NCBI GenBank assembly: GCA_027067385.1
Contig: JAMOVV010000050.1
Location: 1-50,321 of the forward strand
Direction: 5' to 3'
Length of the DNA: 50,321 nucleotides
DNA from: Desulfarculaceae bacterium
GTDB lineage: Bacteria > Desulfobacterota > Desulfarculia > Desulfarculales > Desulfarculaceae
In this document: piece after piece, positions 1 through 50,321 of the stretch
How the letters are laid out: each line of letters starts with the position of its first letter
Numbering within the stretch: the first letter of the stretch is position 1
Notes under the pieces: model-generated
Databases searched by the model: none
Seen by the model: only the letters and a program-made list of their open reading frames with translations
Told to the model about the DNA's origin: nothing
Made by a program: the position numbers and the translations under genes

Positions 1-167
1 GCGGCCTGCGCCGGGCCTATGGCCAAGTGGCCCCGGGCGAGCCCTTGGCCCTGTTCAATTCCCTGGGGCTGCTGGAGCTGGCCCTGAACCAGGGCAACCT
101 GGCCCAGCACCTGGGCCTGGCGCCGGATGAAATCCGCGGCCGCGAGGTGTGTATCCATAGATTATGA
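1..167 (+). CDS. SAM hydroxide adenosyltransferase (DUF62 / SAM chlorinase-fluorinase family), C-terminal fragment, truncated by window start
   Basis: Frame 3 reads GLRRAYGQVAPGEPLALFNSLGLLELALNQGNLAQHLGLAPDEIRGREVCIHRL* (stop at 165-167); the 'GEPLALxNSxGLLExAxNQGNxAxxLGL' pattern is typical of the DUF62 C-terminal domain. Confidence 0.7.
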   Translation, partial: GLRRAYGQVAPGEPLALFNSLGLLELALNQGNLAQHLGLAPDEIRGREVCIHRL

Positions 168-189
168 TTGGCAGGGGGAAATGGAAGAA

Positions 190-591
190 TCAGCCGGCGT
201 TGCCCGACAATGTGTTTTGCTCAATCCAGGCCGCAAGATCATGCTCAGCGCAGGAACCCTCGGCCACCTGCATCAGCATGCGGTAGGCGTCTTCCTCCCG
301 CGCGTCCAAGTAATACCCATTGAGCCCTAAAAATATGCCGATGGCAAGCAACGCGACGCGCTTGTTGCCATCGACAAAGGGGTGGTTTTTGCAAAGCCCC
401 CAGCAGTATGCAGCCGCCAGCTCGGCCATGGTCGCGTCCGGGGAATAGGCATGACGTTGCTGCGGACGGGCCAGGGCTGATTCCAATAGCCCGCGGTCCT
501 GCAATCCGGGTGCGCCGCCGTGCTCGGCGATCTGTTCCCGGTGAAGATCAACCAGGGCCTGGGGCGGAATCCAAACCGGCTCGGTGCTCAT
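190..591 (-). CDS. doc: Fic/Doc family death-on-curing toxin
   Basis: 133 aa with Fic-type motif HPFVDGNKRVALLAIGIFL; start overlaps the stop of the upstream AbrB-like antitoxin by 4 nt. Confidence 0.85.
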   Translation of the reverse strand: MSTEPVWIPPQALVDLHREQIAEHGGAPGLQDRGLLESALARPQQRHAYSPDATMAELAAAYCWGLCKNHPFVDGNKRVALLAIGIFLGLNGYYLDAREEDAYRMLMQVAEGSCAEHDLAAWIEQNTLSGNAG

Positions 592-902
592 CGGGACAGC
601 TTGGCCAAGGTGCGGCGGTAGCGGAGGCTGAACGCCCGCCCGATCTCCATGGCGCGGGTGTAGGTGTCGTCGGCCCGGATGATCTCGATGCGGTCTTCCT
701 TCTGGCGAAGCTGCACCGGATCGCCTTGCTTGAAACCGAGCCCGTCGATCATCTCCTTGGGTATGCGGACCCCCAAAGAATTTCCCTGCTTGGCTATCTT
801 GGTTTTAAAAGAGGCCCCCCGGTTGCCCAACCCCTTGGTTGGCCCGGCGTGGGACTCCCGCCGGCTAGTCGGTCGCTGGGAAGTTTTGGCGTTGCTGCTC
901 AT
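588..902 (-). CDS. AbrB/MazE/SpoVT-type antitoxin with ~30 aa N-terminal extension
   Basis: TKIAKQGNSLGVRIPKEMIDGLGFKQGDPVQLRQKEDRIEI is an AbrB/MazE swapped-hairpin pattern; ATG at 902 preceded by GGGGG; paired with doc. Confidence 0.8.
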   Translation of the reverse strand: MSSNAKTSQRPTSRRESHAGPTKGLGNRGASFKTKIAKQGNSLGVRIPKEMIDGLGFKQGDPVQLRQKEDRIEIIRADDTYTRAMEIGRAFSLRYRRTLAKLSR

Positions 903-920
903 GATCAACCCCCGGCACGT

Positions 921-957
921 GTACTTACCATTGTAAGCACTGCAGCTGCTTTGTCAA
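921..957 (-). promoter_or_regulatory. sigma-70-type promoter of the TA operon with a palindrome over the -10
   Basis: Minus strand: TTGACA (957-952), 16 nt spacer, TACAAT (935-930); inverted repeat GTACTTAC-CATT-GTAAGCAC at 921-940 (7/8 bp) covers the -10. Confidence 0.7.
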
Positions 958-984
958 GGGGTTTCCTGGAGTTGGTGGTGGGGC

Positions 985-1026
985 AAAAAAGCAGGGGATC
1001 AGGTCCCGCATGAACCTGAACCCCTG
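985..1026 (-). terminator. Rho-independent terminator downstream of tRNA-Val
   Basis: Minus strand CAGGGGTTCAGGT-TCATGCGGG-ACCTGATCCCCTG then CTTTTTT: 13 bp stem with one mismatch, 9 nt loop, T6 tract. Confidence 0.85.
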
Positions 1027-1036
1027 GTATCATTCT

Positions 1037-1111
1037 TGGTAGGCCGGACGGGATTTGAACCCGTGACTTCCACCGTGTGAGGATGGCACTCTCCCGCTGA
1101 GTTACCGGCCT
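1037..1111 (-). tRNA. tRNA-Val(CAC), CCA encoded
   Basis: Minus strand AGGCCGGTAACTCAGCGGGAGAGTGCCATCCTCACACGGTGGAAGTCACGGGTTCAAATCCCGTCCGGCCTACCA folds into all arms: acceptor AGGCCGG/CCGGCCT, D stem ACTC/GAGT, anticodon CAC, T arm ACGGGTTCAAATCCCGT. Confidence 0.95.
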
Positions 1112-1900
1112 TTATTTACCACGCCTTCGCGCAGTATTTGGTACACCATCACCGGTCGGTTTGCAACCTGAAAATGGCCGGATGCTGCGCCGTAGTTCAT
1201 CCAGTTCCCGGGGGGTTAGGCGGCGGCTCTGGCCCGGGGCCAGGTCGCCCAGGCGCAGGCTGCCCAATCCCACCCGCACCAAGCGCTTCACCGGGTGCCC
1301 CACCGCCCGGCACATCTGGCGTATCTCCCGCTTGCGACCCTCGGTGAGCACCATGCGCAGCTTGCTCACCCCACCGGCAGTGGACTTGAGATGAACCCGG
1401 GCCGGGGCGGAGGGCCCCTTGTCGATGAGCACTCCCCGACGCAGCTTGGCCACCGCCTCGGGGCTGGGGCGTCCTTCCACCCAGACCTTGTAGTACTTGG
1501 GGACTTGGTAGCGCGGGTGGGTGAGCTGTAGGGCCAACTCGCCGTCGTTGGTCAGCAGCACCAGCCCTTCGGAGTACATGTCCAGGCGGCCCACCGGGTA
1601 CAGGCGCTCCCGGGCCTCGGTGGGCAGGATGTCGAGCACGATGGGCCGGCCCTCGGGATCGCTGGCCGTGCACACCACGCCGGGCGGCTTGTGCACCATC
1701 CAGTACTGGTGGGGCTCGGTGGCACCGATGGGCTGGCCGTCGACTTTGATCTCCTGGCGGCCGGGGTCGGCCTTGGTCCCCGGCCGCGTGACCACTTTGC
1801 CGTCGACCATCACCCGGCCGGCGGCGATGAGACGCTCGGACTCCCGCCGGCTGGCCACGCCGGCCCGGGCCAGGATTTTTTGCAGCCGCTCTTGGGCCAT
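1112..1900 (-). CDS. rluB: Pseudouridine synthase, RsuA/RluB family
   Basis: N-terminal S4 domain (ERLQKILARAGVASRRESERLIAAGRVMVDG), GRLDMYSEGLVLLTNDGELA catalytic motif, EGRKREIRQMCRAVGHPV. Confidence 0.9.
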   Translation of the reverse strand: MAQERLQKILARAGVASRRESERLIAAGRVMVDGKVVTRPGTKADPGRQEIKVDGQPIGATEPHQYWMVHKPPGVVCTASDPEGRPIVLDILPTEARERLYPVGRLDMYSEGLVLLTNDGELALQLTHPRYQVPKYYKVWVEGRPSPEAVAKLRRGVLIDKGPSAPARVHLKSTAGGVSKLRMVLTEGRKREIRQMCRAVGHPVKRLVRVGLGSLRLGDLAPGQSRRLTPRELDELRRSIRPFSGCKPTGDGVPNTARRRGK

Positions 1901-1909
1901 GTTTACACC

Positions 1910-2602
1910 TCAGGCGACGGTTGGTTCGTCCGGTGGAGGGGCGGGGGAATCGTCCTCGGCTTCCGGGTTCTGCTCCGGGGCGGGCGGCTCTTGGTGGGTC
2001 TCCTCGGCCTGCGTTTCCAATTCTTGCTGGGCCTCGGCCGGCAGGGCGTCAAAGAGGTTGGGCTCCTCCGGCGCGCTCTCGCCGCCCAGCTCGGCCATCT
2101 CCTCCAGGGTGGGCAGGTCCTTGAGGCTCTTTAGGTCAAAAACCTCCAGGAAGCGCTTGGTGGTGCCGTAGATGAGGGGACGGCCGGGCAGGTCCTTGCG
2201 TCCCACCACCTTGATGAGCCCCTTGTTGAGCAGGGTGCGCAGGATGCCTCCCACCTCCACCCCGCGCAGCCGTTCGATCTCGGCCTTGAGCACCGGCTGC
2301 TTGTAGGCCACGATGGCCAGGGACTCCAGGGCGGCGCGGCTGAGACGGGTTACCTGTTGGCGTCGCAGGCGGCGCAGCCAGTAGGCCATCTCCGGCCGGG
2401 TGCGCAGGAGATAACCTCCGGCCACCTCCACCAGGGTAAAGGAGCGCTCGGTAAAATCGTACTCCCGGGCCAGCTCCTCCAGGGCCTGTTTCACCGTGGC
2501 CTTGTTGTGCGAGTCCACCAGGTTGGTGAGCTGGGCCAGGCTGAGCGGCGCGTCGGCCACGAACAAGAGCGCCTCCAGGATCGTCTTGAGATTGCTGGTC
2601 AC
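1910..2602 (-). CDS. scpB: Segregation and condensation protein B
   Basis: LKTILEALLFVADAPLSLAQL, SRAALESLAIVAYKQPVLKAEIERLRGVEVGGILRTLLNKGLIKVVGRKDLPGRPLIYGTT. Confidence 0.95.
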   Translation of the reverse strand: MTSNLKTILEALLFVADAPLSLAQLTNLVDSHNKATVKQALEELAREYDFTERSFTLVEVAGGYLLRTRPEMAYWLRRLRRQQVTRLSRAALESLAIVAYKQPVLKAEIERLRGVEVGGILRTLLNKGLIKVVGRKDLPGRPLIYGTTKRFLEVFDLKSLKDLPTLEEMAELGGESAPEEPNLFDALPAEAQQELETQAEETHQEPPAPEQNPEAEDDSPAPPPDEPTVA

Positions 2603-3375
2603 CGGTCGGTCTCCTCGTCATCGGCCAGATCGTTGAGTTGGATACGCAGGGTGCCCCAGGCCGCTTGCCGGTCGGAGCTCTCGGCCCGGCGCTGCTGGTA
2701 GAGCCGGATGAGCCCCACCCGGGTCAGCTCCAGCAGGGCCAGGAAGGTTACCACCAGGTGGGCCTTGTCGCCCCCGTCCTGGAAGAACTCTTCAAAGGCC
2801 AGGCTGGACTTGCGCTTGAGCCGGTCCAGTACCTGGCTCATGCGGTCTTCCAGGGAGATGCGGGCCACCGGCATGTTCCAGTCCGGCTGGACCGAACCAC
2901 TGGCCGCCAGGCGGCGGAAGGCCTCGATGAGCTCAAAGAGCCCGGCCTCGATTATCTCGGCCTCGCCGGCCTGGGCCACGGCCGAGTCGATCTCTTGTTT
3001 GCCGCCGGCGCGCTTGAACACGTCGCGGTCCATCCACAAGCGGTTCTCCAGCTTCTCGGCCGCCGCCTGGATGCGCATGTGTTCCTTTAGCTGGGCCACC
3101 AGGTCCAGCCGGGGGTCGCCCTCGTCCCCGTCGTCGGCCGGGTCGTGGCTGGGCAGCAACATGCGGCTCTTGATGTGGGTCAGCGTGCTGGCCATCACCA
3201 GGAAGTCGCCGGCGATCTGGATGTTGAGTTCGCGCATCACCTCCAGGTACTCCAGGTACTGCGAGGTGATCAGGGCGATGGGGATATCGTAGATGTCCAC
3301 CTCGTTCTTGCGGATAAGGTGCAACAGCAGGTCCAGGGGACCTTCGAATATCTCCAGTTTAACCGCCAGGTCCAT
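2599..3375 (-). CDS. scpA: Segregation and condensation protein A
   Basis: MDLAVKLEIFEGPLDLLLHLIRKNEVDIYDIPIALITSQYLEYL; start placed at ATG 3375, shorter than the supplied ORF. Confidence 0.95.
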   Translation of the reverse strand: MDLAVKLEIFEGPLDLLLHLIRKNEVDIYDIPIALITSQYLEYLEVMRELNIQIAGDFLVMASTLTHIKSRMLLPSHDPADDGDEGDPRLDLVAQLKEHMRIQAAAEKLENRLWMDRDVFKRAGGKQEIDSAVAQAGEAEIIEAGLFELIEAFRRLAASGSVQPDWNMPVARISLEDRMSQVLDRLKRKSSLAFEEFFQDGGDKAHLVVTFLALLELTRVGLIRLYQQRRAESSDRQAAWGTLRIQLNDLADDEETDR

Positions 3376-3377
3376 GG

Positions 3378-4055
3378 CTACCGCCACCAGGGGAGCAACA
3401 GGTCGATCAAGGTGGTGGCCGGGTAGACCACCAGGAAGTGTATGGGGTCGGGCAGCCCGGGGATCATGCGGGGCAAGAAAAGCAGGGCCAGCAGGATGAA
3501 AAACCCGTAGCGGCCCAGGCTTTGGTAGCGGGCCGCGGCCCGCGGCGGCAGAAAGCCCGAGAGGATGCCCGAGCCGTCCAGGGGCGGCAGGGGGATGAGG
3601 TTGAAACAGGCCAGCACCACGTTCACCTGCACCCCCAGGTTGAGCATATGCAACAGGGGCAGCCACCAGTGTTCCTCGCGGGCGGCCCCCAGGCTCAGCA
3701 GGGAGTTGAGCAACAGGGCCAGGACGATGGCGGCGAGGATGTTGGCCGCCGGCCCGGCGGCCGAAACCCAGATGACATCGCGCCTGGGGTTGCGCAGGTT
3801 GGCCAGGTTCACCGGTACCGGCTTGGCCCAGCCGAAACCGGCCCCGGCCATGGCCGAGATGAAGAAGACCAGGGTGCCCACCGGGTCCAGGTGCCGCAAG
3901 GGGTTTAGGGTGAGGCGGCCGGCTAGGCGGGCGGTGGGGTCGCCGCGCCACCAGGCCACCAGGCCGTGGCTGGCCTCGTGCACGGTCAAGGCCAGCAGGA
4001 TCGGCGGCGCCAAGAGAAACACCTGGGCCAGTATGCCGGTGAAGTCAACATTCAT
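3378..4055 (-). CDS. Site-2 protease family (M50) membrane metalloprotease
   Basis: LTVHEASHGLVAWW (HExxH), NLIPLPPLDGSGI (NxxPxxPLDG), several hydrophobic segments. Confidence 0.9.
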   Translation of the reverse strand: MNVDFTGILAQVFLLAPPILLALTVHEASHGLVAWWRGDPTARLAGRLTLNPLRHLDPVGTLVFFISAMAGAGFGWAKPVPVNLANLRNPRRDVIWVSAAGPAANILAAIVLALLLNSLLSLGAAREEHWWLPLLHMLNLGVQVNVVLACFNLIPLPPLDGSGILSGFLPPRAAARYQSLGRYGFFILLALLFLPRMIPGLPDPIHFLVVYPATTLIDLLLPWWR

Positions 4056-6736
4056 GCCGATTTTCCCATGTAGCGTCCGAACTCCAGGCGCACCAATTCT
4101 CTTTCCTCCTCGGCCGAGGACACCTCGCCGTCGAGACGGGCGGCCTGCAGCCGGTTGAGTATCTGCTTGTACAGCGGCCCCGGGGCGATGCCCATGTCCC
4201 GCAGGTCCTCGCCGCCCAAGGCCGGTTTGACCCGGGACCAGTTGGTGAGGTATTGGCTCACCGCCCGCTTGGCCGTATCCCGGGTGGTCTTGGCCATTAT
4301 AAAGGTCTGGAACTCGGGTTTCAGGTTTTTTAACAGGCGGTACACCTCCGAGGGCGGGGTGCGGCCGCGTTGCAGGCGGTTGAGCGCCGCCAGGGCCCGG
4401 CGGCGCATGTCGACGATCTCGGCCCGCCGCCGGGGTCCCAGGTCCAGGCGCAGGCACAGGGCGGACAAGGCCTCGTCGGGCAGGCGGTCGGCCAGGGCCA
4501 ACAGGTACAACAGCCAGGGGCGCATGGGCTTGCCGAAAAAGGATAGGTTGAACCAGGCCAGGGCCTCGGCCGCCGACTCCAGCAGGCGCTCGCCGTCAGC
4601 GTCCACCGCCAGGTCGGGGTGGAAGACCTCCAGCAGCTTGAGCTCGCGCATACGCAGCAGGCAGTCCAGGGCCTTTTCCTCCTCCATCATCTGCTTAAAT
4701 TCCCCGAACAGGCGCTTGCCGCTGAGCCGCTTGAAGGCGTCGATCTTCAGGGCGTTCTTGATCAGCGATTCGGTGAACTTGCCGATGCGGAACCCAAAGC
4801 GCTGTTCAAAGCGCACCGCCCGCAGCACCCGGGTGGGGTCGTCCACAAAGGAGAGATTGTGCAGCACCCGCACCGCCCGCTGCTTGATGTCCTTGAGCCC
4901 GTCGAAGTAGTCCACCAGGGTGCCGTAGCGCTTGGGGTTGATGTGGATGGCCAGGGTGTTGATGGTGAAATCGCGCCGGTAGAGGTCCAGCTTGAGGCTG
5001 GTCATCTCCACGGTGGGCAGGGCGGCCGGGGCGCGGTAATATTCCAGCCGGGCGGTGGCCACGTCGATCTTGAGGCCGTCGGAGAAGATGACCACCGCGG
5101 TGTTGAACTTGCGGTGGGTGCGCACCCGGGCGTCGCCGCGGCCGGCGGCAAAGGCCTGGGCCAGGCGGATGCCGTCGCCTTCCACCACCACGTCCAGGTC
5201 CAGGTTTTCCCGGCGCAAAAACAGGTCACGTACCGAGCCGCCCACCAGGTAGGCCCGGTAGCCCAGGATATCGGCCACCTGTCCCATCTCGCGCAGGATG
5301 GTGATCACCCGCCGGGGCAGGCGCTCGCGCATGAGCCCGGTGACATGCTTGGTGCGGGCCCGGCGTCCGCCCGCGCCGTTGCCGTGTAGCCGGTCGGGGA
5401 TCACCGGGTCCTCGATCATGGTGTTGAGCAGGTCGGTGCGGGTCACCACGCCCAGCAGGCGGCCGTTGAATATAACCGGGGCCAGGCGCTGGTGCCGGTC
5501 CACCAGCACCTCCTCCACCCGGGCCAGGCCGTCGCCGGGCTCCAGGTGCTGGGCCTCGCGGTCCATGTATTCGCTCACCGGGAAATCCCCCAGGTCGTGC
5601 TGCAGGGACTTTTCCACTATCTGGCGGGTGATGATGCCCACTACCTTTTGTCCGTCGGTCACCGGCAGGGCCTTGAGGTTGTAGCGGTTGAGCAGGTGGT
5701 GCACCTTGCCCAGGGGGCAGTTGACGTCGGTGGTCACCACCGGGCTGGTCATGATGTCGCCGGCGCGGCGGGTGGGGTTGACCATGGTCCGCAGCACCCG
5801 CTCCAGCTTGGCCCGGGCCTCCACCAGGGTCATGTTGCGCATGGTGGCGCTGGCCGCCGTGGGATGGCCGCCGCCGCCCAGGGCGGTGGCGATGGCGCCC
5901 ACGTCCACCTCGGGCAGGCGGGAGCGGGCCACCAGGTGCACTCGGCCCTCCATGCGGGCCAGGGCGAAGACCACGTCCAGGTTGTCGATGTCCACGAACT
6001 TGTGCACCAGCACCGCGAACTCGGGCACGTACTCCGGGGTGCTCACCTCGCTGATCACCACCTGCACCCCGCCGATGTTTATGGTGTCGGCCGAGGAGAT
6101 CAGCTCACCCAGCAGGGCCACGTCCTCGCCGGTGAGCTCGCGGCTGAGCATGGAGGAGACCAGCGAGAGATTGGCCCCCTGGCTAAGCAGCCAGCCGGCC
6201 GCCTGCAGGTCCTCGGGCGTGGTGGAGACAAAGGTGAAGTTGCCGGTGTCCTCGTAGATGCCCAGGGCCAGGATGGTGGCCTCGTCCGGGCTGAGCTGCA
6301 CCTGGCGCTGGCGCAGGATGGGGGTGAGCACGGTCACCGTGGAGCCCTTGGCCTCCACCACCTGGAAGTCGGTGGCCACGTCGTCTTCGCTGTCGGGATG
6401 GTGGTCGTAGGCGTGAATCTCGATGTGGGGGTTGTCGGCCAGGGCGGCCAGGGGGCCCAGGCGGCTCTTTTGGCGGGTGTCCACCAGGATGAGGCGCCGC
6501 ACCTGGTCGAAGGGCACTTCCTTGATCTTGACGAAGTTGAATAGGTAGCAGGTGGACTCCACGAAGAAGTTGCGCAGGTTGCGCTCCTGGGAGCCGGGGA
6601 AGACCAACATGGCCTCGGGATAGAGCTTGGCGGCGGCCAACATGCTGGCCAGGGCGTCATAGTCGGCGTTGAGGTGGGTGGTGATCACCTCCACCTCGGC
6701 CGGCTCTTTTGGTATGTCCCTGCGCTCTGGAGCCAT
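4052..6736 (-). CDS. DHH-CBS-poly(A) polymerase/tRNA nucleotidyltransferase fusion (A-adding or CCA-adding enzyme)
   Basis: N-terminal DHH (HLNADYDALASM, DHHPDSED, GGGHPTAASA), two CBS repeats (MTSPVVTTD...), then class II nucleotidyltransferase head (YLVGGSVRDLFLRRENLDLDVVVEGDG, RRDFTINTLAI, RVLRAVRFEQRFGF). Confidence 0.92.
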   Translation of the reverse strand: MAPERRDIPKEPAEVEVITTHLNADYDALASMLAAAKLYPEAMLVFPGSQERNLRNFFVESTCYLFNFVKIKEVPFDQVRRLILVDTRQKSRLGPLAALADNPHIEIHAYDHHPDSEDDVATDFQVVEAKGSTVTVLTPILRQRQVQLSPDEATILALGIYEDTGNFTFVSTTPEDLQAAGWLLSQGANLSLVSSMLSRELTGEDVALLGELISSADTINIGGVQVVISEVSTPEYVPEFAVLVHKFVDIDNLDVVFALARMEGRVHLVARSRLPEVDVGAIATALGGGGHPTAASATMRNMTLVEARAKLERVLRTMVNPTRRAGDIMTSPVVTTDVNCPLGKVHHLLNRYNLKALPVTDGQKVVGIITRQIVEKSLQHDLGDFPVSEYMDREAQHLEPGDGLARVEEVLVDRHQRLAPVIFNGRLLGVVTRTDLLNTMIEDPVIPDRLHGNGAGGRRARTKHVTGLMRERLPRRVITILREMGQVADILGYRAYLVGGSVRDLFLRRENLDLDVVVEGDGIRLAQAFAAGRGDARVRTHRKFNTAVVIFSDGLKIDVATARLEYYRAPAALPTVEMTSLKLDLYRRDFTINTLAIHINPKRYGTLVDYFDGLKDIKQRAVRVLHNLSFVDDPTRVLRAVRFEQRFGFRIGKFTESLIKNALKIDAFKRLSGKRLFGEFKQMMEEEKALDCLLRMRELKLLEVFHPDLAVDADGERLLESAAEALAWFNLSFFGKPMRPWLLYLLALADRLPDEALSALCLRLDLGPRRRAEIVDMRRRALAALNRLQRGRTPPSEVYRLLKNLKPEFQTFIMAKTTRDTAKRAVSQYLTNWSRVKPALGGEDLRDMGIAPGPLYKQILNRLQAARLDGEVSSAEEERELVRLEFGRYMGKSA

Positions 6737-6742
6737 TTGGCC

Positions 6743-7672
6743 TCAACCCCGGGGGTGGTAACGTCTATGCACCTCGATGAGCCGCTGGCGGCTCACATGA
6801 GTGTACACCTCGGTGGTGCCGATGTCGGCATGCCCCAGCAAAAGCTGCACGCTACGCAGGTCGGCCCCGCCTTCCAGCAGGTGGGTGGCAAAGGTGTGGC
6901 GCAGGGTGTGAGGGGTGACCCGGCCGGCGATGCCGGCGCGCTCGGCGTACTTGCGCACGATGCGCAGCACGGTCATGCGGCTCAGCGGCGCGCCGCCGGA
7001 GCGGTTTACAAAGACCTCCTCGCGGGCGGTGGTCTTGAGCAGCCGTCCCCGCGCTCCGGCCAGGTAGGCGCTGAGGCGCTCCAGGGCGGTTTGGTGCACC
7101 GGCACCAGGCGCTGCTTGGTGCCCTTGCCGTGCACCGTGAGCAGCCCCACCTGGGCCTGGATGTCGCCCACCTTGAGCCCGGTGGTCTCGCTCACCCGCA
7201 GGCCGGCGGCGTACATCAGCTCCAGCATGGCCCGGTCGCGGCAGCCCAGGTCGCTGCCGGTGTCGGGCGCGGCCAGCAGGGCCTCCACCTCCGCGATGCT
7301 CAGGAAGCGGGGCAGGCCCTTGGCCAGGCGGGGTCCCTTCAGCTTGGCCAGGGGATCGCGCGGGAGTTTGCCCTCGGCGGCCAGGTGGCGGGTGAGGCCG
7401 CGGGCGGCCGAGAGCCGCCGGGCCCGGGAGCGGGGGCTTAGCCCCTGTCGGCCCATCTGGCTGAGATAGCCCACCAGGTGCAGGCTGTCCACCTGGGTCC
7501 AGTCGGTGACCCCGTTGTCTTCCAGGTAGGCCGCCAGGTCGGCCAGGTCCAGGGAGTAGGCCTCCAGCGAGTTGGCGGCCAGGCCGCGCTCCACCGCCAG
7601 GTAGGCCAGGTACTGGTCCAGGTCGCGGTACAGGGGGCCCTGGCCGCGGCCGGGGGGGCGCTCATCCGCCAC
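6743..7672 (-). CDS. xerD: Tyrosine recombinase XerC/XerD
   Basis: LMYAAGLRVSE, TPHTLRHTFATHLLEGGADLRSVQLLLGHADIGTTEVYTHVS: R..HxxR..H..Y set. Confidence 0.92.
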   Translation of the reverse strand: MADERPPGRGQGPLYRDLDQYLAYLAVERGLAANSLEAYSLDLADLAAYLEDNGVTDWTQVDSLHLVGYLSQMGRQGLSPRSRARRLSAARGLTRHLAAEGKLPRDPLAKLKGPRLAKGLPRFLSIAEVEALLAAPDTGSDLGCRDRAMLELMYAAGLRVSETTGLKVGDIQAQVGLLTVHGKGTKQRLVPVHQTALERLSAYLAGARGRLLKTTAREEVFVNRSGGAPLSRMTVLRIVRKYAERAGIAGRVTPHTLRHTFATHLLEGGADLRSVQLLLGHADIGTTEVYTHVSRQRLIEVHRRYHPRG

Positions 7673-7698
7673 GTTGGTCCCGGCCTTCCCGGTCGGGC

Positions 7699-8799
7699 TC
7701 AGTCCAACCGGTAAAAGTCATTCCAGCCATTGAGCAGCCGGCATCCCTGGTCCTCCAGCAGGACCATCTGTTCCAGGCGGACCCCGCCCCATCCCGGCAG
7801 GTAGATACCCGGCTCGATGGTAAAGACCATGCCCTGGAGCAGCACGTCGCTGGAGCCGGGGGACAACGAGGGCGCTTCGTGGGTGGCCAGCCCCACCCCG
7901 TGGCCCAGGGAGTGGCCGAAGTTTTCGCCAAAGCCGGCTCGCTCGATCACCCGGCGGGCCAGGGCGTCGGCCTCGGCCCCGGTCATACCCACTTCGATGC
8001 CCGCGATGGCCTCTTCCATGGCCCGGCGCACCACCGGGTAGACCCGCCGGAAGGTGTCGTCGGCCCGGCCCGGCCCGCCCACCACCACGGTGCGCGAGAT
8101 GTCGCTGCAATAGCCGTCGACCCTGGCGCCCACGTCAAAGAGGGCGCAGCGGCCGGGCTGCAGGGAGCGGCCGCCCGGCTGAGCGTGGGGCTCAGCCGCG
8201 TTGGGGCCGGCGGCCACGATGGGCTCAAAGGCCGTCCCCTCGGCCCCGGCGTCCTCCACCGCCCGGGTGATGGCCAGGGCCAACTCCCGCTCGCTGCGTC
8301 CGGCCAGGTCCTGGGCCAGCATATCACCCAGCACCCCTTCCATCAGCTCCAGGCTGGCGGTGATGGCGGCCACCTCGGTGGAGTCCTTGCGCAGGCGCAG
8401 GGAGCCCACCAGCCCCCGGGTGGGCTTTAGCTCCACCTGGTCCAGCTCCCGGGCCAGGGCCTGTTGCCACATCACCAACATGCCGTCGGCCTCGATGGCC
8501 AGGCGCTTGATACCCAACTCGGCGGCCAGGGCGGCGGTCTCCTTGGCCAGCCCCTGGCGGTGCAGGCGCAGCTCGAACAGGGGGGCCTGCTGGCCGGCGC
8601 TGAGCTGGTAGCGGCTGTCGGTGACCAGCACCGCCGCGGTAGGGGCTATGAGCAGCCAACCGGCACTCTCGCCCCACTGCCCGTCCGCCTGGGTGAAGCC
8701 GCTTAGGTAGCGCCGGTTGGCCGGCAGGGTGACCACCAGGGCGTCCAGCTCCATTTGCAGCAGCAGGGAGCGAAGTTTTGTCAGTCGTTTCTTGTGCAT
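7699..8799 (-). CDS. M24 family Xaa-Pro aminopeptidase
   Basis: GHSLGHGVGLATHEAPSLSPGSSDVLLQGMVFTIEPGIYLPGWGGVRLEQMVLL; DVGARVDGYCSDISRTVVVG metal-ligand motifs. Confidence 0.92.
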   Translation of the reverse strand: MHKKRLTKLRSLLLQMELDALVVTLPANRRYLSGFTQADGQWGESAGWLLIAPTAAVLVTDSRYQLSAGQQAPLFELRLHRQGLAKETAALAAELGIKRLAIEADGMLVMWQQALARELDQVELKPTRGLVGSLRLRKDSTEVAAITASLELMEGVLGDMLAQDLAGRSERELALAITRAVEDAGAEGTAFEPIVAAGPNAAEPHAQPGGRSLQPGRCALFDVGARVDGYCSDISRTVVVGGPGRADDTFRRVYPVVRRAMEEAIAGIEVGMTGAEADALARRVIERAGFGENFGHSLGHGVGLATHEAPSLSPGSSDVLLQGMVFTIEPGIYLPGWGGVRLEQMVLLEDQGCRLLNGWNDFYRLD

Positions 8800-8957
8800 A
8801 TCCTAAAGCACCTCGCGGCGGCCGCGCCCGGCGGGCCTGGTGGGAACCGATCAATCTTTATAGCATTGGGCCACAGGGCTGGCAAGGCGGCGGCCGTCGC
8901 CAGCCTTGCCTGGCCAGGTTCGGTGGGGTATTAATGAGAGGCCCCGAGGGAGGTTGC

Positions 8958-10373
8958 ATGGACCGGCTCTCCGCCATGATCGCAGAACAGGCTGGCTACC
9001 TGGCCCGGCGTTTGGCCGGCCGCACCCCGGTGGCCGCCCGGCGGCCCGTGGTGGGCGACAGCGCCCGGGAGCCGCGGGACGCGCCAGAGCCGACTCCGGC
9101 CGACCCGGCCCTGCACCAACTGGCCCAGGCGGTGATCCAGGCCGCCCTGAGCCTGGAGGAGGCCGCGGACGATATCTCCCTGGCCGAGCTGGAGGCCGAG
9201 ATGGGCCGGGTGACCCGCCGGCTGCTGGACCAGCGGCCGGACCTGCCGCGCCCGGTGGCCGCCCGCCTGGCGGCCGAGGTGCCGGCCCTGGTGCGCCTGC
9301 CGGCCCTGGCCCGCCTGGCCCGCCAGGGGCTGGGGGTGGACCCGGCGGTGGTGGCCGGCCAGGATGCCGACGGCATCGTGACCAACGGCTCGCCGGCCTT
9401 TGCCCGGGTGCTGGAGGACCTGCGCCGGGTGGCGGCCACCGAGCTCAGCGTACTGCTGGAGGGCGAGAGCGGCACCGGCAAGGAGCTCCTGGCCCGGCGG
9501 CTGCACCGGCTCTCGCCCCGACGGGAGGGGCCCCTGGTGGCTCTCAACTGCGCGGCCCTGCCGCAGGACCTGCTGGAGAGCGAGCTATTCGGCCACGTCA
9601 AGGGCGCCTTTACCGGGGCGGCCGCCTCGCGGGAGGGCTACCTGGGCCGGGCCCACGGCGGCACCCTGTTTTTGGACGAGATCGGCGAGGCCTCCCCCGA
9701 GCTCCAGGTGACACTCCTGCGGGTCTTGGAAGACCGGCTGGTGACACCGGTGGGCGGCCGGCAGGGGCGGCCGGTGGACTTCCGCCTGGTGTGCGCCAGC
9801 AGCCGCGACCTGCGTAAGGAGGCCGAACAGGGCCGCTTCAGCCAGGCCCTGCTCTACCGCATCCGGGTGGTGCCGCTGCGCCTGCCGCCGCTTCGCCGGC
9901 GGCCAGAGGACCTGCCGGCGCTCATCGACTATTTCCTGGAGCGGGCCGGGCGGGAGACGGGAAGCCAGCGCCGCTTGAGCCGCCGGGCGCGCCGGGCGCT
10001 CTTGGCCTACCGTTGGCCCGGCAACATCCGGCAGTTGCAGCACGTGATCCAGCGCCTGGTGGTTTTATCGGAGGGGCCGGTGATAGAGGTGTCTGACCTG
10101 CCGGCCCAGATCGCGGCTCCCAAGGCCGGGGCCTACCAGCGGCGGCTTGAGGACCTGCCGGACATTCCGCGGGCCCGGGTGGCCGACCTGGCCCGGCTGC
10201 TGGCCCAGGCCCAAGGCGGCGAGGTGGTCAACCGCGACGTGCGCCGGCACCTGGGCTGCTCCGACTCCACGGCCCGCAAAATGCTGCGGGGACTGACCCG
10301 GGCCGGGGTGCTGAAGGTAGTGGGCGATCACAGGGCGCGGCGTTACCTGGTAGACGATATCGAGGAGAAGTGA
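8958..10373 (+). CDS. Sigma-54 interaction (AAA+) transcriptional activator with non-Fis C-terminal winged-helix-like domain
   Basis: [15 protein letters not shown] Walker A, GAFTGA loop, [11 protein letters not shown] Walker B; ATG 8958 preceded by GGAGG; C-terminus [58 protein letters not shown]. Confidence 0.9.
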
Positions 10374-10374
10374 C

Positions 10375-11187
10375 ATGGCGATCAAGGGGCGTATCGGCTT
10401 GGTGGGCGGCGGCAACATGGGCTCCGCCTTGGTTAAGGGTTTGCTGGCCGCCGGGCTGGCCGGGGCCGACCAGGTGGTGGTGGCCGAGCAGGACCAGGCG
10501 CGCCGCGCCGCCCTGGCCGCCGAGACCGGCGTGGCGGTGGTGGCCTCGGCCGGGGAACTGGACAACCTGGCGGTGCTCATCCTGGCGGTGAAGCCCCCCG
10601 ACATCCCGGCCTGCGCCCGCCAGGCGGCCGGCGCGGTGGAGCCCGGCTCCCTGGTCATCACCCTGGCCGCCGGGGTGCCCCTGGCCAAGGTGGCCGGGGC
10701 CTTTGACCCCGACCAGCCCCTGGTGCGGGCCATGCCCAACACCCCGGCGCTCATCGGCCAGGGGGTGACCGCCCTGGCCCCCGGCGCAGGGGTGGGGCAA
10801 GCCGACCTGACCTTGGCCACCGACATCTTCGGCGCGGTGGGACAGGTGGTGGTGGTCACCGAAAAGGCCCTGGACGCGGTGACCGGGCTCTCGGGCTCCG
10901 GGCCGGCCTATGTCTTTTTGTTCATCGAGGCCCTGGCCGACGCCGGCGTGGCCCAGGGGCTGGACCGCGCCATCGCCCTCACCCTGGCCCGGCAGACTGT
11001 GGCCGGCGCCGCCCGCCTGGCCATCGAAAGCGGTGAGCACCCGGCCACCCTCAAGGACCGGGTCACCTCGCCCGGCGGCACCACCATCAGCGGCTTGCAC
11101 GTGCTGGAGCGCGGCGGGCTGCGCGGCCTGGTGATGGACGCGGTGGCCGCGGCCACCGACCGCAGCCGCGAGCTGGGAGAGTCCTGA
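10375..11187 (+). CDS. proC: Pyrroline-5-carboxylate reductase
   Basis: IGLVGGGNMGSALVKGLL, RAMPNTPALIGQGVTAL, LSGSGPAYVFLFIEALADAGV, VTSPGGTTISGLHVLERGGLRG. Confidence 0.95.
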   Translation: MAIKGRIGLVGGGNMGSALVKGLLAAGLAGADQVVVAEQDQARRAALAAETGVAVVASAGELDNLAVLILAVKPPDIPACARQAAGAVEPGSLVITLAAGVPLAKVAGAFDPDQPLVRAMPNTPALIGQGVTALAPGAGVGQADLTLATDIFGAVGQVVVVTEKALDAVTGLSGSGPAYVFLFIEALADAGVAQGLDRAIALTLARQTVAGAARLAIESGEHPATLKDRVTSPGGTTISGLHVLERGGLRGLVMDAVAAATDRSRELGES

Positions 11188-11240
11188 TCCCCTGCGACGG
11201 CCGCGCCCCGGGGTGTTTAGCGATCTAATCTTTATGCCGG

Positions 11241-12701
11241 CTAGTGCTGCGTGGGGGTCTGGCCCAGGGCGGGCAGGGTGACGGTGAAGGTGCTGCCTTG
11301 GCCCGGCTGGCTGTCCACCGCGATGTGGCCGCCGTGCTTGTTTACCACCCGCTTGACGATATCCAGGCCCAGGCCGGTGCCCACGATATGGCGGGTGTCC
11401 TGGTTCTTCACCCGGTAGAAGCGCTCGAAAATCTTGGCCGCCTCCTCGGGCGTCAGGCCCAGGCCGGTGTCGCTCACCTGGATCACCACCGCGTTGTCTT
11501 GCGACCGGGCGGTGACGGTGATTTCGCCGCCGTCGGGGGTGTACTTCACCGCGTTGCTCACCAGGTTCACCAGCACCTCCAGGAGCTCCGGGGCCACCCC
11601 CATTACCTTGGGTAGGGGGCCCTCGGCCTCCAGGCGCAGGGTTTGGTCTTTTTGGCGGGCGCGCTCGGCCAGCAGGTCCACCGCCTCTTCCAGCAAGGGT
11701 GCTAAGTCCACTTCCTCGGGTTCGCCCAGGGCCCCGGCCTCGATCTTGGCCAGGTCCAACAGGTCCTTGCTCAGGTTGATGATGCCGGTGACCCGGGCGC
11801 GGGCCCGCTCCACCAGGTGGGCCTGCTTGGGGTTGAGGGGACCGGGCAGTTCCTGGCCCAGCACCTGGAGCTGGCCCAGCACCGCCGATAGGGGACTGGC
11901 GATCTCGTGGGCCACGGTGGAGACGAACTCGTTCTTCAGAGCGTCGAGCCGGCGCCAGGCGGTGACGTCGTCAAACACGGCCAGGGCCCCCACCAGCAGG
12001 CCCCGTCCATCCACAAAGGGCACGCAGGTGACCTGCAGGAACACCTCGTCGCCTTCCACCGCGCCGGTGGTCTGGCAGGTGACCGCCTGGTAGTCGCCCT
12101 CGCTCTGGGCCAGCACCCGGCCCATGGTCTCCACCACCTCGGGGCAGGGCAGGGCCTGCTCCAGCGGCTTGTCGATCACCTGGTCTTCCACCAGGCCGAA
12201 GGCCCGGCGCAACGAGGGGTTGGTGAGCACCACCCGGCCCTCGGCGTTGGTAACCATCACCCCGTTGGACATGGCGTCCACCAGGGCGCGGGTGCGGCTT
12301 TTTTCGATGGCCATGTCGCGCAGGGTGCGCACCTGCTTCACCAGGCGCTCCACCACCAGGCGCAGCTCCTTGGGCTTGAACGGCTTGGCCAGGAAATCGT
12401 CGGCCCCCTGCTTCATGGCCGCCACCGCCTTTTCCAGGGTGGCGTAGCCGGTGATGACCACCACGGCCAGGTGGGGGTACAGGCGGCGGGCCTGCTCCAA
12501 GAACTCCATGCCGTCCATCACCGGCATCATCAGGTCCACCAGCACCAGGTCGGCCGCGTCCTGCTGCAAGGCCGCCAGGCCCTCCCGGCCGTTGACCGCT
12601 TCGCTCACGCGCGCCCCGTCGGGCTCCATTACCCGGCGCACCGCCTGGCGCACCCGGGCTTCGTCGTCCACAACCAAGATATGCAGATCGTCCGCTTCCA
12701 T
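11241..12701 (-). CDS. Receiver-PAS-histidine kinase
   Basis: ILVVDDEARVRQAV...LVLVDLMMPVMDG...KPF receiver; PAS; STVAHEIASPLSAVLGQL H-box; NLVSNAVKYTPDGGEITV and DTGLGLTPEE ATPase boxes. Confidence 0.92.
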   Translation of the reverse strand: MEADDLHILVVDDEARVRQAVRRVMEPDGARVSEAVNGREGLAALQQDAADLVLVDLMMPVMDGMEFLEQARRLYPHLAVVVITGYATLEKAVAAMKQGADDFLAKPFKPKELRLVVERLVKQVRTLRDMAIEKSRTRALVDAMSNGVMVTNAEGRVVLTNPSLRRAFGLVEDQVIDKPLEQALPCPEVVETMGRVLAQSEGDYQAVTCQTTGAVEGDEVFLQVTCVPFVDGRGLLVGALAVFDDVTAWRRLDALKNEFVSTVAHEIASPLSAVLGQLQVLGQELPGPLNPKQAHLVERARARVTGIINLSKDLLDLAKIEAGALGEPEEVDLAPLLEEAVDLLAERARQKDQTLRLEAEGPLPKVMGVAPELLEVLVNLVSNAVKYTPDGGEITVTARSQDNAVVIQVSDTGLGLTPEEAAKIFERFYRVKNQDTRHIVGTGLGLDIVKRVVNKHGGHIAVDSQPGQGSTFTVTLPALGQTPTQH

Positions 12702-14251
12702 TAGGTCTCCTCCGGAGTGCGGCTCATTTCGTACTTGCTGGCGAACTCGGCCAGGGTCCCCTGCAGGTGCTCCGGCAGGGTCACCTGGAAGGTGGTGCCC
12801 TGGGGCCCGGTTTCCTTGACCCGGATTCGGCCGCCGTGCCGGGTGACCAGGCCGTAGACCACGCTGAGGCCCAGGCCGGTGCCCTTGCCGATGTCCTTGG
12901 TGGTAAAGAAAGGATCAAAGACCCGCTCGATGTTTTCGGCGGCGATACCCGGGCCGGTGTCGCTGATCTCCACGAACCGCTGGCCGTGGTCGTCCAGGCC
13001 GGTGCGCACCGTGAGCCGGCCGCGTCCCTCCATGGCGTCCAGGGCGTTGGTAAGCAGGTTGATGAACACCTGGCGCAGCAGTTGTTCGTCGCCCTCGATG
13101 GTGAGGGGCTCCGGGTGGTAGTGGCGCGCCACCTCCACGTGCAGGAACACCGAGTCGTCCCGGATGAGCTTGAAGGCGTCTTCCACCACCCGGTTGAGGT
13201 CCAGGTCCTCGATGCGGATTTCGCTTTGGCGGCTGTAGTCCAGCAGGCCCCGCACGATGTCCCGGCAGCGGTCGGCGTCCTCCATGATGCATTCCAGGTC
13301 CTGGCGTACCGGGTCGCCCGGCGGCAGACTCTCGGCCGCGGTCTCGGCAAAGACGGTTATGCCGGTGAGCGGGTTGTTGAGCTCGTGGGCCACCCCGGCG
13401 GCCATGCGCCCCAGCCGGGCCAGCTTGTCCGACTGCACCACCTGCATGCGGGCCTGGGCCAGGCGGCCCTCCATCTTTTGGATTTCCCGCAGGTCGGTGA
13501 AGATACCCACCGTGGCCACCGGCTTGCCGTCGCGCTTGACGTCGGCCGCGTTGACCCGCACCGGAATCTTGTTGCCCTGGCGGTCATGCACGTAGGTATG
13601 GACGCCCAGGGCCTGTCCGCCGTGTTGGTCCAGGGCCTGGCGCAGCTCGCGCAGTTGGCTGATGGGCGACAGGATGCGCAGGTTCTCCCCCACCAGCTCG
13701 TCCACCTCGTAACCCAGCACCCGGGTCACGCTGCGGTTGACAAACAGGATGTCGCCGTTGAGATCGGCGGCCACCACCACCCCCACCAGGGAGTCCAGCA
13801 GGCGGTTAAGGAACTCGTTGCTCTCCTTGAGGCTGCTCTCCAGGCGCTTGGTCTCGGTGATGTCCCGGATGGATTCGATCACCGCCCGCACCTCGCCGTC
13901 CGGCCCGGTGAGGGGGGCCATGTGGACCTCCTCCACGATTCTTTGGCCGTGGCGGTCCTGGTACTCGTGCAGGTTGAAGTGTCCCCTTTGGCCGGCCAGG
14001 GCCTCGGGAAAGCGGCAACGCTGGCGGGGGCAGGGTTCGTCGATCTGGTGGAACACCTGGTAGCAGCGCCGCCCCACCACCTTTTGCGAGGGCACGGCGT
14101 AGCGGGCCAGGAAGGCCTGGTTGGCCGCGCGCACCACCATGTCGCACCCCAGGATCAGGGTGGGGATGGGATGGTCCTGGAACACCCGGGCGTGGACCTC
14201 CAGCTCCAGGGGGTCTTGCGCAGATGGCGTTTTCTGGGCCATGGCCGTCAT
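12701..14251 (-). CDS. PAS domain sensor histidine kinase (two PAS)
   Basis: [21 protein letters not shown]-box, [53 protein letters not shown]-terminal PAS carries a Cys cluster ([19 protein letters not shown]). Confidence 0.93.
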
Positions 14252-14258
14252 CCCTTGA

Positions 14259-14738
14259 TCACGGTGAGCTGAAGTACTCGGCCAGGGCCTCCAGGGCGGT
14301 GGGGCACTGGGCCGGTTCGAAGAGCATGAACAGCGAATGCACCACGGCGCCCAATCCCAAGGGGGCCACCGCGACCTGCCGCAGCCCCTCCAGGGCCTGG
14401 GAGACGATGCCGTAGCGGTCGCCGAAGTGCGGACCCTGCAAGTGGATCAAACCCACCGGCACCGGTTCCCGGCTAAGCTCCAGCCCGGCCCGCTCCAGCA
14501 CCGCCAGCAGCGCGGGTAGTTGGTCATGGGCCAGGCACAGGGAGATGCTCCAGGTATCATCCTCGGGCCAGGCGCTGGTATGGATGACCCTCGGCGGCGG
14601 GTCCACCCCGGCCAGGCTGCTTTGCAGGGCCACCAGGTCGGCCAGCCGGCCCTGGCCGGTCACCAGGACCAGTCCGTGCTCCACCTTGAGGCCGTAGGTC
14701 TTGATGGGCCGCTCGGAATAGATGGCCACCGTCTCCAC
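14259..14738 (-). CDS. Uncharacterised protein, probable tandem ACT-like domains
   Basis: 159 aa; ACT-like repeats (VLVTGQGRLADLVALQSSLAGV...SISLCLAHDQLPALLAVLERAGLE; HLQGPHFGDRYGIVSQALEGLRQVAVAPLGLGAVVHSLFMLFEPAQCPTALEALAEYF). Confidence 0.55.
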   Translation of the reverse strand: METVAIYSERPIKTYGLKVEHGLVLVTGQGRLADLVALQSSLAGVDPPPRVIHTSAWPEDDTWSISLCLAHDQLPALLAVLERAGLELSREPVPVGLIHLQGPHFGDRYGIVSQALEGLRQVAVAPLGLGAVVHSLFMLFEPAQCPTALEALAEYFSSP

Positions 14739-14741
14739 GTC

Positions 14742-15281
14742 TCAGACCTCCTCCCGGGTGCGGGAGCTCTGCACCACGGCCATGCGGGCCTCCGGCGGTG
14801 AGAGTCCCTCGGGCAGGTCAAAGTCCCGGGCCAGGATGTCGAGGGTGGCGGCCAGGTGCTCCTGGCGCACCACCAGCACCACGGCTGAAAGCGAGGTGGC
14901 CAGCCCCAGGGGGGTGAGCCCGGCGCGAGCCAGCGAGGCCAGGGCGGCCGCCGGCAGCCCCAAGTCTTGCGAGAGGGGAAAGAACTGCACCAGGACCACC
15001 TGCCGGATGAGGCGCGGGGCGCCCAGGCCGTGGGCCTCGGCCGCCCGCCGGGCCAGGTCCCAGGCCTCCTCGGCCACCGCGGGCTCCAGGCACAGGGCCA
15101 CCCGGCCCGCGGCTGCCTTGCACGGCAGGTCCAGCACCAAGGGAAGGTTGACGCGCCGGCGGGCCAGTTCGGCCAGCAGCTCGGGCAGGGTCGCGGCCCA
15201 GTCGGGGGTGGTCTCCAACAGGCACAACTCGTGACTGCACTTCAGACCGGCTATGGTGGGCTGCGGATTCACTGCGCTCAC
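14742..15281 (-). CDS. Uncharacterised protein, probable degenerate tandem ACT-like domains
   Basis: 179 aa; HELCLLETTPDWAATLPELLAELARRRVNLPLVLDL...VALCLEP...VQFFPLSQDLGLPAAALASLARAGLTPLGLATSLSAVVLVVRQEHLAATLDILARDFDLPEG. Confidence 0.5.
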   Translation of the reverse strand: MSAVNPQPTIAGLKCSHELCLLETTPDWAATLPELLAELARRRVNLPLVLDLPCKAAAGRVALCLEPAVAEEAWDLARRAAEAHGLGAPRLIRQVVLVQFFPLSQDLGLPAAALASLARAGLTPLGLATSLSAVVLVVRQEHLAATLDILARDFDLPEGLSPPEARMAVVQSSRTREEV

Positions 15282-15299
15282 GAGGGCCGGTCGGCGACC

Positions 15300-15686
15300 C
15301 TACTTGATCAGTTCTTCCACGATGGATACCAGCTTGTCCAAGTCCACCGGCTTGGCGATGTAGTCGTCAGCCTCCACCTGCATGCCGTCGGCGTGGGTGT
15401 AGGTGGTGGAATTGACCGCCGAGCCCACCGCGGTGAGCAGGATCACCGGTATGTCTTGCAGGGCGCTGTCGCCCTTGATCTCGGCGCAGAGTTCATAGCC
15501 GTTTTTGCGGGGCATCATGACGTCCAAGATCACCAGGTCGGGCTTGCGCCGGCCGAGGCTCTCGGTGGCCTCCTGGCCGTCGTAGGCCTTGCCTACCTCG
15601 AAGCCCTTGGCCTCCAGGTTCATGCTCACGGCCTCGACCAGATCGGGATCATCGTCCACCACCAGCACATACTTGGGGTCGGCCAT
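15300..15686 (-). CDS. Single-domain response regulator (CheY-like)
   Basis: MADPKYVLVVDDDPDLVEAV...DLVILDVMMPRKNGYEL...VILLTAVG...DDYIAKPVDLDKL; ATG 15686 preceded by AAGGAG. Confidence 0.93.
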   Translation of the reverse strand: MADPKYVLVVDDDPDLVEAVSMNLEAKGFEVGKAYDGQEATESLGRRKPDLVILDVMMPRKNGYELCAEIKGDSALQDIPVILLTAVGSAVNSTTYTHADGMQVEADDYIAKPVDLDKLVSIVEELIK

Positions 15687-15740
15687 AATCGTCTCCTTTG
15701 CAGCGGGGTTGTCCACGGCGCCCGCTGTTTTGGGCGGTAT

Positions 15741-16664
15741 TTACAACTGGGGCCGGGGCAGCAGCTCGGCCCGCTCTAAAATTTCGGGAACCTTGTGCTC
15801 CCACTCGATGGCCATGACGTGTACCCCGGCCACGCCGGGAATCTCGCGCAGTTGCTGCACCTGTTCGCACAGCAGCTTGATGCCCTCGTCGGCCTGCTTT
15901 TCCTTGGGCGCGCCGGCGATGCGCGCCACGATGTCGTCGGGCACGTCCATGCCCGGGACCTTGGAGGCCATGTAGCGGGCCATGCCGGCGCTCTTGAGCG
16001 GGGTGATGCCGGCCAGGACCTTCACCTTTTCGGTGAGCCCCATGTCCACGGCCTGGTGCATGTAGTCGCGGAACTTGTCCATGTTGTAGATGCACTGGGT
16101 CTGGATGAAATCGGCCCCGGCCGCCACTTTCTTGGCCAGGCGCATCACCCGCAGCTCAAAGGGATCGCCAAAGGGGTTGGCCGCCGCACCGATGAACATC
16201 TTGGGCGGGGTGTCGATCTCGGCCCCGCCCTGGAACTTGCCCTCGTCGACCATGGCCCGCACCATCTGGATGAGCTGCATGGAGTCGATGTCGTGCACGT
16301 TGGCGGCCATGGGGTGGTCGCCGAACTTGGGGTGGTCGCCGGAGAGGCACAGCATGGTGTTGATGCCCAGGGCGTGGGCCCCCAGGATGTCGGACTGCAT
16401 GGCCAGGCGGTTGCGGTCGCGGCAGACCATCTGGTAGTTGGGCTCCAGGCCCATCTCCTTGACGACGAGCGAGGCGGCCCAGGAGGACATGCGCACCACG
16501 GCGGTCTGGTTGTCGGTGATGTTCACCGCGTCCACCAGGCCCACCAGGTGCTTGGCCTTTTGGCGCACGTCTTCGGGGTTGCTGCCGCGCGGCGGTCCCA
16601 CCTCGCCGGTGACCGCGAAATGGCCGGCCGCCAGGACTTTTTCCAGGTTACTTTGGGTCTTCAT
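15741..16664 (-). CDS. metF: Methylenetetrahydrofolate reductase
   Basis: VTGEVGPPRG, VNITDNQTAVVRMSS, CRDRNRLAMQSDILGAHALGINTMLCLSGDHP, AGADFIQTQCIYNMDKF. Confidence 0.92.
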   Translation of the reverse strand: MKTQSNLEKVLAAGHFAVTGEVGPPRGSNPEDVRQKAKHLVGLVDAVNITDNQTAVVRMSSWAASLVVKEMGLEPNYQMVCRDRNRLAMQSDILGAHALGINTMLCLSGDHPKFGDHPMAANVHDIDSMQLIQMVRAMVDEGKFQGGAEIDTPPKMFIGAAANPFGDPFELRVMRLAKKVAAGADFIQTQCIYNMDKFRDYMHQAVDMGLTEKVKVLAGITPLKSAGMARYMASKVPGMDVPDDIVARIAGAPKEKQADEGIKLLCEQVQQLREIPGVAGVHVMAIEWEHKVPEILERAELLPRPQL

Positions 16665-17329
16665 TAGATCAAGTCCTCCCTCACTATGCGGCGGGGGCCG
16701 CCGTCGCGCGCGCTACGCCAGTCCTTGGCCGGCATGATCTGCTGGTAGAGGTCGGTGCGGCCCAGGGCCTTGAGCCGGTCCCAGATGAGCTGCCAGGCGC
16801 AGTCCACGTCCGGGGCGATTTCGCACTTGCCGCCGGTGGAGCCGCCGCAGGGGCCGTTGAAGATGCGCTTGGAGCAGCGGGCCACCGGGCAGATGCCGCC
16901 GGTGTAGGCCAGCACGCACTCGCCGCAGCCCTGGCAGCGCTCGGCCCAGACCCCCTGGCGCTCCGAGGCTCCCATGAAGGTGGTGTTGACCATGGGGTAT
17001 ACCGGTTTGTCCAGGTAGCGTCCGGCCACCGTCTGCACCCCGCAGCCGCAGGCCATGGAGCAGACCGCGTCGTATTGGTCTATGGTGCGGGCCAGCTCCT
17101 CCACGTACTCGGGATCGCACTGCCGCTCCAGGGTCATCTCCACCACTTCGAGCTTCTTGCCTTGCTGCAAAGAGCCCATCTGCAGGGCGGAAGCCAGTAT
17201 GCCCACTTCCTTGCGTCCGCCGGCGTAGCAGACCGTGACGCATTCGTTGCACCCCAACAACAGGATTTTGTCGTAGGGGGCCACGTAGCTCATGATCTCC
17301 TGCATGGGCTTGCGTTGAGCTGTGATCAT
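16664..17329 (-). CDS. metV: Methylenetetrahydrofolate reductase C-terminal/MetV-type Cys-rich subunit
   Basis: LLGCNECVTVCYAGGRKEVG, ACGCGVQTVAGR, RCQGCGECVLAYTGGICPVARCSKRIFNGPCGGSTGGKCEI. Confidence 0.88.
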   Translation of the reverse strand: MITAQRKPMQEIMSYVAPYDKILLLGCNECVTVCYAGGRKEVGILASALQMGSLQQGKKLEVVEMTLERQCDPEYVEELARTIDQYDAVCSMACGCGVQTVAGRYLDKPVYPMVNTTFMGASERQGVWAERCQGCGECVLAYTGGICPVARCSKRIFNGPCGGSTGGKCEIAPDVDCAWQLIWDRLKALGRTDLYQQIMPAKDWRSARDGGPRRIVREDLI

Positions 17330-17340
17330 GATCGTCTCCC

Positions 17341-17769
17341 TCAGGCGGCTTTGCCGGTCTTTAGCTTGATGGGGTTGGGTCCCAGGGACCGGATGTGCTC
17401 GGTGAACTCGGCGGCCAGCTCGGCGAACCTCGCGCCCTGGCCGGCGGCCATGTGCACCATCAACACCCGCCCGCCGCCGATGCCGATATCGTCAAGTAGT
17501 CTCCCAACGTATTCCACGCGCTTCTTAGCACGAAGGTTTCCATTGATAAAGTGGCAATCGCCTTCCAGGCATCCGGCCACCAGCACCCCGTCGGCCCCTC
17601 TCTGCAGGGCGCGCATCAGGTGCAGGGTGTCCACCTTGCCGGTGCAGGGCACCCGGATCACCCGCAGGTTGGGCGGATAGCTCAGCCGCAGGGCGCCGGC
17701 CATGTCGGCGGCGGTGTAGGCGCAGTACTCACAGGCGAAAGCCGCCAGTATCGGTTCGAATTGGCTCAT
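17341..17769 (-). CDS. mvhD: MvhD-type hydrogenase/heterodisulfide reductase iron-sulfur subunit
   Basis: ILAAFACEYCAYTAADMAGALRLSYPPNLRVIRVPCTGKVDTLHLMRALQRGADGVLVAGCLEGDCHFINGN; start ATG 17769 overlaps the hdrA stop. Confidence 0.92.
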   Translation of the reverse strand: MSQFEPILAAFACEYCAYTAADMAGALRLSYPPNLRVIRVPCTGKVDTLHLMRALQRGADGVLVAGCLEGDCHFINGNLRAKKRVEYVGRLLDDIGIGGGRVLMVHMAAGQGARFAELAAEFTEHIRSLGPNPIKLKTGKAA

Positions 17770-20700
17770 GAGAGCACTCCTTGCAGCAGGGCCTCCACCC
17801 CGCCTAGTATCTGGTCGTCGCTGAAGCCCTGCAGCTCGATGGCCTTGGCCGGACACTCGGCGGCGCAGACTCCGCAGCCCAGACACTTGTCCGGGTCGAT
17901 CTCGCTGTAGCCGTCGGCGTTGATGAAGGGCACCCCCACCGGACAGGCCCGCACGCACACCAGGCAGGCGGCGCAGAGCTCGGCCTTGACCTTGGCCACC
18001 GAGCCGCTGACGCTGAGGCTCTCCTGGGCCAGCAGGGTGAGCGCCCGGCCGGCGGCGGCCAGGCCCTGGGTGCGGGCCTCGTCCAGGGACTTGGGCGACA
18101 GCAGGGAACCGGCGGCGAAGATGCCCGGGGCCGGGGTGTCCACCGGCCGGACCTTGACGTGCTCCTCCAGCAGGAATCCACCCTCGCCCTGTTGCAGGTG
18201 GAATATCTCGGCCAACTCCTCGGTGGCCTCCTCGTCCACCACCTGCGGAGTGGAGAGCACCAGGGCGCTGGGCTCTACCCGCAGGGGGCGATCCAGCACC
18301 TTGTCGGTGAAGGTGACCGTGAGCTGTTCCCCGTTTAAAGCCACCTGGGGCGGATCGTCGGGGCTGTAGCGCACAAAGAGCACCCCTTGCTCGCGGGCCT
18401 GGCGGTAGAGGTCTTCGGCCCGGTAGGGCATGCGCATGTCGCGGTAGAGCACGATCACCTGGGCGTCGGGCCGCAGCTCCTTGAGCCACAGGGCGTTTTT
18501 CACCGCGCTGCGGCAGCAGATGCGGCCGCAGGCCGGGTTGGCCTGGTTGCGCGAACCCACGCACTGGATCATCACCACGGTGTCGAGCTTGTCGTCGGCG
18601 CCGTCGCCGGCGGCCAGTAGGTCGCCCAGCTCCAGTTGGGTCATCACCCGGGGGTCCCGGCCGTAGAAGAATTCATCGGGCCGGTACTCCTTGCCGCCGG
18701 CGGCCAGGATGGTCACTCCGTGCTCGATCTCCTGGAAATACATGCCCGGGCCGGACTGCACCGAGGTGGTGAAGGCGCCCACCGTGCCGCGGTGTTCCAC
18801 CACCAGGGCGTCGGTGATCACCTGGATGCCTTCATGGTCGGTAACCCGCTGAACCATGTCGTCCAGGAAGGGAGCCACCGGCTGGCCGTCCAGGGTGCGT
18901 TGGGTCTTGCGGGCCAGGCCGCCCAGTTGGGGGGCGCGCTCCACCAGGTATACCTTCTGCCCCTGGTCGGCCAGGGCCAGGGCGGCGCTCATGCCGGCCA
19001 CCCCGCCGCCCACCACCAGGGCGTCGTGGTTGATGCGGCGGCGGTGCTGGCCGATGGGCGTGGCCGCCAGGACCTCGCCCAGGGCGATCTTGATCAGGTC
19101 CACCGCCTTGGCCGTGGCCGCGGCCGGGTCGTCGGCGTGCACCAGGGCCACCTGGTCGCGGATATTGGCCAACGACACCATGGCCCGGTTGAGCCCGGCC
19201 CGGCGCACCGTCTCGGCAAAGAGCCGGCCGTGGGTGCGGGGGCTGTAGCCGGCCACCACCACCCGGTTCAACTCGTGCTCGCCGATGGCGCGTACCAGGT
19301 TGTCCAGGCCGCCGCTGCCCGCGGACAGCTCCAACTCGGCCACGTGGACCACCGAGGGTAAAAAGCGCACCGCCTCACTCACCTGGTCCAGGTCCACCAC
19401 CGAGCGCACGTTGCGTCCCCAGTCGGCGAAGAAAATCCCCACCCGGGGCTCCTGGCCGCTGGTGTCGCGCTCCGGCGGCAGGTCCTCGTCGGCGGCCAAC
19501 ACCCGGGGACGGGCCAGGTCCCCGCTGGCCAGGCAGGCGGCGGCCGAGCCCAGCACGATGGAGTCGGGGATGTCGCGGGGGCCCAGGGCCATGCCGCAGG
19601 CGTAGACGCCCGGGCGGCTGGTGGCCACCGGCCGGAAATCATCGCTGGCCACAAAGCGGTATTGGTCCAGCTCCACCCCCAGCACCTGGGCCAGGGCCGG
19701 GGCGTCGGCCGGGGCGCAGAAGCCGGTGGCCAAAACCACCAGGTCCAGGTGGGCCTCGGTCTGCTGGCCGGCGTCGTCCACGTAGGACAACAGCAGGTCG
19801 CCGGTGGCCTCGTCGCGGGTCACGGTGTGGGGGCGGCAGCGGATGAACTGCACTCCGGACTGGCTCTTAACCCGCTGGTAATATTGCTCGTAGTCCTTGC
19901 CCATGGGCCGCATGTCCATGAAGAATATGGTGGCCTCCAGGTCCTGGGCAAAGTGCTCGGTGGCCCACACCGCCTCCTTCATGGCGAACATGCAGCACAC
20001 CGACGAGCAGTAGGGGTTGCCCGGCTCCTGCATGGTGCGGCTGCCGGCGCACTGGATCCAGCCGATGCGCTGGGGCCGCTTGCCGTCGCTGGGGCGCACG
20101 AACTCGCCGGCGCTGGGACCGGCCGGCGACATAATGCGCTCCAGCTCCAGGCTGGTGATCACGTCGTCGAACACGCCGTAGCCGTAGGATTCGGCCAGGG
20201 CCGAGGCGTCAAACATCTCGGCCCCGGTGGCCAGGATCACCGATCCCACCTCCACGGACGTGGACTGGACCGCCTGGTCCAGGACGATGGCGTCGGGCTC
20301 GCAGACCTCCAGGCACTTGCCGCAGTCGGTGCACTTGTCCCGGTCGATGGAAAAGGCGGTGGGCACCGCCTGGGGATAGCGCATGCAGGTGGGCGACTGG
20401 TGGTCCAGGCCGGGGGTGAAGATCACCGCGCCCTCGTCGCAGGCCTCCAGGCAGGCGCCGCAGGCGCTGCAACGGGTGATGTCGATGTAGCGCGGGGTGG
20501 TCTCCAAGAGGGCGGTGAAGGCGCCGGGCTCGCCCGCGAGCTTGGTGATGGTGGTCAGCGGCAGCACCTGGATGTCCAGGGCCTCGGCGCTGGGGACCGA
20601 TTCGGGCCGCAGGTAGCAGATCTGGCAGTCGTTGGTGGGGAACTGCCGGTCCAGCAGGGGAACGAAGCCGCCCAAGGCCGGCGCTTTGTCGATCACGTAT

Positions 20701-20819
20701 ACCCGGCGGCCGGCCTCGGCCAGGTCCAGGGAGGCCTTTATGCCGGCGATGCCGCCGCCGATGACCAGCACCGAGTTGGCGGGCTGGGAGCTATGGTTGT
20801 CGGCCATGGGAATTCTCAC
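17766..20819 (-). CDS. hdrA: Double HdrA-like FAD/4Fe-4S oxidoreductase (QmoA-like half fused to HdrA-like half)
   Basis: Two GGGIAG/GGGVAG FAD motifs (VLVIGGGIAGIKASLDLAEAG; ALVVGGGVAGMSAALALADQG), four CxxCxxC-type ferredoxin motifs, HdrA-type middle domain (NRVVVAGYSPRTHGRLFAETVRRAGLNRAMVSLANIRDQVALVH); start GTG 20819 or ATG 20807. Confidence 0.9.
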   Translation of the reverse strand: MRIPMADNHSSQPANSVLVIGGGIAGIKASLDLAEAGRRVYVIDKAPALGGFVPLLDRQFPTNDCQICYLRPESVPSAEALDIQVLPLTTITKLAGEPGAFTALLETTPRYIDITRCSACGACLEACDEGAVIFTPGLDHQSPTCMRYPQAVPTAFSIDRDKCTDCGKCLEVCEPDAIVLDQAVQSTSVEVGSVILATGAEMFDASALAESYGYGVFDDVITSLELERIMSPAGPSAGEFVRPSDGKRPQRIGWIQCAGSRTMQEPGNPYCSSVCCMFAMKEAVWATEHFAQDLEATIFFMDMRPMGKDYEQYYQRVKSQSGVQFIRCRPHTVTRDEATGDLLLSYVDDAGQQTEAHLDLVVLATGFCAPADAPALAQVLGVELDQYRFVASDDFRPVATSRPGVYACGMALGPRDIPDSIVLGSAAACLASGDLARPRVLAADEDLPPERDTSGQEPRVGIFFADWGRNVRSVVDLDQVSEAVRFLPSVVHVAELELSAGSGGLDNLVRAIGEHELNRVVVAGYSPRTHGRLFAETVRRAGLNRAMVSLANIRDQVALVHADDPAAATAKAVDLIKIALGEVLAATPIGQHRRRINHDALVVGGGVAGMSAALALADQGQKVYLVERAPQLGGLARKTQRTLDGQPVAPFLDDMVQRVTDHEGIQVITDALVVEHRGTVGAFTTSVQSGPGMYFQEIEHGVTILAAGGKEYRPDEFFYGRDPRVMTQLELGDLLAAGDGADDKLDTVVMIQCVGSRNQANPACGRICCRSAVKNALWLKELRPDAQVIVLYRDMRMPYRAEDLYRQAREQGVLFVRYSPDDPPQVALNGEQLTVTFTDKVLDRPLRVEPSALVLSTPQVVDEEATEELAEIFHLQQGEGGFLLEEHVKVRPVDTPAPGIFAAGSLLSPKSLDEARTQGLAAAGRALTLLAQESLSVSGSVAKVKAELCAACLVCVRACPVGVPFINADGYSEIDPDKCLGCGVCAAECPAKAIELQGFSDDQILGGVEALLQGVLS

Positions 20820-20848
20820 TTAAATAATAGAGTTCAAGGGCCGCATAA

Positions 20849-21721
20849 TTACTTCTGAAGCGCATCGAGAATATCGGGCAGGCGCTTTTCCCAGCCGGTG
20901 GTAACCAGCAGGGCGCCGCCGCACAACGGCCGCAAGCCGTCGACCGTCTCGGCCGCGATCTTGACGCACTCGTCGGGCCGGTTGCTGGCCTGGCGGATGC
21001 GCGCGATGGTCTCTTCCCTGATGTTCATGCCCGGCAGGTTCTGGTTGATGTAGCGGGCCATGCCCACGCTCTTGAGCAGCAGCACCGAGGCGATCACCGG
21101 CGCTCCGAGATCACCGGCCTTTTGCATGAAGGCCCCGAAGTCGTCCAGGGCAAATACCGGCGGAGCCACCAGGAAGGCCGCACCGCTATCCACCGCCGCC
21201 TTGGCCTCGCCGATGCGCACCTGGGCCTCGGCCTGGTCGGCCCAGGGCTCGATGCGCGCCCCGGCGCAGAACTTGGGCGCGCCCTTGAGTTCCATGCCGG
21301 CCAGGTCCTTGCCCTGGCCCAGGCTCTGGGCCGCCTCCAGGAATTGGGCCGGCGTGAGATCGCCCACCGCCTTGGCCTCCAGGTGGTCGCCCATCTCGAT
21401 GGGCTCACCGGCCACGGCCATGACGTTGGCCACACCCAGCACGTGGGCGGCCAGGAGGTCACCTTGCAGGGCCAGGCGGTTGCGGTCGCGGCAGGAGAAC
21501 TGCACGATGGGATCGAGCCCCTGCTGCTTGAGCGTCACCGCCCCGCCCAGGGCCGAAAGACGCATTACCGCGTGGCTCAAGTCCGGGACCAAGACCGCGT
21601 CCACCCGCCCCTTGATGTGGTTGGCGTTGGCCACGAAGCCGGAGAGGTCCACCCCCTTGGGGGTCTCCATCTCGGCGATGAGGATAAAGTCCTTGCTACC
21701 TAGGGTGTCTGCGAAGCCCAT
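20849..21721 (-). CDS. Divergent MetF-like (methylenetetrahydrofolate reductase family) protein
   Basis: FILIAEMETPKGVDLSGF, FSCRDRNRLALQGDLLAAHVLGVANVMAVAGEP, KSVGMARYINQNLPGMNI; ATG 21721 preceded by GGAAGG. Confidence 0.85.
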   Translation of the reverse strand: MGFADTLGSKDFILIAEMETPKGVDLSGFVANANHIKGRVDAVLVPDLSHAVMRLSALGGAVTLKQQGLDPIVQFSCRDRNRLALQGDLLAAHVLGVANVMAVAGEPIEMGDHLEAKAVGDLTPAQFLEAAQSLGQGKDLAGMELKGAPKFCAGARIEPWADQAEAQVRIGEAKAAVDSGAAFLVAPPVFALDDFGAFMQKAGDLGAPVIASVLLLKSVGMARYINQNLPGMNIREETIARIRQASNRPDECVKIAAETVDGLRPLCGGALLVTTGWEKRLPDILDALQK

Positions 21722-22077
21722 CAGTAATCCTTCCCTTGAGGCCGCGTTTGTCGGTATCGGCCGTGGCCGCCGGCCCCGAAAACAGGCCGTGGCGCCGCCA
21801 AGGTCGAACACCCAGGGCCCTACTAGGAAAATATTCAAAGTTTCCAGGGGTTAGGGGCCAAACTCCCTCCCCCTCGATTTTTGCACGGGTAAATTGATAA
21901 CTCTATTTGTGCAAACACGCAAGCGGTTTTGTGATTATTTTAACAAATGATGACTAAGGCCATTACACCTATATAAGTTATCGGAATTATGGAAAACTCG
22001 CGTTCGCTTCTTGCCGGGCGGGTGACATGGTATGCTAATCCAGGTACCTGGGCGTTTTTTTAATCGGGAGACAGAAC

Positions 22078-23136
22078 ATGGTCCTGATTTTGGCAGGGGT
22101 GGTGACGCTGGCCGTTTTAATCTCGGCGGGTTGTTCGCTTTTGGAATCGGTGCTGTATTCCACGCGGCGCATAACCTTGCAGGCCGGACTCCAGCAAGGC
22201 GACCGCATGGCGGTGATGATGCAGCGGCTCAAGGCCGACGTGGACGGCCCCCTGTCGGCCATCTTGATCCTCAACACGGTGGCCAACACCGCCGGTGCGG
22301 CGGTGGCCGGTTGGGCCGCCGGCCAGGTGTGGGGGGCCGGTTCGCTGTGGATATTTTCCCTGGCCTTCACCCTGGCCATCCTGCTTTTTTCCGAGATCAT
22401 ACCCAAGACGGTGGGGGCGGTGTATTGGCGCGCGCTGTGGCGGGGCACCGTGTATCCCCTACAGGCCATGGTGTGGTTGCTCTATCCCCTGATTGTCCTC
22501 ACCCGGGCGGTGACCCGTCTCATCACCGGGCGTCAGGGTCCCGGCGGCCGAGTGAGCGAAGACGAGATTCTGGCCGCGGTCCAACTGGGCGAGCAGGGCG
22601 GCGAGATCAGCGAGATGGAGCATCGGCTCATTCGCAACATCATCAACCTGGAGGAGGTTCGGGCCGCTGACATCATGACCCCGCGCACGGTCTTGCTGGC
22701 GGTGGACGGCCGGCTCACGGTGGGCCAGGTGGGGCGCGAGGCCGCCCGGTGGCCCTTCAGCCGGGTGCCGGTATACCAAGGCCGTCTGGACCAAGTAGTG
22801 GGCTATGTGCTGCGCTACGAGGTGATGGAACGCGCCCTGGACCCGGACCACGGTGACACCCGCTTGTCCGAACTGGCCAAGCCCTTGCACTTCGTTCCCG
22901 GCTCGGCCAACGCCCTTAATCTGCTCAGCTCCTTTTTGCGCCGCGGCCAACACATGTTCATGGTGGTCGACGAGTACGGCGGGATCATGGGGGTGGTGAC
23001 CTTGGAGGACGTGTTGGAGAGCCTGGTGGGCTCGGAGATCGTGGACGAGTCGGACCAGATCGTGGACTTGCAGGAGTTGGCCCGGCTGCGGGGAAGGGCC
23101 AAGCTGGCTTCGGAGCTGGAGGATTCAGATGAGTGA
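22078..23136 (+). CDS. CNNM (DUF21) transmembrane / CBS domain protein (HlyC/CorC-related)
   Basis: N-terminal membrane domain (SLLESVLYSTRRITLQ, FSEIIPKTVGAVYW), CBS pair (VRAADIMTPRTVLLAVDG, FMVVDEYGGIMGVVTLEDVLESLVGSEIVDESD). Confidence 0.93.
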   Translation: MVLILAGVVTLAVLISAGCSLLESVLYSTRRITLQAGLQQGDRMAVMMQRLKADVDGPLSAILILNTVANTAGAAVAGWAAGQVWGAGSLWIFSLAFTLAILLFSEIIPKTVGAVYWRALWRGTVYPLQAMVWLLYPLIVLTRAVTRLITGRQGPGGRVSEDEILAAVQLGEQGGEISEMEHRLIRNIINLEEVRAADIMTPRTVLLAVDGRLTVGQVGREAARWPFSRVPVYQGRLDQVVGYVLRYEVMERALDPDHGDTRLSELAKPLHFVPGSANALNLLSSFLRRGQHMFMVVDEYGGIMGVVTLEDVLESLVGSEIVDESDQIVDLQELARLRGRAKLASELEDSDE

Positions 23137-24496
23137 TCGTGACTTTGACCTGTTGGTGCTTGGCGGCGGGGGCAGCGCGGGGTTCACCGCGGCCACCACG
23201 GCCATGAAGACCGGGGCCCGGGTGGGTATGGTGGAGGCGGTGCGCCTGGGCGGGCTGTGCATTCTGGCCGGGTGCATGCCTTCCAAGACCCTGCTGCACG
23301 AGGCGGCCCAGCGCCGGGCTGCCGGTCGGGCTAACCCGGCTGGACACGCCGAGGTGTTGGCCCGCAAGCGCGAGGTGGTGGGCTACCTGGCCGGCAGCCG
23401 CGAGCGGGCGGTGGCGGCCAAGCAGCAAAAGGGTCTCGAGGTGATCATGGGGCGCGCCGCCTTTGTGGACCCCCACGCGGTGGAGGTCGACGGCCGGCGG
23501 ATCACGGCCGACAAGTTCATGGTGGCCACCGGCAGCAACGAGATCATCCCGCCGGTGGAGGGCCTGGCCGAGACCGGGTTCATCACCAGCGGCGATTTCC
23601 TGGACCTGGGGTCTCTGCCCGGGTCCCTGGTGGTGCTCGGCGGCGGGGCCATCGCCCTGGAGCTGGCCCAATACGCGGTGCGCATGGGGGTGCAAACCAC
23701 CCTGGTGCAACGCAGCGACCACGTGCTGAGCAAGGAAGACCCGCGGGTGGGCCAGTTGATCGCCGAGGCCCTGGCCGAAGAAGGCCTACGGGTGCTCACC
23801 GGCACCAAGCTCATCCGGGTGGTCTCCGAGGGCGGGGCCAAGCAGGTGGTGCTGGAGCACGCGGGCGCGGAGGTGAGTGTTAGCGCCGAGGAGATACTGG
23901 TGGCCCTGGGACGGCGGCCCCACAGCCAGGGGTTGAACCTGGAGGCGGCCGGGGTGGCCACCGAGCGCGGCGCGGTGCGGGTGAACCGCTACATGCAGAC
24001 CAGCGCGGAGCACATCTTCGCCGGCGGCGATGTCACCGGGGTGAGCATGATCGTCAACCTGGCCATCGTGCAGGGCAAGACCGCGGGCTACAACGCCACC
24101 CATGCCCAGATGCGCGAGGTGGACGACGCGGTGGTGCCGCGCGCCGTGTTCACCGATCCCCAGTTCGCCCGGGTGGGGCTCAACGCGGCCGAGGCGGCCG
24201 CCGCGGGCATAGCGTGCGTGGAGGCCGAGTTCAACCTCGGTTCCATGGGGGTGGCGCGCACCTACCCCGAGCCCATACGGGGCTTTATCACCATGCGGGC
24301 GGCGGTGGACGACGGCCGCTTGGTGGGGGCCGAGCTGGTGGCGCCCGAGGCCAGCCTGATGATCCATGACGTGGCCGTGGCCATGCGCCTGGGGGCCGGG
24401 CCCGGGGCCATCGCCGATGTGCCCTACATCCATCCCTGCCTGGCCGAGGCGACCAACTTTTGCGCCGAGCGGCTGGTGCGCAAGCTGGGGCGATAA
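23129..24496 (+). CDS. FAD-dependent pyridine nucleotide-disulfide oxidoreductase (dihydrolipoamide dehydrogenase/mercuric reductase-like)
   Basis: GGLCILAGCMPSKTLLHEAA redox CxxxxC, VVLGGGAIALELAQYAVRMG, HIFAGGDVTG, HPCLAEA C-terminal motif; overlaps upstream gene by 8 nt. Confidence 0.92.
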   Translation: MSDRDFDLLVLGGGGSAGFTAATTAMKTGARVGMVEAVRLGGLCILAGCMPSKTLLHEAAQRRAAGRANPAGHAEVLARKREVVGYLAGSRERAVAAKQQKGLEVIMGRAAFVDPHAVEVDGRRITADKFMVATGSNEIIPPVEGLAETGFITSGDFLDLGSLPGSLVVLGGGAIALELAQYAVRMGVQTTLVQRSDHVLSKEDPRVGQLIAEALAEEGLRVLTGTKLIRVVSEGGAKQVVLEHAGAEVSVSAEEILVALGRRPHSQGLNLEAAGVATERGAVRVNRYMQTSAEHIFAGGDVTGVSMIVNLAIVQGKTAGYNATHAQMREVDDAVVPRAVFTDPQFARVGLNAAEAAAAGIACVEAEFNLGSMGVARTYPEPIRGFITMRAAVDDGRLVGAELVAPEASLMIHDVAVAMRLGAGPGAIADVPYIHPCLAEATNFCAERLVRKLGR

Positions 24497-24520
24497 CCCG
24501 GCTGGCGTGGCGCCGGCATG

Positions 24521-24672
24521 GTCGGCGTTGGTTCTTTAGCCTGCGGTACGGCCCCTATGGCTACCGTGGCTCACGGCGCTGTAACGTTGAACCTGGGTGG
24601 TCGGTGGCAATCGAAGGCCGACGTTGGCCCTTTAGCCTGCGGCACGGCCCCTATGCCTACCGTGGCTCACGG
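24521..24672. repeat. Two-copy imperfect direct repeat (56 nt units at 24521-24576 and 24617-24672)
   Basis: Units align without gaps with 6 mismatches; period 96 nt; each ends in ACCGTG-GCT-CACGG hairpin-capable sequence. Confidence 0.9.
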
Positions 24673-25367
24673 TGGGGGTCGATGCCCATGGCCACCAGGC
24701 GGTTGGTGGCCTCCTTGGCGGCCGCGCCGTCGGGCGAGGCCTTGAGCAGTTCGCGGTAGGTGGCGATGGCCGCTTTCTTATCGCCGGCGGCCTCGAGCAC
24801 CAGCCCCAGGTCCAGCTTGAGCAGTATGGCGGTCTGGGGACCGGCCGCCTCGATGGCGCGGCGTATGGCCTGGGCCGCTTGGGGGTATTTCTTTTGGGCC
24901 GCCAGGCTCTGGCCGAGCCCGCGCAGGGCCAGGGGGAGCAGTTGGGCGGGGGTGCCGGGGTCTTCGGCCAGCTCCGCGAAGTTTAACTCGGCCTCGGCGT
25001 ACTGGCCGGTGGAGTATTGCAGTCCGGCCAGGGCCAGGCGGGCCTGCATGCCCGAGGGCGTGGCCCCGTATTTTTCGACCACCTGGGCCAGGCCTTGCAT
25101 CGCGCCGGCCATCTCTTGTTTACTGGCCTGACCCAACACGGCCCGTTGATACATGGGGAATACCTGGGCCAGGGCATTGGCTCCCTGGGCCGTGCGGTAC
25201 CTGAGATAGGCCTGGATGCCCAGGGCGCAGACCACGGCCAGCACCAGGGCCGAGACCACGATGATGAGGGTACGCATGTTGGCGCGGGCCCACTGGATGG
25301 CCTTGTCGCTGAGAGTTAAGAATTCGTCGGGTTTTTTCAGAAGTTTTTTTCGGTCCACCTTGGCCAT
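24657..25367 (-). CDS. Membrane-anchored TPR protein (YfgM-like)
   Basis: One N-terminal TM segment (TLIIVVSALVLAVVCALGIQAYL) then TPR-like helices; last codons lie inside the downstream direct repeat. Confidence 0.75.
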   Translation of the reverse strand: MAKVDRKKLLKKPDEFLTLSDKAIQWARANMRTLIIVVSALVLAVVCALGIQAYLRYRTAQGANALAQVFPMYQRAVLGQASKQEMAGAMQGLAQVVEKYGATPSGMQARLALAGLQYSTGQYAEAELNFAELAEDPGTPAQLLPLALRGLGQSLAAQKKYPQAAQAIRRAIEAAGPQTAILLKLDLGLVLEAAGDKKAAIATYRELLKASPDGAAAKEATNRLVAMGIDPHREPR

Positions 25368-25398
25368 GTAAGTTCACCTTTGCCAACGGGTCGCATTG

Positions 25399-26361
25399 CT
25401 AGCCAGGGGAAACGCCGGCCTCCTTGGCCAGGGCCGCCGCCCCCATGGTGGCGGCCAGGTCCCCCAGTTCTCCTAGTTTGACGCGCAGCCTGCCCGGGTC
25501 GATGATGTGCAGGCGCTGCTTGATTTCTTGTTGGGCGGCCGCTTCCATCAGTCCCCAGGCGGCCGCCACCCCGCCGCCCATGATCATGAGTCCCACCCCG
25601 GTGATCATGGCCACCGCCACCATGGCCCGGCCCAGGGCGCGGCCGGCGCGGTGGAACAACTCCCGGGCCAACTCGTCGCCGTCGCGGGCGGCGGCGGCCA
25701 TGGCTTTGACGTCGTCGTCGGGCTCCAGCCGGCTGGTTCGGCCGGCCTGCAGGGCCTCTTGCAGCATGCCCTTTAACCCGGTGGCCGAGCTGTAGGCCTC
25801 CAGGCAGCCCTGGGCCCCGCAGCCGCAGCGGCGGCCCTGGGGCTCCACCATGACGTGGCCCACCTCGCCGCCGGTGCCCAGGGGGCCGGACACCAAGCGG
25901 CCGCCGACGATGAGCCCACCGCCCACCCCGGTACCCAGGGTGAAGCACATCAGGTCCCGCCGGCCGCGGCCGGCCCCGAAGCGGTACTCGCCCCAGGCGT
26001 AAAGGTCGGCGTCGTTGCCCAGGACCACCGGCAGGCCGGTGGCCACGGTGAGCCGCTTGACCATGGCGATATCACGCCAGCCCGGCAGGTTGGGGGAGTA
26101 GACCACCACCCCGCGCCGGGGGTCGATCACCCCGGCGCAGGCCACGCCGATGCCCCTGGCGCCGAGTTGCCGCTCTTGGGCCTCGGCGATCAACTCGCGG
26201 GCGGCCGAGCCCAGGCGGCCCAGGACCGCGTCGGGGCCCTGGGCGGCCCGGGTGCTCATCACCCGGCGGGCCCGCACCCGGCCGCGGGCGTCGATGAGCG
26301 CCAGGCGGCAGTTGGTGCCGCCCAGGTCGATCCCCAGCCAGGCCGCCGCGCCCATGTTCAA
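25399..26361 (-). CDS. ROK family kinase (glucokinase-like)
   Basis: LGIDLGGTNCRLALID, VLGNDADLYAWGEYRFGAGRGRRDLMCFTLGTGVGGGLIV, EVGHVMVEPQGRRCGCGAQGCLEAYSS zinc motif. Confidence 0.93.
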   Translation of the reverse strand: MNMGAAAWLGIDLGGTNCRLALIDARGRVRARRVMSTRAAQGPDAVLGRLGSAARELIAEAQERQLGARGIGVACAGVIDPRRGVVVYSPNLPGWRDIAMVKRLTVATGLPVVLGNDADLYAWGEYRFGAGRGRRDLMCFTLGTGVGGGLIVGGRLVSGPLGTGGEVGHVMVEPQGRRCGCGAQGCLEAYSSATGLKGMLQEALQAGRTSRLEPDDDVKAMAAAARDGDELARELFHRAGRALGRAMVAVAMITGVGLMIMGGGVAAAWGLMEAAAQQEIKQRLHIIDPGRLRVKLGELGDLAATMGAAALAKEAGVSPG

Positions 26362-27983
26362 CCGGCCCGGACTTCTTCCTTGATGCGCTGGATGTGGCCG
26401 CGTCCCATGCCCTTGACTTCACAGCCCAGCTCCAGGTAGCGCCGGATGCGCTGGTCGTCGAGGATGGCGAAACAGTCCACCACGGCCACCGGTCCACCGC
26501 ATTGTCCCACCACCCAGTCGGGGTCCAGGTCCAGGTAATCGCGGTGGCGCACGGCCAGCACCAGGGCGTCGGCGCCCCCCAGCACCGCGCCCAGGTCCTG
26601 GGACACCTGCAGGTGTTTGAGCTCCTCCTGGTTGCGGAAGAAGCGGGCCCGGCTGCGGCCTGGGGCGGGATAGGTGTCTTGCTTGGCAAACTCCCACCAG
26701 CGCAGCACGTAGGGGTCGTGCACCCGCAGGGTGGCCCCCATCTCGGCCAGCTTGCGCACCACCAGCTCGCTGCCGGAGTAGCGGGTGTCGCCCACGTCCT
26801 CGCGGTAGCTGGCTCCCAGCACCACCACCTCGCTGGCGGCCACGATGCGGCCCATGTTGCGCAGGGCGTCGCGCACCAGCTCGGCCACGTGCAGCGAGCG
26901 GTTGTCGTTGATGTCGATGGCCTTGGGGGTGAGCTTAAAGATCGGCTGCTGGAACCCCATGAGGTGGTGATAGGCCCAGACCCCCAGGCCGCCGTCCTTG
27001 GGCAGGCAGTAGCCGCCGATACCCGGGCCGGGGAACATGATGTTGTCGTGGGTGGGGCGCATCTTGATGGCTTGGATCACCTTGGTGATATCCACCCCGT
27101 TGCGCTCGGCGAACATGGACCACTCATCCATGAAGGCCAGGATGGTGGCCCGGTAGCTGTTCTCCACGATCTTGCAGGTCTCGCTCTCGATGGGCCGGTC
27201 CAGCACGGTGAGCGGGAACTGATCGGTGTTTAGCACCTCGGTTAAAAATTTTTCCACCCGCTGCCGGCTCTGTTGGTTCACTCCGCTGCAGACCCGCCAG
27301 AAGTCACGGATGGAGGCCACGTACTCCCGGCCGGGCATTACCCGTTCGAAGCTGTGGGCCAGCAGGGGCTCGCTGTCTATGCCGCGGCCGGTGAAAATCT
27401 TTTTCATGATGGGGTAGGCCACGTACTCGGTAGTACCCGGCGGCACCGTGGTCTCGATGAGCACCAGGCACTGGGCCGGGATGTAGCGGGCGATGATCTT
27501 GAGCGACTCCTCCAGGGCGCTCATCTCCACCGTGCCCTGGGTGACGTCGGCCAGGGCGTCCTTGGAGTAGTCGCACTGCACGTCCACCACCACCACGTCG
27601 GCGTGGGTGAGGGCCTCGTAGGAGAAAGAGGCCACCAGGCTTTTCTTGTCCTTGACGCAGCGCTGGATGAGTACGTCCACCTCGGGGTCCTCGGCCTTTA
27701 CCGGCGCCTGGCCCCGGTTGAGGTAGGGTATCTTCCAATAGCTGCGGGTGCTGGGGCGCTGCATGCCGATGACGAACTTGCCGGGGCTGTCGGCCACCAC
27801 CGCGGCCATCACCGCGCCCACGAAGCCCACGCCCATGACCACCACGATCTCGCGGCCCTGGGCCCGCTGCCCGGCCACCAGCTCGGCCAGGCGCTGCTTT
27901 TCCTCCTTGAAGTCCTGTTCGGTGGGCAGGGCGAACTCTTCGCCCTCGGGACTGACCGACACCATGGGCCCGCTACTGCTCAC
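26358..27983 (-). CDS. Nucleotide-sugar (UDP-glucose/UDP-ManNAc type) dehydrogenase, GTG start
   Basis: VVVMGVGFVGAVMAAVVAD Rossmann, SFERVMPGREY, ETCKIVENSYRA, GPGIGGYCLPKD catalytic Cys; AGGAGAG upstream of GTG 27983. Confidence 0.88.
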   Translation of the reverse strand: MSSSGPMVSVSPEGEEFALPTEQDFKEEKQRLAELVAGQRAQGREIVVVMGVGFVGAVMAAVVADSPGKFVIGMQRPSTRSYWKIPYLNRGQAPVKAEDPEVDVLIQRCVKDKKSLVASFSYEALTHADVVVVDVQCDYSKDALADVTQGTVEMSALEESLKIIARYIPAQCLVLIETTVPPGTTEYVAYPIMKKIFTGRGIDSEPLLAHSFERVMPGREYVASIRDFWRVCSGVNQQSRQRVEKFLTEVLNTDQFPLTVLDRPIESETCKIVENSYRATILAFMDEWSMFAERNGVDITKVIQAIKMRPTHDNIMFPGPGIGGYCLPKDGGLGVWAYHHLMGFQQPIFKLTPKAIDINDNRSLHVAELVRDALRNMGRIVAASEVVVLGASYREDVGDTRYSGSELVVRKLAEMGATLRVHDPYVLRWWEFAKQDTYPAPGRSRARFFRNQEELKHLQVSQDLGAVLGGADALVLAVRHRDYLDLDPDWVVGQCGGPVAVVDCFAILDDQRIRRYLELGCEVKGMGRGHIQRIKEEVRAG

Positions 27984-28062
27984 AGTTCAACTCTCCTATC
28001 AAAAGAGAAACATACGGGTAACTCATCGATCCTTGGATGTTTATAGGCTGGCGCCTTCCTAG

Positions 28063-28992
28063 TCAAGCGTCGTGGCCCCGGGACTCGCCCAGCAGGTCGG
28101 CCAGGGCCACGCCCAGGGTGGGGAAGTGGAAGGAGAAACCAGCCTCCAATAGCTTGGCCGGCAGCACCTTTTGCCCGCCCAGCAGTACCGTGGCCACCTC
28201 GCCCAATACGCAACGCATGGCCCAACCGGGCACCGGCAGCCACGCCGGCCGGCCCAGGGCCGCGGCCAGCTCGCGGGTCAACTCCCGGTTGGTGACCGGG
28301 TGCGGGGCGGTGAGGTTCACCGGTCCGCTGAGCCGGGGGCGGGCCATGAGGAACATCATGGCGGTGACCAGGTCTTTTTGGTGAATCCAGCTTACCCACT
28401 GGCGTCCGTGGCCCAGGCGACCGCCGAGGCCCTTGCGAAACAGCGGCAGCATCCTGGCCAGGGCCCCGCCGCCGGCGCCCAGCACCATCCCGAAACGGGT
28501 GCACACCACCCGCACCCCCAGGCTCTCGGCGGCCATGGCCTCGGCCTCCCAGTCGCGGCACACCCGGGCCAGGAAGTCGTCGCCGGGGGCCGAGCGCTCG
28601 TCCAGGTCCTGGTCGCCGCGCAGGCCGTAATATCCCACCGCCGAGGCGCTGATCAGCAATCGCTGGTCCTGGCCGGCATGATCGGCCAGGGCCTGCACCA
28701 GGTGCCGGGTGGTGCGCACCCGGCTGTCGCGGATGGCCTGTTGGTAGCTATCGCTCCAGCGGCCAAAGATCGACGCCCCGGCCAGGTTGATCACCACCCG
28801 GGCCTGGCCGGCCTCCGCCTGCCAGGGGCCCGACTCGCTGGGGTCGCCCAGGCAAAACTCCACTCCCCGGGGCAGCCGGCCGGCCGCCTCGGTGGTGCGG
28901 GTGAGCACCACCACCGACCGGTTGGCGTCGCGCAGGGCCCGGCACAAGGCGCCTCCGATGAACCCGCTGCCGCCGGTTATGAATACGTCCAT
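28063..28992 (-). CDS. TIGR01777-type NAD-dependent epimerase
   Basis: MDVFITGGSGFIGGALCRAL, VINLAGASIFGRWSDSYQQAIRDSRVRTTRHLVQAL, SASAVGYYG, WIHQKDLV. Confidence 0.9.
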   Translation of the reverse strand: MDVFITGGSGFIGGALCRALRDANRSVVVLTRTTEAAGRLPRGVEFCLGDPSESGPWQAEAGQARVVINLAGASIFGRWSDSYQQAIRDSRVRTTRHLVQALADHAGQDQRLLISASAVGYYGLRGDQDLDERSAPGDDFLARVCRDWEAEAMAAESLGVRVVCTRFGMVLGAGGGALARMLPLFRKGLGGRLGHGRQWVSWIHQKDLVTAMMFLMARPRLSGPVNLTAPHPVTNRELTRELAAALGRPAWLPVPGWAMRCVLGEVATVLLGGQKVLPAKLLEAGFSFHFPTLGVALADLLGESRGHDA

Positions 28993-29003
28993 GGGACCTC
29001 CGG

Positions 29004-31010
29004 CTAAAGTTCCACTCCGGCCCGGTAGCCTTGGGCTATGCTCTTGATCAGGGACCCGGCCCCCCGGGCGTCGCCGATCACCGTCACCGCCAGGCCCTTG
29101 GCCTTCAACTCGTCGGCCAGTTGGTCCTGGGGAACGATACCGGTGGCGATGATCACGCTGTCGGCGGCCACTTCCTGGTCCTGGTCGTCCTGGCTGATGA
29201 GCACCTTGCCCGGCGCGATGGACTTGACCGTAACCTTGGTGCGCAACTGGACCCCGAATAGCTTGAGCTTGGAGTAGACGATCCACTTGGTGGACTTGCC
29301 GATGTCAGCGCCCACCTTGGGCAGCATCTCCAGCACGGTTACCTTCTGGGAACCCTCGGTGGCCAGCCGGGCGATGGTCTCGGGGTCCTCGGCCTTGAAC
29401 AGGGTGAGAAAATACACCTGCTCGGGGGTGAGGGCTCCCTGGCGGGCCACGAACAAGGCCGTCTCCAGGCCCACCGCCCCGCCGCCGATGACCACCACGT
29501 TCGGTCCGTGGGGAATCACCTTGCCCTGCAGCACGTCCCAGGCGCTGAGCACGTGGTCGGCCTCCACCCCCTCGATGGCCGGGGTGGCCGGCAGGGCGCC
29601 GGTGGCCAGGATCACGGCGTCGGGCTCCAGGGCCGCGGCCAGCTCGGCGTCCACCGCGACGCCCAGGCGTACGTCGATCTCCTGTTCGGCCAGGGCGGCC
29701 TCGTAGTACTCCGGGATGCAGGCCATATCCGGCCGCTCGGTGGGTACCGGGTACCAGGTGGCCTGGCCGCCCAGGCGGTCGCCGGCCTCCAGCAGCACCA
29801 CCCGGTGGCCGCGGCGCGCGGCGCGCAGGGCCGCTTCGCAGCCGGCCACCCCGCCGCCGATGACCAGCACCCGCTTGGGTGTCTCGGCCGGGCCCGGCTC
29901 GGGCTGGTACTCCAGGCCGGCCCGGGGATTGACCAGGCAGCCCACCGGCTGCAGCAGGGGGATGCGGTCGAAGCAGCCCTGGTTGCAGGCCACGCAGCGG
30001 CGGATGAGATGGCTCTTGCCCTCGGCCGCCTTGCGCGGCAGGTTGGGATCGGCCAGCAGGGGCCGCCCCAGGCAGATGAGGTCGGCGTCGCCCCGGGCCA
30101 AGATGGCCTCGGCCAGGTCGGGGTGGTTGATGCGGTTGGAAGCAGCCACCGGCACCGGGACCGCGTTTTTGATGCCCCGGGCCAGGTAGGCGAAACCGCC
30201 GGTGGGCAGCTCGGTGGTTATCTGGGGCACCCGGGTCTCGTGCCAACCGCCGGTGACGTTGATCATGTCCACCCCGGCCTCGGCGCAGGCGGCGGCGAAA
30301 ATCTGTGACTCGGTATTGGTGTGGCTGCCGGGCACAAAGTCGTTGCCGGCCAGGCGGATGCCCACGCAGAAGTCCGGGCCCACCCTATCGCGTACCTTGT
30401 GGATCACCTCCAGGCCGAAGCGCATGCGGTTTTCCAGGGAGCCGCCGTAGCGGTCGGTGCGCTGGTTGATCTTGGGCGAGAGGAACTGGCAGATGAGGTA
30501 GCCGGCCGAGCCTAGAATCTCCACCATGTCCATGCCCGCTTCCTGGGCCCGGGCGGCGGCGGCGGCGAAGTCCTCCTGTACCTGTGCGATCTCCTCCAGG
30601 GTCATGGCCCGGGCCTCCTCGCGGGTGAATCCCGAGACGTGCGGCGAGGAGCTGATGGCCTGCTGTCCGATGAGGATGCTGTGGCTGTAGGCCCCGGCCA
30701 TGTAGAGTTGGGCCCCGACGGCCGCTCCTTGCTGGTGGACCGCCTGGGCCAGGCGGGTGAGGCCGGGGATGTCGCTGTCGTCCTGGATAGAGATGAGGAT
30801 GGGGCCGCCGGCCCACTGGTCGATGCCGCAGCCGCCCACGATAATGAGCCCGGCCCCGCCGGCGGCGCGGGCGCGGTAGAACTCCACCAACCGGTCGTTC
30901 ACCTTGCCGCCAGGGGTGTAGTTGAGGTGCATGGCCGGCATGACGATGCGGTTTTTCAGCTCCAGCCGGTTGAGGGTGATTGGCTCAAAAAGGGAGGGGT
31001 AGGAATCCAT
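29004..31010 (-). CDS. OYE-family NADH:flavin oxidoreductase / 2,4-dienoyl-CoA reductase-like
   Basis: LFEPITLNRLELKNRIVMPAMHLNY, SPKINQRTDRYGGSLENRMRF, CVACNQGCFDRI Fe-S Cys motif, VLVIGGGVAGCEAALRAARRGHRVVLLEAGDRLGGQ. Confidence 0.93.
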   Translation of the reverse strand: MDSYPSLFEPITLNRLELKNRIVMPAMHLNYTPGGKVNDRLVEFYRARAAGGAGLIIVGGCGIDQWAGGPILISIQDDSDIPGLTRLAQAVHQQGAAVGAQLYMAGAYSHSILIGQQAISSSPHVSGFTREEARAMTLEEIAQVQEDFAAAAARAQEAGMDMVEILGSAGYLICQFLSPKINQRTDRYGGSLENRMRFGLEVIHKVRDRVGPDFCVGIRLAGNDFVPGSHTNTESQIFAAACAEAGVDMINVTGGWHETRVPQITTELPTGGFAYLARGIKNAVPVPVAASNRINHPDLAEAILARGDADLICLGRPLLADPNLPRKAAEGKSHLIRRCVACNQGCFDRIPLLQPVGCLVNPRAGLEYQPEPGPAETPKRVLVIGGGVAGCEAALRAARRGHRVVLLEAGDRLGGQATWYPVPTERPDMACIPEYYEAALAEQEIDVRLGVAVDAELAAALEPDAVILATGALPATPAIEGVEADHVLSAWDVLQGKVIPHGPNVVVIGGGAVGLETALFVARQGALTPEQVYFLTLFKAEDPETIARLATEGSQKVTVLEMLPKVGADIGKSTKWIVYSKLKLFGVQLRTKVTVKSIAPGKVLISQDDQDQEVAADSVIIATGIVPQDQLADELKAKGLAVTVIGDARGAGSLIKSIAQGYRAGVEL

Positions 31011-31108
31011 GGGGACATTCTCCTGTCAGCGTGCGGGCGCCGAACCTGGACTAGTCCTATCGTCTTTTAAAGTCCGGGGCAAACCCTGGGGCCGGCCCCG
31101 GGGGGGCA

Positions 31109-32929
31109 TCATTCGGTGGCGCGTTTGAGAATGCGCACAAAGGGAACCCATTTCTTTTTCTTCATGAGCCGGACGGCCCTGCGAGCCTGGGACCGGGTCT
31201 TGAAGGGGCCCACCAGCAAGCGGTACCACTGGTCACCCTTGGGCGAGACCCATATCTCCACCCGGGAACGATAGCCCCGTTTGCGCCACAAGCGGGCTCC
31301 CCGCAGGGCCAGGGACTCCTTGCGGTTGGTGGACACCTGGATGTAGTAGCGCACCGGCCCGGCGGCGGCCCGGACGGCCTTGGCCGGGGTCTTGGCCCGG
31401 GGTGGCCGGGTGGTGGTGGTGCTGGAGGTGGTGGTCGGGACCTCGGTAGTGGTGGTGGTCTCGGTGGTGGTGGTCGGGGCCTCGGTGGTGCTGCTGCTGG
31501 TGGTGGGCGCCGTCTCGGCGCCGCCGGTATCCAGGGGCGGCGGCGGGGGGATGGTGCCGTGCACCACCGGCCCGGTGGTGGGAGAGCCCTTGCGCGACGG
31601 GGTCATCGTCACCGCGGACGGCCGGGCCTCGGTGGTGGGAGGCAGCGGCATGGTGGTGGTAGTAGTCGTCTCGGTGGTGGTGGTCGGTGGTTCAGTGGTA
31701 GTGGTAGTCGCCTCGGTGGTGGTGGGCGCTTCGGTGGTCGTAGTCGGTGCCTCGGTGGTGGTGGTGGTCTCGGTGGTCACCGTGGTCGGGGCGGTGGTAG
31801 TGGTGGTGGTAGTAGTGGTGGTGGTGGCAACCGCCGGCTTGACCACCGCCATGGTGCGGGCGCGGGGCTTGGCCGGCTTGCGCCGCCGGGCCGGTTTTTT
31901 ACGGACCGGCCTGGCCGCGGCCGGTGGGGAGGCCCGGACCCCGGCGCGTAGCCGGTCGACCTGGTTGGGCTTGAGCTCCATCATGGATTGCAGCAGGGCC
32001 CGGCCGGAGGTGGCGTCCTTGGGCTCCAGGGACAGGGCGCGGTGGAAGGCCACCACCGCCTCGGTCTTTTTGCCGCGCGCCTTGAGCACCTGGCCCAGGG
32101 CACTCCAGGAGACGCCCCGCCTGGGGGCCAGCTTAACCGCCCGGCGAGCCAACTTTTCAGCCAGGGCCAGGTCTTTTTTGCTGGCCGCCAGCATCATGGC
32201 CAGGTGGCTCATCAAGGCTGGGTTCTTGGGGGCGAGCCTTTGGGCCTTGCGGAACTGGCGCATGGCCTCGGCGTCGCGTCCCAGCTCTTGCAAGGCCATA
32301 CCTAAATAATAGTAGGTGGCCGGGTTCTTGGGGTTGTAGCGTTGCGCTTGCTCCAGGGCCTTCACCGCGCCGGGCATGTCTCCCCGCGCCGCTCGGCTGC
32401 GGCCCATGTAGTGCCAGGAAGAGCTGGATCCGGGGTGTAGCCTCAGGTCATTGGCAAAGGCCCGCTCGGCGGCCTGGTACTCGCGCCGGCGAAAGAGCCG
32501 GTGGCCGCGTTTGCGGTACTTATCGGTGGTGCGCATCACCAGGGCGGTGCCGCCACCCAGCTTGAACGGCGCGCTCACCTGGCCCAGGCTGAGCCGCTTG
32601 ATAACCTTGAGCACCGCCGGGTCGATCTTGGCGCTCTCCAGGCAGTTGGCCTGGTGCCGGGCGCGGGCGGGGTGGGTGGCTACTATCGCGCGCGAGACCA
32701 TCACGAAGTGCTGCCCGGCCGCCAGGCGGCTCTGCACTTCCTTGAGCAGGGCGTCGTCTTTGACCCACAGCAGCCACAGGCAATAGCGGTCGCCGGCCTC
32801 CGGGACGGAGCCCCGGTGGCGGGAGCCGCAACCGGCGGACAACCCCACGGCCAGCACCACCGCCAACCCGGCGATGGTTACCCAGGCAATCATCCGTGAT
32901 TTTTTGCCGAACATAGCGCCCCTGCTCAT
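31109..32929 (-). CDS. TPR lipoprotein with Thr-rich low-complexity linker and C-terminal SPOR domain
   Basis: Lipobox-like LAVGLSAGC; TPR repeats (HYMGRSRAARGDMPGAVKALEQAQRYNPKNPATYYYLGMALQELGRDAEAM); Thr/Glu/Ala/Pro tract; SPOR pattern YYIQVSTNRKESLALRGARLWRKRGY...WYRLLVGPFKTRSQARRAVRLM. Confidence 0.88.
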   Translation of the reverse strand: MSRGAMFGKKSRMIAWVTIAGLAVVLAVGLSAGCGSRHRGSVPEAGDRYCLWLLWVKDDALLKEVQSRLAAGQHFVMVSRAIVATHPARARHQANCLESAKIDPAVLKVIKRLSLGQVSAPFKLGGGTALVMRTTDKYRKRGHRLFRRREYQAAERAFANDLRLHPGSSSSWHYMGRSRAARGDMPGAVKALEQAQRYNPKNPATYYYLGMALQELGRDAEAMRQFRKAQRLAPKNPALMSHLAMMLAASKKDLALAEKLARRAVKLAPRRGVSWSALGQVLKARGKKTEAVVAFHRALSLEPKDATSGRALLQSMMELKPNQVDRLRAGVRASPPAAARPVRKKPARRRKPAKPRARTMAVVKPAVATTTTTTTTTTTAPTTVTTETTTTTEAPTTTTEAPTTTEATTTTTEPPTTTTETTTTTTMPLPPTTEARPSAVTMTPSRKGSPTTGPVVHGTIPPPPPLDTGGAETAPTTSSSTTEAPTTTTETTTTTEVPTTTSSTTTTRPPRAKTPAKAVRAAAGPVRYYIQVSTNRKESLALRGARLWRKRGYRSRVEIWVSPKGDQWYRLLVGPFKTRSQARRAVRLMKKKKWVPFVRILKRATE

Positions 32930-32938
32930 AATGCCTTC

Positions 32939-35875
32939 CTAACCATGGTCCGGCCCTGGGCCGGTGTCTGTTTGATCCATATACTGGGCCAGCATAGTCT
33001 CGGTCAACTCCGGATCGATCTGCACTCCGGCCAGGCGGCGCATCCGCTGGGCCACTTCCGGCCCGGGCAGCTCCTGGTCGGCCAAGATGTTGGCCAAGGC
33101 CAGGCTCACCGCCAGGATGCGGCCGGGTAGGGGTATTGCGCTCTCCGTTGAGCCCTCGGAGCCGCCGTTTTCCTGGAAGCGCCGGCGATGGTGCTCGATG
33201 GCTTGCAAGGCGGTATCCCCCAGCCGGGATAGTTGGCGCGCCAGGATCATGCCATAGATGGGATGGCGCTCCCAAATAATCCGCTGGGTGCGTTCCAGCT
33301 CGCCCCCGGGGGCCAGCCACCGGCGGGGCAGACCCACCATGCCCAGGTTGCGCACCTCGGCCGCCTGGCTGAGTTGGGCCGCGTCCTCATCGGCCAGGCC
33401 CAGGGCCCGGGCCAGGGCCTCGCTGTACTCGGCGGCCAGGCGTGAACGCCGCCGGGCCCCCTGCAACAGGTTTTCCACTTGGGCGGTGAGCTCGCGCAAC
33501 AGCGGCAGTCCTCTTTCGCGCTGCATGACCAGGGCCGAGTTGGGCGCCGGCATCAAGCTGTACTGTTTCGGCTGTTCCTTGGCCTGGTACATGGCCCGGT
33601 CAGCCAGATAGAGTAGACGCTGTTTTACCGCTGCGTCCAGGGGGAACAGGGCCAGGCCGAAGGAGGCGCCCACCTTGATGGGTTGGCCGCTGTCCTGGGG
33701 TAGGGTCTGTTTCTTGAGATCGTCGATGATGCGCCGGCACACCGCCTTGGCTTGGTCGGTGTCGCTGCCGGGCAGGATGAGCATGAACTCGTCGCCGCCC
33801 CAGCGGGCCACGTGGTCGCCGGCGCGGCAGTTACGGGTCAGCACCTGGCCCACCAGCTTGAGGGCCTCGTCGCCCACCAGGTGACCGTGGGTGTCGTTGA
33901 GGGATTTGAAACCATCCAGGTCGATCATCACCACCGCCAGGGGATGGCCCTGGCGGGTGGCCTCGGATAACTCGTGGTCCAGGGCCGCTTGCATATGCCG
34001 GTGGTTCAGGAGCCCGGTGAGGGGGTCGCGCTGGGCCAGCTCTTTCTGGGCCTCGTAAAGGCGGCGCATGGCCTGCTGGCTCTGGATTTGCAAACTGATG
34101 TCACGCAGGATGAGAATGGCCTCGGCCGGCTCACCGTTATCGTCCCGGATGGCCGAGCAGGTGATGGAGACCGGGATGAGACGGCCGTCCTTGGTGAGCC
34201 GGCTGGTGACGAAGTCCACCACCTGGCCGGTCTCGTAGAGGGTCTTGATACAGGCTTGGGTGTTTTCTTTTTCCGTTTCGGGAATGAAGTCGATCTCGGT
34301 CCCCAAGACTTCCTGGCTGCTCCAACCGAAGAGCTTGCTGAAGGCCTGGTTGACAAAGAGACAATGGTTGCCCGAGTCCATGATGACCAGGGGATCGCCG
34401 GTGGCGGCCAGGAGGCCGCGCATCACCTTTTCGTCGTGGCTGGCGGTCTCGTATAGCTCGCGGTAGCGCGCCCGCGAGCGGGAAAGGGCGGCCACGATGG
34501 CCTGGCGCTCGCTGAGATCGCGCACCGAGGCGAATAGCACGGTACGCCCCTCTTCCAGCTCCAGGGCCTTGAGGGCCACCTCGCTGGCGATGGGGGTGCC
34601 GTCGGCGTAGGTGTGGGTCCACTCGAAAAGCTGCGGCTCGCCGGTGAGCGCCCGCCCGATCATCTCCAGGGAAGCCTTCTTGGAATAGGCCCCGCCGGCC
34701 TGGGTGGGGGGTGAGAAGTCCCAGGGGTAGCGCCCGTTGATCTCTTGGCGGTCCAGGCCCAACATCTCGGACAGGCGATGGTTGCTGTCGATTATGCGGC
34801 CGTCGGGCTCCAGTAGCATGATGCCCTCGGAGGATAACTCGAACAAGGTGCGGTGGCGGGCCTCGCTGGCGGCCAGGGCCCGGGCGGTGCGCACCCGCTC
34901 GGTAACATCGCGGGCGGTGCCCCGGAACCCGGTGGGCCGTCCCTTGCGGTCGCGCATCAGCGATACCGACATCTCCAGGTGTCGCGTCTGCCCGTCGGGC
35001 TGGGTGATGCACAGGGTCACGTTGTCGATGGGCTGGCCGGTTTGCCGGCAGCGGTTGAAGGTGTCGCGTACCGTGTGCCACTGGTCGGTGTCCACCAGGC
35101 CGCGGCTGTGGTACCCGATGACCTGGTTGATGTGGCTGCGGCCGAGTATCTTAGCAAAGGGGGTGTTGCAAAAGGTGAGGCGGCCGGAAAGATCGCACTC
35201 GTAATACCCGTCGCTCACCCCCTCCAACAGCACCTGGTAGCGTTCCCGTTCCGCGCCCAGGCCGGTTACCCGGCGCAGCCAACCGCCGGCCAGGTCCAGG
35301 CCGGCCGCGCCCAACAGGAACAGGTTGGCCCCCCGCCAAAAGACCTCCTCCCAGGGAACCTTTACCAGGCCCACCGATTGTCCCCAGGCCTCCAGGCCCA
35401 GGAAGCAGGTGAGCCCCAGCCCGGCGGTGAGCCACACCAGGCCGGTGACGTTTTCCAGCACCGCCATGGTCACCGGGGCCAAGAGCCAGATGATGAACGG
35501 ACTTTGGTGAAAGCCGGTGGCGCCCACCAGGATGGTGACGGTCATGGTGTCTAGCACCAGCCAGAACGACAGGCAGACCCAGCGGGGGCAATGGGGCGCG
35601 ACCAACCAGAGGAGCAGGCAACTGGCCAGGGCCGCGAACCCGGCCAGGTACCCCGGCCCGGCCAGGTGCACTACGCCCAGGCGTTTGCCCAGCAGCACCA
35701 ACAGCAACACCAGGGCCCAGCCGATGGCGCGAAAAACCTGGGCTTGGCGCAGAGACATTAGCCGGGTCGGGTTGTCTTTATGTCCTTTATATACCGTTGC
35801 GGTCACACCACCCCCTATCCCTCTGCGGCACAGGCCGGCCAGGGACAATACATGGCACCGATTGTGGAAAAGCAT
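32939..35875 (-). CDS. Membrane PAS-PAS-PAS-GGDEF protein with degenerate HD-GYP C-terminus
   Basis: N-terminal TM segments, repeated PAS, RDPLTGLLNHRHM, RAGDHVARWGGDEFMLILPG; C-terminal EVRNLGMVGLPRRW...IEHHRRRFQENGG resembles HD-GYP. Start uncertain (ATG 35758 also plausible). Confidence 0.9.
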   Translation of the reverse strand: MLFHNRCHVLSLAGLCRRGIGGGVTATVYKGHKDNPTRLMSLRQAQVFRAIGWALVLLLVLLGKRLGVVHLAGPGYLAGFAALASCLLLWLVAPHCPRWVCLSFWLVLDTMTVTILVGATGFHQSPFIIWLLAPVTMAVLENVTGLVWLTAGLGLTCFLGLEAWGQSVGLVKVPWEEVFWRGANLFLLGAAGLDLAGGWLRRVTGLGAERERYQVLLEGVSDGYYECDLSGRLTFCNTPFAKILGRSHINQVIGYHSRGLVDTDQWHTVRDTFNRCRQTGQPIDNVTLCITQPDGQTRHLEMSVSLMRDRKGRPTGFRGTARDVTERVRTARALAASEARHRTLFELSSEGIMLLEPDGRIIDSNHRLSEMLGLDRQEINGRYPWDFSPPTQAGGAYSKKASLEMIGRALTGEPQLFEWTHTYADGTPIASEVALKALELEEGRTVLFASVRDLSERQAIVAALSRSRARYRELYETASHDEKVMRGLLAATGDPLVIMDSGNHCLFVNQAFSKLFGWSSQEVLGTEIDFIPETEKENTQACIKTLYETGQVVDFVTSRLTKDGRLIPVSITCSAIRDDNGEPAEAILILRDISLQIQSQQAMRRLYEAQKELAQRDPLTGLLNHRHMQAALDHELSEATRQGHPLAVVMIDLDGFKSLNDTHGHLVGDEALKLVGQVLTRNCRAGDHVARWGGDEFMLILPGSDTDQAKAVCRRIIDDLKKQTLPQDSGQPIKVGASFGLALFPLDAAVKQRLLYLADRAMYQAKEQPKQYSLMPAPNSALVMQRERGLPLLRELTAQVENLLQGARRRSRLAAEYSEALARALGLADEDAAQLSQAAEVRNLGMVGLPRRWLAPGGELERTQRIIWERHPIYGMILARQLSRLGDTALQAIEHHRRRFQENGGSEGSTESAIPLPGRILAVSLALANILADQELPGPEVAQRMRRLAGVQIDPELTETMLAQYMDQTDTGPGPDHG

Positions 35876-35933
35876 ACCACCATCGCGGCCGGGGGGTCAA
35901 CGTAACCCCCTAAAAGCACAAGACACAATCAGG

Positions 35934-36560
35934 TCAGTGTTCCGCCGGCCCGCGAAAGGGCGCCCCTCGCCGGCAGTCGGCGCGGTCAAAACGAGCGCAG
36001 GCCAGGGGCTTGATGGCGTGGATGCTGCAAAAGAAAAGGGGCGCGTCGTTGGTCTGAAACAGGAAGGGACAAAAGGGCTGGGGATAGAGGCTCTGGCCGG
36101 CGATGGCGTGGTACCAGTAGGCCGGGTAGTCCACCCCGGCCGGGCTGGTGGGCACCGTGCCGCCGAGCACACAGCACTGGCCGCAGAGGTCGCACCAATC
36201 GCCGTCGCCGTGCAGCGAGGCGGCGGCCACCCCCTCCGGCGGCAGGTCCACGTAGGCCGGCAGGTCGCGCCGGATGCGGCCAAACAGGCGCAGGAAGTCC
36301 AGGAGGTCCCGGGCCAGGCGGGGGTCGTCGCGGTCACGGGGTCGGCGGTTGCCGGGGTTGCCGCGGAAACCCTCCACCAGCACCCGGCGCAGCATGCCCA
36401 GGGCCAGACAGGGATCGGCTAGGGCGGCCACGGCCTGGTCCAACTCCGCGGCCCGGGGCCATAGTGCGGCCCCCAGGCGGGCCGCTTGGTCCGCGGTCAC
36501 CGCCCGGCCCTGGTCGCGCTGACGGGCCAGGCGCTCCAGCAGGTGAAAGACTCCGGCCAC
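35934..36560 (-). CDS. YkgJ-family Cys-cluster protein
   Basis: WCDLCGQCCVLGG...CPFLF...CSIHAIKPLACARFDRADC Cys pattern. Confidence 0.75.
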   Translation of the reverse strand: MAGVFHLLERLARQRDQGRAVTADQAARLGAALWPRAAELDQAVAALADPCLALGMLRRVLVEGFRGNPGNRRPRDRDDPRLARDLLDFLRLFGRIRRDLPAYVDLPPEGVAAASLHGDGDWCDLCGQCCVLGGTVPTSPAGVDYPAYWYHAIAGQSLYPQPFCPFLFQTNDAPLFFCSIHAIKPLACARFDRADCRRGAPFRGPAEH

Positions 36561-36567
36561 GGCGGAC

Positions 36568-37482
36568 TCAGGCGCCGCCGGCCGTGAGGTAGCGCACCAG
36601 CAGGCCGGCCACCATGCACAACGCCAGCCCCAGGTGGGTCATGATGGTCTGGGCCTGGCCGGGGATCAGCGCGGCGTGTTCGGCGTGGTGCCGCCAGCAG
36701 ATGGCGATGGCCCGGACGGCCAGGGGCAGGGTGAGCCATCCCAGGTAGAGCCAGGGGGTGAAGCCGCCCAGGTGGACCATCAGGGCCAGGGTGGGGTAGG
36801 GCAGCAGCATCAGGAGAGCGTAGACCCAGCGGGCCTTGGCCGTGCCCAGACGCACCACCCAGTTGATCTTGCCGGCGCTGCGGTCGGCCTGGCTGTCGGG
36901 AAACTGGTTGATCCACAGCACGGCCAGGATGACCCAGCCGGTGGGCAGGCCCAGCACAAAAGGACGCCAGTCCCAGGTGCCGGTGAAGACATAGCCGGCC
37001 CCCCAGGTGAGGATGGGGCCGAAGACCAGGAACAGCACCACCTCGCCCAGGGAACGGCTCATGAAGGCCACCGGTCCACCGGAATAGAACCAGGCGCCGG
37101 CCAGACCGGCCACGCCCACCGCCAGCACCCAGGGGCGTCCCAGCCAGGCCAGGGCCAGGCCGCAGAGCAGGGCCAGGCCAAAGGAGGCCAGGGACATGGC
37201 CAGCATGACGCCCCGGCTCAGGCCGCCTTCCTGGATCACCCGGCTGCCCCCGGAAAAGGGCGTGGTGCGCCGGTTCACCGCGTCGCTGCCGGCGGCGTCG
37301 TAGTAGTCGTTGATGGTGTTGCCGCCCAGGTGCAAAAAGCCCACCCCCAAAAAGGTGAGCAGCACCAGGGGCCAGGACAACTGGCGCCCCAGGCTGGCCC
37401 AGGTGGCCACCACGGCCACCGGCATGATGGACCCGGTTAAAAAAGGCAGCCGCAGGGCTCTAACTATCAGGGGAGGGGCCAT
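36568..37482 (-). CDS. UbiA/MenA-family prenyltransferase
   Basis: NTINDYYDAAGSDAVNRRTTPFSGGSRVIQEG, INQFPDSQADRSAGKINWVVRLG; many TM segments; ATG 37482 preceded by AAGGAG. Confidence 0.9.
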   Translation of the reverse strand: MAPPLIVRALRLPFLTGSIMPVAVVATWASLGRQLSWPLVLLTFLGVGFLHLGGNTINDYYDAAGSDAVNRRTTPFSGGSRVIQEGGLSRGVMLAMSLASFGLALLCGLALAWLGRPWVLAVGVAGLAGAWFYSGGPVAFMSRSLGEVVLFLVFGPILTWGAGYVFTGTWDWRPFVLGLPTGWVILAVLWINQFPDSQADRSAGKINWVVRLGTAKARWVYALLMLLPYPTLALMVHLGGFTPWLYLGWLTLPLAVRAIAICWRHHAEHAALIPGQAQTIMTHLGLALCMVAGLLVRYLTAGGA

Positions 37483-37646
37483 GGCTCGCTCCTTGGACTC
37501 TGGGGGGCCGGCGGCGTCGGCGTGGGGCCGGCCGTGATAATCCATAACTTATAACAACCGCCGCTGGCCTGGCAAATGCCGCGCGGCCGCGGCACCCCGG
37601 CGCAACGCCGGCATATCAACGGTGGTGTCGGCCCGGCCGGCGGTGC

Positions 37647-37652
37647 TATAAT
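37647..37652 (+). promoter_or_regulatory. Possible extended -10 (TGC-TATAAT) upstream of the TauE/SafE gene
   Basis: GGTGCTATAATCC 29 nt before ATG 37681; no clear -35. Confidence 0.4.
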
Positions 37653-37680
37653 CCAGCCTCTCTCTACTGGGGCCGTGACT

Positions 37681-38571
37681 ATGATCGAGTTTGCAATCTC
37701 CGGCGTCCATACTTATTGGTGGCTGCCTCCCCTAGTGGCCTTCGTGGTCTCGTTCTTCACCTCCATGGGCGGGGTCTCCGGAGCCTTTTTGCTGCTGCCT
37801 TTCCAGATGAGCGTCCTGGGCTTCACCACCCCGGCGGTGAGCCCCACCAACCTGGTCTACAACGTGGTGGCCATTCCCAGCGGGGTTTACCGCTACTTCC
37901 GCGAGGGGCGCATGGTCTGGTCCCTCATGTGGGTGGTGGTGGCCGGCACCCTGCCCGGGGTGGTGGCCGGGGCCTTCATACGCATCCACTACCTGCCCGA
38001 CCCGGGTCCCTTCAAGGTCTTTGTCGGCTGCGTGCTGCTCTACATCGGCCTGCGCATGATCGCCGAGATGAAAAAAAAGGCCGCTGCCGCCCCGGTCGCC
38101 GGTGAGTTCGTGGTCACCGACAGCCGCATGAGCCTCACCCGGCTGTCTTTCAAGTTCCAGGGCCGCCGCTACCAGGCCTCCACCCCGGGCATCTTCGCCA
38201 TGGCCCTGGCGGTGGGCGTGGTGGGCGGGGTCTACGGCATCGGCGGCGGGGCCATCGTGGCCCCCTTTTTCGTCAGCGTCTTCGGCCTGCCCATCTACAC
38301 CGTGGCCGGTGCGGCCCTGATGGGCACCTTTGTCACCTCCATCGCCGGGGTGGCCTTCTACCAGATCATCGCGCCCTACTACGCCGGCAGCGGCCTGTCG
38401 GTGGCCCCGGACTGGTTCCTGGGCGCGCTCTTCGGCCTGGGCGGGCTGGCCGGCATGTACTGCGGGGCCCGGCTGCAGCGCCTGGTGCCGGCGCGCTGGA
38501 TCAAGCTGATGCTCATCGTCATCCTGGTGGGCACCGCCCTGCGCTATATCCTGGGATATTTCCTGGCTTGA
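37681..38571 (+). CDS. TauE/SafE family sulfite/anion exporter
   Basis: FTSMGGVSGAFLLLPFQMSVLGFTTPAVSPTNLVYNVVAIPSG and GVVGGVYGIGGGAIVAPFFVSVFGLPIYTVAGAALMGTFVTS repeat halves. Confidence 0.93.
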   Translation: MIEFAISGVHTYWWLPPLVAFVVSFFTSMGGVSGAFLLLPFQMSVLGFTTPAVSPTNLVYNVVAIPSGVYRYFREGRMVWSLMWVVVAGTLPGVVAGAFIRIHYLPDPGPFKVFVGCVLLYIGLRMIAEMKKKAAAAPVAGEFVVTDSRMSLTRLSFKFQGRRYQASTPGIFAMALAVGVVGGVYGIGGGAIVAPFFVSVFGLPIYTVAGAALMGTFVTSIAGVAFYQIIAPYYAGSGLSVAPDWFLGALFGLGGLAGMYCGARLQRLVPARWIKLMLIVILVGTALRYILGYFLA

Positions 38572-38598
38572 GATGAAGGCCGGCGGCCCCGGCGGCGT

Positions 38599-39147
38599 CT
38601 AGTGGGTGATCATCACCGCGGCGGCCACGGTGGCCACCCAGCGGCCGTCCTTGGGTCCGGTGGCGGTCTGGGTTATCTCCTGGGTGCGCACGATCTTGCC
38701 GGACATGCGAAACACCTGGCGCTTCTCGTCCCAGCTCTGGTCCACGTCAAAGTCGATGCCCAGGGTGGTGGCCAGCATCTCGGCGGCCAGGTCCTCGGCG
38801 TAGTCGCCGGCGGTGCGGGCGTTTTGGCCGAAACCCTTGTGCTCCGACAGGTAGCCGTGCGAGGACTTGTCCGAGGGCAAGGCCACCCCGATGGAGCTGG
38901 AGATGAGCCGGTTGGGCTCGTTGGTCTCGTTGCGGGCCAACACGCAGAAAAGTATCTGCCCCGGCACCAGCATAGCCTGACCCTTGGCCCGCGAGATGAG
39001 CTTGCAGCCCGGCGGAAAGATGGAAGAGACGTGCACCAGGTTGGCCCCGGCGATGCCGGCGGCGCGCAGGGCCAGCTCAAAGGCGGCCAACTGCTCCCGG
39101 TGAACCCCCTTGCCCTTGGTGAGGTAGATGTACTTAGGCAACATCAT
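38599..39147 (-). CDS. pdaD: Pyruvoyl-dependent arginine decarboxylase
   Basis: [54 protein letters not shown] with SS processing site; [26 protein letters not shown]. Confidence 0.93.
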
Positions 39148-39316
39148 GGTGACCGTCCTGCTTGGGCCCAGCGCCGCCTTATGGCCGCCAGGTCTTATTA
39201 TCTATGTAGCCGGCGGCCGTCAACTGCTAAAATTACTCCGGCGAGCTTGAATCACCGGGACGGCCTTCATATACTGCCGGTATCATCATCGCCCCACTTA
39301 AGCCGGGAGAGTCAGC

Positions 39317-40186
39317 TTGGGCCAACGAGTCATCACCTTTGGCGGGCGGGAGCAGCCCCGGCTGGCGTCGGCCGCGGCCGGGATCATCCCGGCGCCGCTG
39401 GAGGCCACCGTCTCCTACGGCGGCGGTGCGGCCCTGGGCCCGGGGGCCATCATGTCGGCCAGCGGCCAGATGGAGCTCTACGACGAGCTGCTCGGCGAGG
39501 AGCCCATCGCCCGGGGTATCTACACCCACCTGGCGGTGGACGTGTGCGGCGAGACCCCAGAGGTGCTGGAGCGGGTGCGCCGCCGGGTGGCCACCGAGCT
39601 GGCCGAGGGCCGCCTGCCGGTGGTCATCGGCGGCGAGCACACCGTTACCCTGGGGGCCCTGGCCGCGGTGATCGAGCGCCACGGCACCGGCTTCACCCTG
39701 CTCACCCTAGACGCCCACCTGGACCTGCGCGACTCTTACCAGGGCCGCCAGCTCTCACACGCCTGCGTCATGCGCCGCGCCCTGGAGATGGGCATCGCGG
39801 TCAGATGGTTGGGCACCCGTTCCTGCTCGGCGGCCGAGGCCGAGTTCGCCGCCGCCCAGGGCCTGGAGCCCATGTGGGCCCGCCAGGTGCACCAGGACGG
39901 CGACTGGCTGGACCAGGCCTTGGCCGGCCTGAGCGGCCCGGTGTACCTCAGCCTGGACGTGGACGGGCTGGACCCATCGCTTATGCCCTGCACCGGCACC
40001 CCGGAGCCGGGCGGGCTGGACTGGAACCAGGTGACCGACTGGCTGCTGGCCGTGGCCGGGAGCCACCGCATCCTCGGCATGGACCTGGTGGAGTTGGCCC
40101 CGGTCAACGGCTGGCCGGCCAGCGACTTCACCGCCGCCCGCCTGCTCTACCGGGCCCTGGGACTGGCCCTGCGGGGACCGCGATGA
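39317..40186 (+). CDS. speB: Agmatinase / ureohydrolase family, TTG start
   Basis: [47 protein letters not shown] manganese-ligand motifs. Confidence 0.92.
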
Positions 40187-41280
40187 AAAATCCCTCCCCA
40201 CCCCAGGGGCCGCCGATCGCCCCGCCGCCCATGGACGGGCCCCTCACCGCCCGCGACCTGGTGGATAACCACTTCAGCGCCTACAACGCCGCCCGGCTGC
40301 GCGAGGCCTGCCAGCTCTGGGCCCGCCGCCTGGCCGACGACGACGTGCAGGTGGGGCTCACCCTCACCGGCGCCCTCACCCCGGCCGGCCTGGGACCATC
40401 CTGCCTGGTGCCCCTGGTGCGCCGGGGGTTCGTGGACTTCATCGTCTCCACCGGGGCCAACCTCTACCACGACGCCCACTTCGGCCTGGGACTGGCCATG
40501 CACCGCTCCAGCCCCCACGCCGACGACCGCAAGCTGCGCCGCCAGGGGCTGGTGCGCATCTATGACGTCGTCATGGAATACCGCGTGCTGCTGGAGACCG
40601 ACGCCTTCTTCCGCCAAATGCTCACCGCCCCGGAGTTCGCCCGGCCCATGGGCTCGGCCGAGTTCCACTACCTGGCCGGGCGCTATCTCGGCCAGCGGCA
40701 AAAGCTGCTGGGACTCGGCGACCTGAGCCTGCTGGCCGCCTGCTGCCAGATGGAGGTGCCCGTCTACACCCCCAGCCCGGGCGACTCCTCCATCGGCATG
40801 AACGCCGCCGCCGCGGCCCTGCAGGGCAACCCCTTCGCCTGGGACGTGCACCGCGACGTCAACGAGACCGCCGGCCTCATCCTGGCCGCTAAGGAATCCG
40901 GCCAAAAGACCGCCGTGGTGATCCTCGGCGGCGGCTCGCCCAAGAACTTTATGCTGCAAACCGAACCCCACCTGCAAGAGGTCCTGGGCATCGCCGAAAA
41001 AGGCCACGACTTCTTCGTGCAGATCACCGACGCCCGACCCGACACCGGCGGACTCTCCGGGGCCACCCCCAGCGAGGCGGTGAGTTGGGGCAAGATAACC
41101 CCCGAGGCCCTGCCCGGCAACGTGGTCTGCTACACCGACACCACCATCGCCCTGCCGCTGATCACCGCCTACCTCATCGAGACCCGCGGGCGCCGGGAGC
41201 CCAAACGGCTCTACCAGCGCCGGGAGGCGGTCCTGGAGCTGTTGCGCAGCCGGGCGGCCGCGCCGCCGCAGCCCGGCTAG
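40183..41280 (+). CDS. Deoxyhypusine synthase-like protein
   Basis: [51 protein letters not shown] (catalytic Lys region); ATG 40183 overlaps speB stop. Confidence 0.92.
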
Positions 41281-41368
41281 AGCCTCACCGGCGGTTTCGC
41301 CTTGCCCGCCGGCAGGGGCCGTGATAATAACCGGAGTGCTTGTACTAAATTTCTTCCATGGGGATGCC

Positions 41369-41809
41369 ATGGGTTCCAGGACCACCAACCTACACCTGAT
41401 CAACGAGGTATCGCGCCGGGTGGAGCTGTCCCAAAAGCGCATCCGCGAGTACGAAAAAGAGGGCTTTATCAAGCCCCTGCGCGAACCCCGCACCAACAAC
41501 CGCCTCTACAGCGATTTCGAGATCGAGCAGATCAAAAGAATCAACCACCTCATCCACGAACGCGGCTTCACCCTGGCCTGCTTGCGCAACCTCCTGGTCC
41601 TGGCCCCCTGCTGGAATATCTTCGCCTGCCGCCGGCCCCAGCAGTGCCAGGCCTACCACAACCCCCACCAACCCTGTTGGCGGGTGCGCCGCCAAAACGG
41701 CACCCGCTGCCCCGGGCCCTGCGGCCAATGCGCCATATACCTCAACCGCCACGTGGCCAAGTCCAAGGTCCTGGAAGCGGTGGCCGCGGTGCCCATGGAG
41801 GAACCGTAG
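41369..41809 (+). CDS. MerR family regulator with Cys-rich (CW-type) C-terminus
   Basis: LINEVSRRVELSQKRIREYEKEGFIKPLREPRTNNRLYSDFEIEQIKRINHLIHERGFTLACLRNLL; then PCWNIFACRRPQQCQAYHNPHQPCWRVRRQNGTRCPGPCGQCAIYL. Confidence 0.85.
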   Translation: MGSRTTNLHLINEVSRRVELSQKRIREYEKEGFIKPLREPRTNNRLYSDFEIEQIKRINHLIHERGFTLACLRNLLVLAPCWNIFACRRPQQCQAYHNPHQPCWRVRRQNGTRCPGPCGQCAIYLNRHVAKSKVLEAVAAVPMEEP

Positions 41810-42436
41810 GTGCCTGCGACCGGCGACGACCTGCTGGGAGTAGTCCTGGCCGGCGGCAGCGGCACCCGCATGGGCGGCGGCAAACCCTTTCGCCGGCTGG
41901 CCGGCCGTACCCTGCTCCAGCGCGCCCTGGACAACCTGGCCCCCTTCTGCCCCCGGCGTATGGTGGTGGCCGACGACCTCACCCCGCTCACCCACCTGCC
42001 CTGCGAGCTGCTGGCCGACCGCTGGCCGGGCCAGGGACCCCTGGCCGCCATGCTCACCGCCATGCTCGACAGCGACGCCCAGCGCTTCCTGGTCCTGGCC
42101 GTGGACCTGCCCCTGGTGCGGCCGCCGGTGCTGGAGCTTTTGCTGCGGCGCTCCGGCGACGCCTGGGCCGTGGCCGCCGCCGGCCCCCGGGGGGTCGAAC
42201 CGCTACTGGCCCTCTACCACCGCCGCTGCCTGCCCGTGGCCCAGCGCCTGGTGGACGCCGGCGAACGCCGGCCCCGTATGCTCCTGGAGATGGTCCAGGC
42301 CAACCTCCTGCCACCACACGAAATGGCCCAGGCCGACCCGGACGGGTTCAGCCTGCTTAATGTCAATCATCCCCAAGACCTGGAATACGCCGGCCAATTA
42401 GCTAAAGCCTGTGGGCTCTTTGACACGCCCAACTAG
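41810..42436 (+). CDS. mobA: Molybdenum cofactor guanylyltransferase, GTG start
   Basis: GVVLAGGSGTRMGGGKPFRRLAGRTLLQRALDNL, LAVDLPLVRPPVLELLL, LLNVNHPQDLEYA. Confidence 0.88.
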   Translation: MPATGDDLLGVVLAGGSGTRMGGGKPFRRLAGRTLLQRALDNLAPFCPRRMVVADDLTPLTHLPCELLADRWPGQGPLAAMLTAMLDSDAQRFLVLAVDLPLVRPPVLELLLRRSGDAWAVAAAGPRGVEPLLALYHRRCLPVAQRLVDAGERRPRMLLEMVQANLLPPHEMAQADPDGFSLLNVNHPQDLEYAGQLAKACGLFDTPN

Positions 42437-42633
42437 CCCTACTGTTGCAATTTTCACACACCAGTCCCAAAAGCACCCAAGAATCAACGAGGTTGCTATC
42501 TCCTTATTTCTTGGAAAAAATATAATCATAACAGCGTCTTCTTATTAACCACCCCACGCCGGCCACCTCACGGCCGCCTGTGGCATGCTCCTTGCTCCTT
42601 TGTTCACCAGCTAATAGCTGGATAAAGCAACGT

Positions 42634-43566
42634 ATGAAGCTCTATCAAAGAACCATCAGGCGGCCCATACAGTGCACGGGTGTCGGTCTGCACAGCGGTA
42701 AAAAGGTCGAAATGACCATCCGCCCGGCTGAAGCCGATACCGGAATCATGTTCAAACGCACCGATCGGCCCGGTTCTCCCCTTATCCCGGCCGACGTCTT
42801 CCACGTAGTCGATACCAACTTCTCCACCACCCTGGGGATGGACGACATCACCATCTCCACCGTGGAACACCTCCTCTCGGCCCTGGCCGGTATGGAAGTC
42901 GACAACGTCATCATCGAGGTCGACGCCCCCGAAGTCCCCATCATGGACGGCTCCAGCGCGCCCTTCGTCTTCCTCATCCGCGGCGTCGGCGTGGTCTCCC
43001 AACGCCAACCACGGCGCTTCTATAAAGTCAAACGTAAACTCAACCTCAGCCACAACGGTACTCGCCTTACCGTCGCACCCTCCAACCAATTAAGCATCAA
43101 CTTCACCATCGAGTTCAACCATCCGGTCATCCGCCGCCAAGACTACAGCTTTACCTTCAACCAATCCGACTACATCAAGCACATCAGCCGCGCCCGCACC
43201 TTCGGATTTATGAGAGACGTCCGCTACCTCCAGGAAAATAACCTCGCCCTCGGCGGCAGCCTGGATAACGCCGTGATCATGGACGACTACTGCGTGCTCA
43301 ACGAAGACGGCCTGCGCTACCCCGACGAATTCGTACGCCATAAAATCCTCGACTTCCTCGGAGATGTCGCCTTGGTCGGACGCCCCATACTCGGAGCCTT
43401 CAGCGCCCACAAGTCCGGACACGAACTCAACAATACCCTCTTCCGCCAGTTCCTGGCCGATCCCCAGGCCTGGCAGTTGGTAACTCCTCAAGCCGCCGCG
43501 GCCCAGGCGGACACGGTTCAACGCAGAGTCGCCCGGGCCACCGTAAAACAACCGGCGGTCGCCTAA
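42634..43566 (+). CDS. lpxC: UDP-3-O-acyl-N-acetylglucosamine deacetylase
   Basis: QRTIRRPIQCTGVGLHSGKKVEMTIRPAEADTGI, STVEHLLSALAGMEVDNVIIEVDAPEVPIMDGSSAPFV, RHKILDFLGDVALVGRPILG. Confidence 0.96.
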   Translation: MKLYQRTIRRPIQCTGVGLHSGKKVEMTIRPAEADTGIMFKRTDRPGSPLIPADVFHVVDTNFSTTLGMDDITISTVEHLLSALAGMEVDNVIIEVDAPEVPIMDGSSAPFVFLIRGVGVVSQRQPRRFYKVKRKLNLSHNGTRLTVAPSNQLSINFTIEFNHPVIRRQDYSFTFNQSDYIKHISRARTFGFMRDVRYLQENNLALGGSLDNAVIMDDYCVLNEDGLRYPDEFVRHKILDFLGDVALVGRPILGAFSAHKSGHELNNTLFRQFLADPQAWQLVTPQAAAAQADTVQRRVARATVKQPAVA

Positions 43567-43758
43567 GGGGGCTACCCAAGAGGGCTGGCCAACGGGGCCA
43601 ACGGGGCGAAGGGGCCAAGGGGCGAAGGGCAAACGGGGCGAGAGGGCGCAGGGGGCGAAGGGGCGAAAGAGCCAAGGGACGCAGGGCAAACGGAGCGAAG
43701 GGGCGAAAGGGCCGCGAGGGAGACAGGGGGCAGAGGGCGACCGGCGAGGGACAAAGGG
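43567..43758 (+). repeat. G-tract array downstream of lpxC
   Basis: About 20 runs of three or more G with short spacers (GGGGCCAACGGGGCGAAGGGGCCAAGGGGCGAAGGGCAAACGGGGCGAGAGGG...), starting directly after the lpxC stop. Confidence 0.85.
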
Positions 43759-43825
43759 TTAACTAAGCAGCCAAAGCGCAACCGGCGGTTCACTCGTCGT
43801 TAAACAGCCAGCCAGGCCAACCATC

Positions 43826-43849
43826 AGCAGGGACCAACCCTGCTTTTTT
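43826..43849 (+). terminator. Rho-independent terminator
   Basis: AGCAGGG-ACCAA-CCCTGCT followed by TTTTT: perfect 7 bp stem with U tract. Confidence 0.9.
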
Positions 43850-44039
43850 ATTCCCGCCGGCCCCGGGGCCTCCAACCCCACGGCGCCGCAAATCCTTGCC
43901 AGCCAAAGCCAACTCCCGTAACATAGCCATGTCTCTTTAGTTCGCGGTTTCATGAAGGTTGCGCGGCCCATGCCCGCCTTCAGGCAATCGCAAAGAAAAC
44001 GCGGGCTGCTGTCGCGGCCCCAGGGCCGCCGGGAGAGCC

Positions 44040-46310
44040 ATGTCGGCCATCGACCCCCAGGAAAGAGCCAAGGAACTGCGCCGCCGTCGCCGGGAGTGGA
44101 TCATCATCGCGGTCACCAGCCTGGCCGTGGCCGTGATCACTTACCTGGAAACCCAGGTCCTGGATATCGGGGCCGAGCTGCCCCTGGGCTCCTCCATCCT
44201 GGTCTTCGCCCTCATCAATATCAACACCCTGTTGCTGCTCCTGCTCATCTTCCTGGTCTTCCGCAACCTGGTGAAGCTCATCATGGAACGACGCCGCGGG
44301 GTTATGGGCTCGCGACTGCGCACCTCCATGGTGCTGGCCTTTGTCACCCTCTCGCTGGTGCCCACCATCCTCATGTTCTTCGCAGCCTTCCAGTTCGTGG
44401 GCACCTCCATCGAGTTCTGGTTCAGCGCCCAGGTGGAGCGCTCCCTCTTCGACGCCGTGGAAGTGGCCCAGGCCTACAACAAGCAGGTCTCCGACAGCGC
44501 CGCCCACTACGCCCGGCTCATCGCCGAAGACATGGAAAAACGCGGGCCCCGCTTGTTCAAGCGCGGTAAACGCCTCACCGCCTACCTGGAGCGCCGCCGC
44601 GCCCGCGCCGACCTGGCCGCCGTGCGGGTGTACAGCGTGGACCTGGTGGACATGGGCTACACCACCCAGAGCGGTACCCACATCAGCCACCTGGAATGGC
44701 TGCCCCTGGAAGTGGTAACCCAGGTTATCTCCAGCGGCGAACCGGTGAGCCACCCCCAGGCCGCGCCCACCGGCGATTACACCGCCGCCATCCACCCCAT
44801 AACCCAAAAAATCGGCGATAAAAAAAAGATCGTCGGGGCGGTGGTGGTCTTCAAACTGCTACCCCCCGGCTCCCTGGCCCGCATCAAGGGCATCAAGGCC
44901 GGCCTGGAAAGCTACCGCCAACTGCTCTCGGTTAAACGGCCCATCAAGACCAACCAGTACATCACCCTCACCCTGGTGGCCCTGCTTATCGTCTTTGCCG
45001 CCACCTGGTTCGGATTCCACCTGGCCAAGACCATCACCGTGCCCCTCATCGAGCTGGCCGAAGGCACCAGCCGTATCGCCCACGGCGACTACAACTTCTT
45101 CATCGACATGGAAGGACACGACGAGATCGGCACCCTGGTCAACGCCTTCAACCGCATGACCGCCGACCTCAAAACCTCCAAGGCCCGCCTGGACGAGGCC
45201 CAGGAAGAAATGCGCCGCACCAACTTGGAGCTGGAGCAAAGACGGCGCTACATGGAGATCGTGCTGAAAAACGTGGCCGCCGGCGTCATCGCGGCCGACG
45301 CCGACGGCATGCTCACCACCCTCAACCCCTCGGCCGAACGCATGCTGGGGGTCCAGGCCGGCGGCGTCCTGGGACGCCACTGGCGCGAGGTCCTGGGCCC
45401 CGAGGACGTCAAACTGGTGGAAAACCTGCTCAGCGGCCTGGTGCCCGGCAGCCGCGGCACCGTCGACCGCCAGGTGCGGCTAAACCTCGGCGGCGAGGCC
45501 CTGAGCCTCATGGTGCACCTCGGCTTCCTGCGCGACGAGGGCGGTCGCGACCTGGGTATCGTGGTGGTCTTCGAAGACCTCACCGAGCTGGAAAGAGCCC
45601 AGCGCATGGCCGCCTGGCGCGAGGTGGCCCGCCGCATCGCCCACGAGGTAAAAAACCCGCTCACCCCCATCAAGCTGTCGGCCCAGCGCCTGGTGCGCCG
45701 CTACCAGGGCCGCCTGCCCGACGACGGCACCGTCTTCAACGAGTGCACCACCACCATCATCGACCAGGTGGAGCAGCTAAGAAAGCTGGTCAGCGAGTTC
45801 TCCAACTTTGCCCGCCTGCCCATGGCCCGCCTGGCCCCGGCCGACCTGAGCGCCATCACCCGCGACGCCATGAGCCTCTACCGCGGAGCCCACCGCCAGG
45901 TGAGCTTCGAGCTGGAAGAAGAAGGCGAAATACCCATCTTCGACCTGGACGCCGAGCAGATTCGGCGGGTGCTCATCAACCTGCTGGACAACGCGGTCAA
46001 CGCGGTGGAATCGGTGGACCGGCCGGGGCAGGTGGTGCTACGGCTGTATTATGATGATATCCTCCAGATCATTCGCCTGGAGGTGGAAGACAACGGCCCC
46101 GGCGTGTCGCCGGCCGATAAACTGCACTTGTTCGAACCCTATTTCTCTACTAAAAAAGGAGGGACCGGGCTCGGCTTGGCCATTGTCAGCACCATCATAT
46201 CCGACCACAACGGCTATATCCGGGTGCAGGACAACGAACCGACCGGCACCCGCATAATCGTTGAACTGCCGGTTCGCAACCCGCGCCGCCGGCCGGGGGA
46301 GGAGGCATGA
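44040..46310 (+). CDS. NtrY-like membrane sensor histidine kinase (HAMP-PAS-HisKA-ATPase)
   Basis: TM segments, HAMP (PLIELAEGTSRIAHGDYNFFIDMEGHDEIGTLVNAFNRM), RIAHEVKNPLTPIKLSAQRL, NLLDNAVNAVE, KKGGTGLGLAIVSTIISDHNGYI; ATG 44040 preceded by GGGAGAG. Confidence 0.92.
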   Translation: MSAIDPQERAKELRRRRREWIIIAVTSLAVAVITYLETQVLDIGAELPLGSSILVFALININTLLLLLLIFLVFRNLVKLIMERRRGVMGSRLRTSMVLAFVTLSLVPTILMFFAAFQFVGTSIEFWFSAQVERSLFDAVEVAQAYNKQVSDSAAHYARLIAEDMEKRGPRLFKRGKRLTAYLERRRARADLAAVRVYSVDLVDMGYTTQSGTHISHLEWLPLEVVTQVISSGEPVSHPQAAPTGDYTAAIHPITQKIGDKKKIVGAVVVFKLLPPGSLARIKGIKAGLESYRQLLSVKRPIKTNQYITLTLVALLIVFAATWFGFHLAKTITVPLIELAEGTSRIAHGDYNFFIDMEGHDEIGTLVNAFNRMTADLKTSKARLDEAQEEMRRTNLELEQRRRYMEIVLKNVAAGVIAADADGMLTTLNPSAERMLGVQAGGVLGRHWREVLGPEDVKLVENLLSGLVPGSRGTVDRQVRLNLGGEALSLMVHLGFLRDEGGRDLGIVVVFEDLTELERAQRMAAWREVARRIAHEVKNPLTPIKLSAQRLVRRYQGRLPDDGTVFNECTTTIIDQVEQLRKLVSEFSNFARLPMARLAPADLSAITRDAMSLYRGAHRQVSFELEEEGEIPIFDLDAEQIRRVLINLLDNAVNAVESVDRPGQVVLRLYYDDILQIIRLEVEDNGPGVSPADKLHLFEPYFSTKKGGTGLGLAIVSTIISDHNGYIRVQDNEPTGTRIIVELPVRNPRRRPGEEA

Positions 46311-47662
46311 GCGGACACGTCCTCATAGTCGACGACGAAGAGTCCATCCGCCAGTCGCTCACCGGGATATTTAGCGACGAAGGCTACCAGGTAAGCTGCG
46401 CCGCCGACGGCCACCAGGCCCTGGCGGTGATGCAGAGCGAAGCGCCGCAGTTGGTGCTGCTCGATATCTGGATGCCCGGCCCCGACGGCCTGGAGGTGCT
46501 CGGCAGCCTGAAAAAGCAATACCCCCACCTGCCGGTGATCATGATCTCGGGCCACGGCACCGTGGAGACCGCGGTAAAGGCCACCCGCCTGGGGGCCTTC
46601 GACTTCATCGAAAAACCCCTGGACATGGACAAGATACTGGTGGTGGCCCGCAACGCCATGGAAATGGGCCGGCTGGCCGCCGCAAACCTGCGCCTGCGCC
46701 GCCGCCACGCCCGCCTCACCGGCGACAGCCCGGCCATCACCCAGGTCCGCCAGGCCATCGAAAAGGTGGCCCCCACCGATAGCTGGGTGCTCATCACCGG
46801 CGACAACGGCACCGGCAAAGAAGTGGTGGCCCGCACCATCCACGACCTCAGCCCGCGTCGCCACGGCGAGTTCGTGGATGTCAACTGCGCGGCCATCCCC
46901 GACGAGCTGATCGAAAGTGAACTCTTCGGCCATGAGAAAGGCGCCTTCACCGGCGCCTCCAGCCTCAAGCGCGGCAAGTTCGACCTGGCCGACGGCGGCA
47001 CCCTGCTGTTGGACGAGATCGCCGACATGAGCCTCAAGACCCAGGCCAAGATACTGCGCATCCTGCAAGAGCAGAGCTTCGAACGGGTGGGAGGCACCCG
47101 CAGCATCTCGGTGGACGTGCGCGTGCTGGCCGCTACCAACAAGGACCTGGCCGAGGAGATCAAGGCCGGCCGCTTCCGCCAGGACCTCTACTACCGCCTC
47201 AACGTCATCCCCATCCGGGTGCCCCCCCTGCGCGAGCGCACCCAGGATATCCCCACCCTGGCCGACGAGTTCCTGGCCATGCACGCCCAACGGCTGCACC
47301 AGCGGCCCAAGCAGATCAGCCCGGCGGCCCTGCAGGCCATGCAGGCCTACCACTGGCCGGGCAATGTGCGCGAGCTGAAAAACCTCATCGAACGCCTGGT
47401 GATCCTCAGCCCGGGCGAGGTGATCGGTTTGGAAGACCTGCCCCCAGACCTGGCCGGCGGCGAGGCCGGCGGGACCATCATCGAGCCGGACCTGTTCGGG
47501 GCCGACTTCAAACAGGCTCGCATGACCTTTGAAAAGCTCTACCTGGAACGCAAGCTGGCCGAACACGGCCATAACGTGAGCCAGACCGCCGAGGCCATCG
47601 GGCTGGAGCGCAGCCACCTGCATAAAAAGATCAAAGCCCTGGGGGTGGGCAACGGGGATTAG
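46307..47662 (+). CDS. NtrX/NtrC-like sigma-54 response regulator
   Basis: Receiver (VLIVDDEESIRQSL, VLLDIWMPGPDGLEVL), GDNGTGKEVVARTIH, GAFTGA, GGTLLLDEIADMSLKTQAKILRILQ, C-terminal Fis-like HTH. Confidence 0.95.
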   Translation: MSGHVLIVDDEESIRQSLTGIFSDEGYQVSCAADGHQALAVMQSEAPQLVLLDIWMPGPDGLEVLGSLKKQYPHLPVIMISGHGTVETAVKATRLGAFDFIEKPLDMDKILVVARNAMEMGRLAAANLRLRRRHARLTGDSPAITQVRQAIEKVAPTDSWVLITGDNGTGKEVVARTIHDLSPRRHGEFVDVNCAAIPDELIESELFGHEKGAFTGASSLKRGKFDLADGGTLLLDEIADMSLKTQAKILRILQEQSFERVGGTRSISVDVRVLAATNKDLAEEIKAGRFRQDLYYRLNVIPIRVPPLRERTQDIPTLADEFLAMHAQRLHQRPKQISPAALQAMQAYHWPGNVRELKNLIERLVILSPGEVIGLEDLPPDLAGGEAGGTIIEPDLFGADFKQARMTFEKLYLERKLAEHGHNVSQTAEAIGLERSHLHKKIKALGVGNGD

Positions 47663-47686
47663 GACGGCTTCCAGGCGACGCCCGGG

Positions 47687-48049
47687 TTAGATTTCCGGCC
47701 GCTGGGGCAGGCGGCAAAACTCCAGGCCCAGCCGGCTCTGACCCTGCTGGCCGCTTTTCATCCACACCAGGCGGGCCCGTTGGTGGTGCAGCCGGCCCTG
47801 GTGCCGGAAGCGCATCTCGAAAAACAGGGGTTGGGCCGATTCAAAGGCGATGCCGGTGTCGGAGATGTTGATGCCCGTGGCCTGCAGGAGATCGAAGTCG
47901 GCGATGAGCTCGATCTCCGCCTCCAGCGGTACGCGGCGCGAGCGGGCCTTGAGTTGACCGGCGCCGTCTCGGCCGGCCAGCCGCTCCCGCAACTCGCTGA
48001 GTTCCTCGATCAGTTCCTGCTTGCTCTTGTCGATATCCGCTTTGGCCAT
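47687..48049 (-). CDS. PilZ-like domain protein
   Basis: KARSRRVPLEAEIELIADFDLLQATGINISDTGIAFESAQPLFFEMRF...ARLVWMKSGQQGQSRLGLEF; helical N-terminus. Confidence 0.65.
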   Translation of the reverse strand: MAKADIDKSKQELIEELSELRERLAGRDGAGQLKARSRRVPLEAEIELIADFDLLQATGINISDTGIAFESAQPLFFEMRFRHQGRLHHQRARLVWMKSGQQGQSRLGLEFCRLPQRPEI

Positions 48050-48140
48050 GGCTCAAGTTCTTCCTGGATTGCCCGGTAATCGATTGTCCTTATAAACCCT
48101 AGGTCGTGGCTGGCTCTTTGTCAACGCGGTGTTGGACGTC

Positions 48141-49178
48141 CTAGACGCGCTTGATGCGCTCGGCGATGTCAAAATCCATCTCGGCCAGGGGCCGCCGCCG
48201 CAGGCGGTGGGGCAGGGCCAGCAGGGCCGCGGTGTCCACGTCCCGGCGGGTGACCCGGTCGCGCCCCTCCAGGGCGGCCAGGGTGCGGGCGGTCTTGAAT
48301 ATCACCAGGTCGCCGCGGTGGCCGTCCACCCCCAGCTCCAGGGTGATCTGCACCACCCGCTGGTAAATTTCGTCGCCGGCGGCCACCGCAGGCAACAGGG
48401 CGCGGGCCCGACCGACGCCCGCGGCGATCTCGGCGTTGGCCTGGCCGTGGGCCGCGGCAAAGCCGGACGGGTCGGCCTCAAAGGCCAGGCGGTTCTTGAT
48501 CACCTGCTGGCGCAGCTCCGGGTCTTCCAAACCCTTTATCTGGACGCAGAGCCCGAAACGGTCGGTGAGCTGGGGACGCAGCTCGCCCTCCTCCGGGTTC
48601 ATGGTGCCCACCAGGGTGAAGGCGGACGGATGGCTGATGCTGATGGCCTCGCGCTCCACCGTGTTGGCCCCCATGGCCGCCGCGTCCAATAGGGCGTCCA
48701 CCAGGTGGTCGTCGAGCAGGTTCACCTCGTCCACGTAAAGCACCTGCCGGTTGGCCGCGGCCAGGATGCCCGGCTGGAAGCGCACCTCGCCCTGGCCCAG
48801 GGCGGACTCCAAGTCCAGGGTCCCCAACAGGCGGTCCTCGGTGGCCCCCACCGGCAGCTCCACCACCCGCACCCGCTGCCGGCCGGTGGGCAGGCTCTCG
48901 CCGGACGCCAGCCGGGAGGCGCAGGACTCGCACAGGTTGGCCGGGTCGTCCGGGTCGCAGTGGTAGGGGCAGTCGGTCACCACCGCCTGCTCGGGCAGCA
49001 GATCGGCCAGGGCCCGCACCGCGGTGGACTTGGCGGTGCCCTTTTCGCCGCGGATCAACACCCCGCCGATGCGGGGATTGACCACGTTGGCCAAAAGAGC
49101 CAGCTTCATGTGGTCTTGCCCCACCAGGGCGCTGAAGGGATAGTTGACCGCAGATATGGGGTTGCTGTCGGCACTCAT
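48141..49178 (-). CDS. Magnesium chelatase subunit I-like AAA+ ATPase
   Basis: GGVLIRGEKGTAKSTAVRALADLLPEQ, LYVDEVNLLDDHLVDALLDAAAMGANTVEREAISISHPSAFTLVGTMNPEEGELRPQLTDRFGL. Confidence 0.93.
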   Translation of the reverse strand: MSADSNPISAVNYPFSALVGQDHMKLALLANVVNPRIGGVLIRGEKGTAKSTAVRALADLLPEQAVVTDCPYHCDPDDPANLCESCASRLASGESLPTGRQRVRVVELPVGATEDRLLGTLDLESALGQGEVRFQPGILAAANRQVLYVDEVNLLDDHLVDALLDAAAMGANTVEREAISISHPSAFTLVGTMNPEEGELRPQLTDRFGLCVQIKGLEDPELRQQVIKNRLAFEADPSGFAAAHGQANAEIAAGVGRARALLPAVAAGDEIYQRVVQITLELGVDGHRGDLVIFKTARTLAALEGRDRVTRRDVDTAALLALPHRLRRRPLAEMDFDIAERIKRV

Positions 49179-49242
49179 GGCCGGGATTCTACAACCACCT
49201 CCACCGCCGGCGCCAGTAAAAACCCATGCCGGCCCCGGCGGG

Positions 49243-49848
49243 TTAGCGTTTGGCCAGGCCCAGGGCCTTGAGCTTGAGGTCGTAGCACTCCGGGCAGATG
49301 CCGTGGGATACGTCGGCGTTGAGGTGTTCGTGGAGGAACACCTCCACCTCGGCCCAGTACTCATCGTCGGTGCGCACGCGCTTGCAGTAGGAGCAGATGG
49401 GGATGATCGATTTGAGGGCGGTGAGCTCGGAGATGTCTTCCAGGATGACCAAGGCCAGACGGCGGCCCTGGTGATCCAGGGGCGCGGTGGTGATCAGCAG
49501 GTGGATGTCCTGGGGCGAGCCGTTGTCGCTGCGCCGCTGCACCAAGGTCTTTTTTCGCCAGACCGGCTTGCCGTCGAGGGCCTGGGTTACCGCGTGGCGC
49601 AGGGGGCAGTCATCGCATACTTGGCCGGTGCCGCAACCGTTACTGGCCAGGGCGTGGTTGACACAACCAATGGCGCTGCCGCACCGTCGGTTGAGCACCA
49701 GGGTGAGAGGCCCGGACAACAGAGGCTCGGCCGCCCGGTTAAAGGCCTGTAGACGAATCTCTTGGTCCAGGACCAAGAGAGGTGAAGGAAGGGCGTCGGC
49801 CAATACGGCGGCCAACTCCTGCCACTCGAATCCGGAGGTTAACGTCAT
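49243..49848 (-). CDS. PAS-type protein with Cys clusters, no kinase domain
   Basis: CGSAIGCVNHALASNGCGTGQVCDDCPLRHAV; LVILEDISELTALKSIIPICSYCKRVRTDDEYWAEVEVFLHEHLNADVSHGICPECYDLK. Confidence 0.75.
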   Translation of the reverse strand: MTLTSGFEWQELAAVLADALPSPLLVLDQEIRLQAFNRAAEPLLSGPLTLVLNRRCGSAIGCVNHALASNGCGTGQVCDDCPLRHAVTQALDGKPVWRKKTLVQRRSDNGSPQDIHLLITTAPLDHQGRRLALVILEDISELTALKSIIPICSYCKRVRTDDEYWAEVEVFLHEHLNADVSHGICPECYDLKLKALGLAKR

Positions 49849-49941
49849 TTTTTATACAATCATCTGATGATATTTTTGATTGATCGGCAAGACTATATGT
49901 TGTAACCGCCGCGCCTGTCAATCATTGAAAAGCCGGGGCGT

Positions 49942-50321
49942 TCAGCGCCAGTGCTGTCGCACCAGCTCCAGCACCCGGTCGGCGGTGACCCGGCCCAAGG
50001 CGGTGCAGGGGGCCCCCAGGTATTGGGCCAGGGGTTGGCACAGGTTCAGCTCCTGGAAGTGCCCGGTGTCGGTGTCCACCACCACGAAGCGGGGCCGAGG
50101 ATCGGCGGCCAGGCGCTGGGCCAGCTCCAGCACCTCGCGGTCGGCATAGCCGGCGTCGCCCCAGCCGCCCTGGATGCTCACCCGACGGCGGGCCCGGGGC
50201 AGGTCGTAGGGCACGTTGGGCCGGCCGTCGGTGAGGATGATCACCAGGGGATTGAGCCGGGGGTCCCGGGCCAACTCGCGCGAGAGTACCTGGGCCAGGG
50301 TCACCAGGCCGTGGGCCAGGG
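49942..50321 (-). CDS. Magnesium chelatase subunit D-like VWA protein, C-terminal part (cut by window end)
   Basis: LVIILTDGRPNVPYDLPRARRRVSIQGGWGDAGYADREVLELAQRLAADPRPRFVVVDTDTGHFQELNLCQPLAQYLGAPC. Confidence 0.85.
   Translation of the reverse strand, partial: LAHGLVTLAQVLSRELARDPRLNPLVIILTDGRPNVPYDLPRARRRVSIQGGWGDAGYADREVLELAQRLAADPRPRFVVVDTDTGHFQELNLCQPLAQYLGAPCTALGRVTADRVLELVRQHWR

Follow-up and report, generated by a model that had tools for sequence, protein, structure and literature searches.

The closest described systems to the locus considered here are the MetVF-HdrCBA-MvhD reductases of Sporomusa ovata and Moorella thermoacetica. In S. ovata, pull-downs link MetVF, HdrA, and MvhD (PMC9430772). 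The linkage of the enzyme to HdrA is already known in sulfate reducers as well (PMC2702500, PMC10553843). For example, HdrABC adjoins metF in Seep-SRB1g (PMC10553843), and the legend to Fig. 4 of PMC2702500 gives a “CheY-like regulator” and a “putative regulatory protein” adjoining the hdrA-mvhD loci of Desulfobacterium autotrophicum HRM2. In Desulfococcus multivorans, the pathway genes are reported to be dispersed, and kinases and response regulators are found beside hmc/tmc (PMC5109826).

The window, meaning the whole stretch of DNA analysed here, is 50,321 nucleotides long and corresponds to contig C50 (50.3 kb) of a Desulfarculaceae genome that comprises 206 contigs and is 86% complete. 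Open reading frame and domain calls confirm ten genes on its minus strand between positions 11241 and 21721, spaced by -4 to +57 nt, just as an earlier note on this DNA had described (ten same-strand genes with short gaps or overlaps). MetF2, a double HdrA, MvhD, MetV, and MetF are followed by a response regulator (RR), ACT1, ACT2, a PAS-PAS kinase, and a REC-PAS kinase (Table 1). Two starts were refined, that of RR most likely to an ATG at 15683 and that of MetF2 to 21721. Pfam and NCBIfam back every enzyme and two-component call, and only ACT1 and ACT2 are without a library match. The 57-nt junction between MetF and RR holds no terminator-like site; the few terminator-like matches on the minus strand are intragenic, and their total is not clearly above that in shuffled sequences. 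No known RNA family or riboswitch scores above threshold in the ten-gene row or its relatives, and no neighbour outside the ten genes is conserved beyond generic sigma-54 activators. Genes of the CdhD corrinoid-protein family occur elsewhere in the window genome, which is consistent with a Wood-Ljungdahl pathway.

Table 1. The ten genes of the row, listed in gene order with positions in the window
Gene	Description	Position	Strand	Basis
MetF2	Divergent MTHFR homologue, 290 aa, first gene	20849..21721	-	PF02219, 53 bits
HdrA	Double HdrA, 1017 aa	17766..20819	-	NF040770 in three stretches; aligns with HdrA 5odc
MvhD	MvhD/FlpD iron-sulfur subunit	17341..17769	-	PF02662, 161 bits
MetV	Methylene-THF reductase iron-sulfur subunit	16664..17329	-	PF12225 (MetV C-terminal), 130 bits
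MetF	Methylene-THF reductase catalytic subunit	15741..16664	-	PF02219, 139 bits
RR	Single-domain response regulator with family-specific insert	15300..15683	-	PF00072
ACT1	Tandem-ACT protein, aspartokinase regulatory-subunit type, 179 aa	14742..15281	-	Profile, model, Foldseek
ACT2	Tandem-ACT protein, 159 aa	14259..14738	-	Model, Foldseek, invariant columns
PAS-PAS kinase	PAS-PAS histidine kinase	12701..14251	-	HisKA + HATPase_c
REC-PAS kinase	REC-PAS histidine kinase, REC N-terminal	11241..12701	-	REC + PAS + HisKA + HATPase_c

The enzyme half of the row is a known Hdr-type MetVF reductase without HdrBC. Two features by which a Hdr-type methylene-THF reductase is recognised, adjacent metV and metF and an MvhD in the cluster, are both found. 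A third is an E/K bifurcation signature in at least one place of HdrA, and by alignment this HdrA has one. The protein has two FAD/[4Fe-4S] halves, with one ferredoxin domain inserted in the first half and another at the C-terminus of the second. In the first half, E227 and K281 are invariant in 33 aligned sequences and match E356 and K409 of HdrA in the 5odc alignment, the residues of the bifurcation signature in that protein. In the second half, K774 is kept, and the Glu position is a Gly that varies among relatives. The absence of hdrB and hdrC, as claimed earlier, is true of contig C50, where no HdrB-type CCG domain was found, and not of the genome as a whole, in which CCG proteins are frequent elsewhere. 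In several other clusters, HdrA is longer, at about 1414 aa, and has a Fer4_20 + Pyr_redox_2 (GltD-like) insertion.

The linkage of the signalling genes to these enzyme genes is far beyond chance, with the full ten-gene order kept in other Desulfarculaceae genera and in other families. An ACT2 profile was run against 395 genomes of the phylum, and the surrounding DNA was read; this gave 43 ACT loci, among them those of the window's own family. MetF is immediately followed by RR and then by ACT, all on the same strand, in 41 of them, and these 41 represent 11 families as grouped by the search's own scheme. The two exceptions are L103, in which the ACT gene is unlinked, and L112, which lies at a contig end. 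The met cluster of the L103 genome (L142) has RR and the kinases without ACT, and so does L140. MetF2 is the first gene in most loci, and the kinase pair usually comes after the ACT genes. When contigs were scanned with the ACT2 profile as a single peptide pattern, mainly close relatives were matched.

Another survey started from the receiver alone, which avoids selecting for met genes. Searched against the 395 genomes, RR gave 131 matches at E <= 1e-30 in 113 genomes, and at least 73 of the 131 lie within 3 kb of MetV, counting the MetV matches listed. For most of the others, the DNA was read or the distance measured. With two left out (G310, at a contig end, and G076:C84), a MetF-family or MetV gene is no more than about 10 kb away in 123 of the 129 resolvable relatives; the rough chance level is about 2%, assuming that a genome of 3-4 Mb holds a few met loci, each spanning 20 kb. 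The six away from met genes are L181, L182, L197, L206, one on contig C43 of the window genome, and G002:C1. RR is also linked to MetF lineages that are only about 40% identical (for example, L211, L214, L217, and L218), which indicates an association with MetF function and not with one gene lineage. The two surveys bear out the tie between the signalling genes and MetVF-HdrA-MvhD that the earlier note had put forward, and the RR survey does not generally tie these genes to unrelated operons, the outcome that the note had held would speak against it.

One could consider the signalling genes to be neutral neighbours, together through vertical descent only. The distances co-vary as they would under vertical descent, those of RR, ACT2, and the kinases following the MetF distances with a Mantel r of 0.70-0.90. 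In addition, some MetVF-HdrA-MvhD clusters are without signalling genes, including L143, L144, L179, and the copy on contig C31 of the window genome (L130). However, the ACT linkage extends over 11 families, and the linkage survives in the distant MetF lineages and through rearrangements (L117, L121, L133/L169, L218, and L219). In L117, the kinase pair lies upstream of MetF2, at the opposite end of the row, and several f51 loci have it in a non-adjacent position. Descent alone is a very improbable cause of the association.

The signalling proteins themselves have the residues needed for phosphotransfer, and alignments of 34-55 relatives find the phosphoacceptor residues intact. In RR, the residues D10, D11, D54, T84, and K111 are conserved, with D54 present in 54 of 54 sequences. 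Both kinases have a phosphoacceptor His and an ATP-binding domain; H289 of the PAS-PAS kinase is invariant (34/34), as are D56 and H265 of the REC-PAS kinase (36/36). The first PAS domain of the PAS-PAS kinase has conserved cysteines (Cys63, Cys74, and Cys79), which suggests that it may sense redox state. Domain calls find no output domain on the response regulator in the window cluster. RR also has a family-specific insert that precedes the conserved Lys and carries the signature TxYxHxxGM...ADDY. This motif occurs in 68 of 165 REC open reading frames, a set drawn from met- and ACT-derived loci that includes some duplicates and is not an unbiased sample. Of the 68, 64 adjoin a same-strand MetF, and one is at a contig end. 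The remaining three (L042, L044, and L045) adjoin a tandem-ACT gene, without met genes.

The nature of ACT1 and ACT2 can now be stated more closely. They had been called “ACT-like” from the letters alone, and rightly so, since a profile search and predicted structures make them tandem-ACT proteins of the aspartokinase regulatory-subunit type. The profile of ACT1 relatives matches the tandem ACT of aspartokinase 3l76 with an E of 1.2e-27. The AlphaFold2 models have a pLDDT of 90.4 (ACT1) and 93.6 (ACT2), and the best Foldseek match of each is 5yei_B (E 1.1e-9 and 5.3e-9, respectively). Both proteins consist of ACT domains only, and the amino-acid kinase catalytic domain of aspartokinase is absent. 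In many loci, including L034 and L037 of the window's own family, the two make up a single fused reading frame of about 340-400 aa. In 43 ACT2 sequences, E9, Y15, G102-P103-H104, and D107-R108 are invariant, and the GPH..DR motif together with E9 and Y15 is a plausible candidate for a ligand site. An ACT1 paralogue upstream of the second Desulfarculaceae met locus was considered as the same system and dropped, because its place in L040 is behind a PaaK-type ligase and this pairing also occurs away from met genes.

ACT domains are usually allosteric regulators of enzymes. This general role would be served if the ACT proteins were allosteric subunits of the reductase complex and the two-component genes encoded an independent regulator of that operon, an arrangement that also agrees with the near-constant neighbour of metF being RR and not the ACT genes. 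Against this, the ACT genes track RR rather than the enzyme genes. In the three genomes of L042, L044, and L045, the RR-ACT pair stands without met genes, and the fused ACT stays by RR in loci where the kinases are non-adjacent. This leaves the subunit arrangement improbable.

The explanation that we prefer, and hold with moderate confidence, is that all ten genes belong to a single functional unit, in which MetVF and an HdrA-MvhD electron module are joined to a dedicated phosphorelay that controls them. It draws on the presence of all the parts, the intact phosphorylation sites, the predicted tandem-ACT folds, and the deep conserved linkage. The PAS-PAS and REC-PAS kinases would respond to redox state or to the electron acceptor, and both would add phosphate to the lone receiver or remove it. 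A small metabolite may be the ligand of the four ACT domains, which would gate either the receiver or the kinases, and in that case the acceptor or redox signal and the metabolite signal would converge on the receiver. The receiver, in turn, could act as a protein-protein effector that determines in which direction, or how fast, the methyl-branch enzyme runs; alternatively, it might hand its phosphate to a separate DNA-binding regulator. It counts for the phosphorelay that, the contig-end case aside, every insert-bearing receiver in the loci read has MetF or a tandem-ACT gene as its neighbour. The frequent fusion of ACT1 with ACT2, the kinase pair at the other end of the row in L117, and the agreement of the RR, ACT2, and kinase distances with those of MetF also speak for it. 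The six unlinked RR relatives, L103, the ACT-less L140 and L142, and the signalling-free MetVF-HdrA-MvhD clusters count against it.

Of course, the output could be purely transcriptional, with the kinases and the receiver feeding a sigma-54 NtrC-type activator of the met operon that is encoded elsewhere in the window organism. Such a regulator, of REC-sigma54(AAA+)-Fis architecture, comes directly after the REC kinase in seven loci, all from families f9 and f53; a similar one is found beside the cassette in an eighth locus, L106 (f35). At least these loci thus have a transcriptional output. It also means that the earlier remark on the lack of a DNA-binding output, which domain calls uphold within the window, does not extend to the relatives, and that the missing DNA-binding domain is no proof of post-transcriptional control. 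The window genome itself has 24 NtrC-type matches. However, the linked f9 regulator has no clear orthologue in Desulfarculaceae, where the best matches reach at most 49% and none is outstanding. Nor was a consistent sigma-54 promoter found upstream of MetF2, where only L140, L100, and L160 score 9-10 of 11. In Desulfobacteraceae, Wood-Ljungdahl proteins are reported to be constitutive across substrates (PMC11887813), which makes regulation of activity or direction somewhat more likely than on/off transcription. A purely transcriptional output is possible but rather unlikely.

A further variation in the signalling half is seen in 12 loci without ACT genes, in which a shikimate-dehydrogenase-like protein adjoins the REC kinase or RR. 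Alignment to solved structures shows that the catalytic Asp is lost in all 12 (the D of GxNTD becomes N or H) and that 5 of the 12 also lack the Lys; the two residues are the catalytic dyad of AroE. Both are kept in the second AroE of nine such genomes and in the window genome's own AroE (10/10). The pattern suggests that a dead enzyme (pseudo-AroE) may be used as a sensor replacing the ACT pair. The choice between ACT and pseudo-AroE would then clearly exemplify how metabolic enzymes can be recruited as sensors in bacterial two-component signalling.

In sulfate reducers that oxidise their substrates completely, the Wood-Ljungdahl pathway works near the thermodynamic limit and, in some, in either direction. 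For the question of how the methyl branch is controlled, a conserved phosphorelay with ligand-sensor-like proteins supplies named, testable genes, and cultured relatives with candidate genes include Desulfocarbo indianensis and Dethiosulfatarculus sandiegensis. The phylum-wide row suggests that a central carbon pathway is under a form of control that has yet to be described. In the open-access literature, no paper was found that combines an ACT domain, a response regulator, and a histidine kinase in sulfate reducers, and within that literature the signalling half appears undescribed.

The comparison with known systems follows the same division. With the reductases of S. ovata and M. thermoacetica, the row shares MetV, MetF, MvhD, a two-flavin HdrA, and one flavin site with the E/K signature; it differs in having no HdrB or HdrC on the contig, an additional MetF-like gene, and the signalling cassette. 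MetF/HdrA linkage and hdrA-mvhD are shared with the loci of HRM2 and Seep-SRB1g, whose regulatory genes are left uninterpreted, with ACT domains unmentioned, in the accessible parts of those reports (PMC2702500, PMC10553843). Like the aspartokinase regulatory (beta) subunit, ACT1 and ACT2 have a tandem ACT fold without a kinase domain (best PDB matches 5yei, 3ab4, and 2zho), but they are only 10-19% identical to it and are linked to a receiver and kinases. The two-component genes at hmc/tmc of D. multivorans resemble the row in that signalling is encoded beside an electron-transfer complex, whereas the enzyme there is another one, the response regulators bind DNA, and ACT proteins are not reported (PMC5109826).

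In related genomes, whose loci carry L numbers, some loci place an NtrC-type regulator beside the signalling cassette of response regulator (RR), ACT and kinase genes, and others, without ACT genes, place a shikimate-dehydrogenase-like gene beside the RR and kinases. The catalytic Asp is gone from the cassette-side shikimate-dehydrogenase-like proteins in all 12 loci and the Lys from 5 of the 12, while both residues are kept in the other AroE copies found in the same genomes.

Locations of the cassette neighbours, a related gene pair and a separate window gene
Feature	Location	Strand	Remark
NtrC-type REC-AAA+-Fis regulator	L097, L105, L108, L110, L111, L112, L113 (and L106)		immediately 3' of the cassette's REC-PAS kinase
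Shikimate-dehydrogenase-like gene	L145, L146, L149, L150, L157, L186, L191-L194, L198, L209		adjoins RR/kinase cassette near met genes
Tandem-ACT gene and insert-bearing single-domain RR	L044:9766-10872 (window genome, contig C43)		divergent pair, without met genes
Sigma-54 activator without receiver domain, then proC	window 8778-11187	+	convergent with cassette
892-aa ORF	window 38602-41280	+	deoxyhypusine-synthase domain confined to C-terminal part

The sigma-54 activator-proC pair is not a conserved neighbour of the cassette, and the N-terminal 550 aa of the 892-aa ORF had no Pfam match at the cut-off used.

The divergent ACT-RR pair recurs, again without met genes, in L042 and L045. Tandem-ACT genes also adjoin genes for PaaK-type CoA ligases (L119, L122, L124, L040); the aspartokinase-like ACT proteins that they encode are free-standing and make up a wider family.

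HdrA itself varies. Other met clusters carry a GltD-like insert of about 460 aa (Fer4_20 plus Pyr_redox_2; L107:1975-3369) in this protein. In L117 the HdrA gene (13625-16666) has an early in-frame TGA through which homology runs on; the codon probably specifies selenocysteine, which has been reported in other sulfate reducers.
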